The notes under the pieces are model-generated. The model made no database searches. It was not told where the DNA came from and saw only the letters and a list, made by a program, of their open reading frames with translations. From Cellvibrio sp. KY-GH-1 (GTDB lineage Bacteria > Pseudomonadota > Gammaproteobacteria > Pseudomonadales > Cellvibrionaceae), in assembly GCF_008806975.1 (NCBI RefSeq), contig NZ_CP031728.1, positions 4,485,501 to 4,549,500 on the forward strand: a stretch of 64,000 bases of DNA. Reading direction: 5' to 3'. Positions 1-64,000 of the stretch are shown here, in pieces; within the stretch, counting starts at the first letter, position 1; every line of letters begins with the position of its first letter. The position numbers and the translations under genes were made by a program.

Positions 1-1386
<1,386 letters not shown>

Positions 1387-1388
1387 TT

Positions 1389-1754
1389 ATGAAATCCGGC
1401 GATAGATCCACAGCTCCAACCCCAAATAATCCTTATCACACCCACCAGATGGATCTACCCTTCAGCCCGGAGGAGACGGGCGCGCTTGGAACATTGAAGG
1501 AAGGTTTCGCCCATGAGGTTGATGACCTCGTCAAGCTCGAACTCACTGCCGAGGAAATGGTGGGAAATGAGGTGCGGCTCGCGCGCGAATATTTAAAGGA
1601 AGATGCAGGCCATTTCTGGAGCGACCTTAAACAGGAGTTTCTTAATTGGGAGCTGGCGACCGGGCAGTTGCTGCTGACAGCAGCCGACCCTACCCGCGTA
1701 GATTGGCAAGCGCACCGTTGGTGGGGTGATGAAGAATCGCAGATGCGGCATTAG
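1389..1754 (+). CDS. YbeL-like (DUF1451-type) protein, no zinc ribbon
   Basis: This predicts a 121-residue soluble acidic protein without signal peptide or membrane segment. I chose the ATG at 1389 because a GAGAGG ribosome site lies eight bases upstream; an in-frame start at 1344 would add a poor 15-residue leader. The central helical part (LTAEEMVGNEVRLAREYLKED, then FWSDLKQEFLNWELATGQ) has the spacing of the E. coli YbeL helical domain. The gene sits divergently beside leuS, the position of ybeL in E. coli. The C-terminal CxxC zinc ribbon of YbeL is absent: the protein ends HRWWGDEESQMRH. The family assignment is therefore inference from position and weak similarity. The molecular function is unknown. 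Confidence 0.55.
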   Translation: MKSGDRSTAPTPNNPYHTHQMDLPFSPEETGALGTLKEGFAHEVDDLVKLELTAEEMVGNEVRLAREYLKEDAGHFWSDLKQEFLNWELATGQLLLTAADPTRVDWQAHRWWGDEESQMRH

Positions 1755-1845
1755 CAGCGCTTGCTGAACGGTTAAAGCCCAATTATCCGATAAGTTTGTT
1801 AAGCTCTCTCGTGCCTGAACTATAACTATATCCAGTGAGAGAACC

Positions 1846-2763
1846 ATGTCTTTATCCCTGCGCGCCCGCCTGGGCGCTTTAGTATTTATGCTAGTCCCCG
1901 TTTTTGGAGTTGCCGAACCCGTGAGTGAATTACCTGCCGAGCCTATTTACCTTTGGGCGGAAAAGCCGTTAATTGAACCTGACCGTGAACATATCAAAGA
2001 CCAGCGTGTGTATGCGGTAGATAATCCTTCCATGACGCCTTTCTGGCCAACCGAGGCTAAGGCCAACGGCGCCGCAGTGGTGATTTTCCCCGGCGGTGGT
2101 TACGTCCGCTTGGCGATTAATCATGAGGGCTATGACATCGCAAAATGGTTTGCCGAGCGTGGGGTGGCGGCGTTTGTGGTGAAGTATCGCATGCAGGAAT
2201 ATGGCTTTCCCGCGCCATTATTGGATGGCCTGCGCGCCGTGCGGTTGGTGCGCAAAAATGCGGCGGACTGGGGTATAGATCCGGCGAAAATTGGCGTTGT
2301 GGGCTTTTCGGCGGGCGGGCATTTGGCAGCCAGTGTCAGCACGCGTTTTACCTTTACCAATCTGCTCGATGACCCTTTGGGTGATGTGAGTGCGCGCCCG
2401 GATTTTGCGGTACTGGGTTACCCGGTTATCGCCCTTTACGGCCCTGATGCTCATGCTGGATCGCGCAAGGCACTATTGGGTGAAAACCCGGAGCCACAAC
2501 TGCTGCATGAAAACTCCCTCCAGTATCAGGTCACCGACAAGGTGCCGCCGGTGTTTATACTGCACGGCATTGGCGACCAGGCGGTGCCAGTCGGCAACAG
2601 TTTGGCGTTTTTTACCGAAGTGCAAAAGCACAATAAGCAATCTGAACTTCATATCTATCAAACCAGCATTCATGGCGTAGGGATGATTCAGGGCCAGGGC
2701 AGTGTGTCCAATTGGCCGCAAGCGTTGGAGGCGTGGCTCGCAGGGTTGCAGGTCATAAAATAA
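1846..2763 (+). CDS. Secreted alpha/beta hydrolase (carbohydrate-esterase or lipase type)
   Basis: The 305-residue protein starts with a signal peptide (MSLSLRARLGALVFMLVPVFGVAEP), so it probably acts in the periplasm or outside. It has the alpha/beta-hydrolase features of the acetyl-xylan-esterase and BD-FAE-like group: an oxyanion segment FPGGGYVRLAINHEGYD, a nucleophile elbow GFSAGGH with Ser at about residue 155, an acid near GDQAVPV and a histidine in SIHGVGM. The likely reaction is hydrolysis of acetyl or other short acyl esters on plant polysaccharides, which suits a polysaccharide-degrading host. The substrate cannot be read from the sequence. It stands alone, ending about 140 bp before rplU and probably not co-transcribed with it. 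Confidence 0.8.
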   Translation: MSLSLRARLGALVFMLVPVFGVAEPVSELPAEPIYLWAEKPLIEPDREHIKDQRVYAVDNPSMTPFWPTEAKANGAAVVIFPGGGYVRLAINHEGYDIAKWFAERGVAAFVVKYRMQEYGFPAPLLDGLRAVRLVRKNAADWGIDPAKIGVVGFSAGGHLAASVSTRFTFTNLLDDPLGDVSARPDFAVLGYPVIALYGPDAHAGSRKALLGENPEPQLLHENSLQYQVTDKVPPVFILHGIGDQAVPVGNSLAFFTEVQKHNKQSELHIYQTSIHGVGMIQGQGSVSNWPQALEAWLAGLQVIK

Positions 2764-2775
2764 ACAGTATTTGGC

Positions 2776-2805
2776 TTGCAGTCAGGCAGGCGCTTGGCAT
2801 ACAAT
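2776..2805 (+). promoter_or_regulatory. Probable sigma-70 promoter of rplU-rpmA
   Basis: TTGCAG at 2776-2781 and TACAAT at 2800-2805 are separated by 18 bases. They lie about 100 bp upstream of the L21 start in the gap after the esterase gene. The spacing and the -10 box fit a housekeeping promoter, and a leader of roughly 90 nt would follow. The call is by eye only. Confidence 0.5.
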
Positions 2806-2903
2806 CGCCGCCCCTGTAAAAGCGGGTATACGACGCTAGTCCCAAACGCCATCGGCATGTCGCCCGGCTACTTCGCGTCGTCCAGTGTTTTGGAGCATCC
2901 ATA

Positions 2904-3221
2904 ATGAGTGCATACGCAATTTTTGAAAGCGGTGGTAAACAGCATCGCGTAGTTGTGGGCGAAACCCTCAAACTCGAAAAAATCGATTTCGCCACCGGTG
3001 GCGTTGTTGAATTCAACAAAGTTTACCTGGTTGCCAACGGTGCAGACGTCAAGATTGGCGCTCCTGTTGTAGATGGCGCTACCGTAACTGCAGAAGTAGT
3101 TGCTCACGGCCGTGCGGACAAAGTGAAAATCATCAAGTTCCGTCGTCGTAAGCACCACATGAAGCGTCAAGGTCACCGTCAGTGGTTCACTGAAGTGAAA
3201 ATCACTGCAATCAAAGGTTAA
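2904..3221 (+). CDS. rplU: 50S ribosomal protein L21
   Basis: This 105-residue protein is a component of the large ribosomal subunit that contacts 23S rRNA. The start [16 protein letters not shown] and the C-terminal signature [16 protein letters not shown] are diagnostic, and the length matches the usual 103-105 residues. It is followed after 16 bp by rpmA, with a good GAGGAG ribosome site, and both are almost certainly one transcript. The downstream obgE completes the conserved rplU-rpmA-obg order of gammaproteobacteria. Confidence 0.98.
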
Positions 3222-3237
3222 TTGAGGAGTTTAGAAA

Positions 3238-3498
3238 ATGGCTCACAAGAAAGGGGTTGGTAGTTCCCGTAACGGTCGCGATTCAGAAGCGAAACGCCTT
3301 GGTGTTAAAGCTTACGGCGGTGAATTGATTTCTGGCGGCAGCATTATTGTTCGTCAACGTGGTACCAAATACCACGCTGGTCCAAACGTAGGTCTGGGTA
3401 AAGACCACACTCTGTTCGCGAAAGTGGACGGTACTGTTAAGTTCGAAATCAAAGGTGCTTTTGGTCGTCAATACGTCAGCATTATTCCTGCTGTTTAA
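3238..3498 (+). CDS. rpmA: 50S ribosomal protein L27
   Basis: The 86-residue protein begins [16 protein letters not shown], the unprocessed gammaproteobacterial N-terminus, whose tail reaches the peptidyl-transferase centre. The core [16 protein letters not shown] is the family signature, and the length is normal. It lies 16 bp after rplU and is followed by a strong intrinsic terminator, so rplU-rpmA form a two-gene operon separate from obgE. Confidence 0.98.
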
Positions 3499-3551
3499 TA
3501 TTGCGCCCTGAATAACCAGCCGGCTGCGTGCAGTAGGCAATGAAGAACAAT

Positions 3552-3586
3552 AAAAAAGCCCTGTCGAAAACGTCAGGGCTTTTTTA
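3552..3586 (+). terminator. Rho-independent terminator after rpmA
   Basis: The stem GCCCTG pairs with CAGGGC around a TCGAAAACGT loop. An A-tract precedes it and six T follow at 3580-3585, so it can work in both directions. It closes the rplU-rpmA transcript. Confidence 0.85.
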
Positions 3587-3614
3587 TGTTTAGGAAGAAC
3601 GGTATGCCGCGGGT

Positions 3615-3745
3615 GCATGGATGTACAGGAGCGGCGATGTTCAGGAAGAACGGGCAGGTGATTGCTCCTGCATAACCTGCACTTCCGCCATCCATGGCGG
3701 TCGTATGTCGCGAGGCATGGATGCACAGGAGCGACGATATTCAGG
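3615..3745. repeat. Two imperfect direct copies of a 31-bp intergenic motif
   Basis: 3615-3645 and 3715-3745 are 31-bp direct repeats exactly 100 bp apart that differ at three positions. Each starts with GCATGGATG and ends with TTCAGG. Between them lies a CCGCCATCCATGGCGG hairpin. The rest of the 314-bp gap between rpmA and obgE (3499-3812) holds only the rpmA terminator and probably the obgE promoter. The same GCATGGATG core recurs inside the large hairpin at 12914-13021, which suggests a dispersed repeat family. Confidence 0.6.
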
Positions 3746-3785
3746 CTGATGAGCAGCCTGTTCGCAGTTTGCGATTATTTTTTAG

Positions 3786-5012
<1,227 letters not shown>

Positions 5013-5076
5013 TCATTGTCGAATTGCCTGAATCGCAAAAGCGATTAGCGCCACTTACAAAATAGTGTAACCTCAC

Positions 5077-5101
5077 GCCCGGATCCCCTCCGGGCTTTTT
5101 A
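5077..5101 (+). terminator. Rho-independent terminator after obgE
   Basis: GCCCGGA and TCCGGGC form a 7-bp stem with a short TCCCC loop followed by five T. It lies 65 bp after the obgE stop and 40 bp before proB, so proB needs its own start site. Confidence 0.8.
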
Positions 5102-5140
5102 CATTAATAACTGACGAATATTCCCGAGCGCATTTCTCTC

Positions 5141-6265
5141 ATGAGCAAAAGAGACATAATTCCCCAAGCGAAACGCTGGGTAGTAAAAATAGGTAGCGCA
5201 CTCTTAACCAACGACGGCAAAGGGCTGGATGCTGAAGCAATTGCCGGTTGGGTAAAACAAATGGCCGAGCTGCGTTTGCGCGACATTGAATTGGTGTTGG
5301 TTTCTTCCGGGGCGGTAGCGGCGGGAATGCGCCGGTTGGGGTGGGCATCACGCCCCACTGAAATTCATCAGTTGCAAGCGGCGGCGGCGGTTGGCCAAAT
5401 GGGTTTGGTGCAAACCTATGAAGTGGAATTCCAGCGCTACGGTTTACTTACTGCACAAGTGTTGTTGGATCACGATGACCTCTCTTCGCGTCAACGCTAT
5501 TTAAATGCACGCTCTACTTTAAAAACACTGGTCAGCTTGAATGTCGTTCCGGTTATTAACGAGAACGATACGGTAGTGACCGATGAAATTCGCTTTGGCG
5601 ATAACGACACCCTGGGTGCTTTGGTCGCCAATTTAATTGAAGCCGATTTGCTGGTGATCCTTACCGATCAAAAAGGTATGTACGACAGCGACCCGCGTTC
5701 CAATCCTAACGCACAATTGCTGAGTGAAATTGCAGCTGACGATACCCGCCTCGAACAAATGGCCGGTGGCACTGGCGGTGCGTTAGGGCGCGGGGGGATG
5801 ATCACCAAAGTGCGTGCCGCTCGCGTTGCCGCTCGCTCAGGTGCGGATACTGTGATTGTGGGTGGTCGTATTGAAAATGCACTGCTGCGAATTGCAGCGG
5901 GTGATAATATCGGCACCTTTTTATGGGCCGATCAGCAACCGCAAGCGGCGCGCAAGCGCTGGATTTCCGGGCAATTGCAAACGCGTGGCACTTTGGTGCT
6001 GGATGACGGTGCCGTGCGCGTAGTACGCGAGCAGGGCAAAAGTTTATTGCCGGTCGGTGTTAAAGAAGTGCGCGGCGATTTTACCCGCGGCGACATGGTG
6101 ATTTGTGTCGATTTGCAAGGTAAAGAAATTGCACGTGGTCTGGTAAATTACCACGCCGAGGAAGCACAAAAAATTATCGGCAAACCCAGCAGTCAAATCG
6201 TCGAGATTCTCGGTTATCAGGATGATAACGAATTAATTCATCGCGATAATTTAGTGCTGAGTTAA
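5141..6265 (+). CDS. proB: Glutamate 5-kinase
   Basis: The 374-residue cytoplasmic enzyme phosphorylates glutamate at the gamma-carboxyl, the first and feedback-regulated step of proline synthesis. The amino-acid-kinase domain shows [48 protein letters not shown] and [17 protein letters not shown]-terminal PUA domain occupies about residues 280-370, and the length is typical. The order obg-proB is conserved in pseudomonads. In the window proB is the last gene of the left backbone block, and the next backbone gene, murJ, is 34 kb away. Confidence 0.97.
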
Positions 6266-6290
6266 TTTTTAGTATTCATTTCGCCAATAG

Positions 6291-6327
6291 AAAAAAGCCC
6301 GGTCATTGACAATGACCGGGCTTTTTA
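6291..6327. terminator. Bidirectional terminator between proB and the PEP-CTERM gene
   Basis: AGCCCGGTCATT and AATGACCGGGCT form a perfect 12-bp stem around GAC, flanked by six A on the left and five T on the right. It lies between two convergent genes and can serve both. Confidence 0.9.
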
Positions 6328-6348
6328 TTGTCTATCTCAGCGCAATTA

Positions 6349-6954
6349 TTATTTCGACGATTGCGCCATTCGTGAACGTAGAATCACTACCGCAACCAGG
6401 CCGAGCATTAATAGCCAGCTGGAGGGTTCAGGAACAGTCACGTTGGTGACAGCAACCTGGGTGTTGTTGATGGTGTTGAGCGACAGGTATTCACCTTCAG
6501 CATCACCTAATGAGTTCGCGCCCAGCGAAAAATTGCCGTTGCCGATAGCAATTGCGTTAAACACCAGAGTAAACAGCGTAAATTCCCCTGCTTGCCCATT
6601 GTTCAAGCTGGCAATGTCATCAACCGATAATTCGAACAGGTTGATCAAGCCGGTGCTGAGGTTGCTTGATTGCACGCTGCCAAAGCCAGTTAAATCCAGT
6701 TGATTGCCTTTGCTGCTATCGCCCCAGATCAGGTTGCTGAATGCGAATAAACTGTTATTGAAAACGACATCCAGATCATACACGCCCAATGCGGGTGCAG
6801 ACATGTCATTCAAACCGCTGATATTTACCGCTACTGACACAAGGTTGCCCGTAGCAACACTGGTTTGGTCCGCAACCAAATCAATACTGATTGCATGGGC
6901 ATCCACGGTAAATAACAGCACCAGTGATACCCAAAATTTTCTCAGATGTTTCAT
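6349..6954 (-). CDS. Small PEP-CTERM protein with a cohesin-like domain
   Basis: The start used is the ATG at 6952-6954 (GGGAG upstream), giving 201 residues; an upstream in-frame ATG would spoil the signal peptide. The layout is a signal peptide (MKHLRKFWVSLVLLFTVDAHA), one beta-rich domain of about 140 residues and a C-terminal PEP-CTERM sorting tail: VPEPSSW, then hydrophobic LLMLGLVAVVIL, then RSRMAQSSK. Such tails are recognised by exosortases and keep proteins at the envelope. The domain looks like a cohesin: VSVAVNISGL, a GVYDLDVVF strand and late FTLFTLVFNAI plus a GNGNFSLG turn. It follows the dockerin-bearing nuclease gene by 34 bp on the same strand, so the two are probably one operon. 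The domain call is by pattern, without a profile search. Confidence 0.75.
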   Translation of the reverse strand: MKHLRKFWVSLVLLFTVDAHAISIDLVADQTSVATGNLVSVAVNISGLNDMSAPALGVYDLDVVFNNSLFAFSNLIWGDSSKGNQLDLTGFGSVQSSNLSTGLINLFELSVDDIASLNNGQAGEFTLFTLVFNAIAIGNGNFSLGANSLGDAEGEYLSLNTINNTQVAVTNVTVPEPSSWLLMLGLVAVVILRSRMAQSSK

Positions 6955-6988
6955 GCTTTGCTCCCGCAAAAAATATTTCAATAGAGTC

Positions 6989-9517
6989 TTAGTTGGTTGC
7001 GCAGCCCGTGCGCGTGCATTGCAAAGTCAATGCGCGAGTGTCCAGTGCGTTGATGGCTCCATCACCATTCACATCGCGTTGGTCAAATGCGGTTGGAATT
7101 GCGCCGCGCGCATTGGTAACGATTTGCACATCGTTTTTATCCACGTCGCCGTCGCCATCCAAATCCAATACCAGTTTCAATGAAACGACTAATGGGTCGT
7201 GATCAGATGAGCGATAGGCATCCGCGGAATAGAAACTGTTAAGTTGTACTGCGGATTTAAATTCAGTGTTGTAATCCAGGCTGATGGGTTCGTCGGCGTT
7301 GATATGCCAATCCGCCGCAAACAATACCTGTGGTGTTAATGCATCGCTGGCGAGGCCGTGATCGAGATAACCGGACTGACCGTCAAACACATAGGAGTAA
7401 GCGCTGCTGCCACCAAATTTATTAATCAGGTCGGTGTAACCGCCGTTAATAATTTTGGTAATGGGATTTTCTTTGGCGTAAGCATTTAAATCGCCGATGA
7501 TTAAATAATCGCGATCATTTACGCCGGTGGGGTTGGTGTTCAACCAATTCACCAGTGCGGCAGCTGCCTGGGTGCGAGTGATATTGCAATTGCCCTGACC
7601 ATCGCCGATATCGAGATCACCGAGATCGTTACAATCCGAGCCCTTGGATTTGAAATGGTTAACGACGGCGGTGGCGACGGCGCGGTTGCTATTAACACGG
7701 AAACTTTGCGCCAGTGCCGGGCGATTTTTGGTGTCGATAAATAGTGAATCGATACTTGAATCAAGAATTGCTGCATTACCAATCGCTGAGGCCTTGTCAC
7801 TGCGATAAACGAATCCCACCGCAATTTCATCGGAGCCAATTTTGTTGCGGCCGGGGTTCACAAATTTCCACGCGCTACTGCCGGTTGCGGTGTTCAATGC
7901 CGCGGTTAATTCGGCGATGGCGCTGGTGCTACCATAGCCATCGTTTTCAATTTCAATCAGGCCAATTACGTCGGCATTCAGGCCTGCCAACGCGCTAACA
8001 ATTTTCGCCTTCTGGCGAGCGAATTCCGCCGCCGTATTGGCGCCGCGTGAGGTTGGGAAACCACCGCCCGTACCATTACCGTTGAAAAAATTCAGCACGT
8101 TAAAGCTGGCGATTTTTAAATTCGCGGCTGAATCTGTTATGGGGGAGAGTGGGCGTGCGTTAGTGTGAATAAAGTTCGGTGTGCTCGTGGGTAATAGGCG
8201 ATACACACCAAAATCGTAAGTGATCACACCTTGCAAATTCGCAACAGTATCGCCACTGCGTAAGGTATTTTCCGCCGACAAACCGGGCGCAGGGAAAATT
8301 ACCGGGTCAGGATTTTGCAGATTGCTTGCGTCATCCATCATCAACTTATTCAAATTATTTTGTGTTTGCAGTGCGCTGGCCGCCGGGCCCGGCTCAACAA
8401 TATTGGTCGGCGTTTGCAGGCGACCATTGGCGAGTAATACCTGGCCGTAACGACCCAATTGATAGGTTTCATTGACGGTGAGTGTTTGTGAGATTGCAAC
8501 TGACATGCCTTCAATAGTTTCGAAGTTATCCAGGGATGCAACGGGTAAAGAAACATTGGCAGGCGTTGGCAGGGTTTGTCCGCTGGCACATACAGTGACA
8601 GTAGCGCTCGCGAGTTGCGTTACGCCAAAGGTTTCCGCCACGCTACCGCTGATACGTACGCGATCACCGACATTGACGGCGCTGGTACTCGCGATATAAA
8701 TCCCTTCTGACGTTTGCGCATTGCTGTCAGTCTGCGCATCTTCTTCCTGAACAAAGAAGCCACCCAGTTGATTGGCATTTTGGTAATCGGCAACCACTAT
8801 GGCTTCGATGCTAAGGGTGTTACCGACCAGCGGGCTGCTGGCACCACTGCCTTGTACTGCACTGATCAATGTCGCTGCCTGACCACAGTTGCCAGTATTA
8901 CCACCAGTATTGCCCCCACCTGTGTTGCCTCCACCATTGCTGCTGCCTTGGTAAGTACCGAGGTGATCGAAGGTGTCTTGCGCATAGCCTTCCCACTCTG
9001 CGGCCGGATCGAATGCATTGCTGATAGTCACATCGCCGGTGGTGGTGGAGGTTTTGCGGCGTAGGGTATTGTCTTGTGTGCTGGTTAAACCCGTACCCCA
9101 CTCAGCGCCCGGGTCAACGCCCACCTGGCCGATGCTGTCGATAATTGTGTTGCCATTTTTCAGCACAATCGCATCGTCGCCGTTGTACCAGCCGGCGCTG
9201 TTGGTTTGGTTAGCAGTGGCAAGAATGGTGGTGCTGGCGCTGCCGTGGGCCAGCACAAACACGCCTTGTGCGGGGATGCTGCCAGTGAGGTTGATGGTCA
9301 GGCCGGTGGTAGTACTGCCGTTGAAATACATCTCCACCTTGTAGTTGCTCAGGCTCACCGCGCTGTTGCTGCTGTTATAAATCTCCAGCGCTTTGTTATT
9401 GCTGCTGCCTTCTACGTATTCCGAGAAATACAAATCGGCGCTGGCGGGCAGGGCGCAAAGGCTCGCGATGGCAATGGCCAAGGGTTGATGGAGGGTTTTT
9501 AAAGGGCGGAATGTCAT
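6989..9517 (-). CDS. ExeM/NucH-type extracellular nuclease with dockerin-like C-terminus
   Basis: This is an 842-residue secreted protein with a strong GGGGAG site and an N-terminal signal peptide ending near PASADLYFSEY. The order is a lamin-tail domain (about 25-160; LYFSEYVEGSSNNKALEIYN), a Gly/Asn/Thr linker (about 195-210), an OB-fold ExeM-type domain (about 215-320) and an endonuclease/exonuclease/phosphatase domain. That last domain carries IASFNVLNFF, a catalytic Glu in VIGLIEIEND, HFKSKG, GDLNAYAKENP and SSDHDPLVVS. The last ~55 residues hold two calcium-loop repeats, DLDGDGDVDKND and DVNGDGAINALD, typical of type I dockerins. The likely role is degradation of extracellular DNA for nutrients or biofilm turnover. 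The dockerin is the unusual part, given the cohesin-like neighbour. It is probably first in an operon with the PEP-CTERM gene. Confidence 0.9.
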   Translation of the reverse strand: MTFRPLKTLHQPLAIAIASLCALPASADLYFSEYVEGSSNNKALEIYNSSNSAVSLSNYKVEMYFNGSTTTGLTINLTGSIPAQGVFVLAHGSASTTILATANQTNSAGWYNGDDAIVLKNGNTIIDSIGQVGVDPGAEWGTGLTSTQDNTLRRKTSTTTGDVTISNAFDPAAEWEGYAQDTFDHLGTYQGSSNGGGNTGGGNTGGNTGNCGQAATLISAVQGSGASSPLVGNTLSIEAIVVADYQNANQLGGFFVQEEDAQTDSNAQTSEGIYIASTSAVNVGDRVRISGSVAETFGVTQLASATVTVCASGQTLPTPANVSLPVASLDNFETIEGMSVAISQTLTVNETYQLGRYGQVLLANGRLQTPTNIVEPGPAASALQTQNNLNKLMMDDASNLQNPDPVIFPAPGLSAENTLRSGDTVANLQGVITYDFGVYRLLPTSTPNFIHTNARPLSPITDSAANLKIASFNVLNFFNGNGTGGGFPTSRGANTAAEFARQKAKIVSALAGLNADVIGLIEIENDGYGSTSAIAELTAALNTATGSSAWKFVNPGRNKIGSDEIAVGFVYRSDKASAIGNAAILDSSIDSLFIDTKNRPALAQSFRVNSNRAVATAVVNHFKSKGSDCNDLGDLDIGDGQGNCNITRTQAAAALVNWLNTNPTGVNDRDYLIIGDLNAYAKENPITKIINGGYTDLINKFGGSSAYSYVFDGQSGYLDHGLASDALTPQVLFAADWHINADEPISLDYNTEFKSAVQLNSFYSADAYRSSDHDPLVVSLKLVLDLDGDGDVDKNDVQIVTNARGAIPTAFDQRDVNGDGAINALDTRALTLQCTRTGCATN

Positions 9518-9812
9518 GGCTGGCTCCCCAGGGTATTGGTTATCGTGGGGCGCAGCTTAGGCACCTAATGTTACGGCGCTGTGGCGGGAATTGGTCGGTT
9601 TCGTGATGTTTTGATGACTTCGGGGCGGCAATTGCCAGCCCTGGTTGCTATAGCGATTCAATCTATTAGAAGTGTAAAGATCGGGAACCTTGTCGGAATG
9701 AGCAGGGTCGGAACTACTCCCCTTACTATTTGGGATCATCCCTGAATGAACGATAACTATGTGATCTGAAAGTCTGCATCTGTGTAGACAAAGACGCCGT
9801 ATGGAGGTTTTT
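9518..9812. other. Intergenic region, divergent promoters
   Basis: These 295 bp separate the divergent nuclease and acetyltransferase genes. They must hold both promoters, but I could not pick convincing -35/-10 pairs. No repeat, hairpin or small gene stands out. Confidence 0.4.
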
Positions 9813-10406
9813 ATGAACGCCAGAAACGATCTTTTGTTCGATAAGATTGAATTGCGCCACCCCCTTCCCACCGATGGCGATGATCTAAATCGCCTGCTTG
9901 CCACTACCCCCTTGCTGGATGGCAATTCCGTGCAATGCACCCTGTTGCAGTGCGGTCACTTTGCCAAAACCTCGGCGGCCGCCTTTGATGATGGCGATTT
10001 GGTGGGGTTTGTCTCCGCCTACTGCCCGCCCAGTGAACCCCATACCTTGTTTGTGTGGCAGGTAGTCGTTGCACCGCAATGGCGTGAGCACGGCCTGGGC
10101 AAACGCATGCTGCATTGGTTAGTGGAACAGGCGGACTGCCTGCATTGCACGCGGATGGTTACTGCCATCGCGATTAAAAACACGGTGTCCTGGTCGCTGT
10201 TTGATAGCTTTGCGCGCGACATTGGCGCGCTGCCGGTGAAGTCCTTTGTAACGCCGCTGGATCGCGATCCGCACAATGCGCCCAAAGAGTATCTGCTGCG
10301 CATCGCCCCCTTGCCTAACTGCCCGGACGAAATCATGGGGGATTCCCTTGCCGATTTGCGCGCGGGTTACTCCCACATTCCTGCTATGCGCCGCTGGTTG
10401 GATTAG
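9813..10406 (+). CDS. EctA-family diaminobutyrate acetyltransferase (orphan)
   Basis: The 197-residue GNAT protein starts at 9813, eight bases after GGAGG. It aligns by eye with EctA of the ectoine pathway, which acetylates L-2,4-diaminobutyrate. Points of match are PLLDGNS followed by LLQCGHFA, LVGFVSAYCPP, TLFVWQVVV, the acetyl-CoA loop region EHGLGKRML, and a C-terminal SWSLFDSFAR with a late HDP-like DPHNAPKEYLLRI. EctB and EctC are not adjacent: the nuclease lies upstream, divergent, and a TonB receptor gene follows 112 bp downstream. It may acetylate diaminobutyrate for another product, perhaps tied to metal uptake through the neighbour. That link is speculation. A generic GNAT is the alternative. 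Confidence 0.72.
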   Translation: MNARNDLLFDKIELRHPLPTDGDDLNRLLATTPLLDGNSVQCTLLQCGHFAKTSAAAFDDGDLVGFVSAYCPPSEPHTLFVWQVVVAPQWREHGLGKRMLHWLVEQADCLHCTRMVTAIAIKNTVSWSLFDSFARDIGALPVKSFVTPLDRDPHNAPKEYLLRIAPLPNCPDEIMGDSLADLRAGYSHIPAMRRWLD

Positions 10407-10518
10407 CCGCGACAGAGTACACGCGGCCGCCTGCGACAATTTGTCACTGTTGCTCGCGCGCTAAAACTCCTACCCTGCTGCCCCAAAATCCATTAAAAAA
10501 AGATTGAGGGGCAATTCG

Positions 10519-12879
10519 GTGAGACGACTAACCCTGGTGGTCGCCATAGTGCTGGCCAACCTGAGTGCCGGCGCTATGGCACACGACGAAGTGCTGAAAA
10601 AAAAGCGCAACCAAAACCCGCCAGATGTTGAAGAGGTGAAAGTCTGGGGCGAGGCGCGCGACAGTGCCAGCGCCGGTTATACCAATCCTTCCAGTTTATT
10701 GACCCAGGAAGACATGGTGGCGATTAACAGCTCCACCACCGAAGACCTGGTGAAATACGAACCCAGCATAGTGATTCGCAAACGCTACATTGGTGACTCC
10801 AACGGCACCCTCGGCCTGCGTGGTTCCAATATGTTTGCCACTGCGCGCTCCATGGTATTTGCCGATGGTGTGCCGCTGCATTATTTATTGCAAACCCGCT
10901 GGAGCGGCGCCCCGCGCTGGACCATGGTAAGTGCGAGTGAAATTGCGCAGGTAGAAATTCTCTACGGGCCTTTTTCAGCTGAATACAGTGGCAATTCCAT
11001 GGGCGGTGTGGTGCTTATTGAAACCGCGATTCCGCAAAAGCGCGAAGTACATGTGGACCTGGATTATTTCTCCCAAGATTTTTCTGCCTATGGTTTTAAC
11101 GATCAACTCAACGGCTACAAAACGTTTTTGTCTTACGGCGATAAGCTTGGTGATTTAAGTATTTATTTTTCCTACAATCGTTTGGAAAACGACAGTCAGC
11201 CGCAGTCTTATTATTTTGATCAGGATAAAAATCATAGCGATGCTAAAGTCCAACAACAATTTGCCAAAGCGATCCCGGTTACCGGATTAATTGCCGACAA
11301 AGATGTTTTTGGAAAACCAGCTTATTATTTTGGTGATACCGGTGTTGAGCAAGCCACAACCGACAACTATAAAATTAAATTGGGCTATGACTTTGGCGAT
11401 TGGTCAGCGCTGCTTAATGTCGCTTATGAAGATCGCAACACTTTGCGCGATGCGACCAACAGCTATATTAAAAATGCAAACGGCGATAGGCTCTGGTCCG
11501 GAAATTTTACGGAAAATAATTTATGGATAACCATTCCTGCTGCCCGCTTGGGTGCCAGTGAGCTGGATCGTCGCAGTTTATCTACCGGTCTGCGTATTAA
11601 AGGCCATCTCACCGAATCTGCGCGCTTTGAAGCCAATCTCAGTGATTTTCGAATCCTGGAAGACAACTCGCGTGCATCCAGCCACGCGTTGCAAGATCCG
11701 TTGTTTAAAGGCGCTGGCCAAACCACTAATTATGACGATACCGGTTGGCAAACTCTGGAAGGGAAATTGGTATTTTCCGACTTTGGTACAGAAGGAATTG
11801 AATTCATTACTGGCGCACGCTACGAAGCCTATGAATTAAATCTGGATGTATTTAATTCGACTAATTGGAGGCAGGGCGATAACGCTGGTTACACCAGTCG
11901 CAGCGGTGGCGACACAGACATTGCAGCAGTATTTGCACAAATGAATTGGGATATTAGTGAGCGTTGGGATCTTGCTCTGGGTGGACGTTATGAGCAATGG
12001 GAAAGTAAAAACGGTTACTTCAGCCGCAAAAATCCCACAACGACTGCATTTGAATTAGTTGACCTGGCCGACACAGATCGCAATCAATTCTCACCCAAAT
12101 TTTCACTCGGTTATGTTCCCGCTGATGAGTGGTTGGTGCGTTACTCCTTAGCCAAAGCCTATCGCTTCCCGGTAGTGGAAGAATTATTTACCCAAAGCCA
12201 AAACTATTCGTCGGTCGTGCAGGCGCGCCCGGATTTAAAACCGGAAAACGGTTTGCATCACAACCTGATGGTGGAAAAGCAACTGGAGTCCGGTTATCTG
12301 CGCATCAATATTTTTACTGAAACTATTCAGGATGCGATTGAATCGCAAACCACTTTTTTACCGAGTGGCTCCACGGTTCCCTCGGTAACAACCTTTTCGT
12401 CGGTGGATGAGGTGCAAACTGATGGCGTAGAGCTGATTTTAAATCGCTATGGTTTATTGGTCCCTGAGTTGGATTTGCGTTTCAACCTTGCTTACACCAA
12501 ATCTGTCATCACTGATAACTCCACGGTGGAGGCCAATAACCCGGCAACTGTTAAAAGCATTGAAGGTAATAACTATCCGCGCATGCCGCGTTGGCGCGGC
12601 AACCTCATGGCCACTTATCACGCTACAGATCGCTGGGATTTAAGCGCTAATCTGCAATACGCGGATAAAAGTTTTGGTCGCCTGGATAATACCGACACCG
12701 CAGAGCAAGTCATGGGCGCACAGGATGGCTACACGCGTCTTGGTGTTAAAACCAGTTACGACCTTACGGATAACCTCGAAGCCAGTTTTGGTATTGATAA
12801 CCTAACCAATGAAGAAAGTTATGTGGCGCACCCATGGCCGGGTAGGAGTTATTACTTAAGTCTGTCTTATGATTTATAA
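10519..12879 (+). CDS. TonB-dependent outer membrane receptor
   Basis: I chose the GTG at 10519, seven bases after GAGGGG; it gives 786 residues with a clear signal peptide (MRRLTLVVAIVLANLSAGAMA). An upstream in-frame TTG at 10504 is less likely. After a possible TonB box near EVKVWGE comes a plug domain (DLVKYEPSIVIRKRY, LGLRGSN, ILYGPFSAEYSGNSMGGVV), then a 22-strand barrel ending in the aromatic-rich SYYLSLSYDL. TonB receptors import ferric siderophores, cobalamin, metals or glycans. A PepSY membrane protein 175 bp downstream favours a metal or siderophore substrate. No recognisable Fur box was seen upstream. Confidence 0.92.
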   Translation: MRRLTLVVAIVLANLSAGAMAHDEVLKKKRNQNPPDVEEVKVWGEARDSASAGYTNPSSLLTQEDMVAINSSTTEDLVKYEPSIVIRKRYIGDSNGTLGLRGSNMFATARSMVFADGVPLHYLLQTRWSGAPRWTMVSASEIAQVEILYGPFSAEYSGNSMGGVVLIETAIPQKREVHVDLDYFSQDFSAYGFNDQLNGYKTFLSYGDKLGDLSIYFSYNRLENDSQPQSYYFDQDKNHSDAKVQQQFAKAIPVTGLIADKDVFGKPAYYFGDTGVEQATTDNYKIKLGYDFGDWSALLNVAYEDRNTLRDATNSYIKNANGDRLWSGNFTENNLWITIPAARLGASELDRRSLSTGLRIKGHLTESARFEANLSDFRILEDNSRASSHALQDPLFKGAGQTTNYDDTGWQTLEGKLVFSDFGTEGIEFITGARYEAYELNLDVFNSTNWRQGDNAGYTSRSGGDTDIAAVFAQMNWDISERWDLALGGRYEQWESKNGYFSRKNPTTTAFELVDLADTDRNQFSPKFSLGYVPADEWLVRYSLAKAYRFPVVEELFTQSQNYSSVVQARPDLKPENGLHHNLMVEKQLESGYLRINIFTETIQDAIESQTTFLPSGSTVPSVTTFSSVDEVQTDGVELILNRYGLLVPELDLRFNLAYTKSVITDNSTVEANNPATVKSIEGNNYPRMPRWRGNLMATYHATDRWDLSANLQYADKSFGRLDNTDTAEQVMGAQDGYTRLGVKTSYDLTDNLEASFGIDNLTNEESYVAHPWPGRSYYLSLSYDL

Positions 12880-12913
12880 ATAAACCACTAGCTAATAAAT
12901 TTCTACGATTCGA

Positions 12914-13021
12914 GTTTGCCGTGACGGGGATTCATTTCAAAACCGTAAAGGCATGGATGCCGCCACGGAGCTACATGGATGTATTAATGCGTTTTTGAAA
13001 TGAATCCCCGTCGCGGTAAAC
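12914..13021. repeat. Large imperfect palindrome (long stem-loop)
   Basis: The arms 12914-12942 and 12993-13021 pair over about 29 bp. The inner 20 bp (12923-12942 with 12993-13012) pair perfectly and the outer part carries two mismatches. The 50-bp loop contains two smaller dyads, GCATGGATGC and ACATGGATGT, which share the GCATGGATG core with the repeats at 3615-3745. It fills most of the gap between the TonB receptor and the PepSY gene. It could be an intergenic repeat element or an attenuating hairpin in the transcript. Confidence 0.8.
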
Positions 13022-13054
13022 GTATTCGGAGCACGTTAAAAAGGCGTGAATAAA

Positions 13055-14362
13055 ATGAATACATCAACCCTGTTAGCCAATACTAATAACAGTCGCGCCC
13101 TATATCGAACCATCTGGCGCTGGCATTTTTACGCCGGCATTTTCAGTATCCCTTTTGTGATTTTGCTTTCCATTACCGGCGCCATTTATTTATTCAAACC
13201 TTATTATGAACGCTGGCAAGAAAGCCAATTCCATAATTTAACTGTTAATGGCGAACAATTAACCACCAACGAACAAATACAAGCGGCACTTAACGCAATT
13301 CCCAATGGAAAATTTCTCAGCTATCGCCTGCCGCAACATACCAATGAATCAGTATTGATCAATGTGCAAGCGGAAAGTAGCTGGCAAGTATTTGTAAATC
13401 CTTACACGGGCGCTGTGGTCGGCAAGCAAGAAAACAGTTGGCAATTAATGAATATTGTAAAAACCATTCACGGCGAATTGCTGCTTGGCACAACAGGATC
13501 AATTCTGGTTGAGCTGGCGGCCTGCTGGGCGATTGTATTAATCGTCAGCGGTTTGTATTTGTGGTGGCCACGCAATGCCAACGGAATGGCTGGTGTTATT
13601 TATCCGCGTCTGCGCGAAGGCAAGCGTACTTTTTGGCGCGACCTGCACGCCGTTACCGGAATTTGGATCTCTTCACTCGCATTGTTTTTATTAATTACCG
13701 GATTGCCTTGGGCGTTGGTCTGGGGCGCCGCGTTAAAAGAAGTCCGCGCAATAGATTTTTCGCAACAGCAAGATTGGACTCAAAGCCGCGCACAAGAACA
13801 CCAGCACGGGCGCGCACAGGCAAGCGCTGAGTTTAACCTGACCCCGGAAATTTTAGCCACCGCTCAAACATTGCAGTTGGCCCCGCCGGTAGAACTCAGT
13901 ATTGCCGAACCTATGTTTAATCGCTGGAAAGTATCATCGCAAACGCAAAATCGCCCGCAGCGCATGGATGTCTGGATCAGCAGTCAGGGCAATATTGAAA
14001 AGCAATCCGGCTTTGCCGAGAAAAAGATGATCGATAAAGCCATTGGTGTTGGTATAGCCGCACACGAAGGATATTTATTTGGCTGGTTTAATTTGCTGTT
14101 GGGTGTGCTGACGTGTGCGGGATTAATTCTAATCAGTGTCAGCGGATTTATTTTATGGCGCAAACGTAAACCGGATTCAGTGCTGGGTGCTCCCCCGATA
14201 ATGCCGGTGCGGGTTGGCTTTTCAGTAATCGCGATTACCCTGGGTTTGGCAATCCTTTTGCCGTTATTGGCAATCTCACTGGTAGCGCTTCTAGCGCTAG
14301 AGTTCCTTGTGCTGCGTCGGTTGCGCGGTGTCAGTCTTTGGTTAGGGTTGGCTAACGATTAA
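13055..14362 (+). CDS. PepSY-associated membrane protein (iron-uptake type)
   Basis: This inner-membrane protein of about 435 residues has four long hydrophobic segments. They are HFYAGIFSIPFVILLSITGAI near the N-terminus, ELAACWAIVLIVSGLYLWWP, SLALFLLITGLPWALVWG, and a C-terminal pair around LLGVLTCAGLILISVSGFIL and LGLAILLPLLAISLVALL. PepSY-like periplasmic stretches lie between them (residues ~55-115 and ~255-330). The family (PiuB-like) is usually found beside TonB receptors and is thought to help reduce or release iron from siderophores in the periplasm. The upstream GTG at 13046 is an alternative start. The gene ends with a 4-bp overlap into the convergent hydrolase gene. Confidence 0.85.
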   Translation: MNTSTLLANTNNSRALYRTIWRWHFYAGIFSIPFVILLSITGAIYLFKPYYERWQESQFHNLTVNGEQLTTNEQIQAALNAIPNGKFLSYRLPQHTNESVLINVQAESSWQVFVNPYTGAVVGKQENSWQLMNIVKTIHGELLLGTTGSILVELAACWAIVLIVSGLYLWWPRNANGMAGVIYPRLREGKRTFWRDLHAVTGIWISSLALFLLITGLPWALVWGAALKEVRAIDFSQQQDWTQSRAQEHQHGRAQASAEFNLTPEILATAQTLQLAPPVELSIAEPMFNRWKVSSQTQNRPQRMDVWISSQGNIEKQSGFAEKKMIDKAIGVGIAAHEGYLFGWFNLLLGVLTCAGLILISVSGFILWRKRKPDSVLGAPPIMPVRVGFSVIAITLGLAILLPLLAISLVALLALEFLVLRRLRGVSLWLGLAND

Positions 14363-15072
14363 TGCACATTTTTAAGTAACTGCGGCCACAATTGAATCCA
14401 GGTTTTCCAGTTATGTTTTCCCGCTTGGGTTACTGTGTGCTCTGGCGGTAATTGTCTTGCCAATAATGTATTGGGAATAGCAAATTTGTCGTTGTTTCCA
14501 TAAGCGAGATAAATTTTATTTTTAGTGGCGTCGGGTAGTTGCGTTAACCAGGGCCACAAGTTTACATCGCGTGGTGGCTGAGTCGGGGCCGTATTTTCAA
14601 TGAGGTAGTTGTAGTCTTGCGGATCGCCGAGATAGGGTGCAAGAATAAATATTTTGCTGATGTCATCCGGGTAGTTTTTCAAATACAACAATGAGCCTAT
14701 GCCGCCCATTGAAATCCCGCCTAAATAAATTTCACTGTAGCCCGCGTCGAGCGCGGGTTTAATAATGTCCTGTCGCAGTCGCACGATAATTGTGCGCGCC
14801 GAGTAATATTTAACGTGAGCTTCTACCGCGACTATGTCCATCGTTGGGTAGGCAGCGCGAATCATCTCAATCACGCCATGCTTGTCAAATGCGCTAGCCC
14901 TATCGCCAATGCCGGGGAGCAATACCATTAATTGTTTTAGCTGCTTTTGTTCCTGCGTTGCCGCTTGGTGCGGGTAATGGATGGCTTGTATGGGAATAAC
15001 GGTACTTTGCAGGTAGTAACAGCCGCTGAGTAGAGCAACTAGGCATAGGCTGGCAAGAGCTTTCAGAGGCAT
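14359..15072 (-). CDS. Lipoprotein alpha/beta hydrolase
   Basis: Starting at the ATG at 15070-15072 (AGGAAA upstream), the 237-residue product begins MPLKALASLCLVALLSGCYY, a lipoprotein signal with lipobox LSGC and Cys at about residue 19. It is therefore membrane-anchored, probably in the periplasm. The hydrolase core shows LLPGIGDRASAFDKHG, nucleophile elbow GGISMGGIG, FILAPYLGDP, an acid in AYGNNDKF and a histidine in AGKHNWKTW. It is probably an esterase; the substrate is unknown. It is convergent with the PepSY gene and divergent from the GST gene. An upstream in-frame Met exists but would bury the signal peptide. Confidence 0.75.
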   Translation of the reverse strand: MPLKALASLCLVALLSGCYYLQSTVIPIQAIHYPHQAATQEQKQLKQLMVLLPGIGDRASAFDKHGVIEMIRAAYPTMDIVAVEAHVKYYSARTIIVRLRQDIIKPALDAGYSEIYLGGISMGGIGSLLYLKNYPDDISKIFILAPYLGDPQDYNYLIENTAPTQPPRDVNLWPWLTQLPDATKNKIYLAYGNNDKFAIPNTLLARQLPPEHTVTQAGKHNWKTWIQLWPQLLKNVH

Positions 15073-15183
15073 GAATTTTCCTATTGATAAAACTGTGGTA
15101 AAAGGTTCACTGTACAGGTGTGGAATAGGTTTGCAGCGCACACCGCTGCTGCACTAATACTAGAGTAAACCAAGGGAAATACT

Positions 15184-15810
15184 ATGTCAGAGTTTAAGCT
15201 TTATGTTGATTCCCACTATGCCAGCCCTTGGGCTATGGCCTGTTTTGTGGTGTTGCAGGAAAAAGGGATAGCCGCCGAATTAATTTCCATTAATCTGGAT
15301 GCTGCCGAAAATAAACAGCCGGAATTCAGTAAGCAATCGCGCACCCAGCGCGTGCCATCATTGGTTGACGGTGATTTTTCCTTGTCTGAATCCTCCGCTA
15401 TTTGCGAATACCTGGAAGACACCTTTCCTGAAAATCCGGTATTCCCGCGCGATAAAAAAGCCAAAGCCCAAGCGCGCCAAATCCAGGCATGGATTCGCAG
15501 TGACCTGCTTGCGCTGCGCAAACTACGCCCGACAGAAGTTATTTTTTATGGCAAGAAATACGAGCCGCTCTCAGCTGAAGCGTTAGTCGCAGTAGATAAA
15601 TTATTTTCCGTTGCCAATACTTTGTTGAAGCCCGGGCAGAAAAATTTGTTTGGCGATTGGTGCATTGCTGATATGGATTTGGCGGTAATGCTGCAACGAT
15701 TAATGATCCACGGCGACCCAGTGCCAGAGCATCTCGCAGCCTATGCCAATGAACAATGGCAGCGCCCCTCGGTGCAATTGTGGGTCAATAAACAGCGTCC
15801 GCCGTGCTAG
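15184..15810 (+). CDS. yfcF: Glutathione S-transferase, YfcF type
   Basis: The 208-residue cytoplasmic protein has a thioredoxin-fold N-terminal half and a helical C-terminal half. It follows E. coli YfcF closely in memory-based comparison: YASPWAMACFVVLQEKGI, QRVPSLVDGDFSLSESSAICEYLEDTFP, ARQIQAWIRSDLLALRKLRPTEV, NLFGDWCIADMDLAVMLQRL and a late EQWQRPSVQLWV. YfcF has glutathione-dependent peroxidase and transferase activity and a role in oxidative stress. It is preceded by AAGGGA and followed 18 bp later by an unrelated AT-rich gene. Confidence 0.9.
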   Translation: MSEFKLYVDSHYASPWAMACFVVLQEKGIAAELISINLDAAENKQPEFSKQSRTQRVPSLVDGDFSLSESSAICEYLEDTFPENPVFPRDKKAKAQARQIQAWIRSDLLALRKLRPTEVIFYGKKYEPLSAEALVAVDKLFSVANTLLKPGQKNLFGDWCIADMDLAVMLQRLMIHGDPVPEHLAAYANEQWQRPSVQLWVNKQRPPC

Positions 15811-15828
15811 CAGCCTTGAGGTTAATAC

Positions 15829-16674
15829 ATGGATATAAAAAATTTTGCCGCATGCTTTATTGACTTGCTGGGACAAAAAAATACTTTACTTGGGCAGGGT
15901 CTAGTTCCAGAGGTTACAGATCTTGCTTCATATCAGAAATTCGAAAGCTCGGTAGGAAATTCAGTCGGTCATATTAAAAACCTTCATGACAACTTCGAGC
16001 TTTTGTCCAAACAATATCGAAGATCAACTGAAATAAGTAATTTTTATACGAAAGAGCAATCGGACGCAGTGGAAAAGGCTAATTGTGTAATCCAACGGTG
16101 GTCCGATGGAATGGTTCTGTACACTTCTGTTGATAATGATCACAGAAAACTATCAATTTCAGCTGTACATGAAATATTTATGTATGCGGGCATTTTCTGC
16201 TTTCTTGGATTGGCGCAAAAGCAACCGTTAAGAGGGGGTATGGAAATCTCTTGGGGATGGGAGAGAAATGGCTGTGAAATATATGGGGCTGTAGTTGCCA
16301 ACGCATATAAGGAGGAGCAAAAGGCAAAGTTAGGAAGAATCTCCGTGGGGTCAATTTGCGTAGCTTATCTGCTGGATTTATTGCAATCGAGTCCAATGGA
16401 TTTATATCAAGATGCCAATCGAAGGTGCGCTAAAAGTTGTCTTGAAATGCTTTATCAAGAAAATGATAATTTTTATATTGATTATTTGGGGGCTGAATTC
16501 TATAAGAAATTCTTTTCACAAAATAAAGATTTTTGGGGTGAACAATATCAACTTGCACTAGGGTTCACAAAAGAACAAATACTTCAGCATAAAGCTAGCA
16601 AGTGCTTGGAGTTAGAGAGTAGGTACGAGAAGGTGCTTGAATACTTTGAGCTGCGGACGGCTAATTTCGTTTAG
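15829..16674 (+). CDS. Class III nucleotide-cyclase-like protein of unknown role
   Basis: The 281-residue protein has no signal peptide. I do not recognise its family, but three blocks have the pattern of class III nucleotidyl cyclases. They are FIDLLGQK with Asp at residue 12 (first metal Asp), WSDGMVLYT with Asp at residue 93 (second metal Asp), and LRGGMEISWGW leading to IYGAVVANAYKEEQKAKLGRISVG at ~135-174, which resembles the glycine/asparagine helix before the last strand. A helical tail of ~100 residues follows. The start is preceded by GAGG. The codon use is AT-rich compared with the GST gene 18 bp upstream. No obvious cyclic-nucleotide effector lies beside it. The cyclase call is inference from motifs. 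Confidence 0.5.
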   Translation: MDIKNFAACFIDLLGQKNTLLGQGLVPEVTDLASYQKFESSVGNSVGHIKNLHDNFELLSKQYRRSTEISNFYTKEQSDAVEKANCVIQRWSDGMVLYTSVDNDHRKLSISAVHEIFMYAGIFCFLGLAQKQPLRGGMEISWGWERNGCEIYGAVVANAYKEEQKAKLGRISVGSICVAYLLDLLQSSPMDLYQDANRRCAKSCLEMLYQENDNFYIDYLGAEFYKKFFSQNKDFWGEQYQLALGFTKEQILQHKASKCLELESRYEKVLEYFELRTANFV

Positions 16675-16790
16675 CAAGTAGATTGGGTGGTTATGCCCAA
16701 TAATACATTTTCAATTATCGCAATGTTTGGCAATGCCGTCCAATCTGCTTTAAGTGGTTGCATGCCAGGAAAACTAGTTGATAGTTTACG

Positions 16791-16854
16791 TGCATAACAA
16801 ATGCCCCGGCACACACATTCGTGGTAAGGGAGCATCTCATTTGTTAAATGTGCA
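16791..16854 (+). repeat. attC-like hairpin site
   Basis: TAACAAATG at 16795-16803 and CATTTGTTA at 16838-16846 are a perfect 9-bp inverted pair 34 bp apart. Inside it, TGCCCC can pair with GGGAGCA, leaving one unpaired A. The right end GTTAAAT (16843-16849) fits the integron core GTTRRRY. The size of about 64 bp and the bulged inner box match integron attC sites. The site lies after the cyclase-like gene and 16 bp before the HD gene. No integrase is in the window, so a plain hairpin remains possible. Confidence 0.4.
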
Positions 16855-16869
16855 AGCAGGAGCAAACAT

Positions 16870-17448
16870 ATGAATCAGATCGATGAAATATTTTCCTTTA
16901 TTGTTGAAATTGAAAAACTTAAGAATGTAATTCGTAAAACCAAGCCAGTTGGCTTAAACCGTTATGAAAACTCTGGCGAGCATAGCTGGCATGTTTGTTT
17001 GGTGGCTTTGCTTTTTAAGGAATACGCAAATTTCGAGATCAACATTGATCGCGTTATTAAAATGCTGCTTATTCACGATTTAGGTGAAATAGATGCGGGC
17101 GACACGATTATCTATGCTGGTGAAACCAAGGAAATTAAAGAGCTAGAGGCGGTCGGCGCTCAAAGAGTATTTGGTCTTCTGCCTGATCATTTAGCTGAAG
17201 AGTTATTGCTCCTTTGGCGGGAGTTTGAAGAAGGCATTACGCCAGACGCAATTTACGCTAAGTCTATTGATCGTATACCTCCGTTGCTCCATAACTTATA
17301 CGGTAATGGACATAGTTGGAAAGATAATAATGTTTCGCCTGAACAGGTTTACAGTATTAATAGCAGAATTGCTAAGGGAAGTGAGCAAGTTTGGGAAAAT
17401 TTAAGGAAAAAACTTAAAGTCGCAGAAGCTGAGGGTATTCTAAAGTAA
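16870..17448 (+). CDS. HD-domain phosphohydrolase (YfbR/HDDC2 type)
   Basis: The 192-residue cytoplasmic protein has metal-binding HD motifs: GEHSWH with His at 38 and 41, LLIHDLGEIDAGD with His-Asp at 69-70 and Glu at 73, and a later Asp in KSIDRIPPLLHN. This is the arrangement of YfbR/HDDC2 5'-deoxynucleotidases, which remove phosphate from deoxynucleoside monophosphates. Ribosome site CAGGAG lies upstream. The gene is flanked by the inverted 12-mers CATTTGTTAAAT (16838-16849) and ATTTAACAAATG (17450-17461). That is suggestive of a mobile cassette, although no second full attC is visible. The exact substrate is inferred. Confidence 0.8.
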   Translation: MNQIDEIFSFIVEIEKLKNVIRKTKPVGLNRYENSGEHSWHVCLVALLFKEYANFEINIDRVIKMLLIHDLGEIDAGDTIIYAGETKEIKELEAVGAQRVFGLLPDHLAEELLLLWREFEEGITPDAIYAKSIDRIPPLLHNLYGNGHSWKDNNVSPEQVYSINSRIAKGSEQVWENLRKKLKVAEAEGILK

Positions 17449-17515
17449 TATTTAACAAATGGTTATGGTTAAGCACTTCGTGTGCTGGATCGTATGTACA
17501 CGGTATAAAGCTAAT

Positions 17516-17938
17516 ATGGATAGAAAATCTCTAAGCACCGAACAAGCAAATTCGTTGTTGGCTAAAATTAAAAGTGTCTGGGGTTGGTCTGGTTACTATT
17601 TCTATCCTCTGCATCCAATTTCAAGAAAGGATGTGCTTGCTTTTGATGGAAGTTTATTAGAACCAATATTGCCTGAAGGTTGTTTTCAAAAATTTATGGA
17701 AGCCCAGTGCCCACTAAATATTAGGTGTTGGCGGGAAGTGGGGGAGTCAGAAGAGCTACAATTCAGCTCCTTTGAGTTTGGTTATGGCTATTCTGAATTG
17801 GTCGTTGTAAACGGGGAGTTTGATTGGTTAATTTACTGGTCGCACGAAAACACAATTACATTTGGTGGTGAAGGATTAATCGCTCAACTAAAAATACTAT
17901 TGCCTAATTGGTCGCTTGCTTTGAGTAAGCTAAGTTAA
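17516..17938 (+). CDS. Hypothetical protein
   Basis: I do not recognise this 140-residue protein. It is soluble, rich in aromatic residues (VWGWSGYYFYPLHP, FEFGYGYSEL, GEFDWLIYWSHEN) and acidic, and has no signal peptide or membrane segment. The fold looks mixed alpha/beta, reminiscent in size of small immunity-type proteins, but no family can be named. The start MDRKSLS is a guess: an in-frame ATG at 17459 would add 19 residues, and neither start has a clear ribosome site. It lies in the AT-rich patch with the HD gene upstream and another hypothetical gene downstream. Confidence 0.55.
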   Translation: MDRKSLSTEQANSLLAKIKSVWGWSGYYFYPLHPISRKDVLAFDGSLLEPILPEGCFQKFMEAQCPLNIRCWREVGESEELQFSSFEFGYGYSELVVVNGEFDWLIYWSHENTITFGGEGLIAQLKILLPNWSLALSKLS

Positions 17939-18008
17939 AGTCTGGAGAGTTACTGCTCAAAAGCAGATCGCAGTTACATTTTACAATTTATCGCCGTATT
18001 CATATTTT

Positions 18009-18566
18009 ATGAAAATAATAGAAATGAAAAATTTAATATTTATAGTATCATTTTTGGCTTTCAATACATTGGCCGATCCATTACTAATTGATTTCAAGTC
18101 AATAGCTGGCAAGTCTTTGGAACAGGTGGAGCCTATTGTTGGAAAGCCATCAAAATGTAATCGGCCGTATGTTGAAAATGTATTGCATTGTGTTTTTAAG
18201 GCGGGAGCAATAGAAATATTTTTTGTTAATGATGTTTCTGACTGGATAACTATATCAACATTTGAAAAATATCCTTATGCGATTGAATCAATATCACACA
18301 TAGGGCTAACTTCATTGCCAAACTCTAAACCCACAGCTAAGTTGGGTTGGCTGACTCATTATGAACCATATTTGAATTATAAATCTATCATGCTTGGGGA
18401 GGGCGAGAATGGTTTACTTGCGTACATTTCTATAAAAGTTAATACGCTAAATTTTGGGGTCTTTACCCCTTTACCCAATAGTGATTCTTCGTCAAAAATT
18501 GAAGTACCAAAAGAGCTTAACGACTTAGATTCGGAAATACAGAAATTACAATCTAAGCTACGCTGA
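18009..18566 (+). CDS. Hypothetical exported protein
   Basis: This 185-residue protein has an N-terminal hydrophobic export signal (MKNLIFIVSFLAFNTLA) that probably starts at the second Met (18024). The mature part begins with GKSLEQVEPIVGKPSKC, reminiscent of the short helix-strand unit of SmpA/OmlA-like domains. It has two cysteines in CNRPYVENVLHC, which could form a disulfide, and ends in a coiled-coil-like DLDSEIQKLQSKLR. No ribosome site is evident for either start. The base composition is AT-rich like the genes before it. The function is unknown. The gene ends 50 bp before the convergent cupin gene. Confidence 0.6.
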   Translation: MKIIEMKNLIFIVSFLAFNTLADPLLIDFKSIAGKSLEQVEPIVGKPSKCNRPYVENVLHCVFKAGAIEIFFVNDVSDWITISTFEKYPYAIESISHIGLTSLPNSKPTAKLGWLTHYEPYLNYKSIMLGEGENGLLAYISIKVNTLNFGVFTPLPNSDSSSKIEVPKELNDLDSEIQKLQSKLR

Positions 18567-18616
18567 TCATAACAGCACGCATGCTTGGTACTCGACAATT
18601 TGCGCAGCTGTATCTT

Positions 18617-18979
18617 TTACCCCGCCTTAATAAACCGCACCGGTTTTTCCCACACAGCTAATACCACGCAACCTTCTTCACTGACAATTTCATGGCTGGT
18701 GTCAGTGGGGTTAATGAGGAAGGTGCCGGTGTGGTATTCGCCGCGCTCGTCGCGTTGGCTGCCGCGTAGAATGAATAGAAATTCTGTACCTACGTGCAGG
18801 TGGCGTGGAATCTGCGCGCCTGGGTGATAGCGTAGTAGGGCGGAAGAGCAGCCCTGGCTGGGGTCGCCGTGCAGGGGTAAAATATCGACGCCTTCGCGGA
18901 AATCTTGCCACTGCCATTCGGGGTCATCAAAGTTCCTGTTGATTAAATTTTTCCACACCAGATTTTTTTCCACGCTCAT
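18617..18979 (-). CDS. Single-domain cupin
   Basis: The 120-residue protein has cupin motifs: HPGAQIPRHLHVGTEFLFILRG with metal-ligand-like His/His/Glu, then GTFLINPTDTSHEIVSEEG with a histidine. It resembles ChrR-type cupins, which bind a metal and serve as sensors or small enzymes. A ribosome site abuts the ATG; the GTG two codons in (18973) has better spacing and may be the real start. It is the last gene of the run 23037 to 18617 on the minus strand that holds the biuret hydrolase and its transporters. It may bind or modify a pathway intermediate, but its role is not shown. Confidence 0.75.
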   Translation of the reverse strand: MSVEKNLVWKNLINRNFDDPEWQWQDFREGVDILPLHGDPSQGCSSALLRYHPGAQIPRHLHVGTEFLFILRGSQRDERGEYHTGTFLINPTDTSHEIVSEEGCVVLAVWEKPVRFIKAG

Positions 18980-19014
18980 CTCCTGCAGTTAACCCACCAC
19001 GCGTAAACGCGTAC

Positions 19015-19719
19015 TTATTTCGCCAGTGCCGCTAGTAACTCAGTGGATGTTGCGACTGCACCAAATACGCCGCCTTGCATATGGATCATGGCAATTGCCG
19101 CGTTGTGGTTGGCCGGGTCAGTGGCCGCGCAGCAATCGGCAAGCAGTACACATTCAAAACCGCGATCATTGGCTTCGCGCATGGTGGTGTGTACACAGAC
19201 ATCGGTGGTGATGCCGGTGAGAATAATATTTTTAATGCCGCGCAAATGCAGAACCATTTCCAGATCAGTGGCGTAGAAGGAACCTTTACCGGGTTTGTCG
19301 ATAATAATTTCTCCTTCGATGGGCGCAAGTTCCGGAATAATTTCCCAGCCGGGTTCGCCGCGAATTAAAATTTTTCCGCAGGGACCCGCATCGCCAATGC
19401 CCGCGCCGATTTGACGCGAGCGCCAACGTTTATTGGCGGGCAGATCGGCGAGGTCAGGTCGGTGCCCTTCGCGGGTGTGAATAATGTGAAAGCCGGCGGC
19501 GCGCATCGCCGGCAATAATTTACGTAACGGTTCAATGGGGGCACGCGTTAAATTAATGTCGTAACCCATGGTGTCTACATAACCGCCTTTACCGCAAAAA
19601 TCCGTTTGCATATCGATAATTATCAGCGCGGTATTGTCCGGTTGCAGGTCGCCATCGTAGGGCCATTTGTAGGGCGTACTATTCAGATAGCGCGGAGAAT
19701 AATCGTTAAAGCTCGTCAT
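19015..19719 (-). CDS. biuH: Biuret amidohydrolase (isochorismatase-fold cysteine hydrolase)
   Basis: The 234-residue cytoplasmic enzyme has the cysteine-hydrolase triad: Asp36 in [15 protein letters not shown], Lys142 in [10 protein letters not shown] and Cys175 in TTDVCVHTT. As I recall, these are the same positions reported for Rhizobium leguminosarum BiuH, and the segments [15 protein letters not shown] [19 protein letters not shown] and [11 protein letters not shown] also follow it. The reaction would be biuret to allophanate plus ammonia. A strong AGGAG site precedes the start. It lies between the cupin and an NCS2 permease. No allophanate hydrolase is in the window, so the product must be used elsewhere. 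A ureide other than biuret is the alternative substrate. Confidence 0.8.
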
Positions 19720-19737
19720 AATTGCTCCTTGATTTGC

Positions 19738-21324
19738 TTAGTGTGCAGGTTCGATTGCTTCGTGGCTTTCATGTTCTTCCGGTGCTTTAGTCGAAACCAC
19801 ACTGAATTTCGCGCAAGCGAATAGCACGCCGGCGACGGCGAGGTAGGCAAATGCGACCGTAGGTGACTCCGCGATGCCAATGGCTTCACCGTGCATTAAG
19901 CCGAAGAAGGTGAGTACCGAACTTGCGCAGGCAAATAATCCTGCTTTGATAAAACTGCGATCGATAATAAATGCGGTAATGGCGCCAAGCATTAATCCAC
20001 CCAGAATGGCGCCGCCACCCAATACGGATAATCCTTCATAGAGCACACCGTTTTGCGCAAGCTTGTCGATTCCCACCGTGGCCGCGTTGGTTCCCGCCGC
20101 GCCCAACACATTATCAATTTGCAATTTACCCCAAGCAGCGAGATGAGGCATTAGCGAAACAATAATGGCAGGCGCGTGGGATTTGGGGCTCTCTTGAAAG
20201 GCTTGCGATCCGATTAGCATGCCGATGTAGAGCAGAATGGGTGAAATAGCGACGAGCGGAATTGCGGAGGAAAATACCGCGATAATCCCAAGCCAACACA
20301 GTGCTAAAACCGAAATACCGGTTGCGGCAGAATAACCAATGCCGCCGCCCATGGATTTCCAGCCGGGGTGACCGATATACACCGCATTAATAAACGGATT
20401 GCCCATACAGCAGCCGACCAAACTAATCACTCCATCGGCAGTGAGCACACGAGTGGTTGGGTAGCTATCACCGGCGACGGCAGCGCTCTCGACGTTGTCC
20501 ATGGCCTCAACTAAATCGTAAATGCCGAACGGAATCGCGGTCACTAAAATAATGCCGATAAATTCAAACCCGGAAAATACGTGGCCCACTGCGGGAATGG
20601 GCACCGCAAAACCAAAACTGGTGAGTGACTGCGTGAGTTTTTCCAAACTCAATCCGCCAAAATTTAAACCCAGTGCGGTTGAACTCCAGGCGATTAAAGT
20701 TCCTACGGCTATGGCAACTAATCCTGCGGGAATGCCTTTAAAGTAGCGCACACCACCAAACCAGCTTAATAAAATAATGGCAAAGCACACTACGCCAATC
20801 ACCGGAGTCATAAACATTTCCAATGCGGGGCGCAGCGAAATAAATGCAATCGACACGCCGGCAAGTGTTCCCAGTAATGCGGCGCGCGGGGTTATTTTGC
20901 GAATGTAGGGTGCGATATATCCACCGATCATCAACACAAAACTTTGCACAAACACCCAGGTTAAACCCGCTTCCCAGCCTTTAATGGGGTCGCCAGTGGT
21001 GAGTGATATGGGCAACATAATCACAAACACCACCACAAACATATGTGGCACGCTGATACCGGATGGCAAAGCGCACACATCGGTGCGTCCGGTTTCTTTC
21101 GCTAATTTGTAGGCGAGGTAAGCGTAATAGAGTGTGCTCAAACACATCATTAAACCCACGGCGGGAAGAATGCGGCCGAATACAACATCGTCGGGCATTT
21201 GCAGCACAAAACGCAGCAGCCCCGTAAGTACCAACAGGTTTACCAGAATGTTGGTGCCAAACCCGAAAAGCGCATTCCAGTCGCCGGGCTTCCAGAATTT
21301 TACGTGGTTAATGGGGCTGTTCAT
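19738..21324 (-). CDS. NCS2-family permease
   Basis: This 528-residue inner-membrane transporter has about 12-14 hydrophobic segments and the NCS2/AzgA-like features LPSGISVPHMFVVVFVIMLP, GDSYPTTRVLTADGVISLVG and GCCMGNPFINAVYIGHPGWK. The family imports nucleobases and related ring or ureide compounds by proton symport. It is flanked by two cysteine hydrolases on the same strand, 18 bp before biuH, so it most likely brings in their substrate, for example biuret, triuret, a ureide or a pyrimidine-type ring. The start is preceded by GGAGAGG. The exact substrate is unknown. Confidence 0.88.
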   Translation of the reverse strand: MNSPINHVKFWKPGDWNALFGFGTNILVNLLVLTGLLRFVLQMPDDVVFGRILPAVGLMMCLSTLYYAYLAYKLAKETGRTDVCALPSGISVPHMFVVVFVIMLPISLTTGDPIKGWEAGLTWVFVQSFVLMIGGYIAPYIRKITPRAALLGTLAGVSIAFISLRPALEMFMTPVIGVVCFAIILLSWFGGVRYFKGIPAGLVAIAVGTLIAWSSTALGLNFGGLSLEKLTQSLTSFGFAVPIPAVGHVFSGFEFIGIILVTAIPFGIYDLVEAMDNVESAAVAGDSYPTTRVLTADGVISLVGCCMGNPFINAVYIGHPGWKSMGGGIGYSAATGISVLALCWLGIIAVFSSAIPLVAISPILLYIGMLIGSQAFQESPKSHAPAIIVSLMPHLAAWGKLQIDNVLGAAGTNAATVGIDKLAQNGVLYEGLSVLGGGAILGGLMLGAITAFIIDRSFIKAGLFACASSVLTFFGLMHGEAIGIAESPTVAFAYLAVAGVLFACAKFSVVSTKAPEEHESHEAIEPAH

Positions 21325-21436
21325 GGTCTTGTCCTCTCCTATTCGTAGGTTTACTAGCAGGGATAACGATTAATATTTTTGCAATTTTTTTTCGCAATTT
21401 TTTTAAAAAAGTACGGTTGGAATTGTTTGGCAGTGA

Positions 21437-22129
21437 TTAAGGCGTTGTAGCGGTGGACATGCGTTTGGGCGATAGCGCTGCAACAACCGCAGTGCTATTA
21501 CTCACCCAGCCAAAAATGCCGCCCTGGGCCGGAATCATCGCCAGGGCGACACGGTGGAACTCGGGAAAATAAGACGCGCAGGCATCACCAACGACTACGC
21601 AGCGATAGCCGCGATCATTGCCTTCGCGCACCGTGGTGTGCACGCAGACTTCAGTGGTTACACCACAGACCAATAAATTTTCGATGCGCTGTTCTTTCAA
21701 TACATCATTTAATTCAGTGCGATAAAACGCACCCTTGCCCGGCTTATCAATAATGATTTCGCCAGTCACGGGCGCGAGTTCCGGAATAATTCCATGGCCC
21801 GGCTCACCGCGCACCAGCACGCGCCCCATGGGGCCGATACTGCCGATGCGCAGCTCCGGTTTACCGCGCATAATTTTTGCGGGTGGTGCATCACTTAAAT
21901 CCGGTAAATGACCTTCGCGTGTGTGAATGACCAACATGCCCATGGCGCGCGCGGCAGCGAGCAATGATTGGCAAGGCGCAATGGCTGTGCGCAACAGGCT
22001 CACATCATTGCCGAGGCTCGCACCGAAGCCACCCGGTTCTAGAAAGTCGCGCTGCATATCAATAATCACCAGTGCGGTTTGCGCGAGCGATAAATCAATG
22101 GCTTCGGGTTGTGCGCTCAAACTAATCAT
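21437..22129 (-). CDS. Second isochorismatase-fold cysteine hydrolase
   Basis: The 230-residue protein is a paralogue of the biuret hydrolase in the same operon. The triad is Asp24 (VIIDMQRDF), Lys129 ([10 protein letters not shown]) and Cys162 (TTEVCVHTT). It shares [15 protein letters not shown] and [18 protein letters not shown] with its neighbour, but lacks the [15 protein letters not shown] stretch and has a shorter N-terminus. It is probably an amidohydrolase on a related ureide, such as triuret, ureidoacrylate or another carbamoyl compound, acting before or beside BiuH. The ribosome site is weak (TGAGAC). 110 bp separate it from the porin gene upstream. Confidence 0.75.
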
Positions 22130-22239
22130 TGGCTTGTCTCATTGGGCGATGAAAATTTCACGGTGAGTCGGAAAAATTTGCGAGCTGAATTTTTTCGCAT
22201 CACAGTTTTGTCGCGCGTGGCTGTTGCGTCGGTGCAGCG

Positions 22240-23037
22240 CTAAAAGATCCATTTCACCATCAGTTCGGGAAAACTTTCGTCAACACCATCGATGCCGAAT
22301 TTGTTTTTCCATATTTGGTATTCAATGCCTGCTTGAAATACCCCGGGTGAATCAAATAGCGAGCCGACATCCAGCAATAAGCGCGGTTGAGTGACTATGT
22401 TGTCTTCGCTGGGGCCAACGTCCCAGGCGTAATCAAAGAAGCCTTCAAAGCTGAATTTGGCTTTGCCTATTTCAAAGGGCATTCCCCATGCCAAGGTGAT
22501 TTGCTGACCCAGATCTGTGCCGAAAGTCACTTCGTTACGCACATACCAATTGATTTGGAAAAAATTGAATTTGGGCAGTTTTAAATCCACCGCCACGCCA
22601 TAAAGGTAAGTGTGAAAACCTTCACCCATTTCCATGGTGCTGGTGAGCAGAACATCCTGAATGATGCCGGCCGATAAATCTTTGCCGGTCATCTTTCCGA
22701 AACTAAGGCGCGGCGAAATTTCGCCATACCAGGACGTTTGTGTCAGCGTGCCGGTGCGGTCCGGGTTGGTGATATCCACGAAGAAAAAGTTATCGCCATA
22801 TTTCCAGCCGCTGGCGTGCTCCAGGGTAATCAGCGTGCGCTCTTCATCGCCCAGCTCGTAATCCGTGCCGTAGTGATACTGCAAATTGGTGCTGCTCCAG
22901 CGCGCATCGGCCTGGGCAAATGAAGCGGTGGTGGCGAGAAAAAAAACGCCGGCAGCCATAAGGCTCCGGCGTAAACCTCGAGAACAAACATCAATGAAAC
23001 TTGCAACGAAACGGGTGGCGGTCTTCAAGCTGGGCAT
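22240..23037 (-). CDS. Tsx-type nucleoside-specific outer membrane channel
   Basis: From the ATG at 23035-23037 (GAGGATG upstream) the protein is 265 residues, with a long export signal (core SLMAAGVFFLATTASFAQA). The mature part is a 12-strand barrel of the Tsx/OmpK family: LQYHYGTDYELGDEERTLITLEHASGW, FFFVDITNPDR, YGEISPRLSFGKMTGKDLS, and an aromatic C-terminus MVKWIF. Tsx channels pass nucleosides and similar small ring compounds. As first gene of the run it probably lets the pathway substrate cross the outer membrane. The palindrome at 23073-23084 lies 36 bp upstream of the start and is likely its operator. Confidence 0.88.
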   Translation of the reverse strand: MPSLKTATRFVASFIDVCSRGLRRSLMAAGVFFLATTASFAQADARWSSTNLQYHYGTDYELGDEERTLITLEHASGWKYGDNFFFVDITNPDRTGTLTQTSWYGEISPRLSFGKMTGKDLSAGIIQDVLLTSTMEMGEGFHTYLYGVAVDLKLPKFNFFQINWYVRNEVTFGTDLGQQITLAWGMPFEIGKAKFSFEGFFDYAWDVGPSEDNIVTQPRLLLDVGSLFDSPGVFQAGIEYQIWKNKFGIDGVDESFPELMVKWIF

Positions 23038-23072
23038 GGTTGCATCCTCAAAAGTTCTTGTTTTAGAACATT

Positions 23073-23084
23073 GTTGTATACAAC
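23073..23084. promoter_or_regulatory. Palindromic operator, probable GntR site
   Basis: GTTGTATACAAC is a perfect 12-bp palindrome in the gap between the tsx-like gene and the divergent GntR gene. TTGTATACAA-type palindromes are common FadR-subfamily operators. A second dyad, GTTCT...AGAAC (23054-23069), lies beside it on the tsx side. Both fit control of the minus-strand operon. Confidence 0.6.
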
Positions 23085-23293
23085 GTTGGGTTCTGCATAA
23101 GCTGTGCCAGCACAAAAATCGATCTTCTTTGAGCTATTAACTTATTGAATTAGCGAGCAATTTATTTCTCTCGGTGATATCGGGTGAGTAGCAGAGGTGA
23201 ATGGAAGTAAGCGCCAAAACGCAGCGCTGTACTTGTCTGTGCACCGCAACGGAGCGAAATGCGGGCGGCAGTGGGCGGGGAGTGCGGGGTTTG

Positions 23294-23322
23294 TTTACAA
23301 GGTCTTGGGGCTCGCCTACCAT
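23294..23322 (+). promoter_or_regulatory. Possible promoter of the GntR gene
   Basis: TTTACA at 23294-23299 and TACCAT at 23317-23322 are 17 bp apart, about 50 bp before the proposed TTG start. The gap 23038-23370 holds the operator, this candidate promoter and no other visible gene. Confidence 0.35.
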
Positions 23323-23370
23323 GCAATAAAGGCGCGCCACGGGCGCAAATCCGCAATTGGAGCAGGTGTT

Positions 23371-24045
23371 TTGACTACCCCCAAATCAGCCGCACAACTG
23401 GTGTATGACCAGCTCAAGAAAAAGATTATCGATTTCGAAATCTACCCGGGTACGCGTATTACCGAATCGGAAATCGCCGAGGATTTTCAAGTGAGCCGAA
23501 CGCCAGTACGCGCGGCGTTACAACGCTTGGAGACTGAAGGTCAAATCACCATCATGCCCAAGCAGGGCTGCTTCGTGCGCTCGGTGGATATTGAAACCAT
23601 TAGTCAATATTACGATGTGCGGATCATGCTGGAGGCGAGTGCCGTTGAGCTCGCGTGCGACCATATGAACGACGACGATTTGGACGGTTTGCAGGAAGAT
23701 TGGAATGCTGAGCGTTTGGATGACGAGTTGGATATGGAAGAAATCAAAGCGCGCGAAGAAGCCTTTCATATCGGTATCGCGATTGGCAGCGGCAACCCGG
23801 TGCTCGCCAATTACCTGCGCGACATCAACAACAATATCCGTATTTTGCGTCGGTTAGGGTTTCCGGATCGCCAATCGGTGATTGAAACCTGCGAAGAACA
23901 TTTTTCCATCTGCCAATTAATCCGCGAAAAAAATAAAACCCAAGCGCGCAAAGCCATGACCAAACACATCCGCAAAAGCCAGGACCTTGCGCGCAGCGTA
24001 ACCCTCAGCCAGTTGCAGCAGGCGATCAAGCGGCATAAGGCTTAA
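23371..24045 (+). CDS. GntR-family (FCD) transcriptional regulator
   Basis: The start chosen is TTG at 23371, after GGAGCAGG, giving 224 residues, the usual length of this subfamily; the frame is open further upstream but has no family character there. The N-terminal winged helix is clear (QLVYDQLKKKIIDFEIYPGTRITESEIAEDFQVSRTPVRAALQRLETEG). The C-terminal FCD ligand domain (YYDVRIMLEASAVELAC, HIGIAIGSGN, EEHFSICQLI) usually binds a metal and a small acid. It is divergent from the tsx-NCS2-hydrolase operon and very probably represses it in the absence of the substrate, through the palindrome at 23073-23084. Confidence 0.9.
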   Translation: MTTPKSAAQLVYDQLKKKIIDFEIYPGTRITESEIAEDFQVSRTPVRAALQRLETEGQITIMPKQGCFVRSVDIETISQYYDVRIMLEASAVELACDHMNDDDLDGLQEDWNAERLDDELDMEEIKAREEAFHIGIAIGSGNPVLANYLRDINNNIRILRRLGFPDRQSVIETCEEHFSICQLIREKNKTQARKAMTKHIRKSQDLARSVTLSQLQQAIKRHKA

Positions 24046-24074
24046 GGTTTTAATTATTAACTATGGATTGACTG

Positions 24075-24093
24075 TGTAACCTTTGGGGTTACA
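24075..24093. promoter_or_regulatory. Inverted repeat operator upstream of higB
   Basis: TGTAACC and GGTTACA form a perfect 7-bp dyad around TTTGG, ending 10 bp before the toxin start. Such dyads upstream of toxin-antitoxin operons are bound by the antitoxin, so this is the likely HigA site. Confidence 0.6.
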
Positions 24094-24103
24094 ATGAGGG
24101 AAT

Positions 24104-24382
24104 ATGATTATTTCATTCAAGCACAAAGGACTTGAGCGTTTTTACCGGTCAGGAAGTCTCTCCGGCATTCAGGCGGCGCACTCGCGCCGATTACAATTGA
24201 TTCTTACCAATCTTGACTGCGCAGCCGAGCCTTCGGACATGAATTTGCCTGGGTTACGCTTGCATGAGCTCAAAGGTGATATGAAAGGGGTCTGGTCGGT
24301 GTTTGTGAATGGAAATTGGCGAGTGACCTTTCGGTTTGTCGGTATCAACGTTGAATTGGTTAATTATGAGGATTATCACTAA
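24104..24382 (+). CDS. higB: HigB-type toxin (RelE superfamily)
   Basis: The 92-residue basic protein starts [16 protein letters not shown] and contains [44 protein letters not shown] and ends NYEDYH, the pattern of HigB/GraT ribosome-dependent mRNA interferases. The antitoxin gene follows with a one-base overlap in the usual toxin-first order of hig operons. The dyad at 24075-24093 covers its promoter area. Confidence 0.92.
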
Positions 24383-24681
24383 TGGCTATGCATAATCCGG
24401 CCCATCCCGGTGAAATTCTGAAAGAGTTAATGCTTGATCCATTGGGATTGACATTAACCCAGGTGGCAGAAAATTTGGATATCAGCCGCAAAACCCTTTC
24501 CAAAGTAATTAATGGCCGCGGTGCCATTACCCCGGAAATGGCTGTGCGCTTGGAAATGGCGTTTGCCGAGCCCTCTGCCGATCATTGGTTAAAATTGCAG
24601 AATGCTTACGACTTATGGTGGGCGCGACAGTATAAAAAGGAATATAACGTTCGCCCATTTGACTTGAAGGTGGCCAGTTAA
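24382..24681 (+). CDS. higA: HigA-type antitoxin (XRE family)
   Basis: The 99-residue protein begins [28 protein letters not shown] and has a helix-turn-helix ([29 protein letters not shown]) followed by [18 protein letters not shown], the HigA/VapI signature. It should neutralise HigB and repress the operon through the upstream dyad. Its stop overlaps the start of the next gene by one base, so the DUF2721 gene is probably read on the same transcript. Confidence 0.93.
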
Positions 24682-25145
24682 TGAGTTCAACCGCAGTAGT
24701 TGCCACCAATTTTGGTGATATTGCCCATGCTATCCAGCTCGCATTAGCACCGGTGTTTTTATTGACGGGTATTGCTGGGTTGCTCAATGTGGTGGCAGGT
24801 CGCCTCGCGCGTATTATTGATCGCGGCCGTAGTCTTACCGAGCAGCCGTTACCGGCGCATTTACAAGATTCCCCTGAATTACCCAAAGAGTTAAACCGCC
24901 TCGAACGGCGCCGCCACTACGCCAGTCTCGCGATTACCGCCTGTACCTGTTCTGCCTTACTGGTGTGTGTTGTGGTTGCCGTAATCTTTTTACAAGTGCT
25001 GCTGCAGGTGGAATTCAAATGGCTAATCAGCGCATTGTTTACGGCATCCACGCTCACATTAATTGTGGGGCTCGCGTACTTTTTGCGCGAAGTACATTTG
25101 GCCACGCGCACCGTGCGAATTCATGTGATTACGCGCGCGGAATAA
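24681..25145 (+). CDS. DUF2721 membrane protein
   Basis: The 154-residue protein has three hydrophobic segments: IQLALAPVFLLTGIAGLLNVV near the N-terminus, LAITACTCSALLVCVVVAVIFLQVLL, and WLISALFTASTLTLIVGLAYFL. Between the first two is the conserved RLARIIDRGRSL stretch of the DUF2721 family. It overlaps the antitoxin stop by one base, but the family is not part of known hig systems, so the link may be only positional. The function is unknown. Confidence 0.82.
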   Translation: MSSTAVVATNFGDIAHAIQLALAPVFLLTGIAGLLNVVAGRLARIIDRGRSLTEQPLPAHLQDSPELPKELNRLERRRHYASLAITACTCSALLVCVVVAVIFLQVLLQVEFKWLISALFTASTLTLIVGLAYFLREVHLATRTVRIHVITRAE

Positions 25146-25360
25146 AAAGAGAAAAAGCATGTGCTGCGTTGGAGGCGAAGCCTTATTCAGGTGGTCCGAA
25201 TGCAGTTCCGGTACAATGGTTATTTGAAGGATTGACCGAATTGTTGCCTATTTACGGAAAGTTGGAAGATGGTGCAGAGATTATGTATCGTGAAATTAAT
25301 CCGACAAAGCTAAAAAACTTGCGGAAAATGATTAGGCAGAAAGACGACTTTTCACGGTAA
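25144..25360 (+). pseudogene. Possible gene remnant without a start
   Basis: An open stretch encodes a C-terminal-looking segment (LEAKPYSGGPNAVPVQ, then QWLFEGLTELLPIYGKLED, then NPTKLKNLRKMIRQKDDFSR). It has no ATG in frame and lies immediately after the DUF2721 gene. The composition looks coding, so it may be the tail of a lost gene. I cannot name the family. The remaining bases up to 25435 show nothing but a GAGGAA site for the next gene. Confidence 0.3.
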
Positions 25361-25435
25361 ATCTATTGTGATTACTTGAGGTCAATAATCTTGAAAATAA
25401 ATAATTGGATCATTAAAAAATAGAGGAATAGTAGA

Positions 25436-25906
25436 TTGGGAAAGGTATTTGGTGTTGCGTTATGTTTGCTGGCTGTAAACGTGTGTGCAGAGGAAGTTAG
25501 TAGTGATTTTTCATTTAATGGAAAGCTCGGGGTATCGCCTTACACCGGTTTGTTGGGTGTTGAAATTCAAAAAGGTAAATGGAGCCTTGGGTTAGGTGTT
25601 CCGGGTAACCTATCGATTAAACGCTACATGCATGCCAATGAAGATTCTGTTTTCTATGGTGTGTATTGGAGCCAATATAAGGACAATAGTTATGACGACT
25701 ATGAGCAGGGTGCTTATTTTGATTCGTATGAGCGTAAAAGTTATGGTGTTGGTGCGGGCTATATCTGGCTTTGGGAGTCCGGTTGGAATGTTTCCACAGG
25801 CCTGTCTGTGGGTGAGTTTGAAAAACAATATAGCAATTCCAATTTTACGTTGACCGAGGACGGGATCAGAATTGATTTGGAACTGTCGGTTGGGTACAAA
25901 TTTTAA
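25436..25906 (+). CDS. Small exported beta-barrel-like hypothetical protein
   Basis: The 156-residue protein uses TTG at 25436, eight or so bases after GAGGAA. It has a short signal peptide (MGKVFGVALCLLAVNVCA) and a body of alternating aromatic strands: GKLGVSPYTGLLGVEIQKGKWSLGLG, VFYGVYWSQYKDNSYDDY, SYGVGAGYIWLWESGWNVSTGLS, ending IDLELSVGYKF. A final Phe and glycine/aromatic periodicity fit a small outer membrane barrel. No family is recognised. It is followed by a hairpin shared with the convergent cydB. Confidence 0.55.
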   Translation: MGKVFGVALCLLAVNVCAEEVSSDFSFNGKLGVSPYTGLLGVEIQKGKWSLGLGVPGNLSIKRYMHANEDSVFYGVYWSQYKDNSYDDYEQGAYFDSYERKSYGVGAGYIWLWESGWNVSTGLSVGEFEKQYSNSNFTLTEDGIRIDLELSVGYKF

Positions 25907-25925
25907 TTTTTTGACGATGAAATAA

Positions 25926-25952
25926 TGCCCCCAAACCCGGGTTTTGGGGGCA
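25926..25952. terminator. GC-rich hairpin between convergent genes
   Basis: TGCCCCCAAACCC pairs with GGGTTTTGGGGGCA (one bulged T). It lies between the convergent hypothetical gene and cydB. It lacks a long T-tract, so termination strength is uncertain. Confidence 0.5.
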
Positions 25953-25959
25953 GCCTCAC

Positions 25960-26979
25960 TTAGTAGTACTTCAACTGAGTCGCTTTACCCCAAAAAATCC
26001 GGTAGGAAAAAATGGTGTAAATGATGATGGTGGGTAATACCACTACCGCGCCGTATAAAATAAACATTAATGATTCCGGTGCGCTGGCTGCTTGCCAGAT
26101 GTCGAGTTTTGCCGGGACCACGAAAGGAAAGAAACTGTAGGCCAAGCCGATAAAACTCAACATAAAAATCATGCAGGCAGAGGCAAAAGGAATCCAGCAA
26201 CCGAAATCTTTTTCGTAGGGGAATAAGCGCAGGTAGCGGTCAACGATAAACAGCAACACAAAACAAAACACCGGAATAATTAATAAAATTAAAAACAGCG
26301 GGCTGCCAAACCATTTGTTGAAAATGGTATCGCTCACCAGCGGGTTCACAATGGAAACCGCAACTATTCCGAGTGTCATTAACCAGGCGCAGCGACGCGC
26401 CCACCAGGCGGCGCGTTTTTGTAAATCTCCTTCGGTTTTCATCACTAGCCAGGCCGCACCGATGAAGGTGTAGCCGGCAGTCACGCAAATTGCGCTGAGC
26501 GCGGCAAAGGCGTGGCTGGCGAGGCTTTGTTCAAACCCCATCACATAAAGGCCGAGCATATAACCCTGCGACAAGGTGGCTAGCAGCGAGCCGGTTTTAA
26601 ACACTTTATCCCACAAGTCTTTGTGATCGGCGGGCGCTTTTGCGCGAAAATCGAAGGCGACGCCGCGCAAAATTAGTCCGGCGAGCATGACGGTAACGGG
26701 TAAATACAAATGAAATAAAATCATGCTGTGCGCGAGCGGGAAGGCGATGAGTAACAGGCCGATGCCCAATACTAACCAGGTTTCATTCGCATCCCAAAAG
26801 GGGCCGATGCTGGCGATCATGGTATCGCGCTGGGCTTCGGAATCGTTAGGCAATAAGATTCCTACACCCAAGTCATAACCATCCAGAATTGCGTAGATAA
26901 AAAAGGCGAGCCCCATTAAGCCGATAAAAATTACTGGCAACCAAAATGCTGCGCCAGTTAATTGAGTCAATTCGTTCAT
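25960..26979 (-). CDS. cydB: Cytochrome bd ubiquinol oxidase subunit II
   Basis: The 339-residue inner-membrane subunit of the quinol oxidase has eight or so hydrophobic helices. Diagnostic segments are AILDGYDLGVGILLP, GPFWDANETWLVLGIGLLLIAFP and LRGVAFDFRAKA. Its length (under 350) and partner suggest the cyanide-insensitive (CioB) branch of the family rather than E. coli CydB (379). It follows cydA by 10 bp and is co-transcribed with it. No CydX-like small gene was seen after it. Confidence 0.93.
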   Translation of the reverse strand: MNELTQLTGAAFWLPVIFIGLMGLAFFIYAILDGYDLGVGILLPNDSEAQRDTMIASIGPFWDANETWLVLGIGLLLIAFPLAHSMILFHLYLPVTVMLAGLILRGVAFDFRAKAPADHKDLWDKVFKTGSLLATLSQGYMLGLYVMGFEQSLASHAFAALSAICVTAGYTFIGAAWLVMKTEGDLQKRAAWWARRCAWLMTLGIVAVSIVNPLVSDTIFNKWFGSPLFLILLIIPVFCFVLLFIVDRYLRLFPYEKDFGCWIPFASACMIFMLSFIGLAYSFFPFVVPAKLDIWQAASAPESLMFILYGAVVVLPTIIIYTIFSYRIFWGKATQLKYY

Positions 26980-26989
26980 GACATTTCTC

Positions 26990-28360
26990 CTAGGCAGGTT
27001 TGGTGAGCAGTTGATCTTGCAGGGTTTCGATTTCTTCGGGTCTGTCCACCAATACCGCTTTTTTCGCCATCAAAAAGAGTGTGCGTATATAGGCGATTAG
27101 CAAGACCGCATAGAGCGACAAATAAATCGCGAGGGACGTGCCCACATTAGTGGCTGGTGTTTTGGTTACGGCATCAGCGGTTGTTAGCACGCCGGTGACT
27201 AGCCAGGGTTGACGACCAATTTCAGTGACGTACCAACCAGAAAGGGTGGCAACCCAGCCGGAGAAAGTCATTCCTACAAATACCTTTAGTAACAGCGGCG
27301 GAATTTCTTTTTTGCGCCAGTAAGTAAACGCGCCCCACCAGGCGACCGCCAACATCAACATACCCATGCCCACCATAATACGAAAGCCAAAAAACATTGG
27401 CGCGACGGGCGGGTGCGCATTGGGAAACTCATTAAGACCTTTTATTTCACCCTCCGCATGATGAGTGAGAATCAAGCTGGCCATGTTGGGAATTTCAATC
27501 GCGAATTTGTTGCTTTGGGTTTCTTTATCCGGGATCGCAAACAACACTAGCGGTGCACCTTTTTCGGTGTGCCACACGGCTTCAACGGCGGCAATTTTCG
27601 CGGGCTGATATTTAAGTGAATTTAAACCGTGCATGTCGCCCAGGAAAATTTGCAGCGGAATTAAAATCGCTGCCGCAGCAACCGCTGTTTTTAACGCGAG
27701 GCGGGGTGCTGGCTTATGATCGCCTTTTAATAAACGATAGGCTGACAAGCCGGCAATTAAAAATGCCGCAGTCAAGCCGGATGCTATCAACATATGCGCG
27801 AGACGATAGGGCATGGAAGGATTAAAAATAATTTCCAGCCAGTCGAGCGGATAGGCTTTGCCATCGCGCATTTCAAACCCTGCGGGTGTTTGCATCCAAC
27901 TATTGAGCGCAATAATCCAAAACGCGGACATGGTGGTACCGAACGCGACCAGAAAAGTGGCGATGGTGTGTGTGCGATTAGAGACGCGCTTAATGCCGAA
28001 CAACATAATCCCTAAAAATGTGGCTTCCAGAAAAAATGCAGTGAGTACTTCGTAACCGAGCAAAGGGCCGGCAATATTACCCACGGTTTCCATATAGCCC
28101 GGCCAGTTGGTGCCAAATTGAAAGCTCATGGTGATGCCGCTGACTACGCCCATTGCAAAGGTGAGCGCAAATACCTTTACCCAGAATCGATAAGCGCGCA
28201 TCCATACATCGTCGCCGTCGCCTTTGTAGCGCAATTTGAAATACACCAGAAACCAGCAGAGGGCGATGGAGATCGACGGAAATAAAATATGAAATGAAAT
28301 ATTGGCAGCGAATTGGATGCGAGAGAGGATAAGTGTGTCTATTACAGCGGGTTCGAGCAT
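26990..28360 (-). CDS. cydA: Cytochrome bd ubiquinol oxidase subunit I, short-Q-loop type
   Basis: The 456-residue catalytic subunit carries the haems and oxidises quinol. Features are RIQFAANISFHILFP (haem-ligand His), MSFQFGTNWPGY, EATFLGIMLFG, QIFLGDMHGLNSLKYQPAKIAAVEA (quinol loop start) and FRIMVGMGMLMLA with the Met ligand, then GWYVTEIGRQPW. The region between the QPAKIAA motif and the next helix is short, as in CioA, whereas E. coli CydA is ~522 residues. It gives aerobic respiration at low oxygen or with cyanide, sulfide or NO present. A GbsR-like regulator gene lies upstream on the same strand. Confidence 0.94.
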   Translation of the reverse strand: MLEPAVIDTLILSRIQFAANISFHILFPSISIALCWFLVYFKLRYKGDGDDVWMRAYRFWVKVFALTFAMGVVSGITMSFQFGTNWPGYMETVGNIAGPLLGYEVLTAFFLEATFLGIMLFGIKRVSNRTHTIATFLVAFGTTMSAFWIIALNSWMQTPAGFEMRDGKAYPLDWLEIIFNPSMPYRLAHMLIASGLTAAFLIAGLSAYRLLKGDHKPAPRLALKTAVAAAAILIPLQIFLGDMHGLNSLKYQPAKIAAVEAVWHTEKGAPLVLFAIPDKETQSNKFAIEIPNMASLILTHHAEGEIKGLNEFPNAHPPVAPMFFGFRIMVGMGMLMLAVAWWGAFTYWRKKEIPPLLLKVFVGMTFSGWVATLSGWYVTEIGRQPWLVTGVLTTADAVTKTPATNVGTSLAIYLSLYAVLLIAYIRTLFLMAKKAVLVDRPEEIETLQDQLLTKPA

Positions 28361-28448
28361 GATGTACCTCGATGAAATTAGAAAATCCTTTTGGTGTGGT
28401 GATGAATTACTTTGTAGCTGTTTTCGGTGCGTGTTGTGACATGGTCAT

Positions 28449-28534
28449 GTTGGGTTACGGTGCTCGTTGTACTCGCATCTAACCCAACCTACGGTCTCGC
28501 TGCTAAACTGCGCGACCCGACCCAACCTACGGTC
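28449..28534. repeat. Direct copies of ACCCAACCTACGGTC
   Basis: The 15-mer occurs at 28482-28496 and 28520-28534, with a partial inverted copy TTGGGTTACGG near 28450. These lie in the 172-bp gap before cydA, and the last copy overlaps the stop of the GbsR-like gene. Similar GGTTGGGTTA-type intergenic repeats are common in gammaproteobacteria. Confidence 0.6.
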
Positions 28535-29096
28535 ACTTCGTTGTTTTGTTTGTGCCTAATAAACGGTCTTTCATGTCCAGCACTTTGCCGATGCTGTTGC
28601 CGAGCTTGAGTAGTTTGCTCAGTTGGGAGGAATCCAGGCGCTGGATTTCCTGTGTCCAGAGCGTGAGCATTTCAATCAGCTCGTGCATTTCGCGCATGCG
28701 ATGTTGTGCGTAAGCCTCGGCGTCATTGGCCGGAGTGTCGATCAGCAAATTGCGCAGTGTGGAAAGTGTAGGATCAATCTCGCGTTTGCGGCGTTGTTCA
28801 ATCAAGGTTTTGGCGATATCCCACACGTCGCCCGGCGCGGAATAAAACTCTTTGCGCTCACCCGGGCGATGCTGGAGTTTTACCAACTCCCAGGACATTA
28901 ATTCCTTCAATCCCATGCTTACATTCGAGCGGGAAATCCCCAGAGCTTCGGTAATGTCGTCGGCGCACAGCGGTTCTTTGCTCAGCACCAGTAAGGCGTA
29001 CATCTGGCCCACCGTGCGGTTGATCCCCCAGCGGCTGCCCATTTCGCCAAAGTGGAGGATGCAGGATTGGATCATCGGGGTGAGATTTTCTGGCAT
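28533..29096 (-). CDS. GbsR/MarR-type transcriptional regulator
   Basis: The 187-residue protein has the winged-helix domain of the GbsR family: NRTVGQMYALLVLSKEPLCADDITEALGISRSNVSMGLKELMSWELV, followed by HRPGERKEFYSAP and a long helical tail (MREMHELIEMLTLWTQEIQRL). GbsR proteins repress choline or osmolyte genes in Bacillus, but the family is broad. It sits upstream of cydAB on the same strand, separated by repeats, and may control the oxidase or itself. The inverted repeats just upstream of its start fit autoregulation. Confidence 0.85.
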   Translation of the reverse strand: MPENLTPMIQSCILHFGEMGSRWGINRTVGQMYALLVLSKEPLCADDITEALGISRSNVSMGLKELMSWELVKLQHRPGERKEFYSAPGDVWDIAKTLIEQRRKREIDPTLSTLRNLLIDTPANDAEAYAQHRMREMHELIEMLTLWTQEIQRLDSSQLSKLLKLGNSIGKVLDMKDRLLGTNKTTK

Positions 29097-29102
29097 TTTG
29101 AA

Positions 29103-29138
29103 ATTCCTGAATTTTCAGTATATTCTGAAATTACAGAA
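29103..29138. promoter_or_regulatory. Array of TTCTG/CAGAA half-sites
   Basis: Two overlapping dyads occur: TTCAG...CTGAA (29114-29129) and TTCTG...CAGAA (29123-29138), with a further ATTCCTGAA half-site before them. They sit immediately upstream of the GbsR-like start and 30 bp before the small divergent gene, so they are a likely operator for both. Confidence 0.55.
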
Positions 29139-29164
29139 TGATTTGATCCTGGTCAAGTAAAAGG

Positions 29165-29320
29165 ATGAAAAAAGCGGTGCAGATGAACAGGTGCGATCTG
29201 GAGAAAAGCAGGCGTAAATACCTGGTGGGCTGGCTGTATCTGGTGGCGTTGGGTCATGTGCTGGTGGTCATCGCTATGACTATCTGGGGCGGTACTGCTT
29301 TATTGGGAGATTATCATTAG
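29165..29320 (+). CDS. Small membrane protein (51 residues)
   Basis: This short open frame encodes MKKAVQMNRCDLEKSRRK followed by one hydrophobic segment (YLVGWLYLVALGHVLVVIAM) and a short tail ending GDYH. The positive-inside pattern suits a single-pass inner-membrane peptide. It is divergent from the GbsR-like gene across a shared operator-like region. A ribosome site is poor for the first Met (AAAAGG touches the ATG), so the real start could be the second Met at 29183. The function is unknown. Confidence 0.4.
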   Translation: MKKAVQMNRCDLEKSRRKYLVGWLYLVALGHVLVVIAMTIWGGTALLGDYH

Positions 29321-29491
29321 CACGTGCTAGCCAGTTTTGGGCTGCCACTACACTATTTTTCCTGAAGAGGACGAAGAGTATGTTTGTTTGAGCAGAGATG
29401 CGGCGTTAATTGATTTGATGATCGATAGGATTGAAGAGGAATATAAAACAAAGCTCAATTGATGTTTCTGTACTTGTTATTTTTAATGGAA
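29321..29491 (+). other. Degenerate stretch with a coding-like fragment
   Basis: 29345-29463 is open in one frame (FPEEDEEYVCLSRDAALIDL, then MIDRIEEEYKTKLN) and ends in TGA, but it begins right after a TAG and has no ATG with a ribosome site. It may be the remnant of a small acidic protein gene. Nothing else is visible here before the terminator. Confidence 0.25.
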
Positions 29492-29518
29492 GCCCGGCAA
29501 ATTGCCGGGCTTTTTTTT
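29492..29518. terminator. Rho-independent terminator
   Basis: GCCCGGCAA and TTGCCGGGC form a perfect 9-bp stem with almost no loop, followed by eight T. It lies just before the end of the convergent glycerophosphodiesterase gene and terminates plus-strand transcripts. Confidence 0.8.
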
Positions 29519-29524
29519 AACTGA

Positions 29525-30775
29525 TTATTTCAAATTCATACAATTGGCGTAGTAACTCACGCTTGCGGGCCAGTCAGAAAATATTCCGATAACGCCTACG
29601 TCTTTGGCCAGTACGTCCAGTGCCACCATCATGTCACCATCGTTGTTGATTGCCGGGTTGACGCTTTGATAATACCAGCCGCCGCCATTTTTTAATGGGC
29701 CGGAGCGCTCGAATGACCAGGTAATAATTTTCAGGCCGGCTTTTTTCGCGTTGCGCGCGTAGTCAGAGGCAACAATTTTGTTGTCTTTGTCGAGTGCCAA
29801 TAAAACCCAAATGGGTGGGGCAACAATTTTGAAACCTTGATCGGCGTACATTTGTAATTCGGCCGCTGTTGGCACATCTGCAGGTACGTCGGCATCATCG
29901 AGATACACGGCTTGCTTGCCAAATTCCGGCTCATTTTGAATCCAGTAGCGAATGTCTTGAATGTCGAATGATTGTGGCCACACATCGCGCGCTTTTACAC
30001 CGGCGGCTTTGTATTCATCAATTAATTGCTGGGCGTACATAGCTTGGGTGTAGCCGTTGTAAGGCATGGGTACGCTGGCAGTTTTTAATTCCGGGGTCAT
30101 TTTTACACCGAGTTTTTTAAACAACTCGATACTTTCTTTGTGCGATAAAAGTGTACCTTTGCTCGCGTACAAATCAGTGCGCCAGTTGGCGGTACCTTTT
30201 AAATATTCATCCACGGTAGTGGCTTTAGGATTGAATGCATCCATTTTTCCTTGCAGGGATTTGAATTCCGCAAGAGTGATATCGCTAGTGCAGCAAGTCG
30301 CGCTGGCGGCTTTACCGCTCACTGGGTCAAATGGCGAAAAATTCTGGCTGCATTTGCTGGCAAGCGAAGTGGCGAGAATATTGGTGGTGGTGTGCAAATC
30401 GCATTGCGAGTGACGGCATACCAACTGCTTGTCTTTGGTGAAGGCAACATCGCACTCTAAAATTCCTGCACCCATTTTGGCGGCGGCTTCATAGGATTCT
30501 TTGGTGTGCTCGGGAAATTGCAGCGGAGCACCGCGATGGCCAATAGAGAAGTTGGTTTTTTTAAAAGGGCCGTTCGCGCAACTTTGCAGTTTTTTCTTAA
30601 GTGAACTTTCATCCATGTCATTCACTAAATAAAACGGGCGTGGGCCGAGCTGAACACTGGCGCTGTTGTTATCTCCTTTAGCATAACTTTCGCCTCTGTC
30701 GCTGTGGGCGGCAGCGGTGAGTGGGATCAGCAAAACCAGCGCGGCACTGGCCAGCAGGTGCAAGGGGTTAAACAT
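29525..30775 (-). CDS. Secreted glycerophosphodiester phosphodiesterase
   Basis: With the ATG at 30773-30775 (AAGGAG upstream) the protein is 416 residues and starts with a signal peptide ([23 protein letters not shown]). The GDPD barrel has [43 protein letters not shown] and MTPELKTA, holding the catalytic His pair and the metal Glu/Asp residues. Several cysteines (CSQ, TCCTSD, ANC) fit periplasmic disulfides. It would cleave glycerophosphodiesters from phospholipid turnover to glycerol-3-phosphate and an alcohol. The gene is single, with a divergent sensor kinase upstream. Confidence 0.9.
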
Positions 30776-30968
30776 GGAAAGCTCCTTCATGAGTGATTTA
30801 GTTAAGGGTTCCCGGCAAAACCTATATAAGCATTGTTAAAATTTTTTGCTGTTTTGATGACAGCTTGGAGATAACCCGCGATTTTGTGATTGCTTACGCG
30901 CCGCAGCGGTTAGGTAAAGTCCTGCTAACAGGCGGCAAAACCTACCCCTGCGGTCTAAACTCTGGTTC

Positions 30969-33900
30969 ATGAACTGGTTACCTATAAGCTCTGCCGTCAA
31001 CCGCGCGTGTTTGTTGATCCTATTGCTGCTGCCCTGCGCATTGGCGCGGGGAGATATTCATTTTGAACAGATCCGGCTGGATGATTTGGCGAGCCAAAAG
31101 GCCATGAACAATCTGGTGGCTATCGCCCAGGACCGGCAGGGATTTATGTGGTTTGGTGGCGGCGAAGGACTGTTACGCTACGACGGTGTGGAACTGAAAA
31201 ACTATGCTGGACGAGGCGCCGATCGCGACAATATTTGCGGGCGTTTTGTGCAAGCACTATTGAGCGATAGCCGCGGCGATTTGTGGGTGGGCGCCGAGCA
31301 GGCCTTGTGTCGCTACGATCCCCAGCGCGATGAATTTGTCCCCTTTACCCAAGCTGAGTTGGGCTCCCATAACAATATCTATGCCTTGCTGGAGGACCGA
31401 CAGGGCAATTTGTACGTCGGCGACGGTGGCCGATTGATTGTCGTTAATCCCGAGCGCACCCAGGTGCGGGAGTTTAAATGGCCTGTCGGGAATTCCCCCG
31501 CGCGCATCACCACGATTCGTGCGCTGTTTGAAGATTCAAACGGGCGCATTTGGTTGGGAACAAGCGATGCGGGCCTCGCGCGTTTTGATTTGGAGCGCGG
31601 AAAGTTTTATTTCTATCCCCACAGTCGTAGCGACGCGACAGGTAGCGCGGGGCACCGGATTAATGCGATCGGGGAAGATGCAGACGGAAACCTGTGGCTG
31701 GGGCAGCATATAGCCGGGCTCGATATCTTTAATCCGCGCACGCGCGAGTTTCAGCATTTGCCACCACTGGACAGCGCAGGTAGCAACACTGTGTGGACCA
31801 TTCGCCGCGATCAAGCGGGCCACCTCTGGATTGCGGGGGATGGCGGTGGTCTGCTGCGCTACAACCTCAGTAGTAAAATCTGGACGAGCTACCGTCACCA
31901 TCAGGGCAATCTTCAATCTCTGGTAAGTGATAAAACAGTGGCATTGCTTTTTGATCGCGAAGGCAATTTGTGGATAACCCACTACCCCAGCGGTATCAGT
32001 CTCTACCATCGCAGCAGCGACAAGGTCAGCAACTTCCAGCAAACCGGAAATCCAACGGCGCCCGAATTGAACGATAGGGGCGTGCTCAGTTTTATGGAGT
32101 TGCCCGATGGGCGCATCTGGGTCGGTACCGAAAAAGGTGTTAACGAGTTTAATCCGGGAAATAGTTTTTTTGCGGACCTCTCGGCGACCGGCTCGCCGCT
32201 GGCGCTACCCAGAAAACCTATCACTTCCCTAACGCGCGACTCCTTGGGTAACACCTGGATTGGCACCTGGAGCGACGGCGCTTACCGTCTGGGTGTTGAC
32301 GGAAAACTCACGCACTTTTTAGCAGACCACCGCCCCGGCAGCCTAAGCGCAAACATTGTCTGGGATATTTTGCCTGGTCCGAATGGCGAGGTCCTGCTGG
32401 CGACTCAGGAGGGTGGACTAAATCGCTTCGATCCGGTTACGGGTAGCTTTTTGGTGCTCTTGCCGCAGGGGGCCGGGGCGGGTATTTCCAGTCAGGACAT
32501 ATACAGTTTGTTGCGCGATCGCCAGCAGCGTCTTTGGATAGGGGGAACCAATGGGTTGGATCGTTACGACCCGGCCAGCGAAAGCTACGTTCACTTTGGA
32601 CGACATGATACGGGTAACCGGCACATGCCCAGCTTGATGGTGCGCAATGTGTTTGAAGACTCTCGCGGGCGGATCTGGATTGCAACCCTCGATGCCGGCG
32701 TGTTTATCTGGATCGGTGACCAGGAGCCGTTGATACCTTTGGGACTGGAGCAGGGCATGCCCGATTTGGTGGTCACCGGAATTGCCGAAGACAGCGATGG
32801 CAATCTCTGGCTGGGCACTAACCAGGGGTTGGCGCGCGTGAGTCCGAATACTCTCTCGATCATCGCATTCAATAGCAGCCACGGAATTAATGCCGTGACC
32901 ATTAATCGCGGGGCCATACTGCATGCCAGCAATGGCGAGCTGTATGTGGGTGGTGTGGAAGGTATGAGTCGGTTCGATCCAGCGCGCATGACCAGAGAGG
33001 CGGCGAGTTTTCCCGTGCTCCTGACGCGCTTGAAAATTACCAATCGCGAAGTTATTTCTGGCACCCCGGATTCCCCGCTCGCACAGAGTGTAAATTTGAT
33101 CGAGCAGCTAGAATTGACCTACCAACACAGCATGTTTGCGTTTGAATTTGCGGCGCTCAGTTACCATTTGCCGGCGTTTAACCAATACGCTTACCGCCTG
33201 CAAGGGTTCGATAAAGATTGGAATGATATAGGCAGCAAAAATAGTGCGACCTACACCAACATTCCCGCCGGCAGTTATCGCTTCCAGGTAAAAGCGGCAA
33301 ATAGCAGTGGCCAGTGGAGTGACCAGCAAGTGGATATCGCTCTGCGCATTTTGCCGCCCCCTTGGAAAACTGGGTGGGCCTATGCGGGTTACTTCTTGTT
33401 GTTGATCAGCGTATTTTATTTGCTCTACCGGCATCAACGGGAATTGGCGGCGCTGGAAAAAGAAAAACAATTGAATCACGCCTTGATGCGTGTCAACGCC
33501 ATTAAGGATGCCTTTCTTGCCAACACCTCTCACGAATTGCGTACGCCGGTTAGCGGTATTGTCGGTTTGGCGTCGGCGTTGGACGAAGAGCTGCAATTGC
33601 CACCAGGGGAGGCGCGCAAAAAACTCGAGTTGATTATTTCCAGCGGGCGCCGGCTCAGCCATTTGATTAACGATATTCTTGACTACACCAAAATGGCGGA
33701 AGCCAATATTGAATTATTTAAATGCTGGGTGGAATTGCACCCGTTGATTGAAAAAATATTTTCGATTGTTAAACCGCTCGCCGCCAATAAAAATTTACAG
33801 TTGATTAATAGCAGTGCACCGGATGAGCGTATCTGGGCTGACCCTAATCGTCTGGAACAAATTTTAATTAATTTGGTAAGCAACAGTATTAAATATTCGG

Positions 33901-34616
33901 ATGAAGGCAGTGTTGCGGTGATTAGCCAGCGTGAAACGAACGCATTGCAATTAATGGTGCAGGACACAGGTATAGGCATAGCACCGGAAGATATGCATAA
34001 ATTGTTTGTCCCCTTCAGCCAACTGGAGGCATCTGCCAATCGGCGGTCGGGCGGTACCGGGTTGGGCCTTACGGTAACACGCTATTTGGTTGAGCAGCAC
34101 GGTGGCCAGATTCATGTTGAATCCACGCTGGGCAAAGGATCGCGTTTTATCATGCAATTCCCGTTGGTCTCGCCTGATCCAGAATTGCAACAGGCTGCCA
34201 ATGCGCTAGCCGCGCCACTGGAACAGGCGCCGGACTTGCGCACGAAAACAATTGTATTTGCCGATGACGATGCGATTAATTGCATGATTTTGTATAAGCA
34301 GTTAAAGCACACGGGCGCACAGCTACTGGAAGCAAATAATGGTTTAAAAGCCTGGGAGTTGTTGCAGGATCAGACGCAGGTGGACCTGGTAATTCTGGAT
34401 TTACAAATGCCACAGCTGGACGGTTTTGAAGTGGCAAAAAACATGCGCGCCAGTGAGCGCTGGCGGAATACGCCGATTATTTTTCTCACCGCGAATATTA
34501 TTGATCAGGATGTGCAAACTGCCCAAACGCTTGCACCCGCGCGGATATTATTAAAACCGGTCACCAAGCATTTGATGTGGCAACAGCTGTTGGAGTTGGT
34601 ACCTGTCGCGGACTGA
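30969..34616 (+). CDS. Hybrid sensor histidine kinase with periplasmic two-component propeller
   Basis: The 1215-residue membrane protein has a signal peptide (to about residue 27), then two seven-bladed-type propellers of repeated units such as GNLWLGTNQGL and GRIWVGTEKGV (about 40-700). A Y_Y_Y domain (YRLQGFDKDWNDIGSKNSATY) follows, then one transmembrane helix (WAYAGYFLLLISVFYLLY), HisKA with phospho-acceptor His855 in NTSHELRTPVSG, HATPase (GGTGLGLTV) and a receiver with Asp1144 in VILDLQMPQLDG. It lacks the AraC domain of the polysaccharide HTCS regulators, so it must signal to a separate output. Glycan breakdown products are a common ligand of such propellers; the ligand here is unknown. 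Confidence 0.9.
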   Translation: MNWLPISSAVNRACLLILLLLPCALARGDIHFEQIRLDDLASQKAMNNLVAIAQDRQGFMWFGGGEGLLRYDGVELKNYAGRGADRDNICGRFVQALLSDSRGDLWVGAEQALCRYDPQRDEFVPFTQAELGSHNNIYALLEDRQGNLYVGDGGRLIVVNPERTQVREFKWPVGNSPARITTIRALFEDSNGRIWLGTSDAGLARFDLERGKFYFYPHSRSDATGSAGHRINAIGEDADGNLWLGQHIAGLDIFNPRTREFQHLPPLDSAGSNTVWTIRRDQAGHLWIAGDGGGLLRYNLSSKIWTSYRHHQGNLQSLVSDKTVALLFDREGNLWITHYPSGISLYHRSSDKVSNFQQTGNPTAPELNDRGVLSFMELPDGRIWVGTEKGVNEFNPGNSFFADLSATGSPLALPRKPITSLTRDSLGNTWIGTWSDGAYRLGVDGKLTHFLADHRPGSLSANIVWDILPGPNGEVLLATQEGGLNRFDPVTGSFLVLLPQGAGAGISSQDIYSLLRDRQQRLWIGGTNGLDRYDPASESYVHFGRHDTGNRHMPSLMVRNVFEDSRGRIWIATLDAGVFIWIGDQEPLIPLGLEQGMPDLVVTGIAEDSDGNLWLGTNQGLARVSPNTLSIIAFNSSHGINAVTINRGAILHASNGELYVGGVEGMSRFDPARMTREAASFPVLLTRLKITNREVISGTPDSPLAQSVNLIEQLELTYQHSMFAFEFAALSYHLPAFNQYAYRLQGFDKDWNDIGSKNSATYTNIPAGSYRFQVKAANSSGQWSDQQVDIALRILPPPWKTGWAYAGYFLLLISVFYLLYRHQRELAALEKEKQLNHALMRVNAIKDAFLANTSHELRTPVSGIVGLASALDEELQLPPGEARKKLELIISSGRRLSHLINDILDYTKMAEANIELFKCWVELHPLIEKIFSIVKPLAANKNLQLINSSAPDERIWADPNRLEQILINLVSNSIKYSDEGSVAVISQRETNALQLMVQDTGIGIAPEDMHKLFVPFSQLEASANRRSGGTGLGLTVTRYLVEQHGGQIHVESTLGKGSRFIMQFPLVSPDPELQQAANALAAPLEQAPDLRTKTIVFADDDAINCMILYKQLKHTGAQLLEANNGLKAWELLQDQTQVDLVILDLQMPQLDGFEVAKNMRASERWRNTPIIFLTANIIDQDVQTAQTLAPARILLKPVTKHLMWQQLLELVPVAD

Positions 34617-34654
34617 CCGCTGGTAAACATAATATTTCATTAAGGATAAGGTTG

Positions 34655-36676
34655 ATGCCTCACCCACTCGTTACATTGGTTTCCCGCTTACTTGACACCA
34701 CCCATGCCGGCGCTGCCAAACCTTTGGTTGATGAGTTAATTGGGCGCTTGTGTGAAATAACCCAGATGGATTTGCATCCGGATTCTTTTCTGGATGAAGG
34801 CGCCAGTATTACTGCGCAAGGCAAAGCTGTATCACCGACTACCGCTGCCCAGTGTGCAGAAGACGTAGAGCGCACGCGGGTATTTATACAGGGCGTCTAT
34901 GCTGCTCTGCAGAAAAAACTCGCAAACTATTTGTCAACCGGGGTTACAGAAACGACGCAACAACCGCTGCGTGTGCTCTATGCTGGCACCGGGCCTTTTG
35001 GTTTATTGCTGGTGCCTTTGTTACCGCTGTTTGTTGGCCAGCCGCTCAAAGTAACCTTGCTGGATATTCACGCTGAATCGCTAGGGCATTTGCAAAAATT
35101 ACTTAACGAATTGCAATTGCACGATAGTCATTTGCTGGAGTCCATTGTCCAAGCTGATGCCTGCGAATGGCAGGCGCCGCACCATTTTGATCTGATCATT
35201 TCCGAGACCATGCGTCAGGGTTTAATTCAGGAGCCGCAGGTTGCTATTTTCAGCTATCTGCAACAATTTCTGACGGTAGACGGTTGGCTAATTCCGCAAC
35301 AAATTCGGTTGGAATTATGGTTGTCCGATATGGATAGTCACAACATTAGCGCTTTGCATCTGGGTACCATTTTTCAATTGGATAAACATACGGCGCAGCT
35401 AATCGGGGGTGGTGATCAATCGCCATTGCACGGGCATTTAACGGTGCCGCACCATTCGGATCAATTGGAAAATATAAAATTAACCACTGAGATCCGCGTA
35501 TTTGATGCGTTGGTGTTGCGCGAAAACCAATCACAATTAACCTTGCCACTGTTTGAGCGCGATGCGCGTCCGCAGGCGGGTAGTGTGTTGCGTTATGGCT
35601 ATGAACAGGGAAACTACCCGCGCTTTGTATTTGCCTATGAACGCAGGCCGGGTATCGATGAAGTACAGCTGCCGGATTTCTATGAAAAAACAGCGCTTGG
35701 CGTATATCACCTGAAACGCTTTTGGCACAAGGCGCAATTGCAACGGCGCGTTAATCGCTCGGCTAAGGCGCGGGCGCAATTGCACGCAATTAAAACAGAC
35801 GAATGGCAATTGGACCGCATACTATTGGATAAATTGGGGGTGGGGTTGGAACCCGCCATTGCGCAGGTTTACCACGCTAATACCTTGGTTGAATTTGAAC
35901 GCTGGTTAGAGTTCGCGAATGGTGGTGCTATTGATCCACTGATTATTGAGCGAGTGAATACTGCGTTGTTGGCACGTCTGCGTGATGAAATATCGATATT
36001 GGCAGATACCCATCATTCACCCTTGAGTAGTGAGCAATTAGCACATTGGGAAGAGCACGGCTATTTAATTATTCCCGGTGTTTTATCTGCGGAAGAAACG
36101 GCGGCGGCGCGCAATGCGATCTGGGACTATCTGCATATTACGCCGGATGATCCTGAATCCTGGTATAAGCCAGCGGGTGAGATGAAAAAGATCATGGTGC
36201 AATTATTTGCGCATCCTGCATTGGAGGTTGCGCGACAATCGCCACGCATCCGCGCCATCTTCAATCAACTCTGGCAGCGCGATGATTTGGTTGTTTCCAC
36301 CGATCGCACCGGATTTAATCCACCGGAGACCAGCCAATGGAAATTTCCCGGGCCGGGTATGCATTGGGATCTGGATTTGTGCCCTCCCATTGCTTTTGGT
36401 ACCCAGGCATTAATTTATTTAACCGATGTTGCAGCGCACCAGGGGGCGTTTTGCTGCGTGCCGGGGTTCCACAAAAAAATTGATGATTGGCTGGTGCAAC
36501 AACCAACCGGTATTGATGTGCAGCAACAGGATTGGTCGCAGTGGCCGGTAAAAGCGATTGCGGCTAACGCCGGTGATTTAATTATTTGGCATCAGGCGCT
36601 GCCCCATGGCAGCAGCCCGAACCGCGCGGATTTTCCACGCATGGTGCAATACATCAATATGTATGCTCATGCGTAG
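34655..36676 (+). CDS. Fusion of SAM methyltransferase and phytanoyl-CoA dioxygenase-like domains
   Basis: The start at 34655 follows AAGG at a good distance and gives 673 residues. Residues ~100-260 are a class I SAM methyltransferase of the arginine-methyltransferase-like kind: VLYAGTGPFGLLLVPLLP, VTLLDIHAES, then DLIISETMRQGLIQEPQ, with PRMT-like beta-barrel features after it. Residues ~485-673 are a PhyH-type Fe(II)/2-oxoglutarate dioxygenase (EHGYLIIPGVLSAEE) with ligands His570 and Asp572 in MHWDLDL, distal His651 in LPHGSSPN, and an Arg shortly after. No signal peptide is present. The enzyme could methylate and hydroxylate one small molecule or peptide. It starts 38 bp after the sensor kinase and may share its transcript. 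The substrate is unknown. Confidence 0.8.
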   Translation: MPHPLVTLVSRLLDTTHAGAAKPLVDELIGRLCEITQMDLHPDSFLDEGASITAQGKAVSPTTAAQCAEDVERTRVFIQGVYAALQKKLANYLSTGVTETTQQPLRVLYAGTGPFGLLLVPLLPLFVGQPLKVTLLDIHAESLGHLQKLLNELQLHDSHLLESIVQADACEWQAPHHFDLIISETMRQGLIQEPQVAIFSYLQQFLTVDGWLIPQQIRLELWLSDMDSHNISALHLGTIFQLDKHTAQLIGGGDQSPLHGHLTVPHHSDQLENIKLTTEIRVFDALVLRENQSQLTLPLFERDARPQAGSVLRYGYEQGNYPRFVFAYERRPGIDEVQLPDFYEKTALGVYHLKRFWHKAQLQRRVNRSAKARAQLHAIKTDEWQLDRILLDKLGVGLEPAIAQVYHANTLVEFERWLEFANGGAIDPLIIERVNTALLARLRDEISILADTHHSPLSSEQLAHWEEHGYLIIPGVLSAEETAAARNAIWDYLHITPDDPESWYKPAGEMKKIMVQLFAHPALEVARQSPRIRAIFNQLWQRDDLVVSTDRTGFNPPETSQWKFPGPGMHWDLDLCPPIAFGTQALIYLTDVAAHQGAFCCVPGFHKKIDDWLVQQPTGIDVQQQDWSQWPVKAIAANAGDLIIWHQALPHGSSPNRADFPRMVQYINMYAHA

Positions 36677-36686
36677 AAGATAACCA

Positions 36687-37568
36687 TCAAAGCGAATAGG
36701 GATCAAACCAGAGCGATTTGTCGTCCACTGGCGTTTTGGGTGGAAGCGTGGGATTTTCCAGGTGAATCAAGGTGCGGGTTTTTAAATTAGATTTCTCGAT
36801 CGCATCTTTCACGGTTGGATCGTTAAAAAAGTACTCGTCAAAGCTGCCATCGGCAATCGCTGTACGCAGCCCCTGCTCAATTTCATTGGCCAGTTTGGTG
36901 TTGGATTTACTTACAAAAAAATAAAACGGATTGGTGTAAGACAGCAGCAAGTTTTGCTCTACATCCAGTGCCAGTTTGGGGTAGCGTTGCATTTCCGACC
37001 AGGGTTCATGTACGCCGCGTGGGTAGCCATCAAAGCGATCGCCATCCAGCATATAAAACAGGCCTTCGTATTTAAGTACTTTAACTACATTAAGGTTATT
37101 GGCGGTCAGTACATTAGTATCTGCCCAAAAGCGGCCCTGGCCGAGGGAAACGCGCTTTAAATCCTCCAGCGTTTTAATACCATTAAATTTATTTTGGGTA
37201 CCTTTCTTGATCATCAATACCCTGTAACCCAGAAGCCCGCGGTAAATACAAATCCGTATTGGCTGTAAGCGCTCTTCCAGATCATTGGTAGTCGCATACC
37301 AGACCACATCCAACTGGTTCTCCATCAGCATTGTCACCATGCGCTCTTCGCTGGTGTTAGGTACCGCTTCGTCTAATGCGTATTTGTTGGATGATTTGCT
37401 CAGGGCTAACATCAGTAGCCCCTTTGCATAGGTTTCTATCGAGTTATTGCCCTGCACCACGCGCAGTTTGGTCTGCGCTTGAGCAGGGTTAATGAACATA
37501 GAAAGTAATATCAAGGAACATATCAAGGTCAATGAAATTGACTGGGATTTTGCTTTTTTATAATTCAT
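36687..37568 (-). CDS. Periplasmic solute-binding protein, SBP_bac_3-like
   Basis: Starting at 37568 the protein has 293 residues and an export signal (core SISLTLICSLILLSMFINPAQAQ). The rest follows the type II binding fold: LRVVQGNN, ETYAKGLLMLALS, MLMENQLDVVWYATTNDLEERL, RVLMIKKGTQNKFNGIKTLEDLKRVSLGQG and ADGSFDEYFFNDPTVKDAI. No permease or ATPase gene is adjacent, so it may be a sensor-type or orphan binding protein. It is convergent with the methyltransferase-dioxygenase gene, whose stop is 10 bp away. The ribosome site is weak. Confidence 0.75.
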   Translation of the reverse strand: MNYKKAKSQSISLTLICSLILLSMFINPAQAQTKLRVVQGNNSIETYAKGLLMLALSKSSNKYALDEAVPNTSEERMVTMLMENQLDVVWYATTNDLEERLQPIRICIYRGLLGYRVLMIKKGTQNKFNGIKTLEDLKRVSLGQGRFWADTNVLTANNLNVVKVLKYEGLFYMLDGDRFDGYPRGVHEPWSEMQRYPKLALDVEQNLLLSYTNPFYFFVSKSNTKLANEIEQGLRTAIADGSFDEYFFNDPTVKDAIEKSNLKTRTLIHLENPTLPPKTPVDDKSLWFDPYSL

Positions 37569-38035
37569 TGGAGCGGCTCGCCGACTAGTCTGCAGTCTCC
37601 TAACTCTAGTTGAAAGTACAGATTTTGCACGTCGCATAAATCATCTTTGATCTGCTTAACGGTGGCCAGGTGGGGAAAAAACCACCGCACCCGTTGAGGT
37701 TTCCTGTGTGTTATCACTAGAAAAGGTGCGGCGGTAAAAGTGGCTCAGTGCTGGCTCAGGTGTGGCTGAACGACCTGGCTACAATGAGTCATTGGAAGCA
37801 AGTGAGCGAGTTGAGCAGCAAAATCACTGCTGGGGAGAAGTGACTCACCAGTCAAAAAGCTCACTTAAACACGTCACAAACCACCGAGAAAGCTATTAGT
37901 GCCGCCGCCTTGCGGTTAGCGGCCTTGATGGCGAATTCAGTTGTTTGCGTGTTAATAGCCGTGTGGGCAGCCATTAACGGCACCGGTTGATGTGGGCGAA
38001 CCGGTGCTTACAGCAACTACCTCTGCCTGATGTTC
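37569..38035. other. 467-bp gap with one strong hairpin
   Basis: No convincing gene is seen on either strand. GCACCGGTT (37980-37988) and AACCGGTGC (37999-38007) form a perfect 9-bp stem with a 10-nt loop 30 bp before the end of yebG, and may terminate yebG on the minus strand although no T-run follows. The rest holds the promoter of the binding-protein gene and several imperfect small dyads. A small RNA cannot be excluded. Confidence 0.4.
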
Positions 38036-38329
38036 CTAGTCCTTGGCGGGGGTGGTCTTGCTGTTCAGGGTTACAGGCTTTTCGTAAGTGAAAGGCTGTA
38101 ATAATTCATCGGGCTTGCCTTTACAGGCTTTGGCCAGTAACTCGCGGCGCTGCGCCAAAAGCAGGCCAATGGCTTCACTGTGCTGTTCATCGATGCCGGG
38201 AATATTGTCTTCAATCAATTGCGTGATATTGGCGGCCAGCTCCAGATACTTATCGTGTTCTTCTGCAACTTTTCTATCTTCAAACATACTGCCATCCCGA
38301 TCACATAGCCAAACGGCGACTACTGCCAT
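38036..38329 (-). CDS. yebG: YebG-family SOS-induced protein
   Basis: From the ATG at 38327-38329 (GAGGAATT upstream) the product is 97 residues, the length of E. coli YebG (96). It begins MAVVAVWLCDRDGSMFEDRK and carries AEEHDKYLELAANITQLIED and a LLLAQRRELLAKACKGKP segment matching YebG. The function in the SOS response is not well defined. A perfect LexA box lies 24 bp upstream at 38353-38372, which firmly supports the call and its regulation. Confidence 0.93.
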   Translation of the reverse strand: MAVVAVWLCDRDGSMFEDRKVAEEHDKYLELAANITQLIEDNIPGIDEQHSEAIGLLLAQRRELLAKACKGKPDELLQPFTYEKPVTLNSKTTPAKD

Positions 38330-38352
38330 TGTGAATTCCTCAAAAGTGTTGT

Positions 38353-38372
38353 TACTGTTTTTATATACAGTA
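38353..38372 (-). promoter_or_regulatory. LexA (SOS) box of yebG
   Basis: TACTGTTTTTATATACAGTA matches the CTG-N10-CAG LexA consensus with the flanking TA bases. It lies between the yebG start and the end of the upstream DUF481 gene, where the yebG promoter must be. Confidence 0.92.
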
Positions 38373-38416
38373 TTTGTTGGCGGTGGGTATGTCAACAAAA
38401 AGTTAATTGTCCGGTA

Positions 38417-39415
38417 TCAAAAACTAACGCCTGCGCCCAGTGTGTAACTGCTGTCTTGGGTGGTTCCTGTGTCCATGTGGGTTTCGTTAAAGTCGTATTT
38501 GAGCGATAGGTGAATATTGTGCGATAGGTAATAGCGAATACCGCTGCTGGTATTAGCCAAATAATCCACCCAATCAATATTAGGGATTGCCATTTCAACA
38601 TCGACAAAGGTTTCCAAATGCTCATTGAACCAAAATTGCTGATAATCCAGATTCAGGGCGTAAGCCGAAAAATGCCAGTTTAGCGGGCCCGCCTTCAATC
38701 CAAAACGGTTGTAGGTAACGATGACATCAAGTTTGTCTTTGCGCTGGCCCCACAGACGATACCCCGGGCCTATGCCCGTGTTCCAATAGCTGGTTTCCAG
38801 CTCTACTCCTTCGATTCGATAGCTGGATGCACTGCGGACGAACCAATGAGAATTGAACAAATAGTCCACCCGGTAATTGGTCTCAAGGGTATCTTCGGTG
38901 ACACGATTATGCGATTTGTCGCGCTTGGTTTCGGCCTTCAATTCATGGCGCCAGTCGTTGGATTCGAGGTCTAGTTCGGTATAGAAATGCTGTTTTTCTT
39001 TTCGCTCGGAGTCATTGTCTATGTCCATCGCCCCTTCGAGCCGGCCGGATTTTTTCCACGTGGAAGAGGGTTTTTCCAAAGCGAGCTTCGTCAGTGGATA
39101 AGTAGCGCCAGCGGTAGTTACATGGCCAGCCTTTTCGCTAAATTGGAGCCTCGTTGACTGGGTGTTCGAGTCAATTCTCCAGAATTGTGGTTGATCGGTT
39201 TCCAGGCTTTGGACGGCATTGAGGTTAATCGTCAATAAGCCTGCATAAGCCGTTTGAATGGTTAATGACCCTTCAGCCAATGCAGTGATGGATCCGCTTA
39301 TTTGGTCACCGTTGGTGAGGCGTACCTGGTCTGCAAGCACCGGTGGTGAGAATCCGAAGGTGGTGCCGAGGATCGAAAGGTTGCAGCAAGCGAAAGCTAT
39401 TGTTCTTTTGTGCAC
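38417..39415 (-). CDS. DUF481 outer membrane protein
   Basis: The 332-residue exported protein has a signal peptide ending near PPVLADQV. A short N-terminal domain (QVRLTNGDQISGSITALAEGSLTIQT) is followed by a DUF481/YdiY-type barrel: ELDLESNDWRHELKAETKRDKS, NYRVDYLFNSHWFVRSASSY, GIGPGYRLWG, and the C-terminal YTLGAGVSF. These are predicted salt-induced or envelope-stress barrels of unknown function. Its start overlaps the end of the upstream lysozyme-inhibitor-like gene by 19 bp, so the two are translationally coupled. Confidence 0.82.
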   Translation of the reverse strand: MHKRTIAFACCNLSILGTTFGFSPPVLADQVRLTNGDQISGSITALAEGSLTIQTAYAGLLTINLNAVQSLETDQPQFWRIDSNTQSTRLQFSEKAGHVTTAGATYPLTKLALEKPSSTWKKSGRLEGAMDIDNDSERKEKQHFYTELDLESNDWRHELKAETKRDKSHNRVTEDTLETNYRVDYLFNSHWFVRSASSYRIEGVELETSYWNTGIGPGYRLWGQRKDKLDVIVTYNRFGLKAGPLNWHFSAYALNLDYQQFWFNEHLETFVDVEMAIPNIDWVDYLANTSSGIRYYLSHNIHLSLKYDFNETHMDTGTTQDSSYTLGAGVSF

Positions 39416-40119
39416 ACCAGCTCCTGAGCGTTAAATCCCCAGACGACTCTGGCTTCACCATGATGCTCCCAAAAGCTTTCATTTTGACCGAGATATTGGG
39501 CGCCGCTGGCGGCTTGCGACAAATACATGAGCGATGATTTATCGCCGCGCTCGGCAATCAAGGTGGGTGGCTCGGTTTGATGGAAAGTGACGAATAATTC
39601 ATCCGCGGGTGACGCTCCGCATTGATAGCGAAATGGGCCCAGATGGGGCACCAATTGATAGCGGGCTTGAAGCTCTGCAATGCGCAGTTGGTAGGCTTGG
39701 TTCACGCAATCTTTCGGCGTCTCGCTTTTCCAGCAGTCGTTGCGCCCTTTAATCCAGCCGCGTTGTTCGGCTTTAAGCAGGGGAGGGTGTTGGTTTTTCG
39801 CCTTTTGTTGTGCAGCGTGGTAAATGCCGTGTAGTTTGTTGTCCAGAATCGCCAGATCAGGCGATTCGCAGATCAGCGTTTCTATGGACGATTTTGCCTT
39901 GGTGCAATTAAAGCTTGGGGTAGATTTTGTGGTCGGGCGCGGCAAGGAGTAATTCTGCGTGTGGTCACAGGAGCCATCTTTTTCACAATCGTTGATGCCG
40001 TCTTTATCCAGATCCCAGCTTGGATGGATTGTCTTGGGTGGTGTAGCCCAACTGTTTATCGAAGCACTGGCGACGGCGATCCATAGTGAACGTCTCAACC
40101 AATAGGCGGCTAATATCAT
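39397..40119 (-). CDS. LprI-MliC type lysozyme-inhibitor-like protein
   Basis: The 240-residue exported protein has a signal-like N-terminus (LWIAVASASINSWA), then a Ca-loop-like DLDKDGINDCEKDGSCD. An LprI/DUF1311 domain follows (FNCTKAKSSIETLICESPDLAILDNKL, EQRGWIKGRNDCW, CVNQAYQLRIAELQARYQ). The C-terminus is MliC-like: PFRYQCGASPADELFVTFHQTEPPTL, a SQAASGAQYLGQNESFWEHHGEARV stretch and a final Cys. MliC domains inhibit c-type lysozyme and LprI domains also protect against lysozyme. It probably protects peptidoglycan in the periplasm. Its end overlaps the DUF481 gene. Confidence 0.78.
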   Translation of the reverse strand: MILAAYWLRRSLWIAVASASINSWATPPKTIHPSWDLDKDGINDCEKDGSCDHTQNYSLPRPTTKSTPSFNCTKAKSSIETLICESPDLAILDNKLHGIYHAAQQKAKNQHPPLLKAEQRGWIKGRNDCWKSETPKDCVNQAYQLRIAELQARYQLVPHLGPFRYQCGASPADELFVTFHQTEPPTLIAERGDKSSLMYLSQAASGAQYLGQNESFWEHHGEARVVWGFNAQELVCTKEQ

Positions 40120-40220
40120 AGTGGCACCTCGGTATCATTCCTGGAGTGGGTTTGGGTGTTGTGCCTGAGTATATCAGCCATGGATAATGCCGTATCTTTT
40201 TGTCCCCACAGGATTTCCTA

Positions 40221-41834
40221 GTGTCCGAATCTCCCCGTCCTACAGATCCAACACCGTCCGCCCCTGAATCCAAGCCCCGCCCCAAAAGCCTGCTGCGTTC
40301 AAGTTTGCTGACTGGCTCCATGACCATGACCTCGCGGGTCTTGGGGTTGGTGCGCGATATAGTGCTGGCCAGTGTATTGGGTGCCGGTGGTGCCATGGAC
40401 GCCTTTGCCGTTGCGCAAAAAATTCCCAACTTCTTTCGCCGTTTGTTTGCCGAAGGCGCTTTTTCACAGGCATTTATTCCGGTGCTGGCCGAGTACAAGG
40501 AAAAGGGCGGGCGTGAGGCGGTAAAAGAACTGGTGGATAAGGTTGCCGGCTGCCTGGGTTCGATTTTGCTGCTGTTTACTCTTTTGGGGGTTCTGGGTGC
40601 GGCGGGTTTTGCCTACGTCTTTGGCTGGGGTTATGCGGATGAGCCGGAAAAGTTCTCGCTGTTGGTGGAGCTGGTGCGCATTACCTTTCCCTATTTGATG
40701 CTGATCTCCCTCACCGGTTTTGCCGGGGCGATTTTAAATAGCTACGACCGCTTTGCGATTCCCGCCGTAACTCCGGTGTTCCTGAATATTTTTATGATCG
40801 CGGCGGCGTTGTTGCTGGCCGATTTTTTCCCCAATCCCGCCTATGCGCTGGCGTGGAGTATTTTGGCGGCAGGTGTTTTCTCTCTGCTGTTTCAGCTGCC
40901 GTTTTTAAAGCAGATTCATCTGCTGCCGTCGCCCAAATTGGATTGGTCTCACCCAGGGGTGAAGCGCATTTTAGTGTTAATGGCACCGGCGCTTTTTGGT
41001 GTCTCGGTAAGTCAGCTTAATCTGCTGCTGGATTCGGTCATCGCCACCATGTTGGGAGATGGTGCAGTGAGCTGGCTGTTCTATTCGGATCGTCTGGTGG
41101 AGTTGCCGCTGGGGGTGTTTGGTGTGGCCATAGCAACGGTAATTATGCCGGGGCTATCGCGCCTTAGTGCGGCCCAGTCTGGTGAGAAATTTAGCGATAT
41201 GCTCGATTGGGCAATCCGCTTTGTGGTGCTGATTGCATTGCCGGCCACCCTGGCGCTGATTATTCTCGCCGAGCCAATTCTGTTCACACTGTTCTATCAC
41301 GGCGAGATGAAGTTAGCAGACATTCTTATGTCCACCTACAGTCTCAAAGCCTATGCGCTGGGCTTGTTTGCCTTCATGCTGATCAAGGTGTTGGTGCCCG
41401 GATTCTTCGCCCGTCAGGACATGAAAACCCCGGTGCGTACCGGTATTGTGGCGATTATCGCCAACATTCTGATGAAGCCTCTGGTGGTAATTCCACTGGC
41501 AATGCTCTGGGGTTTGGGGCATGTTGGCCTTGCTTTCACGACGGCCATGGCGGCTTACGTTAATGCCTTCCTGCTTTATCGTGGCCTGCGCAAGGCCGGG
41601 GTCTACGCTCCGGCCAGCCAATGGGCGACTATCTGGTTGCGTTACGGCGCCGCGAATCTGGCCATGGTAGCGGTGCTTCTGGCGCTATTGCAGTTTTGGT
41701 CCGGGTGGGCCGAATGGCACCTGCTGGAACGAGTTATCCGTCTGACTGCGGTCTGTGTCGCTGGGTTGCTGGCCTACATACTGACACTGCTGGCGGTCGG
41801 TGTTCGACTGCGCGATTTCAAAGCGCACCACTAA
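40221..41834 (+). CDS. murJ: Lipid II flippase MurJ
   Basis: Using GTG at 40221, seven bases after AGGA, the protein is 537 residues; a TTG at 40200 is also in frame. It has about 14 hydrophobic helices of the MOP-type exporter family: SSLLTGSMTMTSRVLGLVRD, FFRRLFAEGAFSQAFIPVLAEYKE, VSQLNLLLDSVIATML and WLFYSDRLVELPLGVFGVAIATVIMPGLS. MurJ flips lipid-linked peptidoglycan precursors across the inner membrane and is essential. It starts the right backbone block murJ-ribF-ileS-lspA-fkpB-ispH. In Pseudomonas rpsT lies next to it, but no rpsT is seen in the window. Confidence 0.96.
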   Translation: MSESPRPTDPTPSAPESKPRPKSLLRSSLLTGSMTMTSRVLGLVRDIVLASVLGAGGAMDAFAVAQKIPNFFRRLFAEGAFSQAFIPVLAEYKEKGGREAVKELVDKVAGCLGSILLLFTLLGVLGAAGFAYVFGWGYADEPEKFSLLVELVRITFPYLMLISLTGFAGAILNSYDRFAIPAVTPVFLNIFMIAAALLLADFFPNPAYALAWSILAAGVFSLLFQLPFLKQIHLLPSPKLDWSHPGVKRILVLMAPALFGVSVSQLNLLLDSVIATMLGDGAVSWLFYSDRLVELPLGVFGVAIATVIMPGLSRLSAAQSGEKFSDMLDWAIRFVVLIALPATLALIILAEPILFTLFYHGEMKLADILMSTYSLKAYALGLFAFMLIKVLVPGFFARQDMKTPVRTGIVAIIANILMKPLVVIPLAMLWGLGHVGLAFTTAMAAYVNAFLLYRGLRKAGVYAPASQWATIWLRYGAANLAMVAVLLALLQFWSGWAEWHLLERVIRLTAVCVAGLLAYILTLLAVGVRLRDFKAHH

Positions 41835-41953
41835 TGTCGCCCTTTTGTGATTCTGCACCGGGGATTTTGAGTCGGGGTAGGCTCAGGCGTTGTCGCTCCT
41901 GTATACTGCCCGCCTTCATTTTTTGGTCGATTTGATTGAGGGCTGTACCCAGC

Positions 41954-42898
41954 GTGAATCCGGCGGCACCAGCGTTTATTCGCGGTTTACACAACCTGCG
42001 CCCCTCGCACCGCGGCTGCGTTGCTACGATTGGCTCCTTTGATGGCGTTCACCTTGGCCACCAGGCGATCCTCCAGCAGCTGCAGCAAGTTGCCAACGCA
42101 TGCAAATTGCCCTCAGTTGTGATTATTTTTGAGCCCCAGCCGCACGAGTTTTTTGCCGGCGATAAAGCGCCGGCGCGCTTGATGCGCCTGCGCGAGAAAG
42201 TCCAGGCGTTATTAGCGGCGGGCGTCAATCGTGTTCTCTGCCTGCAATTTAACGATGCCTTGCGCCGCCTCTCGGCAGAAGCCTTTGTGGAAAAGGTGCT
42301 GATTGATGGATTGGGTATTAAACACCTGGTGGTGGGGGACGATTTTCGTTTTGGCTGCGACAGGCGCGGCGATTTTGCGCTTCTGCGAACTATCGGCAGC
42401 CAACGCGGTTTTAGTGTGACTGATACGGTCACGCTGGAGGTGGGGGGCGAACGGGTTAGCAGTACCCGTATCCGCCAACTGCTGGAACAGGGCGATTTTG
42501 CCAGTGCCGAACAGTTGCTCGGCAAGCCCTACAGCATCAATGGTCGCATTGCCTACGGTCAGCAATTGGGGCGCAAACTGGGTGTGCCTACCGCTAATGT
42601 GCATTTGCGTCGGTATAGATCGCCTTTGCACGGTGTCTTCACTGTTACGGTTAAATTTGCTGATGGCAGTGTTTACAAGGGTGTTGCCAACGTTGGCGTG
42701 CGACCGACAGTGACCGGCGATAAAAAACCGCTGCTGGAAGTACATTTATTTGATTTTTCGCGCATGGCCTATGGCGCCATGATTGATGTGACTTTCCACA
42801 CTAAATTGCGCGATGAAAAAAAATTCAATTCACTGGATGAATTGCAAACCCAATTGCAAATGGACATTGCCCAGGCCAAACAATTTTTTCTACTTTAA
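41954..42898 (+). CDS. ribF: Bifunctional riboflavin kinase / FAD synthetase
   Basis: The 314-residue enzyme (E. coli RibF has 313) makes FMN and then FAD. The N-terminal adenylyltransferase shows ATIGSFDGVHLGHQAIL, VIIFEPQPHEFF, DDFRFGCDRRGDF and VSSTRIRQLLEQGDF. The C-terminal kinase shows GKLGVPTANV-like RKLGVPTANVHL, GVFTVTV, YKGVANVGVRPTV and EVHLFDF. The start is GTG at 41954, eleven bases after GAGGG; a TTG at 41936 is the alternative. It lies between murJ and ileS, the usual gammaproteobacterial order. Confidence 0.96.
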   Translation: MNPAAPAFIRGLHNLRPSHRGCVATIGSFDGVHLGHQAILQQLQQVANACKLPSVVIIFEPQPHEFFAGDKAPARLMRLREKVQALLAAGVNRVLCLQFNDALRRLSAEAFVEKVLIDGLGIKHLVVGDDFRFGCDRRGDFALLRTIGSQRGFSVTDTVTLEVGGERVSSTRIRQLLEQGDFASAEQLLGKPYSINGRIAYGQQLGRKLGVPTANVHLRRYRSPLHGVFTVTVKFADGSVYKGVANVGVRPTVTGDKKPLLEVHLFDFSRMAYGAMIDVTFHTKLRDEKKFNSLDELQTQLQMDIAQAKQFFLL

Positions 42899-42925
42899 AT
42901 TTGTTAACAAAGTTGACCGTGAATC

Positions 42926-45724
42926 ATGACCGATTACAAAGCAACACTGAACCTGCCTAACACCGATTTCGCCATGAAGGCGAACCTCGCGCAACGCGAG
43001 CCGGAAATGCTGAAAAACTGGCAAGCGAATAATTTATACCAACAAATTCGCACAGCGCGCGCTGGTCGCGAGCAATTTATTTTGCACGACGGTCCACCCT
43101 ATGCGAATGGCGATATTCACATTGGTCACGCGGTTAACAAAATTCTCAAAGACATCATTATCAAAAGCAAAACCCTGAGCGGTTTTGACGCACCCTATGT
43201 GCCCGGATGGGACTGTCATGGTCTGCCGATCGAACATAATGTGGAGAAAAAAATCGGCAAAGCTGGCGACAAGGTTGATGTGAAAACCTTTCGCCAAAAA
43301 TGTCGCGAATATGCCGCCGGCCAGCTTGAAGGCCAGCGCAAAGATTTTATTCGCCTGGGTGTGTTGGGAGATTGGGAAAATCCCTATCTCACCATGGATT
43401 ACAAATTTGAAGCTGACATCATTCGTTCACTGGGTAAGATCGCCGAGAACGGCCATTTGCTGCGTGGTTTTAAACCAGTTTACTGGAGCGTAGTGGGTGG
43501 CTCTGCACTTGCTGAAGCGGAAGTGGAATACCACGATAAAACATCCTTCTCGATCGACGTAAAGTTTGCCTTTGTTGATCAGCATGCGGTTGAGAATGTC
43601 ATCGAGGGTCTAACCGGCTGCGGAAAAATTTCGCTGGTGATCTGGACCACCACTCCATGGACCTTGCCTGCTAACCAGGCGGTGTCTGCCAATGCCGAAA
43701 TCGACTATGCCGTGGTGCAGGTGGGTGTGGAGCGTTTGCTGGTTGCAGAGACTTTGGTTAGCAGCGTTGTTGCGCGTGCACAAGTGGAAAATGCCGAAAT
43801 CGTTGGTCGTGTAAAGGGCGCAGCGCTCGAGCATTTACTGGTGCAACATCCTTTCTATGCACGGCAGGTGCCGGTGATTCTTGGTGATCACGTGACTACC
43901 GATGCTGGTACGGGTTTTGTTCACACCGCACCTGATCATGGTGCAGAAGACTTTAATGTCGGTTTGAAATATGGAATCGGCACACTCAATTACATCGATG
44001 ACCACGGAACCTATCGCCCCAATGTGGAAATTTTTGCGGGCGAGCACGTGTATAAAGTGGATGAAAAAGTTGTTGAATTACTAATTGAAAAACACGCACT
44101 GCTTGCGCAGGGCAAAATTACTCACAGCTTCCCGCATTGCTGGCGCACTAAAACCCCGCTGATTTTCCGCGCGACGCCGCAATGGTTTGTGAGCATGAGT
44201 AAAAATAATTTGCGCGATCAGGTTGCTGCCGCCGTTGATGGTGTCCAATGGGTACCTGATTGGGGTAAGGCGCGCATTGACTCAATGCTGGCAAGCTCGC
44301 CGGATTGGTGTATCTCTCGTCAGCGCACCTGGGGCGTACCTATTGCATTGTTTGTGCACAAGGAAACTCAGGATTTGCATCCGGATACACCGCGTTTGAT
44401 TGAAGCCGTTGCACAAAAAGTTGAACAGGGCGGAATGGATGCCTGGTTTGAACTGGATGCAAAAGCATTGCTCGGCGCCGATGCAGAGGCTTACCAAAAA
44501 GTTACCGATACCCTGGATGTGTGGTTCGACTCTGGTGTCACTCACTACGCTGTTCTGGCGCAACGCGCGGGCCTGCGTTTCCCGGCAGATTTGTACCTGG
44601 AAGGTTCGGATCAGCATCGCGGCTGGTTCCAGTCATCGCTGAAAACCTCTATGGCAATGCACGCCGTACCGCCATACAAAACTGTGTTGACCCATGGTTT
44701 CACTGTGGATGCTAACGGCAACAAAATGTCCAAATCCCTGGGCAATGTAGTGCCGCCGCAAAAAGTCATGAATGAATACGGCGCGGACGTGTTGCGCTTG
44801 TGGATTGCCGCTACTGATTTCAGCAACGACATGCGTGTGTCAGATGAAATTTTAAAACGCACGGCCGATTCCTATCGTCGTATTCGTAATACTGCGCGCT
44901 TTATTTTGTCGAATCTGGTGGGATTTAATCCCGAGACGGATCTGGTTCCTATGGAACAAATGGTGCAACTGGATCGCTGGATCGTTGGTCAGACTGCCAA
45001 GCTGCAGCAGGAAATTATCGGTTACTACAATAGCTACGAACTGCATATGATTTATCAGAAGCTGCATAACTTCTGCGTGGTGGAGCTGGGTGGTTTTTAT
45101 CTGGATATTATTAAAGATCGCCAGTACACCGTTAAGGCCGATGCGCACGCGCGTCGCTCTGCACAAACTGCTTTGTATTATGTGATTGAAGCCCTGGTGC
45201 GTTGGATCGCACCAATTTTAAGTTTCACGGCGGATGAAATCTGGCAAGTATTGCCGGGCAAACGCGATGCAAATGTGTTTGTCGCTGAGTGGTTTAGTGT
45301 TCCAGCATTACCGGCTGATTCTTTTGCCGATGATTACTGGGCATTGATTGCAGATGTGAAAACGGCGGTGAATAAAGTTATAGAAGCCAAGCGCGCCGCT
45401 GGTGAAGTGGGAGGGGCGCTCGGTACGGAAGTAACCTTGTTTGTAGATGATAAATTGCAAACCGAGCTGCAGAAATTGGGCGATGAATTGCGCTTTGTGC
45501 TGATCACCTCAACGGCGAACGTGCAGGCGCTGAGCGTTGCGCAAAATGCTGAAGTAACGGAAGTGGCCGGTCTGCAAGTGGCGGTGAAAAAATCGGAATA
45601 CATCAAGTGCGAGCGCTGCTGGCATCATCGTGCTGACGTAGGTGCAAACGCGGTGCATCCAACCATTTGTTTACGTTGCGTCACCAATGTGGACGGAGCT
45701 GGCGAAAGTCGCGCGTTTGCGTAA
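42926..45724 (+). CDS. ileS: Isoleucyl-tRNA synthetase
   Basis: The 932-residue class I synthetase charges tRNA-Ile and edits Val. It shows the HIGH motif in [26 protein letters not shown], the editing domain with [13 protein letters not shown], a KMSKS loop (NKMSKSLGN, about residue 600), the anticodon-binding domain and a C-terminal zinc finger (CERCWHH and CLRC). The length is typical of the bacterial type. It is followed by a repeat-rich gap of 126 bp before lspA. Confidence 0.98.
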
Positions 45725-45727
45725 TTA

Positions 45728-45840
45728 AATCCCTCCCCGACCCTCCCTTTTCCAAAGGGAGGGAGTACCAGTCTGACCATCAAAGATGGGAGTTGGCTCC
45801 TCCTCTTTGTCAAAGGGGAAGTTGGGAGGGGATTCAAAGG
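45728..45840. repeat. Imperfect inverted repeat (REP-like) between ileS and lspA
   Basis: An outer inverted pair joins the pyrimidine-rich stretch from 45728 (AATCCCTCCCC) with the purine-rich stretch ending 45834 (GGGAGGGGATT). Inside are local hairpins such as CCCTCCC with GGGAGGG (45741-45764). The element interrupts an otherwise compact operon and lies just before the lspA start. Elements of this CCCTCCCC...AAAGGGAGGG type are common intergenic repeats. Confidence 0.7.
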
Positions 45841-45850
45841 TAAGAATTTA

Positions 45851-46348
45851 ATGACCGAAAAAATCTATCAAAAATCCTGGTTTTGGTATGCCGTCGCTTT
45901 TGTGGTGTTGGTGTTGGATCAGGCAAGCAAGCACGCCATCGAAGCTGTGTTTGAGTTTGGTGAAACCAAAGTATTCACCTCGTTCTTTAATTTCACTCTG
46001 GCTTATAACACTGGCGCTGCATTTAGCTTTCTGGCAGATGCAGGTGGTTGGCAGCGTTGGTTTTTCGGTGTCGTTGCGATGGTGGCGAGCGTATTGTTGA
46101 TCGTGTGGATTGGTCGAGTTGCTGCCACCAAAGTACGTGAGGCGTTTGCGCTGGCTTTTATTCTGGGTGGCGCATTGGGTAACTTGTATGACCGGATTGT
46201 GCTGGGTCATGTGGTCGACTTTATCGTGGTTCACTATCAGGATAATTATTGGCCCGCGTTTAATCTCGCCGACTCGGCCATTACCCTGGGGGCTGCGGTG
46301 TTAATTATTGATATGTTGTTTAGTAAAGAGAAAAAAGCCCATGCGTAA
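45851..46348 (+). CDS. lspA: Lipoprotein signal peptidase (signal peptidase II)
   Basis: The 165-residue inner-membrane aspartic protease removes signal peptides from prolipoproteins. It has four hydrophobic helices. The conserved blocks are VLDQASKHAIE, FFNFTLAYNTGAAFSFL, GGALGNLYDRIVLGHVVDFI and FNLADSAITLGA. The catalytic pair would be Asp123 and Asp141. The start of fkpB overlaps its stop by eight bases, showing translational coupling. Confidence 0.97.
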   Translation: MTEKIYQKSWFWYAVAFVVLVLDQASKHAIEAVFEFGETKVFTSFFNFTLAYNTGAAFSFLADAGGWQRWFFGVVAMVASVLLIVWIGRVAATKVREAFALAFILGGALGNLYDRIVLGHVVDFIVVHYQDNYWPAFNLADSAITLGAAVLIIDMLFSKEKKAHA

Positions 46349-46790
46349 CTTGGCAGTTGGCCCCGGTACCAAAGTGACTTTGCATTTTGCGTTACAGTTG
46401 GATAACGGCGACGTAGTCGATTCCAATTTTGAACGCAACCCCGCCACTTTTACGGTGGGTGATGGCAATTTGTTGCCCGGTTTTGAAAAAGCGTTATTTG
46501 GGATGTTTGAAGGCGAGCACAAAACCCTGGTGATTAAACCCGAGGATGGCTTCGGACAGCGTAACCCAAACAATATTCAGGAAATTGCACGTAGCCAATT
46601 TAGCCCGGACCTCGAATTGAGCGAAGGCTTAATGTTGTCGTTTGCCGATGCACAAAAAACCGAGTTGCCAGGTGTGGTGCAGCGGTTTGATGATGAGGTG
46701 GTTGTGGTAGATTTTAATCACCCGCTTTCTGGTCGCGATATCTTGTTTGAAGTATCTATCCTCAAAATTGAACCCGTGCAGGTGCACTGA
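46341..46790 (+). CDS. fkpB: FKBP-type peptidyl-prolyl isomerase
   Basis: From the ATG at 46341 (inside the end of lspA) the protein has 149 residues. It has a split FKBP fold with an inserted flap: [40 protein letters not shown], the insert ([23 protein letters not shown]) and [16 protein letters not shown]. It assists proline isomerisation and has chaperone-like activity. It is followed two bases later by ispH, the usual gammaproteobacterial order. Confidence 0.93.
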
Positions 46791-46792
46791 TC

Positions 46793-47731
46793 ATGACTCA
46801 AATCAAACTTGCTAATCCCCGCGGCTTTTGTGCAGGCGTTGATCGTGCCATCGATATTGTTAATCGTGCGCTCGACGTCTTTGGTGCTCCCATTTATGTA
46901 CGTCATGAAGTGGTGCACAACAAATTCGTGGTGGATTCATTGCGTGAGCGCGGTGCGATATTTGTTGATGAGGTAGAGCAGGTTCCCGACGATGTTATTT
47001 TAATTTTTAGTGCCCATGGTGTTTCGCAAGCGGTGCGCAAAGAGGCTGAAGATCGTGGCTTGCAAGTATTTGACGCAACCTGTCCGTTGGTTACCAAGGT
47101 GCATATCGAAGTGACTCGCTACAGTCGCGAAGGTCGTGAGTGTATTTTAATTGGTCATGAAGGGCACCCTGAAGTGGAAGGAACCATGGGGCAATATAGC
47201 ACGTCCAACGGTGGCTCTATTTATCTGGTTGAAGATGAATCTGATGTGGATGCATTAGTCGTTCGCGATGCAGAACACCTAGCGTATGTAACCCAGACGA
47301 CTTTATCGATGGACGACACAGCCAAGGTGATTGAAGCCTTGCGCAATAAATTCCCTAAAATCCAGGGGCCGCGTAAAGATGATATTTGTTACGCAACCAC
47401 CAACCGCCAGGATGCAGTGCGCCAGCTCGCTCTGGAGTGCGATTTGGTATTAGTGGTAGGCTCCCCAAATTCGTCAAATTCCAATCGCTTGCGAGAGCTT
47501 GCGGAGCGTTGCGGTACGGAAAGTTATTTAATTGACGGCCCTGATGATATTAATCCTGTGTGGATTAAAAATAGAAATTGCATCGGTATAACTGCTGGTG
47601 CGTCTGCACCGGAAATTTTAGTAAAACAAGTGATCGATAAATTGAAAGCTTGTGGAGCTGAAGTGCCCATCGAAATGGATGGGACACCGGAAAATATCAG
47701 TTTTTCGTTACCAAAAGCATTACGCGGTTGA
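46793..47731 (+). CDS. ispH: 4-hydroxy-3-methylbut-2-enyl diphosphate reductase
   Basis: The 312-residue iron-sulfur enzyme makes IPP and DMAPP in the last step of the MEP isoprenoid pathway. The cluster-binding cysteines are Cys13 ([11 protein letters not shown]), one in [11 protein letters not shown] (~97) and one in [11 protein letters not shown] (~198). Other markers are [22 protein letters not shown] and [13 protein letters not shown]. It ends the backbone operon that began with murJ. A terminator hairpin follows immediately. Confidence 0.98.
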
Positions 47732-47757
47732 AACCTGATTTTGAATCAGGTTTTTTT
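47731..47757. terminator. Terminator after ispH
   Basis: AACCTGAT and ATCAGGTT form an 8-bp stem with a five-base loop, followed by six T. It overlaps the last codons of the convergent pseudopilin gene. Confidence 0.8.
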
Positions 47758-48267
47758 GCATTCGCCTGCCGCTGTTTTTTCTGATCGCAGGCGCCCGGCT
47801 CGATTTAGTACCAGTTTGATTCCTTCGTCGGCCGTTGCTGCGCAAACTGTCATTGCACCCATCACAATTGCGCCTCCGTCTCTTCTTCCAGGTGTTCTGC
47901 CTTCTCCGGTGCCGATAAACGATATTTCGTTAGGAACCGGAAAGCTGTCATGAATTATTGTATTTTTTAGTCCGGCGTGCTCCTGTAATAACCGCTCATT
48001 CTCGTCTTGTACGCCGTTATTGTTTAAATCGATAAATAATACCCAGCCTAGATGCCATTTTTTCTTTGCTCGCAGCACCGTCCGTTGGTTGGCAAAAACG
48101 GCCTTACTACGAGCTGTCTCAATCGCATCCACTAGAGTTTGGGTTGCTGTTTCTGTTTGGGCTTTTTGAATTTGACGGGAAAAATCAGGCAATGCCAAGG
48201 CAGTTAACAGGGCAATTACTGAGATGGTAATGAGAAGTTCAACAAGGGTAAATCCGTAATATTTCAT
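47746..48267 (-). CDS. GspH/FimT-type pseudopilin
   Basis: The 173-residue protein starts MKYYGFTLVELLITISVIALLTALALPDF, a class III prepilin leader cleaved before Phe with Glu5 in the mature form, followed by the long N-terminal helix. The rest resembles the GspH/FimT domain (ARSKAVFANQRTVLR, GWVLFIDLNNNGVQDENERLL, LVLNRAGRLR). A strong AGGAAAGG site precedes the start. It is divergent from a second FimT-like gene at 48482. It is probably a minor pilin of the type IV pilus. Confidence 0.88.
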   Translation of the reverse strand: MKYYGFTLVELLITISVIALLTALALPDFSRQIQKAQTETATQTLVDAIETARSKAVFANQRTVLRAKKKWHLGWVLFIDLNNNGVQDENERLLQEHAGLKNTIIHDSFPVPNEISFIGTGEGRTPGRRDGGAIVMGAMTVCAATADEGIKLVLNRAGRLRSEKTAAGECKKT

Positions 48268-48481
48268 TCATTCCTTTCCTTGGATGACGCGCAAAAAAAG
48301 TCGCGTTTAATCTGACGCCAAAGCGGCCATTCAACAACCTGCCTTGACCATATGTCGCCCCTCTAGCATTCCGCGTGGATGCCTATGATAGGCTGATTCA
48401 ATATAAACAATGTGGCTGGTGCTGTCTATGCGGCAGAGACTAAACAGAAATGACAGTTCAGGCTCAAAAGAGAGAACGCTA

Positions 48482-49024
48482 ATGCGTAAATCGGTATTTG
48501 GCTTTACCTTGATTGAATTGTTAGTCACGCTGGTAGTGGTTGCGATTGTTTTGTCTGCGGCCATTCCATCCTTCCAATCCCAAATACTTAATAACCGATC
48601 GATCTCATTGGGTGAGGATTTGGCTTCCGCAATCAATTTGGCACGGTCTGAAGCGGTAAAGCGCTCTACCCGAGTAGCAATATGTGCTAGTAAGTCTGGT
48701 ACTGATTGTGACGGTGCGTGGACCGATGGTTTCATCGTGTTTATCGACACCGCAGCCAAAGATACTGATCCCGCTCCAGTGGTCGGCACCATATTGAAAG
48801 TCTGGGGCGCGCTCGATTTGAGAGCTGTTATTACTGCAAAAAGTGACAGGGATGATGTCACGTTTATCCGCTACACCGGGTTGGGCACGCTTGCTCGCGT
48901 AACAGAAAAGCAAATTGTTGTTACTGCCGAAATGAAAAAATGCACTATGAGTGCTGCGCGGAAAATTACTGTGGGTTTATCTGGCATGGTTTCAGTATCG
49001 AATGTCACATGCTCAGCCAGTTAA
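48482..49024 (+). CDS. fimT: FimT-type minor pseudopilin
   Basis: The start at 48482 gives 180 residues beginning MRKSVFGFTLIELLVTLVVVAIVLSAAIPSF, a type III leader and pilin helix; longer in-frame starts lack a leader. The GspH/FimT domain is seen in LARSEAVKRSTRVAICASKSGTDC, WTDGFIVFIDT and a late GLSGMVSVSN with a C-terminal disulfide-like cysteine pair. It heads the operon fimT-pilV-pilW-pilX-pilY1-pilE, with 31 bp to pilV. Minor pilins prime pilus assembly in the periplasm. The 214-bp gap before it holds the divergent promoters, but I could not choose boxes. Confidence 0.9.
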   Translation: MRKSVFGFTLIELLVTLVVVAIVLSAAIPSFQSQILNNRSISLGEDLASAINLARSEAVKRSTRVAICASKSGTDCDGAWTDGFIVFIDTAAKDTDPAPVVGTILKVWGALDLRAVITAKSDRDDVTFIRYTGLGTLARVTEKQIVVTAEMKKCTMSAARKITVGLSGMVSVSNVTCSAS

Positions 49025-49055
49025 ATTAGTCGAATCTATTCAGGTGGATTGATCT

Positions 49056-49508
49056 ATGCGGTATCCATTTTTTTTGCGCCGTTGCCAACACGGTGTTGGG
49101 CTGATAGAGGTTCTTGTAACGTTGTTGATTCTCTCTACGGCGCTGCTCACATTGGGCACAATGCAAAATAGATCTTTGCAGTTTAACCAAAGCGCTTATA
49201 TGCGTTCGCAAGCCAATGTTTTTGCGTATGATATTTTAGATCGAATGCGGGTCAATTTGAGAAATATCGCGTCCTATCATTCAGCGTTAGCTGGACCTGC
49301 AGCATCGGCAGTTACATCACCCCTCGCAGCAGTGGATCTTAATGCGTGGCGCACAAATATTTATCGTGCTTTACCTGATGGTAAAGGCGGTGTTTCGTGT
49401 GTGGCGGCTACCAGTATTTGTACAGTGACCATTACCTGGAAGGAACTCAGTAGTAATGATGAAGATACTGAAAATGTTTCAGAGTTTACCTATAGCGCCC
49501 GGTTGTGA
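49056..49508 (+). CDS. pilV: Type IV pilus minor pilin PilV
   Basis: The 150-residue protein has leader and helix CQHGVGLIEVLVTLLILSTALLTLGTMQNRSLQFNQSAY, followed by DILDRMRVN, the PilV signature. The prepilin cleavage would be before Val/Gly in HGVGLIE. The TGA overlaps the frame of the next gene region, so it is tightly coupled to pilW. It works as a minor pilin in the priming complex with PilW, PilX and FimT. Confidence 0.9.
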   Translation: MRYPFFLRRCQHGVGLIEVLVTLLILSTALLTLGTMQNRSLQFNQSAYMRSQANVFAYDILDRMRVNLRNIASYHSALAGPAASAVTSPLAAVDLNAWRTNIYRALPDGKGGVSCVAATSICTVTITWKELSSNDEDTENVSEFTYSARL

Positions 49509-49519
49509 GGATCGTGTTT

Positions 49520-50566
49520 ATGCATAAACGAGAGGCAGGCTTATCGCTGGTTGAACTGATGATTTCAATCACTCTGGGCATTGTGTTGATGACTGGTGTT
49601 GTACAGATTTTTTTGTCGAGCAAATCAGTCTTTTCTTCGCAACAAGGGCTATCGCGAATTCAAGAAACTGGCCGTTTGGGTATTGAATTTTTAGGAAGAG
49701 ACATACGTATGGCTGCGTATTATGGATGCTACAGACCTAATCCAAGTATGCCGGGCGGAGAGTTGCAAAACGGCGCTATGGTGATTTCCGGATTGCATGG
49801 CAATTTTGCTGAAGGGCTTCGCGGATATGACTCTGCCACCAGTGTGCCCGGTGGTGCTGCAGCGTTGGGCGGTAGCATTACTCCTCTGACAAAGGGAACG
49901 GCAAATGTTGTTGTTGTGCGTTCCGTGAAAATTGCAGGATTACCTGTATCTAAGTCCAACGATTCGAATGGTGTTTACGCTTATACGCCTAGTCCCGCCG
50001 ATAAAAATAAATGTGTTGAAGGTATGTGCAAAGATACTGCGGTAATCGTGAGTGATTGTTTTAAGGCTCGCGTTTATCGAATAGCAGTTGACCCTTCTGT
50101 AACGGGTAACGAGGTATATTTTCGCCACAATGAGGGGTGGGGTGGTGGAGTTATTGCGACTGAGAATTTTATAAATGGTGAGATTGCAGCAATCAATACC
50201 ACTGCGTATTTCCTGGCGAAAGGTGTTAGTGGTCAACCTAGCTTATGGCAAAAAACTAACACGGAGGCGCCGGTGGAGTTGTTGGAGGGCGTTGAGCAAA
50301 TGCGCATCACTTACGCAACAAGTGAAAATGAAAATTACCGCTTGGCGAGTCTGCTTTCGGCAACAGATTGGAGCAAAGTAAATTCTGTTCGAATCGAATT
50401 GGTGGTTCGGAGCGCGGACAACAACCTGGTTGATTCCCCGCAGCCTTACACGCTTGGTGGGGTAACCGTAACTCCGGCACCTGAAAGTGGGGTTGCTGAT
50501 AAATATTTGCGCCAGGTATTTACGTCAACTATTGGTATCCGTAGTCGTGCAACCAATATTCAGTAG
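49520..50566 (+). CDS. pilW: Type IV pilus minor pilin PilW
   Basis: The ATG at 49520 has GAGGA upstream and gives 348 residues. The leader is MHKREAGLSLVELMISITLGIVLMTGVVQIFLSSKSVF, then LSRIQETGRLGIEFLGRDIRMAAYYGC, typical of PilW. The large C-terminal part has several Cys (CVEGMCKD, DCFKARV) and the VEQMRITYA motif near the end. It lies 8 bp before pilX. It is part of the minor-pilin tip complex. Confidence 0.92.
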   Translation: MHKREAGLSLVELMISITLGIVLMTGVVQIFLSSKSVFSSQQGLSRIQETGRLGIEFLGRDIRMAAYYGCYRPNPSMPGGELQNGAMVISGLHGNFAEGLRGYDSATSVPGGAAALGGSITPLTKGTANVVVVRSVKIAGLPVSKSNDSNGVYAYTPSPADKNKCVEGMCKDTAVIVSDCFKARVYRIAVDPSVTGNEVYFRHNEGWGGGVIATENFINGEIAAINTTAYFLAKGVSGQPSLWQKTNTEAPVELLEGVEQMRITYATSENENYRLASLLSATDWSKVNSVRIELVVRSADNNLVDSPQPYTLGGVTVTPAPESGVADKYLRQVFTSTIGIRSRATNIQ

Positions 50567-50574
50567 GTCTAACT

Positions 50575-51147
50575 ATGAGTTATCTCAATCAAAACTACCG
50601 ATCTATTAGTTCCAAGACTTCCCAGCAAGGTGTTGTACTTCTTGTTGGTTTGGTAATGGTGCTGCTAATTACTATTGTGGGCTTGTCTGCAATTCGCGGT
50701 ACCGGATTGCAAGAAAGTATGGCGGGAAATATGCGGGATCTTAATCTGGCATTTCAATCGGCTGAGTCCGGTTTACGATTTGCCGAATCGATTGTCTCTA
50801 TTTCGGTAAAAACGGTCCCTCCTTTTGATTGCACGGCGGGCCTATGCGTAGATCAGGAGCGGGGTACCCCCGCGAATTCTGTTCGCTGGTGGAATGAAGA
50901 AAGTTGGGCAAAAATTGCGGTCGAGGCTGATTTGGGGCTAAAAAATGTCGAGCATCAACCCCGAATAATTTTGGAATTGCTGGATTCGGATGCGGGGTCT
51001 TGTGCTGCTGGGGAAGGGAGCGGAATAGGTACGGGAAGTTTAACGATGGTTGGTGATTGCATTCCCTATAGAATCACTGCATTGGGCTACGGTGCGGACG
51101 AAAATACCCAGGTAATGGTGCAGTCGGCGTATAAGCGCCATCAGTAG
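50575..51147 (+). CDS. pilX: Type IV pilus minor pilin PilX
   Basis: The 190-residue protein has a membrane-spanning pilin-like helix QQGVVLLVGLVMVLLITIVGLSAIRG, followed by LQESMAGNMRDLNLAFQSAESGLRFAE, the classic PilX signature. Unlike true prepilins it lacks a Glu5-type helix start, as usual for PilX. It is followed after 13 bp by pilY1, and the set PilW-PilX-PilY1 is functionally linked. Confidence 0.92.
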   Translation: MSYLNQNYRSISSKTSQQGVVLLVGLVMVLLITIVGLSAIRGTGLQESMAGNMRDLNLAFQSAESGLRFAESIVSISVKTVPPFDCTAGLCVDQERGTPANSVRWWNEESWAKIAVEADLGLKNVEHQPRIILELLDSDAGSCAAGEGSGIGTGSLTMVGDCIPYRITALGYGADENTQVMVQSAYKRHQ

Positions 51148-51160
51148 TGGAGATGAAACT

Positions 51161-54100
51161 ATGTTGCTGAATATATGTGTGAATAAATTGCGCTTTCTCT
51201 TGCAGCACATTCCTATGCATAAGCTGAATGTGTCACTGGTGGTTGCATCACTAAGCATGTCAATCGCTCACGTCGCAAGTGCAGCTCCTTCTCAGGCGCC
51301 GCTGTTTTTATCAAATCCAGTTGTGCCAATTATGATGTTGAATATGTCAAAGGATCATCAACTGTATTTTAAAGTTTATGATGACTATTCAGATTTGGAT
51401 GGAGATGGAACCCCGGATAATACCTACAAAAACAGCTACGATTATTACGGCTATTTCGATAGCAAAAAATGCTACACCTATAGCACCGCAAACAATCGAT
51501 TTGAACCATCTCGGAGAGTAGATAGCAGCACCAATTATTGTAACTACGGTGGAACTACAAATGAGTGGAGCGGAAATTTTTTAAACTGGACCAGCATGAC
51601 CCGTATGGACTCCATTCGTAAAATTTTGTACGGCGGTTTGCGCTCAACGGATACCTCAAGCGTAACTGTGCTTGAGCGAGCTTTTTTGCCTCATGATGCT
51701 CACTCATTTGCAAAGTATTACAACGGTAGTGATTTATCGAGCTTGACGCCATTCAATGACACAGCGGCTGTACCAAGAAATCTATCGGCGACTTCTGCTA
51801 CAGGTATTACAATTTGTAATACCACTCCAGGTGGTACCGCGTTATCACAAAATGTTACCAACGCGCCTTTGTTACGTGTCGCCAAGGGGAATTACACCTT
51901 TTGGGCTAGTAATGAGCGTTGGCAATGTAGGTGGAACAGTGAAGTTAGCGCAGCAAATGGTAACGACTCAGCTGCAACAGGGGTTTACGCTTACGGCAAT
52001 ACACCGGTCAATGCAAACAAGTTGGGGAGTGGTTCTGCCAGCGGTGAGTATTACGCGAGGGTTCAAGTTTGTGTCAGTGGGTTGGAGGAGGAAAATTGCC
52101 ACCAATACCCAAGTGGAAATAAAAAGCCCCAAGGATTATTGCAAGAGTATGGTGAGGTGCGCGGCGGAGCCAGCGTCGCAAAAGTTAATTTCGGATTAAT
52201 GACAGGTTCTTATACCAAAAATAAATCTGGTGGTGTGCTACGCAAAAATGTTGGCAACATGTCGACTGAAATTAACTCCAGCACTGACGGTACATTCACC
52301 AATACCGCAGGCGTAATTAAAACGCTAAATTTGCTGAGAATATACGGTTACCGCTATGAAGACGGAACCTATTTCAACGTCTCAGGAAGCGATAATTGTT
52401 CGTGGGGCTTAAACTCTTTCTCGGATAACAACTGCACCAATTGGGGTAACCCGCAAGCAGAAATCTATTTGGAGTCACTACGTTATCTGGCTGGCAAATC
52501 GGTAAATGACGCATTTAAAGCAGATGACTCATCCAAAATTTCCGGGTTGGCCACTGCTACTTGGTCTGCGCCAGTGACCTCCGCTAACGCGTGTGCTCCG
52601 CTAAGCGTGCTCCAGTTTAACGCTTCTACTACTTCATACGATGGAGACGGTTTGGGGCTCGCTACTGACGTTATTGCGAGTCCGAGTACATTAAATGCAT
52701 GGACAAATATTATTGCTGATTCAAAGCGCGAAGCGCTTTCGGGAAATTATTTTGTTGGAAAAAATGCTTCCTTAGCAGATGGCTTATGTACAGCAAAATC
52801 TCTCGGCGTATTATCGGATATTCAAGGAACTTGCCCGGATGCTCCCAGGTTGGAAGGAAGCTATCATTTAGCAGGATTGGCTTACTATGCGCGGACGAAT
52901 GATTTTATTTCTGGCGTAAGCGGGACCCAGACTGTCAGAACCTATGGAGTAGCACTTGCTCCAGCACTGCCCAAAGTTGAAATCCCAGTGCCCGGTAGCA
53001 GCACGCAAAAAATCACGATTTTGCCTGCATGTCGCGAAAAGGGGGTGGGAACCGCTCCTAATAACGGTGCCTGTGCGATTGTGGATTTTAAAATTTTATC
53101 GCAAACAAGTACTTCAACTGTTAACTCTGGCCGGCTTTATGTGAACTGGGAAGATAGTGAGCAGGGTGGTGACTATGACCAGGACTTATGGGGAATTATC
53201 GATTATTCCGTAACTGCTTCAACTGCTACCATTGGAACGGATGTGCTTATTTCCTCGGTGGGCTCCAATAAAATTGGATTTGGTTATGTAATCAGTGGGA
53301 CTAATGAAAAAGATGGGCCGCACTTCCATAGTGGTATCAACAACTACAATGAGTATGAGTGTTCTTCAGGTTGCTCCGTTGGAAATAGTATGGTCTATAA
53401 GAGTTGGCCCGTAGGAACATCAACAGATAAGTTTCTGGCGACACCGCTATACTACGCGGCCAAATGGGGTGGGTTCAGCGAGTCTTTGGTAAAAGGTGTT
53501 ATCGGGTCCAGTAGTTATAATTCCAATAATCGTTTGAATTACTACACTCAAGACAATGTGCTCGCAAAAATTAATAGTCTTGCAAAGCCCGAGTCTTATT
53601 ATTTTGCGACTGACCCTAGAACCCTGGAGGCCTCTCTGGCTGCGGCGTTGAATGATATCGCTGCAAGTATCGGGTCCTCTTCTGCGGTTGCAACGAATTC
53701 GACTCGTCTCTCAGAAGGCTCCTATGTTTATCAGGCGCAGTTTAATAGTGAGAGTTGGAGTGGAACTCTGAATGCGTTTGAGTTTGATAAAGACGGCAAG
53801 CTACCTACTTTACCTACGTTCTCAACTAATAATTCGGCCTCAATGCCTCGTAGTGGCTCAGGAAGAAATGTTTATACATTTGACGGCACAAATCGCAAAA
53901 ACTTCGCATGGGATCAGTTAACTTCAGGCCTTGGAAGTCAGCAAGCAGCACTCCAGTTAAGCTCAGAATCAACAGATGTAAATGCAAAAAAACGTGTGGA
54001 TTGGTTATTGGGTAATAGTACCTACGAAAGTAATGCGTCTGGATTGCGTGAGCGCGGTACAGGAGATGCCCGAGTTATATTGGGCGATATAGTTAACTCA

Positions 54101-55597
54101 AGCCCCGCTTTTGTCGGAGCGTGGGATTTCAGATATCAGCGCTTACCCGTAGGCGGGAGTAGCTATACAGCATTTGTTGAAAGCAAAAAGACACGAATCC
54201 CGCGCGTGTTTGTTGGTGCCAACGACGGCATGGTGCATGCGTTTCAGGCTCCTACTAAAGATGTTTCTGGCGGCGAGGTTTTCAAAGAGCTCTATGCATA
54301 CATTCCCAACATTGCATTTTCAAAATTAGCCAAACTTACGCAACCAGACTACGGTACCAGTGCGAATCCGCATCAATTTATTGTCGATGGGCCGATTACC
54401 GTAGGCGATGTCTATATTGGTGGGAGTTGGCGCACAATTGTAGTAGGTACCTTGGGTGCTGGTGGTAAGGGGATTTACGCGCTAGATGTAACAGATGAAT
54501 TAGATCCGAAGGTGTTATGGGAGTTAAGCACTGCTGATATTCCAGAGTTGGGCTATGTGATGGGTAAGCCGTTAATTGCGCCGATGAAGAATAATCGCTG
54601 GGCGGTAATTATGGGGAATGGAAGTGAAAGCAGTAGCTTCTCAAGCTTACTTGTTATCGATATCGAGCAACCCAAAAGCACTAGTTACACTCGCGTGTTG
54701 AATACGGGAGCTGGGATTGGTTTGTCTGCTCCAGAATTGCTTCCCAACGCTATTGGGCAAATCGAAGTAGCCTATGCGGGTGATTTGAGTGGTAATTTGT
54801 GGCGCTTTGATCTATCGAGCACAAGTGGTGGAAGTGCATGGAAAAAAGATTATTTGATATTTAAAGCAGTTGATTCCGGCGGTAATGCGCAACCTATCAG
54901 CGCGGCTCCGACTCTAGGCTTAAACCCTAAAATGAATAACAAAATTATGGTGTATTTTGGTACCGGGAAATATTTTGATATTGGGGATAATGCGACTCCA
55001 GTCTCTCCTCAATACAGTTTCTACGCTGTTGCGGATACAGGCTCGTTGATTACGCGATCAGATATGTTTGCGAAAACACTCACGACCAATTATTCATCAA
55101 GGACAAGAAGCGTTGTGCAAGATTCTTCTACACCGGTAAGCGCACCGGATTGGTCTGCTAAGAAAGGGTGGTATTTGGATTTTAATGACACCGCAGGTGA
55201 ACGCGTAACAACAAAAGCGATTCTATTGCAGGATCGGTTAATTTTCCCAACCTTAATACCTTCGGGTGTCGCATGCGAATACGGTGGGAAAAGTTGGTTA
55301 ATGCAGGTCACGGGCGTTGGTTGGAAAAATACGCCTCCTCCGCCTGCGGATCCGTTGCATCCAGATGATGGAACTGCGGTGCTGAACGATTATCTTGTCT
55401 TGGGCGATTTGGGTTTGGGTCGTTTGCCGGTCTCACCGTCATCCGCGTCTTCGTCCAGTGTTAGTGACGAGTGCACAAATGGATCAACAGGTCAGGCCGC
55501 TGTTATCGGAAGTGGCAGTAATGCCACCCTGATGAATGCTGCAACTACCTATAGCCTCTGTGGCGAAGGTAGGCAGTCCTGGCGGCAACTTCAATAA
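51161..55597 (+). CDS. pilY1: Type IV pilus tip adhesin/assembly protein PilY1
   Basis: The 1478-residue exported protein is larger than the ~1160 residues of P. aeruginosa PilY1. An export signal is clear (MHKLNVSLVVASLSMSIAHVASA, perhaps used from the internal Met). A calcium-loop-like DLDGDGTPDN lies at residues 78-87. The C-terminal beta-propeller region carries PilY1 markers: RVFVGANDGMVHAFQAP, AYIPNIAFSKLAKLTQPDYG, HQFIVDGPITVGDVYIGG and WRTIVVGTLGAGGKGIYALD. The middle (residues ~100-830) is rich in disulfide-type cysteines and Ser/Thr/Asn and is the part expected to vary. It promotes pilus extension, adhesion and surface sensing. Confidence 0.93.
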   Translation: MLLNICVNKLRFLLQHIPMHKLNVSLVVASLSMSIAHVASAAPSQAPLFLSNPVVPIMMLNMSKDHQLYFKVYDDYSDLDGDGTPDNTYKNSYDYYGYFDSKKCYTYSTANNRFEPSRRVDSSTNYCNYGGTTNEWSGNFLNWTSMTRMDSIRKILYGGLRSTDTSSVTVLERAFLPHDAHSFAKYYNGSDLSSLTPFNDTAAVPRNLSATSATGITICNTTPGGTALSQNVTNAPLLRVAKGNYTFWASNERWQCRWNSEVSAANGNDSAATGVYAYGNTPVNANKLGSGSASGEYYARVQVCVSGLEEENCHQYPSGNKKPQGLLQEYGEVRGGASVAKVNFGLMTGSYTKNKSGGVLRKNVGNMSTEINSSTDGTFTNTAGVIKTLNLLRIYGYRYEDGTYFNVSGSDNCSWGLNSFSDNNCTNWGNPQAEIYLESLRYLAGKSVNDAFKADDSSKISGLATATWSAPVTSANACAPLSVLQFNASTTSYDGDGLGLATDVIASPSTLNAWTNIIADSKREALSGNYFVGKNASLADGLCTAKSLGVLSDIQGTCPDAPRLEGSYHLAGLAYYARTNDFISGVSGTQTVRTYGVALAPALPKVEIPVPGSSTQKITILPACREKGVGTAPNNGACAIVDFKILSQTSTSTVNSGRLYVNWEDSEQGGDYDQDLWGIIDYSVTASTATIGTDVLISSVGSNKIGFGYVISGTNEKDGPHFHSGINNYNEYECSSGCSVGNSMVYKSWPVGTSTDKFLATPLYYAAKWGGFSESLVKGVIGSSSYNSNNRLNYYTQDNVLAKINSLAKPESYYFATDPRTLEASLAAALNDIAASIGSSSAVATNSTRLSEGSYVYQAQFNSESWSGTLNAFEFDKDGKLPTLPTFSTNNSASMPRSGSGRNVYTFDGTNRKNFAWDQLTSGLGSQQAALQLSSESTDVNAKKRVDWLLGNSTYESNASGLRERGTGDARVILGDIVNSSPAFVGAWDFRYQRLPVGGSSYTAFVESKKTRIPRVFVGANDGMVHAFQAPTKDVSGGEVFKELYAYIPNIAFSKLAKLTQPDYGTSANPHQFIVDGPITVGDVYIGGSWRTIVVGTLGAGGKGIYALDVTDELDPKVLWELSTADIPELGYVMGKPLIAPMKNNRWAVIMGNGSESSSFSSLLVIDIEQPKSTSYTRVLNTGAGIGLSAPELLPNAIGQIEVAYAGDLSGNLWRFDLSSTSGGSAWKKDYLIFKAVDSGGNAQPISAAPTLGLNPKMNNKIMVYFGTGKYFDIGDNATPVSPQYSFYAVADTGSLITRSDMFAKTLTTNYSSRTRSVVQDSSTPVSAPDWSAKKGWYLDFNDTAGERVTTKAILLQDRLIFPTLIPSGVACEYGGKSWLMQVTGVGWKNTPPPPADPLHPDDGTAVLNDYLVLGDLGLGRLPVSPSSASSSSVSDECTNGSTGQAAVIGSGSNATLMNAATTYSLCGEGRQSWRQLQ

Positions 55598-55613
55598 ACA
55601 GTGGGTGCTTTAG

Positions 55614-56027
55614 ATGAAAAAAGCCATGGGTTTTACGTTGATCGAAGCGATGATTACAGTGACAATTATCGGAATAATTGCTGCTATGGCCTATCCGTCG
55701 TATTTGGACTCTATCCGCAGGAGTAATCGCGCCGAAGCTAAAACTGAATTGATGGATCTTGCTCAGCGATTGCAGCGTTGTTATACCGGTTTAGCGCGAT
55801 TCGATGATGAAGATAATTGCGCTGTCTACAAGGATCTTGCGGATGGCGGTGTTGTGACTCGTGGATCGGGCTTTTATGAAATCACTATTGGTGCACTTGA
55901 GACCGAACCAACTCGAACGGCCTATTTGTTGAAAGCGAAAGCTATTAAGTCTCCACAAACGGAAGGTGATTGCAAGGAACTAACGTTATCCAGCAAAGGT
56001 GTTCAATTGCCAGATGGATGCTGGTAG
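55614..56027 (+). CDS. pilE: Type IV pilus minor pilin PilE
   Basis: The 137-residue prepilin starts MKKAMGFTLIEAMITVTIIGIIAAMAYPSYLDSIRRSNRAEAKTELMDLAQRLQRCYT, with cleavage before Phe and Glu5. It has a C-terminal disulfide loop (Cys in GDCKELTLSSKGVQLPDGCW). This matches PilE of the P. aeruginosa minor pilin operon. The stop is 18 bp before the terminator hairpin in which an IS element has inserted. Confidence 0.92.
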   Translation: MKKAMGFTLIEAMITVTIIGIIAAMAYPSYLDSIRRSNRAEAKTELMDLAQRLQRCYTGLARFDDEDNCAVYKDLADGGVVTRGSGFYEITIGALETEPTRTAYLLKAKAIKSPQTEGDCKELTLSSKGVQLPDGCW

Positions 56028-56045
56028 CCGTTTTATAAAAAGAAA

Positions 56046-56064
56046 AGCGGCCAGATTGGCCGCT
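56046..56064. repeat. Left copy of the 19-bp hairpin target duplication
   Basis: AGCGGCCAGATTGGCCGCT is a hairpin (AGCGGCCA/TGGCCGCT around GAT) identical to 57665-57683. With the A-tract on its left and the T-tract right of the other copy it reconstructs one bidirectional terminator for pilE and pilR. The IS has duplicated it and removed the T-run from this copy. Confidence 0.85.
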
Positions 56065-56110
56065 CAGACCGCTGACAAACCCCTAGCCAAAAGCTGGGGG
56101 TTTGCGTTTA

Positions 56111-57618
56111 ATGGCAGCACGCTTTCTTGTGATGACTGCCATGCTCAAAGAACCTGCGCCGCGCCAACACACACTGGAAATGGTGATCCTTGAGGATCTC
56201 GTTCCGGCTGACCATCTACTGCGCAAAATCGACAAGTACATCAACTTCGAATTTATCCGCGACCAAGTCCGCCATTTATATTGCGATAACAACGGCCGCC
56301 CTGCAGTTGATCCGGTGTTGTTATTTAAAATGCTGTTTATTGGTTATTTGTTCGGTGTGCGCAGCGAGCGGCAGTTAGTGCGCGAGGTGCAAGTGAATGT
56401 GGCATATCGTTGGTTTTTGGGGTTGAGTCTCACGGATAAAATCATTGATGCCTCCACCTTTAGCCAGCAACGTCGGCGCCGGTTTTTAGCGACTGATATT
56501 GAGCAACAAATTTTTGATGAGATTGTTCGCCAAGCAATTGGCCACGGCTTGGTGGGCGGCGATGTGCTTTACACCGACAGCACCCACATGAAAGCCAATG
56601 CCAATAAAAAGAAGTTTGAAATTCACACCGTCACGCAAACGCCGACGGATTATTTAACCGCGTTGGAAGTGGCGATTGATGAAGACCGAATTGCCAACGG
56701 CAAAGCCCCACTAAAAGAAAAAGCGGGCGATACCGAGCCAAAAACCCGCGACATTAAAGTCAGCACCACTGATCCCGATAGTGGTTATTTAACACGCGAA
56801 GGCAAGCCCAAGGATTTTATTATCTCGACCATCGCACCGTGGATGGTAAATACAACATCATCACGGACACCCACGTCACACCGGGCAACGTGCATGACAG
56901 CAAACCTTATTTGGCACGCCTGGATCGCCAATTAACGGCCTTCAATATTTATCCGTACACGGTGGGATTGGATGCAGGCTACAAAACTGCAGGCATCTGC
57001 AAAGGTTTGGAAGATCGCAATATTGAGGGCGTTATTGGCTATCGCCGCCCCAACAAAGCGGAAGGCTTATTTGCCAGACGCAAATTTGTGTTTGATGCCG
57101 ATCAGAATCATTACACCTGTCCGGCGGGTCAGTTGATTTCATATAACACCACCAACCGATTGGGCTATCGCGAATACCGCTCCGATTCAGAGCAATGCAA
57201 ACGCTGTCCATTTTTGGATCAATGCACGCGCAGTCGCAACCACACCAAAGTCATCACACGCCATGTGTGGCAAGACAGTGTAGAGCGCGCTGATGCGCGA
57301 CGACTCACCGAGCAAGGCAAACGGATTTATCAACGCAGAAAGGAAACGGTGGAGCGCAGCTTTGCCGACGCGAAACAATTGCACGGTCATCGCTATGCGC
57401 GTTATCGCGGCTTGCGTCGCGTGAGTGGCCAGTGTTTGTTGGCGGCTGCGTGCCAGAATATGAAGAAGATAGCGCTGTTGCTGGCGCGTTTTTACAATCC
57501 ATTGGTGGTGTTAGGCCTTGTTCAAGCGCTGTGGATACTTATATCGCGTTTTATCGAGAAAAATGAACGGATTGGAAATCAATCGCCAGAAATGCGGTTG
57601 ATGCACAGCGCGAGCTAA
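56111..57618 (+). pseudogene. IS1182-type DDE transposase, interrupted by a -1 frameshift
   Basis: Two overlapping frames join into one transposase of about 500 residues. The first half has PAPRQHTLEMVILEDLVP, DHLLRKIDKYI, the YLFGVRSERQLVREVQVNVAYRWF block and the catalytic Asp in DVLYTDSTHMKAN. The second half has TVDGKYNIITDTHVTPGN, the second Asp in GLDAGYKT, a zinc-like C(P)AG...CKRCPFLDQC region and the Glu in RKETVERSFADAKQLHGHRY. The frames meet at GATTTTAT (56813-56820), where a slip back by one on TTT restores the expected F-Y-Y-L-D-H. That could be a programmed frameshift or a mutation. Start is the ATG at 56111 or one of the nearby internal ATGs. Confidence 0.82.
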
Positions 57619-57625
57619 AAAAATA

Positions 57626-57652
57626 AAACCCCACTTTTTTAGGGTGGGGTTT
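57626..57652 (-). terminator. Terminator inside the right end of the IS
   Basis: AAACCCCAC (57626-57634) and GTGGGGTTT (57644-57652) form a 9-bp perfect stem. Read on the minus strand it is followed by TTTTATTTTTTT. It would stop pilR transcripts that run into the element. Confidence 0.75.
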
Positions 57653-57664
57653 GTCAGCGATCTG

Positions 57665-57683
57665 AGCGGCCAGATTGGCCGCT
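57665..57683. repeat. Right copy of the 19-bp hairpin target duplication
   Basis: It is identical to 56046-56064 and followed by seven T, the plus-strand half of the original pilE terminator. It lies five bases from the pilR stop. On the minus strand its following T-run was separated off by the insertion. Confidence 0.85.
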
Positions 57684-57687
57684 TTTT

Positions 57688-59094
57688 TTATTCATCATCA
57701 AGTCCAAGTTTTTGCAGCCTGTATCTTAAAGATCTAAAGCTAATCCCCAAGTGTTTTGCTGCCAATGTTTTATTCCATCTGGCTTGTTCGAGCGCGTTGC
57801 ATAAAATTTCTTTTTCTACATCTTGCAGGTAATCGTCGAGAGAAGGGTACTCCGCACAGCGGGCGGGATAATCGACGATACTGTTATTGCTGCGAACATT
57901 TGCTTTATTACTGGTGCTGACATAGGTTTTTTCATAGGATTCTGGAGCCGGCGTGTCGCGCAGCTGCAAATCGTCTGCATCAATTACGTTGGCTTCACAG
58001 AGTGTGAAGGCGCGCTCAAGAATATTTTCCAATTCGCGTACATTGCCAGGAAAATGATAGCTCGCCAATGATTGTTGCGCTCGTGGTGATAGTTTTGGTG
58101 CGGGTAAACCAATTTCCGTGGCGAGCTTATTTAACAAATGCTGAGTTAATAGAGTAATATCTTCCCGGCGTTCTCGTAATGGGGCAACAGCTAGTTGAAT
58201 TACATTTAAACGATAAAAAAGATCTTGCCGGAAGCGCCCTTCTTTTACTTCAGTTTCCAAATGTTTGTGAGTTGCACATAAAATCCGCACATCAGTGGCA
58301 ACTTCTTCGGCTGCGCCAATCGGGCGAACTGATTTTTCCTGAATTGCGCGCAATAATTTAACTTGCATATCGAGCGGTAAATCTGCGACTTCATCAAAAA
58401 ACAAAGTGCCGCCCTCAGCAGCTTGAAATAGTCCCACTTTGTCCTGATGGGCACCGGTAAAGCTCCCTTTCTTATGGCCAAAAAATTCGCTTTCCATCAG
58501 CTCACGTGGAATTGCTCCACAGTTAACGGCAATAAAAGGTTTGTTTGCGCGCGGCCCCAGGTCGTGAATGGAATGGGCGACAAGTTCCTTGCCCGACCCT
58601 GATTCTCCGCTGATATAAACCGGGGCTTGTGAACGCGCCAATTTTTCAATACTTCGGATTAACTCTTGAATGGCCTTTGATTCGCCAATAATCGGCGTTA
58701 GTTTGGGAACGGGTTGCGGTGTTAATTGACTTGACTCTATGGCGGTGTTCACTAGTTTGCGCAATGTGGCCAAATCTACCGGTTTGGAGATAAAGTCAAA
58801 TGCTCCTGCTTTCATCGATTCGATCGCTGTGTCGATACTTCCATGGGCAGTGATTACCGCAACGGGAAGTTGCGGTTGCCGTTGTTGGATATATTCGACG
58901 ATTTCCAGTCCATTGCCATCGGGCAGCCGCATGTCAGTCAGACATAAGTCATAAGTATTTTCGGATAGTAGTTGTTTTGCGTGCTGGATTCCTGCAGCAC
59001 TTTGGGTATCGATTTGCATTCGCCCCAAGGTAATTTCCAAGAGTTCACGAATGTCTGGTTCGTCATCGATAATCAGCGCGCGTTTTGCACTCAT
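57688..59094 (-). CDS. pilR: PilR, sigma-54-dependent response regulator
   Basis: From the ATG at 59092-59094 the protein has 468 residues. The receiver has the acidic pair at 10-11 and phospho-acceptor Asp54 ([10 protein letters not shown]). The AAA+ domain has [15 protein letters not shown] (Walker A), [31 protein letters not shown] (sigma-54 contact loop GSFTGA, where GAFTGA is usual, and Walker B) and the R-finger region. The C-terminus is a Fis-type helix-turn-helix ([22 protein letters not shown]). PilR activates the major pilin gene with RpoN. It overlaps nothing and follows pilS by 14 bp on the minus strand. Confidence 0.95.
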
Positions 59095-59108
59095 GGTTAA
59101 TTCCACTG

Positions 59109-60758
59109 TTAGGTCGCTTTTTCCGGGTGGGCGAGCTGTAGATGAAAACTGCTTTCGCCGGCTTCTGTGCGTTTATAAGAAATAATTGCCTGATTCGCTT
59201 CGCAAAGCTCTTTGCAAATATAAAGACCTAAGCCGGAGCCGGTATTTTCCGTAGTAAAGAATGGCTCGAATAGATGACGGATATTGTCGTCACTAATCCC
59301 CGGTCCAAAATCCACTATGCGAATATAGGGTTGCAGGTGGCTTATGTCCACGCCAATTTCAATGCGTAAAGATGGGGTTCCGTGACGTATCCCATTGTCA
59401 AACAAATTGGTCAATACCTGTTGCAGTTGACTAGTGTCAAACTTGGCTTTGAGGTTCAAGCCCACGCTTGAATCATCATATTCGTGTTGTATGGACGAAT
59501 CGCCAATATTCTTTTCAACCACGGAGATGGCTAGTTGTTGACCATTACTTTTTCCGGCTTTGTAGTCTGCAACAAATGTGGGTAGCCACGTTTGTAAGTT
59601 GATTTGCTCCGGGTTTGCTGCTTTGCGGCGGGAGAGCTGCAAAATGTTTTCAATGATTTGGTTCACTCGTTTGCTGTGGTTGTTAATTATTTCAAGTAAG
59701 CGCAGATCGCTTTGGGGTAGCGTCTGGGATTCGCCTAATAGCTGGCTGGCGTGACTAATGGCACCCAGTGGATTGCGAATTTCATGCGCAATACTGGCGG
59801 TCAAGCGGCCAAGTGATGCGAGTTTTAATTGTTGGGCTTGTTGGTTGAGTGAGCGTACATCTTCCAAAAAAATAAGTGTCTCGGCTGGGTTCCCAGGTTC
59901 TAAGTGAGCGAAATTTACTTTAATCTCGATCGTTGCTTGACCCTCAACTTTCATTTGCGGCGCATGATTACCTGCATTATGTAGCCAAGATTGATATTTC
60001 TTATACAGTTCAGGAAATCGATCCAGCTTAGTAATTGAGTTGGTGTTTAAATGTGCTCCCAAAAGTTTGGTGGCAGATTGATTCCACAGTTCCAGTTCCA
60101 TATTTTTATTTAACACCACTATGCCGGTGCGCATGCGTTCGACGATGAGCTGGGCGAGTTTTTGTAAGTGTGCTGCTTGTGCCGCCTGCGCCTCTGCCTC
60201 GGCATAAGAGAGGCGAATTTTTTTGGTTAAGTGTTGGAATAGGAGTGCCGTCAAAAATGCCAGAGCACCCAGTGTGCCCGAAGCAAAAATGGCTTTGTTT
60301 TCCTGGGTGAGGATCAGGAATCTATAGATACCTTCACTAAGAACGATTAGCGTGGTAATCGCGGCGAGGAAAAATGAGATGCGCTCACTCAGCATAATCC
60401 CGCCGGCCGCAATTGCCACTAGCAATAAATAACCCAGGCCACTGGCGGCGCCACCACTGGCGTGCATCAATAAGCTGATGGCTACAGCGTCCACAACTAA
60501 TGAGCTGAACAGCTTCCTCTGGGAGGGGGAAAACTTGAGTTGCCACATGACTATTAAGGTCATGCAGTTGATTGTTGTGTAAATGGCAGAGGTGTAGAAA
60601 AAGAGAGCTGGATTGTCGTTGCCCAGCACTTTGGGTGCAAACTGCAACTCGAACATGATCAATAGCAGGCTACCCAGCAGCGTGCGGTAATAAGTGTAGA
60701 TCTTCAGCAAATCATAGGGATTGTAATTGCGAATATCGTTAGGTGGCGGAGCGTTCAT
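59109..60758 (-). CDS. pilS: PilS, membrane sensor kinase
   Basis: The start at 60756-60758 gives about 549 residues, MNAPPPNDIRNYNPYDLLKIYTYYRTLLGS; the longer frame upstream is unlikely to be translated. Six hydrophobic segments follow (for example LLGSLLLIMFEL, AIYTTINCMTLIVMW, LLLVAIAAGGIML, GTLGALAFLTALLF). A PAS-like linker (VLNKNMELELWNQSATKLLG) is followed by HisKA with ASIAHEIRNPLGAISHASQLL and HATPase (LFDNGIRHGTP, FGPGISDDNIRHLFEPFFTT, GSGLGLYICKEL). It phosphorylates PilR and is the usual partner, 14 bp upstream. Confidence 0.93.
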   Translation of the reverse strand: MNAPPPNDIRNYNPYDLLKIYTYYRTLLGSLLLIMFELQFAPKVLGNDNPALFFYTSAIYTTINCMTLIVMWQLKFSPSQRKLFSSLVVDAVAISLLMHASGGAASGLGYLLLVAIAAGGIMLSERISFFLAAITTLIVLSEGIYRFLILTQENKAIFASGTLGALAFLTALLFQHLTKKIRLSYAEAEAQAAQAAHLQKLAQLIVERMRTGIVVLNKNMELELWNQSATKLLGAHLNTNSITKLDRFPELYKKYQSWLHNAGNHAPQMKVEGQATIEIKVNFAHLEPGNPAETLIFLEDVRSLNQQAQQLKLASLGRLTASIAHEIRNPLGAISHASQLLGESQTLPQSDLRLLEIINNHSKRVNQIIENILQLSRRKAANPEQINLQTWLPTFVADYKAGKSNGQQLAISVVEKNIGDSSIQHEYDDSSVGLNLKAKFDTSQLQQVLTNLFDNGIRHGTPSLRIEIGVDISHLQPYIRIVDFGPGISDDNIRHLFEPFFTTENTGSGLGLYICKELCEANQAIISYKRTEAGESSFHLQLAHPEKAT

Positions 60759-60932
60759 TGGGTGCGGTGATCCTGTCGTCGAATTGTTGTGCAAAATCCG
60801 CTTGGCTTTATCGGCGTGGATCGCGGACAATGCGCGCCTTTGGCGAGTGTAGAAGACCTGCAGGCAAGTTGCTGAGCTACAGGTCAAGAGTTACGCCTAT
60901 CTCTCTTTTTCCCGGTTATTTTCAGGGCGCTT

Positions 60933-62561
60933 ATGTTGCCATTAAAGTTGATTCTCTCCCAAGTAAATACGCTGGTTGGTGATATTCCCGGCAATACCGC
61001 CAAGGTTGTTGCGGAAGCGCGGAAGGCGTTGGCGGCGGGGCCGGCGGATGTGATCCTGTACCCCGAGTTAACGCTCACGGGCTATCCTCCAGAGGATTTG
61101 CTTCTACGGCCTAGTTTAGCGTTGCGGATTGAGCGCGCGTTGCAGGAACTTGAGGCGGCAAGCTTGGCGACGTGTTTAGTGATTGGCTATCCACGTTTTC
61201 GCGCTGGCAAACTCTACAATATGGCGGGTGTGATTCAGAACGGAAAGTTGATCGCTGAGTATGCCAAGCAGTGCTTGCCCAATTATCAGGTGTTTGATGA
61301 GAAGCGCTATTTTGCGGCAGGCGATCAGCCGTGCGTCTTTGATCTAAAGGGCGTGCCTACCGCTCTGAGCGTCTGTGAGGATATTTGGCATCCCGAGCCT
61401 ATGGCTCAGGCGAAGCTGGCCGGCGCCAAATTGATGTTAAACCTCAATGCCTCCCCTTACCATCAAGGTAAGCAGATGGAGCGCGAGGCGGTAGTGGCGA
61501 CGCGCGCGCGCGAAGGCCAAATGCCGGTGGTCTACACCAATCTGGTGGGGGGGCAGGACGAGCTTGTCTTTGATGGTGGTTCAGTGGTGGTCGACGCCAG
61601 CGGACAAACCTGTTTCCGTGCACCCGCATTTGATGAAGGGCAATTTTCAATTGCACTGCATTGGGATCAACAGCAAATTTCTGTTCCGGTGCAAGCGCTG
61701 GAGCCTATCCCAGACAATCTCGCCGCCGTGTACAAAGCCTTGGTAGTGGGAATGCGTGATTACGTCACCAAGAACCGCTTCAAAGGTGTGGTGCTTGGAT
61801 TGTCTGGCGGTATTGACTCGGCGTTAACGCTCGCGATAGCGGTAGATGCTCTCGGGGCTGATCGAGTTGAAGCTGTAATGATGCCGTTCCGCTACACCTC
61901 TGACCTGAGTAAGGATGACGCGGCCGATGAAGCGGGCCGCCTAGGTGTGCGCTACAGCTCTATCTCTATTGAGCCTATGTACGAAGCTTTTATGGCCGCG
62001 TTGAGCGATGAGTTTGCTGGCACCAAGCGCGATACTACCGAAGAAAACCTGCAAGCTCGTTGTCGCGGTGTCTTGTTGATGGCGATTTCCAACAAGAAGG
62101 GTTACTTGGTGCTGACGACGGGTAACAAGAGCGAAATGGCAGTGGGTTATTCCACGCTATACGGCGATATGGCCGGCGGTTTTGATGCCCTGAAAGATGT
62201 ACCCAAAACCCTGGTGTTTGCGTTGTCGCGGTACCGTAATACGATCAGCCTAGTGATTCCGGAGACCGTAATTACGCGCCCGCCATCAGCGGAGCTCGCA
62301 CCGGATCAAAAAGACGAAGACAGTTTGCCACCTTACGAAATTCTCGACCAGATACTGGAGCTCTATGTGGAGCAGGATCTGAGTGCCGAGGCAATTATCG
62401 CGCTTGGCTTTAATCGCGAGCAGGTAGAACGCGCTGTGCGTCTGGTCGATGTCAATGAATACAAGCGTCGCCAAGCCCCGGTTGGTATACGCATCACCCA
62501 GCGTGGTTTTGGGCGCGATAGGCGCTATCCGATCACGTCTGGTTGGAAAATGGGTGATTAA
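60933..62561 (+). CDS. nadE: Glutamine-dependent NAD+ synthetase
   Basis: The 542-residue cytoplasmic enzyme makes NAD from deamido-NAD. The N-terminal half is a nitrilase-type glutaminase with Glu in LYPELTLTGYPPEDLL, Lys in YAKQCLPNYQVFDEKRYF and Cys in ALSVCEDIW. The C-terminal half is the ATP-pyrophosphatase synthetase with GVVLGLSGGIDSALTLAIAVDALG, MPFRYTSDLSKDDA and TTGNKSEMAVGYSTLYGDMAGG. The length is that of the two-domain type. It lies divergent from pilS; in P. aeruginosa nadE is elsewhere, so its place between pilS and bamD is a feature of this lineage. Confidence 0.96.
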   Translation: MLPLKLILSQVNTLVGDIPGNTAKVVAEARKALAAGPADVILYPELTLTGYPPEDLLLRPSLALRIERALQELEAASLATCLVIGYPRFRAGKLYNMAGVIQNGKLIAEYAKQCLPNYQVFDEKRYFAAGDQPCVFDLKGVPTALSVCEDIWHPEPMAQAKLAGAKLMLNLNASPYHQGKQMEREAVVATRAREGQMPVVYTNLVGGQDELVFDGGSVVVDASGQTCFRAPAFDEGQFSIALHWDQQQISVPVQALEPIPDNLAAVYKALVVGMRDYVTKNRFKGVVLGLSGGIDSALTLAIAVDALGADRVEAVMMPFRYTSDLSKDDAADEAGRLGVRYSSISIEPMYEAFMAALSDEFAGTKRDTTEENLQARCRGVLLMAISNKKGYLVLTTGNKSEMAVGYSTLYGDMAGGFDALKDVPKTLVFALSRYRNTISLVIPETVITRPPSAELAPDQKDEDSLPPYEILDQILELYVEQDLSAEAIIALGFNREQVERAVRLVDVNEYKRRQAPVGIRITQRGFGRDRRYPITSGWKMGD

Positions 62562-62590
62562 CCTAGCCTGATGGCTGTTTCATCTAATAA

Positions 62591-62614
62591 AAAAGGCCGC
62601 AAGAGCGGCCTTTC
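62591..62614. terminator. Terminator between nadE and bamD
   Basis: GGCCGC and GCGGCC form a stem around AAGA. Read toward the minus strand the stem is followed by TTTTTTATTA, so it mainly terminates bamD. For nadE only three T follow. Confidence 0.8.
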
Positions 62615-62631
62615 GTAGTGGCTGGCGTAAC

Positions 62632-63534
62632 TTAGTCGGGACGCGATACTAACGTTGAGTCTTTGTATTGTGGATCGTAAATCTCACGGGTATCAAAACC
62701 AGTAATTTCGTCTTTGCTGAAAACCCCCAGGGTTAACCAGGCTAGCACGCGCGATCTGCCGTTGTTGTACATAAACTCCTGATTAAAACTGCCATCTTTA
62801 TTCAGGGCTGGGTAATCGGGGTAATTGAGTTTCAGGATTTCCAATGTTTCATTGGCCTGGCTATTCATTTTCAACAGGTAATACGCCTGGGTCATTACTG
62901 CTAATGCATCGGGAGTCGCTGGTGCTTGCGGGAAGTTTTCCAATACATAGCGACCGCGGCCCAGTGCAGCAATGTAGGCGCCGCGTTTAAAATAGTAGTT
63001 GGCTACATGGATCTCGTAGCGAGCCAGATAATTGCGCAAATAGATCATGCGTTTCTTGGCATCGGCGGCGTAGGTGCTATCCGGGTAACGGTTGAGCAGT
63101 TGGGTAAAATTGGCGAGTGATTCGCGCGCTGCTCCCGGGTCGCGCTTGGTCGTATCCACGGGCATTACGCGCTCAAACATACCCTTGTCTTTGGTGAAGG
63201 AACTCATTCCCAGCATGTAGTAGGCGTAATCCACATTGCGGTGTTGCGGGTGCAAGCGGATAAAACGGTTGGCCGTGGCAATGGCTGCATCTGGTTCATC
63301 AGAGCTATATTGGGCGTAGATGAGCTCCAACTGGGCCTGATCGGCATAGGTGCCGAAAGGGAAGTTTTCTTCCAGCGAGTTCAGGTTTTTAATCGCGGAT
63401 TCCCACTGGCTGTTTTCAAGTTGTGTGGTGGCGGCGTTGTACAAATCCGCTTCGGTAGTGTATTCAGGCTCCTTGGAAGAGCAGGCGGTCAGCAAAACGA
63501 CGGAGCTGAGCAACAGACAGGGCAGGAATCGCAT
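62632..63534 (-). CDS. bamD: Outer membrane protein assembly factor BamD
   Basis: The 300-residue lipoprotein has a signal MRFLPCLLLSSVVLLTACSS, with lipidated Cys18 in LLTACSS, and TPR-type repeats (EADLYNAATTQLENSQWESAIKNLNSLEENFPFGTYADQAQLELIYAQYSSDEPDAAIATANRFIRLHP, then YYMLGMS). BamD is the essential lipoprotein of the BAM complex that inserts beta-barrels. It is divergent from rluD, the usual arrangement in gammaproteobacteria. Confidence 0.96.
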   Translation of the reverse strand: MRFLPCLLLSSVVLLTACSSKEPEYTTEADLYNAATTQLENSQWESAIKNLNSLEENFPFGTYADQAQLELIYAQYSSDEPDAAIATANRFIRLHPQHRNVDYAYYMLGMSSFTKDKGMFERVMPVDTTKRDPGAARESLANFTQLLNRYPDSTYAADAKKRMIYLRNYLARYEIHVANYYFKRGAYIAALGRGRYVLENFPQAPATPDALAVMTQAYYLLKMNSQANETLEILKLNYPDYPALNKDGSFNQEFMYNNGRSRVLAWLTLGVFSKDEITGFDTREIYDPQYKDSTLVSRPD

Positions 63535-63691
63535 AGGGTTATAAACTCTTATCTCGACAAATGTAGACCCCGATTCGCGGGGCAGGGTATTTAAACACAG
63601 AGCTTGGCGGATACCAATCTGGCCGCAGCAAAAGCTCCTGATTTCCGCTGTGTTGGCGCTCGTTCGGCACAGCTTTACTTGAGGTTGTTAA

Positions 63692-64000
63692 ATGAAAGAT
63701 GTGTTTGACCTGAGTGCCCAGGTCCCGATCCAGATGAACGGCATGCGCTTCGACCAGATCGCCTCCGAGTTGTTCCCCGACTTCTCGCGCTCGCGTCTGC
63801 AAAGCTGGATCAAAGATGGCCAGCTGAAGGTGGATGGCCGTGTTGCCAAGCCGAAAGACAAGTTAATCGGCGGCGAAACCCTGGAGTTGAAAGCGGAGCT
63901 GGAGGCCCAAGGCGAGTGGGAGCCGGAAGAAATCCAGTTGGATATCATCCATGAAGATGATGATCTGATCATTATCAACAAGCAGGCAGGGCTGGTGGTG
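63692..64000 (+). CDS. rluD: RluD, 23S rRNA pseudouridine synthase, N-terminal part
   Basis: The first 103 codons run off the right edge. The start at 63692 follows GAGG at a good distance. The visible part is the S4-like domain: QMNGMRFDQIASELFPDFSRSRLQSWIKDGQLKVDGRVAKPKDKLIGGETLEL, followed by the start of the synthase domain (EDDDLIIINKQAGLVV). The catalytic RLD motif lies outside. The call to RluD rather than RluC or RluA rests on this domain and on its place beside bamD. Confidence 0.93.
   Translation, partial: MKDVFDLSAQVPIQMNGMRFDQIASELFPDFSRSRLQSWIKDGQLKVDGRVAKPKDKLIGGETLELKAELEAQGEWEPEEIQLDIIHEDDDLIIINKQAGLVV

Follow-up and report, generated by a model that had tools for sequence, protein, structure and literature searches.

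The window, a 64,000-nucleotide stretch of the Cellvibrio sp. KY-GH-1 genome, encodes an extracellular nuclease that ends in a dockerin and, directly downstream, a small cohesin protein with a PEP-CTERM tail. The two are probably the halves of a transferable retention module, in which a tether of one cohesin and one dockerin would keep the nuclease near the cell. This reading is based on the domains, the predicted folds, the linkage of the genes, their recurrence in out-of-sample genomes and the exchange of cargo between genera. The features of the locus are as follows.

9122..9445, minus strand: lamin tail domain (LTD), nuclease aa 25-132 (PF00932, E 1.9e-18)
7172..8809, minus strand: ExeM/NucH core including the endonuclease/exonuclease/phosphatase domain, nuclease aa 237-782 (NF033681 aa 237-782)
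7031..7165, minus strand: type I dockerin, two calcium-loop repeats, nuclease aa 785-829 (PF00404, predicted model, structure comparison)
7001..7018, minus strand: CxxxxC tail of the dockerin, mark of a dockerin subtype, nuclease aa 834-839 (dockerin alignment A2, linked loci)
6989..9517, minus strand: ExeM/NucH family extracellular nuclease with C-terminal dockerin, 842 aa (NF033681, E 5.4e-193, 642.8 bits, cut-off 300)
6955..6988, minus strand: intergenic gap of 34 bp from nuclease stop to cohesin ATG (ORF coordinates)
6892..6954, minus strand: signal peptide of the cohesin protein, likely cleaved after AHA at aa 19-21 (by eye from the translation)
6439..6897, minus strand: cohesin domain, aa 20-172
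6370..6438, minus strand: PEP-CTERM sorting signal, aa 173-195, with VPEP, hydrophobic helix and basic end (PF07589)
6349..6954, minus strand: cohesin protein with PEP-CTERM tail, 201 aa from the ATG, or 210 aa from a TTG start at 6981 (ORF, family alignment A1)
6292..6326, no strand given: terminator-like hairpin of 16 pairs between the gene pair and a convergent proB-like gene (by eye; hairpin scan)

Both genes lie where the first-pass annotation had placed them, and its 34-bp spacing is borne out by the ORF coordinates. An N-terminal signal peptide was read by eye in both proteins. The nuclease matches PF03372 slightly above the cut-off (aa 470-731). It is not of the ExeM-GG type (NF033680, 403 bits versus a cut-off of 1300), as its C-terminus is a dockerin with no GlyGly-CTERM tail. 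The hairpin is assigned to the plus strand by the scan; A and T runs flank its stem in the sequence, and it could be usable for both sides. The scan found three sites in total versus 4.5 in shuffles, and this one is distinguished by stem length alone.

Both of the calcium loops reported for the nuclease are real. Together they form a PF00404 (Dockerin_1) match in the profile search that the annotation had proposed, barely above the curated cut-off (23.9 bits versus 22.9, E 4.7e-5). The predicted model has a loop-helix/loop-helix arrangement, with helices 22-30 and 52-59 following the loops. In structure comparison, all 21 rows of a second-look table are dockerin-bearing entries, as judged by their titles, 3kcp and 4fl4 being taken as such entries. 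Both CxxxxC cysteines are invariant across the 12 rows of the alignment from which A2, a profile of the dockerin including this tail, was made. The motif comes after the second loop at every linked locus but L154 (30 of 31). Two more cysteines, which precede loop 1 and follow loop 2 respectively, occur together in 14 of the 30 and are both missing in 16 (by eye), an all-or-none pattern of the kind that a disulfide would require.

The small protein had been described as having cohesin-like strands and a PEP-CTERM tail. The tail is clear (PF07589, 23.8 bits versus 20.7). The cohesin part is not seen in a single-sequence Pfam scan, which gives no cohesin match (PF00963) up to E 10; this counts against the explanation, and the family alignment and predicted fold were therefore used instead. 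PF00963 is matched at E<=1 by 57 of the 64 members of family alignment A1, the window's protein being among the 64 and outside the 57. The family also gives a profile match to the NagJ cohesin 2jh2 (E 0.0015), and the predicted structure of the small protein is a cohesin jelly-roll. The annotation had named beforehand the lack of such a fold as refuting its proposal; the fold is predicted.

The Cellvibrio sp. KY-GH-1 genome is a single contig of 5.76 Mb. It carries a single dockerin above the PF00404 cut-off (a second, weak match falls short of it) and a single full-length member of the window's cohesin family. PF00963 has no match in the whole genome, but this model also misses the window's cohesin, and a diverged second cohesin is possible. 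Because the one over-cut-off dockerin and the one full-length cohesin are adjacent genes, the pairing goes beyond chance.

The gene pair is conserved in other genomes, as the annotation had proposed to check. In a profile search of genome contigs, all 11 Cellvibrio-type loci have the cohesin gene with a dockerin-tailed nuclease directly upstream, the nuclease being partly visible in two (L033, ambiguous bases; L038, end of the stretch). Ahead of the dockerin, near 5618-5947, the L033 nuclease frame is broken at ambiguous bases, which may be due to the assembly. Relatives with a name belong to Cellvibrio or to unclassified Gammaproteobacteria, and NCBI already calls some of them "cohesin domain-containing protein"; a second protein search (profile A3) returned mostly proteins already found. 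Among 390 genomes of the order, A1, used as a full-length cohesin profile, matches 10 and A2 matches 13, 11 of them strongly (E<=1e-16). The 10 A1 genomes are all within these 11, at the same locus each time and with the two matches adjacent or at most 5 kb apart. In the eleventh, G011, the cohesin gene was found on wider reading (L158). Among 369 genomes of the class, A2 matches 13 at E<=1e-8, of which 12 are new. Altogether, the pair is present in 23 genomes of 19 genera. Judged from sequence, the window's pair is thus one case of a wider dockerin-cohesin module.

G011 and the 12 class genomes were found from the dockerin alone and were not used in building A2. In this out-of-sample set, an A1 match is present in the fetched stretch of 13/13 genomes; in four (L148, L151, L154 and L158), as a point against the explanation, all or most of the cohesin gene is more than 1.5 kb away from the dockerin itself. 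As A1 also matched other PEP-CTERM proteins by their tails alone, a tail-free cohesin-region profile was made as a control. It matches 11 of the 13; L152 and L153 fail, a further point against, and the cohesin assignment of their partners leans on tail, size and place. Of the 20 partners fetched in wide stretches, PF00963, which is independent of A1, matches 16 at E<=1 (five above cut-off), and PF07589 matches 15 at E<=1 (eight above cut-off). For the 13 out-of-sample partners the PF07589 figures are nine at E<=1 and four above cut-off. The above-cut-off shares of PF07589 in both sets count against the explanation; some other partner tails look like variants, for example VPLPA.

An exosortase, which the annotation had also suggested looking for, is present in the window's genome in one copy (PF09721, E 8.0e-44). 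A 250-aa piece of it is above the TIGR02602 cut-off and matches XrtA best, below XrtA's own cut-off. This EpsH/XrtA-like gene is preceded by a PEP-CTERM gene and followed by a glycosyltransferase-like gene (by eye), and 20 PEP-CTERM matches of the genome are above cut-off among the 27 listed. PF09721 is found above cut-off in 21 of the 23 pair genomes versus 15 of 40 comparison genomes (17 at E<=0.001), the latter being order or class genomes with no A2 match, including 13 that belong to the family of the window's genome. It is absent from two pair genomes, G119 (74% complete) and G584 (99% complete, gene pair present at L146), which counts against the explanation. At L041 an exosortase/archaeosortase-family gene (6476-7012, TIGR04178 above cut-off) lies 1.7 kb from the cohesin gene. 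The L041 cohesin has a VPLPA-like tail below cut-off, and the intervening gene, with a PTLPAW-like tail of its own, may be the substrate instead.

The predicted cohesin fold, the exosortase of the genome and the constancy of the pair in the 11 Cellvibrio-type loci favor the tether first proposed for the window. What we infer, in the steps below, covers the export of the two proteins, their binding, processing by the exosortase, where they end up and their role in the cell. The nuclease would be exported by its own signal peptide and fold outside the cytoplasm, where calcium would shape the dockerin. The small cohesin protein would be exported as well, and the exosortase, acting through the PEP-CTERM tail, would pass the cohesin to the envelope or the exopolysaccharide layer. 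There the cohesin would grip the dockerin and the nuclease would be retained close to the cell. The sorting signal would in effect be split, the exosortase tail being on the small cohesin and the enzyme being caught through its dockerin. In other genera, the same two modules would retain other secreted proteins.

It is unlikely, although it is the best of the alternatives, that the cohesin is a passing escort, kept at the inner membrane by its PEP-CTERM tail, and that binding helps the cargo to be exported, to fold or to be protected in transit, after which the nuclease is released. Cohesin-dockerin binding is tight in solved cases, which suits holding better. In favor of an escort are a GspC-like gene (by eye) next to the L156 cohesin gene and the available text of PMC6085458, where Shewanella ExeM, even when it lacks the C-terminal anchor, is almost solely in the fraction of the inner membrane.

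If the two genes were neighbors by descent only, the dockerin would have another ligand or stabilize the C-terminus, and the cohesin-fold protein would be an unrelated matrix PEP-CTERM protein. L088 (G214) and L095 (G340) are in line with this, being ExeM genes for nucleases with dockerin-like tails and with no cohesin gene or cohesin-region match nearby; their lone tails, however, have no CxxxxC. Against it are also the linkage in 23 genomes and 19 genera with different cargo proteins, and the matched controls. The first control loci had 1.5-kb flanks versus 5-17 kb for the pair loci, and matched wide stretches were therefore scanned. The cohesin-region profile matches none of the 28 wide stretches at Pfam dockerins (343 kb in all; 28 of the 29 dockerin loci fetched and read from the order, the pair locus of G305 being excluded) and none of the 12 at ExeM genes (184 kb in all, from the 27 fetched ExeM loci that lack a pair). 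This gives 0/40 matched controls versus 11/13 out-of-sample stretches (171 kb), although Fisher values overstate the case, since the compared genomes are related by descent. Linkage by descent alone is thus a quite improbable explanation.

In the short loci the same profile matches 1/29 dockerin, 3/30 ExeM and 1/27 own-genome PEP-CTERM loci, and every match is a pair locus. ExeM is found in 104 of the 390 genomes of the order. Thirty ExeM loci were fetched; three of them combine the cohesin with the Cys-tailed dockerin, and the other C-termini are PKD-like, GlyGly-CTERM-like, of another kind or without a tail (by eye). Together with the dockerin controls, this indicates that the cohesin tracks the Cys-tailed dockerin and not the nuclease as such. 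The remaining PF00404 dockerins of the order, mostly on other proteins and with no such cohesin near, were placed outside the system. Weak A2 matches are seen in seven of the 28 wide dockerin controls (E 1e-6 to 0.0084, no cohesin match) and, in the order, in G015 and G087; as weak matches occur without a cohesin, the pairing rule is limited to strong ones.

Two further lines were set aside. An A1 match near a dockerin in G068 (L066/L170) was tail-driven and was lost with the cohesin-region profile, as were L152 and L153. Distances among the cohesins and among the dockerins diverge together (Spearman 0.57, 31 loci); this was discounted, as shared ancestry alone would give it. The G068 locus, near C1:3842200, has a VPVPAA-tailed small protein close to a dockerin protein without CxxxxC.

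A Pfam scan was carried out on 19 cargoes, leaving out the second dockerin gene of L147 and the dockerin gene of L158. The dockerin is found on IgGFc-binding proteins (L147, L160, L161), subtilases (L149, L155), a GDSL lipase (L148), an RHS/PASTA protein (L144) and PKD or Ig-repeat proteins (L145, L159), with ExeM as cargo again in other families (L152, L153, L162). Four cargoes have no Pfam match at E<=0.001 (L143, L150, L151, L156). L144, L145 and one L147 gene carry the dockerin close to the N-terminus; in L154 and L158 it lies within the protein. The L156 (G180) cohesin gene adjoins a GspC-like gene (by eye, 9580-10374), which may point to type II secretion. In L147 (G629, 4810-14993) two dockerin genes flank one cohesin gene, one encoding the IgGFc-binding protein and the other a 2458-aa protein with its dockerin near the N-terminus.

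The L147 arrangement would suit a true cellulosome-like assembly, in which the cohesin recruits several dockerin enzymes or multimerizes into a DNA-degrading complex, but this is the least probable reading, as the window's genome has a single over-cut-off dockerin and a single full-length family cohesin, with no scaffoldin of several cohesins serving many dockerin enzymes, and the 20 partner proteins, at 173-235 aa, have room for one cohesin domain each. The annotation's term "cellulosome-like" thus overreaches. The recurrence of the pair with varied tagged proteins instead suggests a general way to retain secreted proteins near the cell. We lean, with some reserve, towards a broader form of the tether, a widespread modular system of Gram-negative surface display with an exosortase-sorted single-cohesin socket, a Cys-tailed dockerin subtype and cargo that differs between genera. 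The sorting tail would be in a separate adaptor, and large folded enzymes would be exported otherwise and captured outside.

Cellvibrio is Gram-negative. The pair differs in this host from the type I/II cohesin-dockerin pairs of cellulosomes (Clostridium, Acetivibrio), and also in the CxxxxC tail of its dockerin, in having one cohesin per protein and in the absence of a scaffoldin or plant-fibre enzyme. In the non-cellulosomal NagJ/NagH of Clostridium perfringens (2jh2, 2ozn) the cohesin is, by entry titles, a module of a glycosidase, whereas the window's cohesin is a small protein of its own that bears an exosortase tail. Shewanella oneidensis ExeM (GlyGly-CTERM, NF033680) shares nuclease family and LTD-core layout with the window's nuclease. 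According to the available text of PMC6085458, it requires Ca2+, stays with the membrane and has its own C-terminal membrane segment. The window's nuclease has a dockerin at that place and the membrane tail is on the partner protein; by analogy, its retention near the cell would fit the membrane association of ExeM. The PEP-CTERM tail and EpsH/XrtA-like exosortase are shared with the system of PMC1569441, which, in the text available, sorts the tagged protein itself and offers the fate of exosortase substrates as a proposal only. Here the tagged protein would be a socket for a second protein.

Cohesin, dockerin, exosortase and ExeM are known singly, and their joining was not found in the literature searched. 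No report was found of PEP-CTERM with cohesin, with dockerin or with both, although earlier mention in subscription papers is possible, or of "extracellular nuclease" with dockerin. Archaeal work (PMC5244752) was alone, in the literature searched, in naming exosortase together with cohesin or dockerin, and its available portion calls the function of these modules outside the cellulosome not known. The pairing is not described in the accessible portions of PMC5244752, PMC6085458, PMC1569441, PMC3237569 and PMC12484212. What is new is the pair as one case of a wider module, and its recurrence with other cargo in other genera. This two-gene module unites non-cellulosomal cohesin and dockerin with exosortase sorting and gives a clear prediction. 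If the reading is true, Gram-negative bacteria would have here a means of retaining a variety of proteins on their surface, and the module would be a naturally occurring tool for display that probably depends on calcium.
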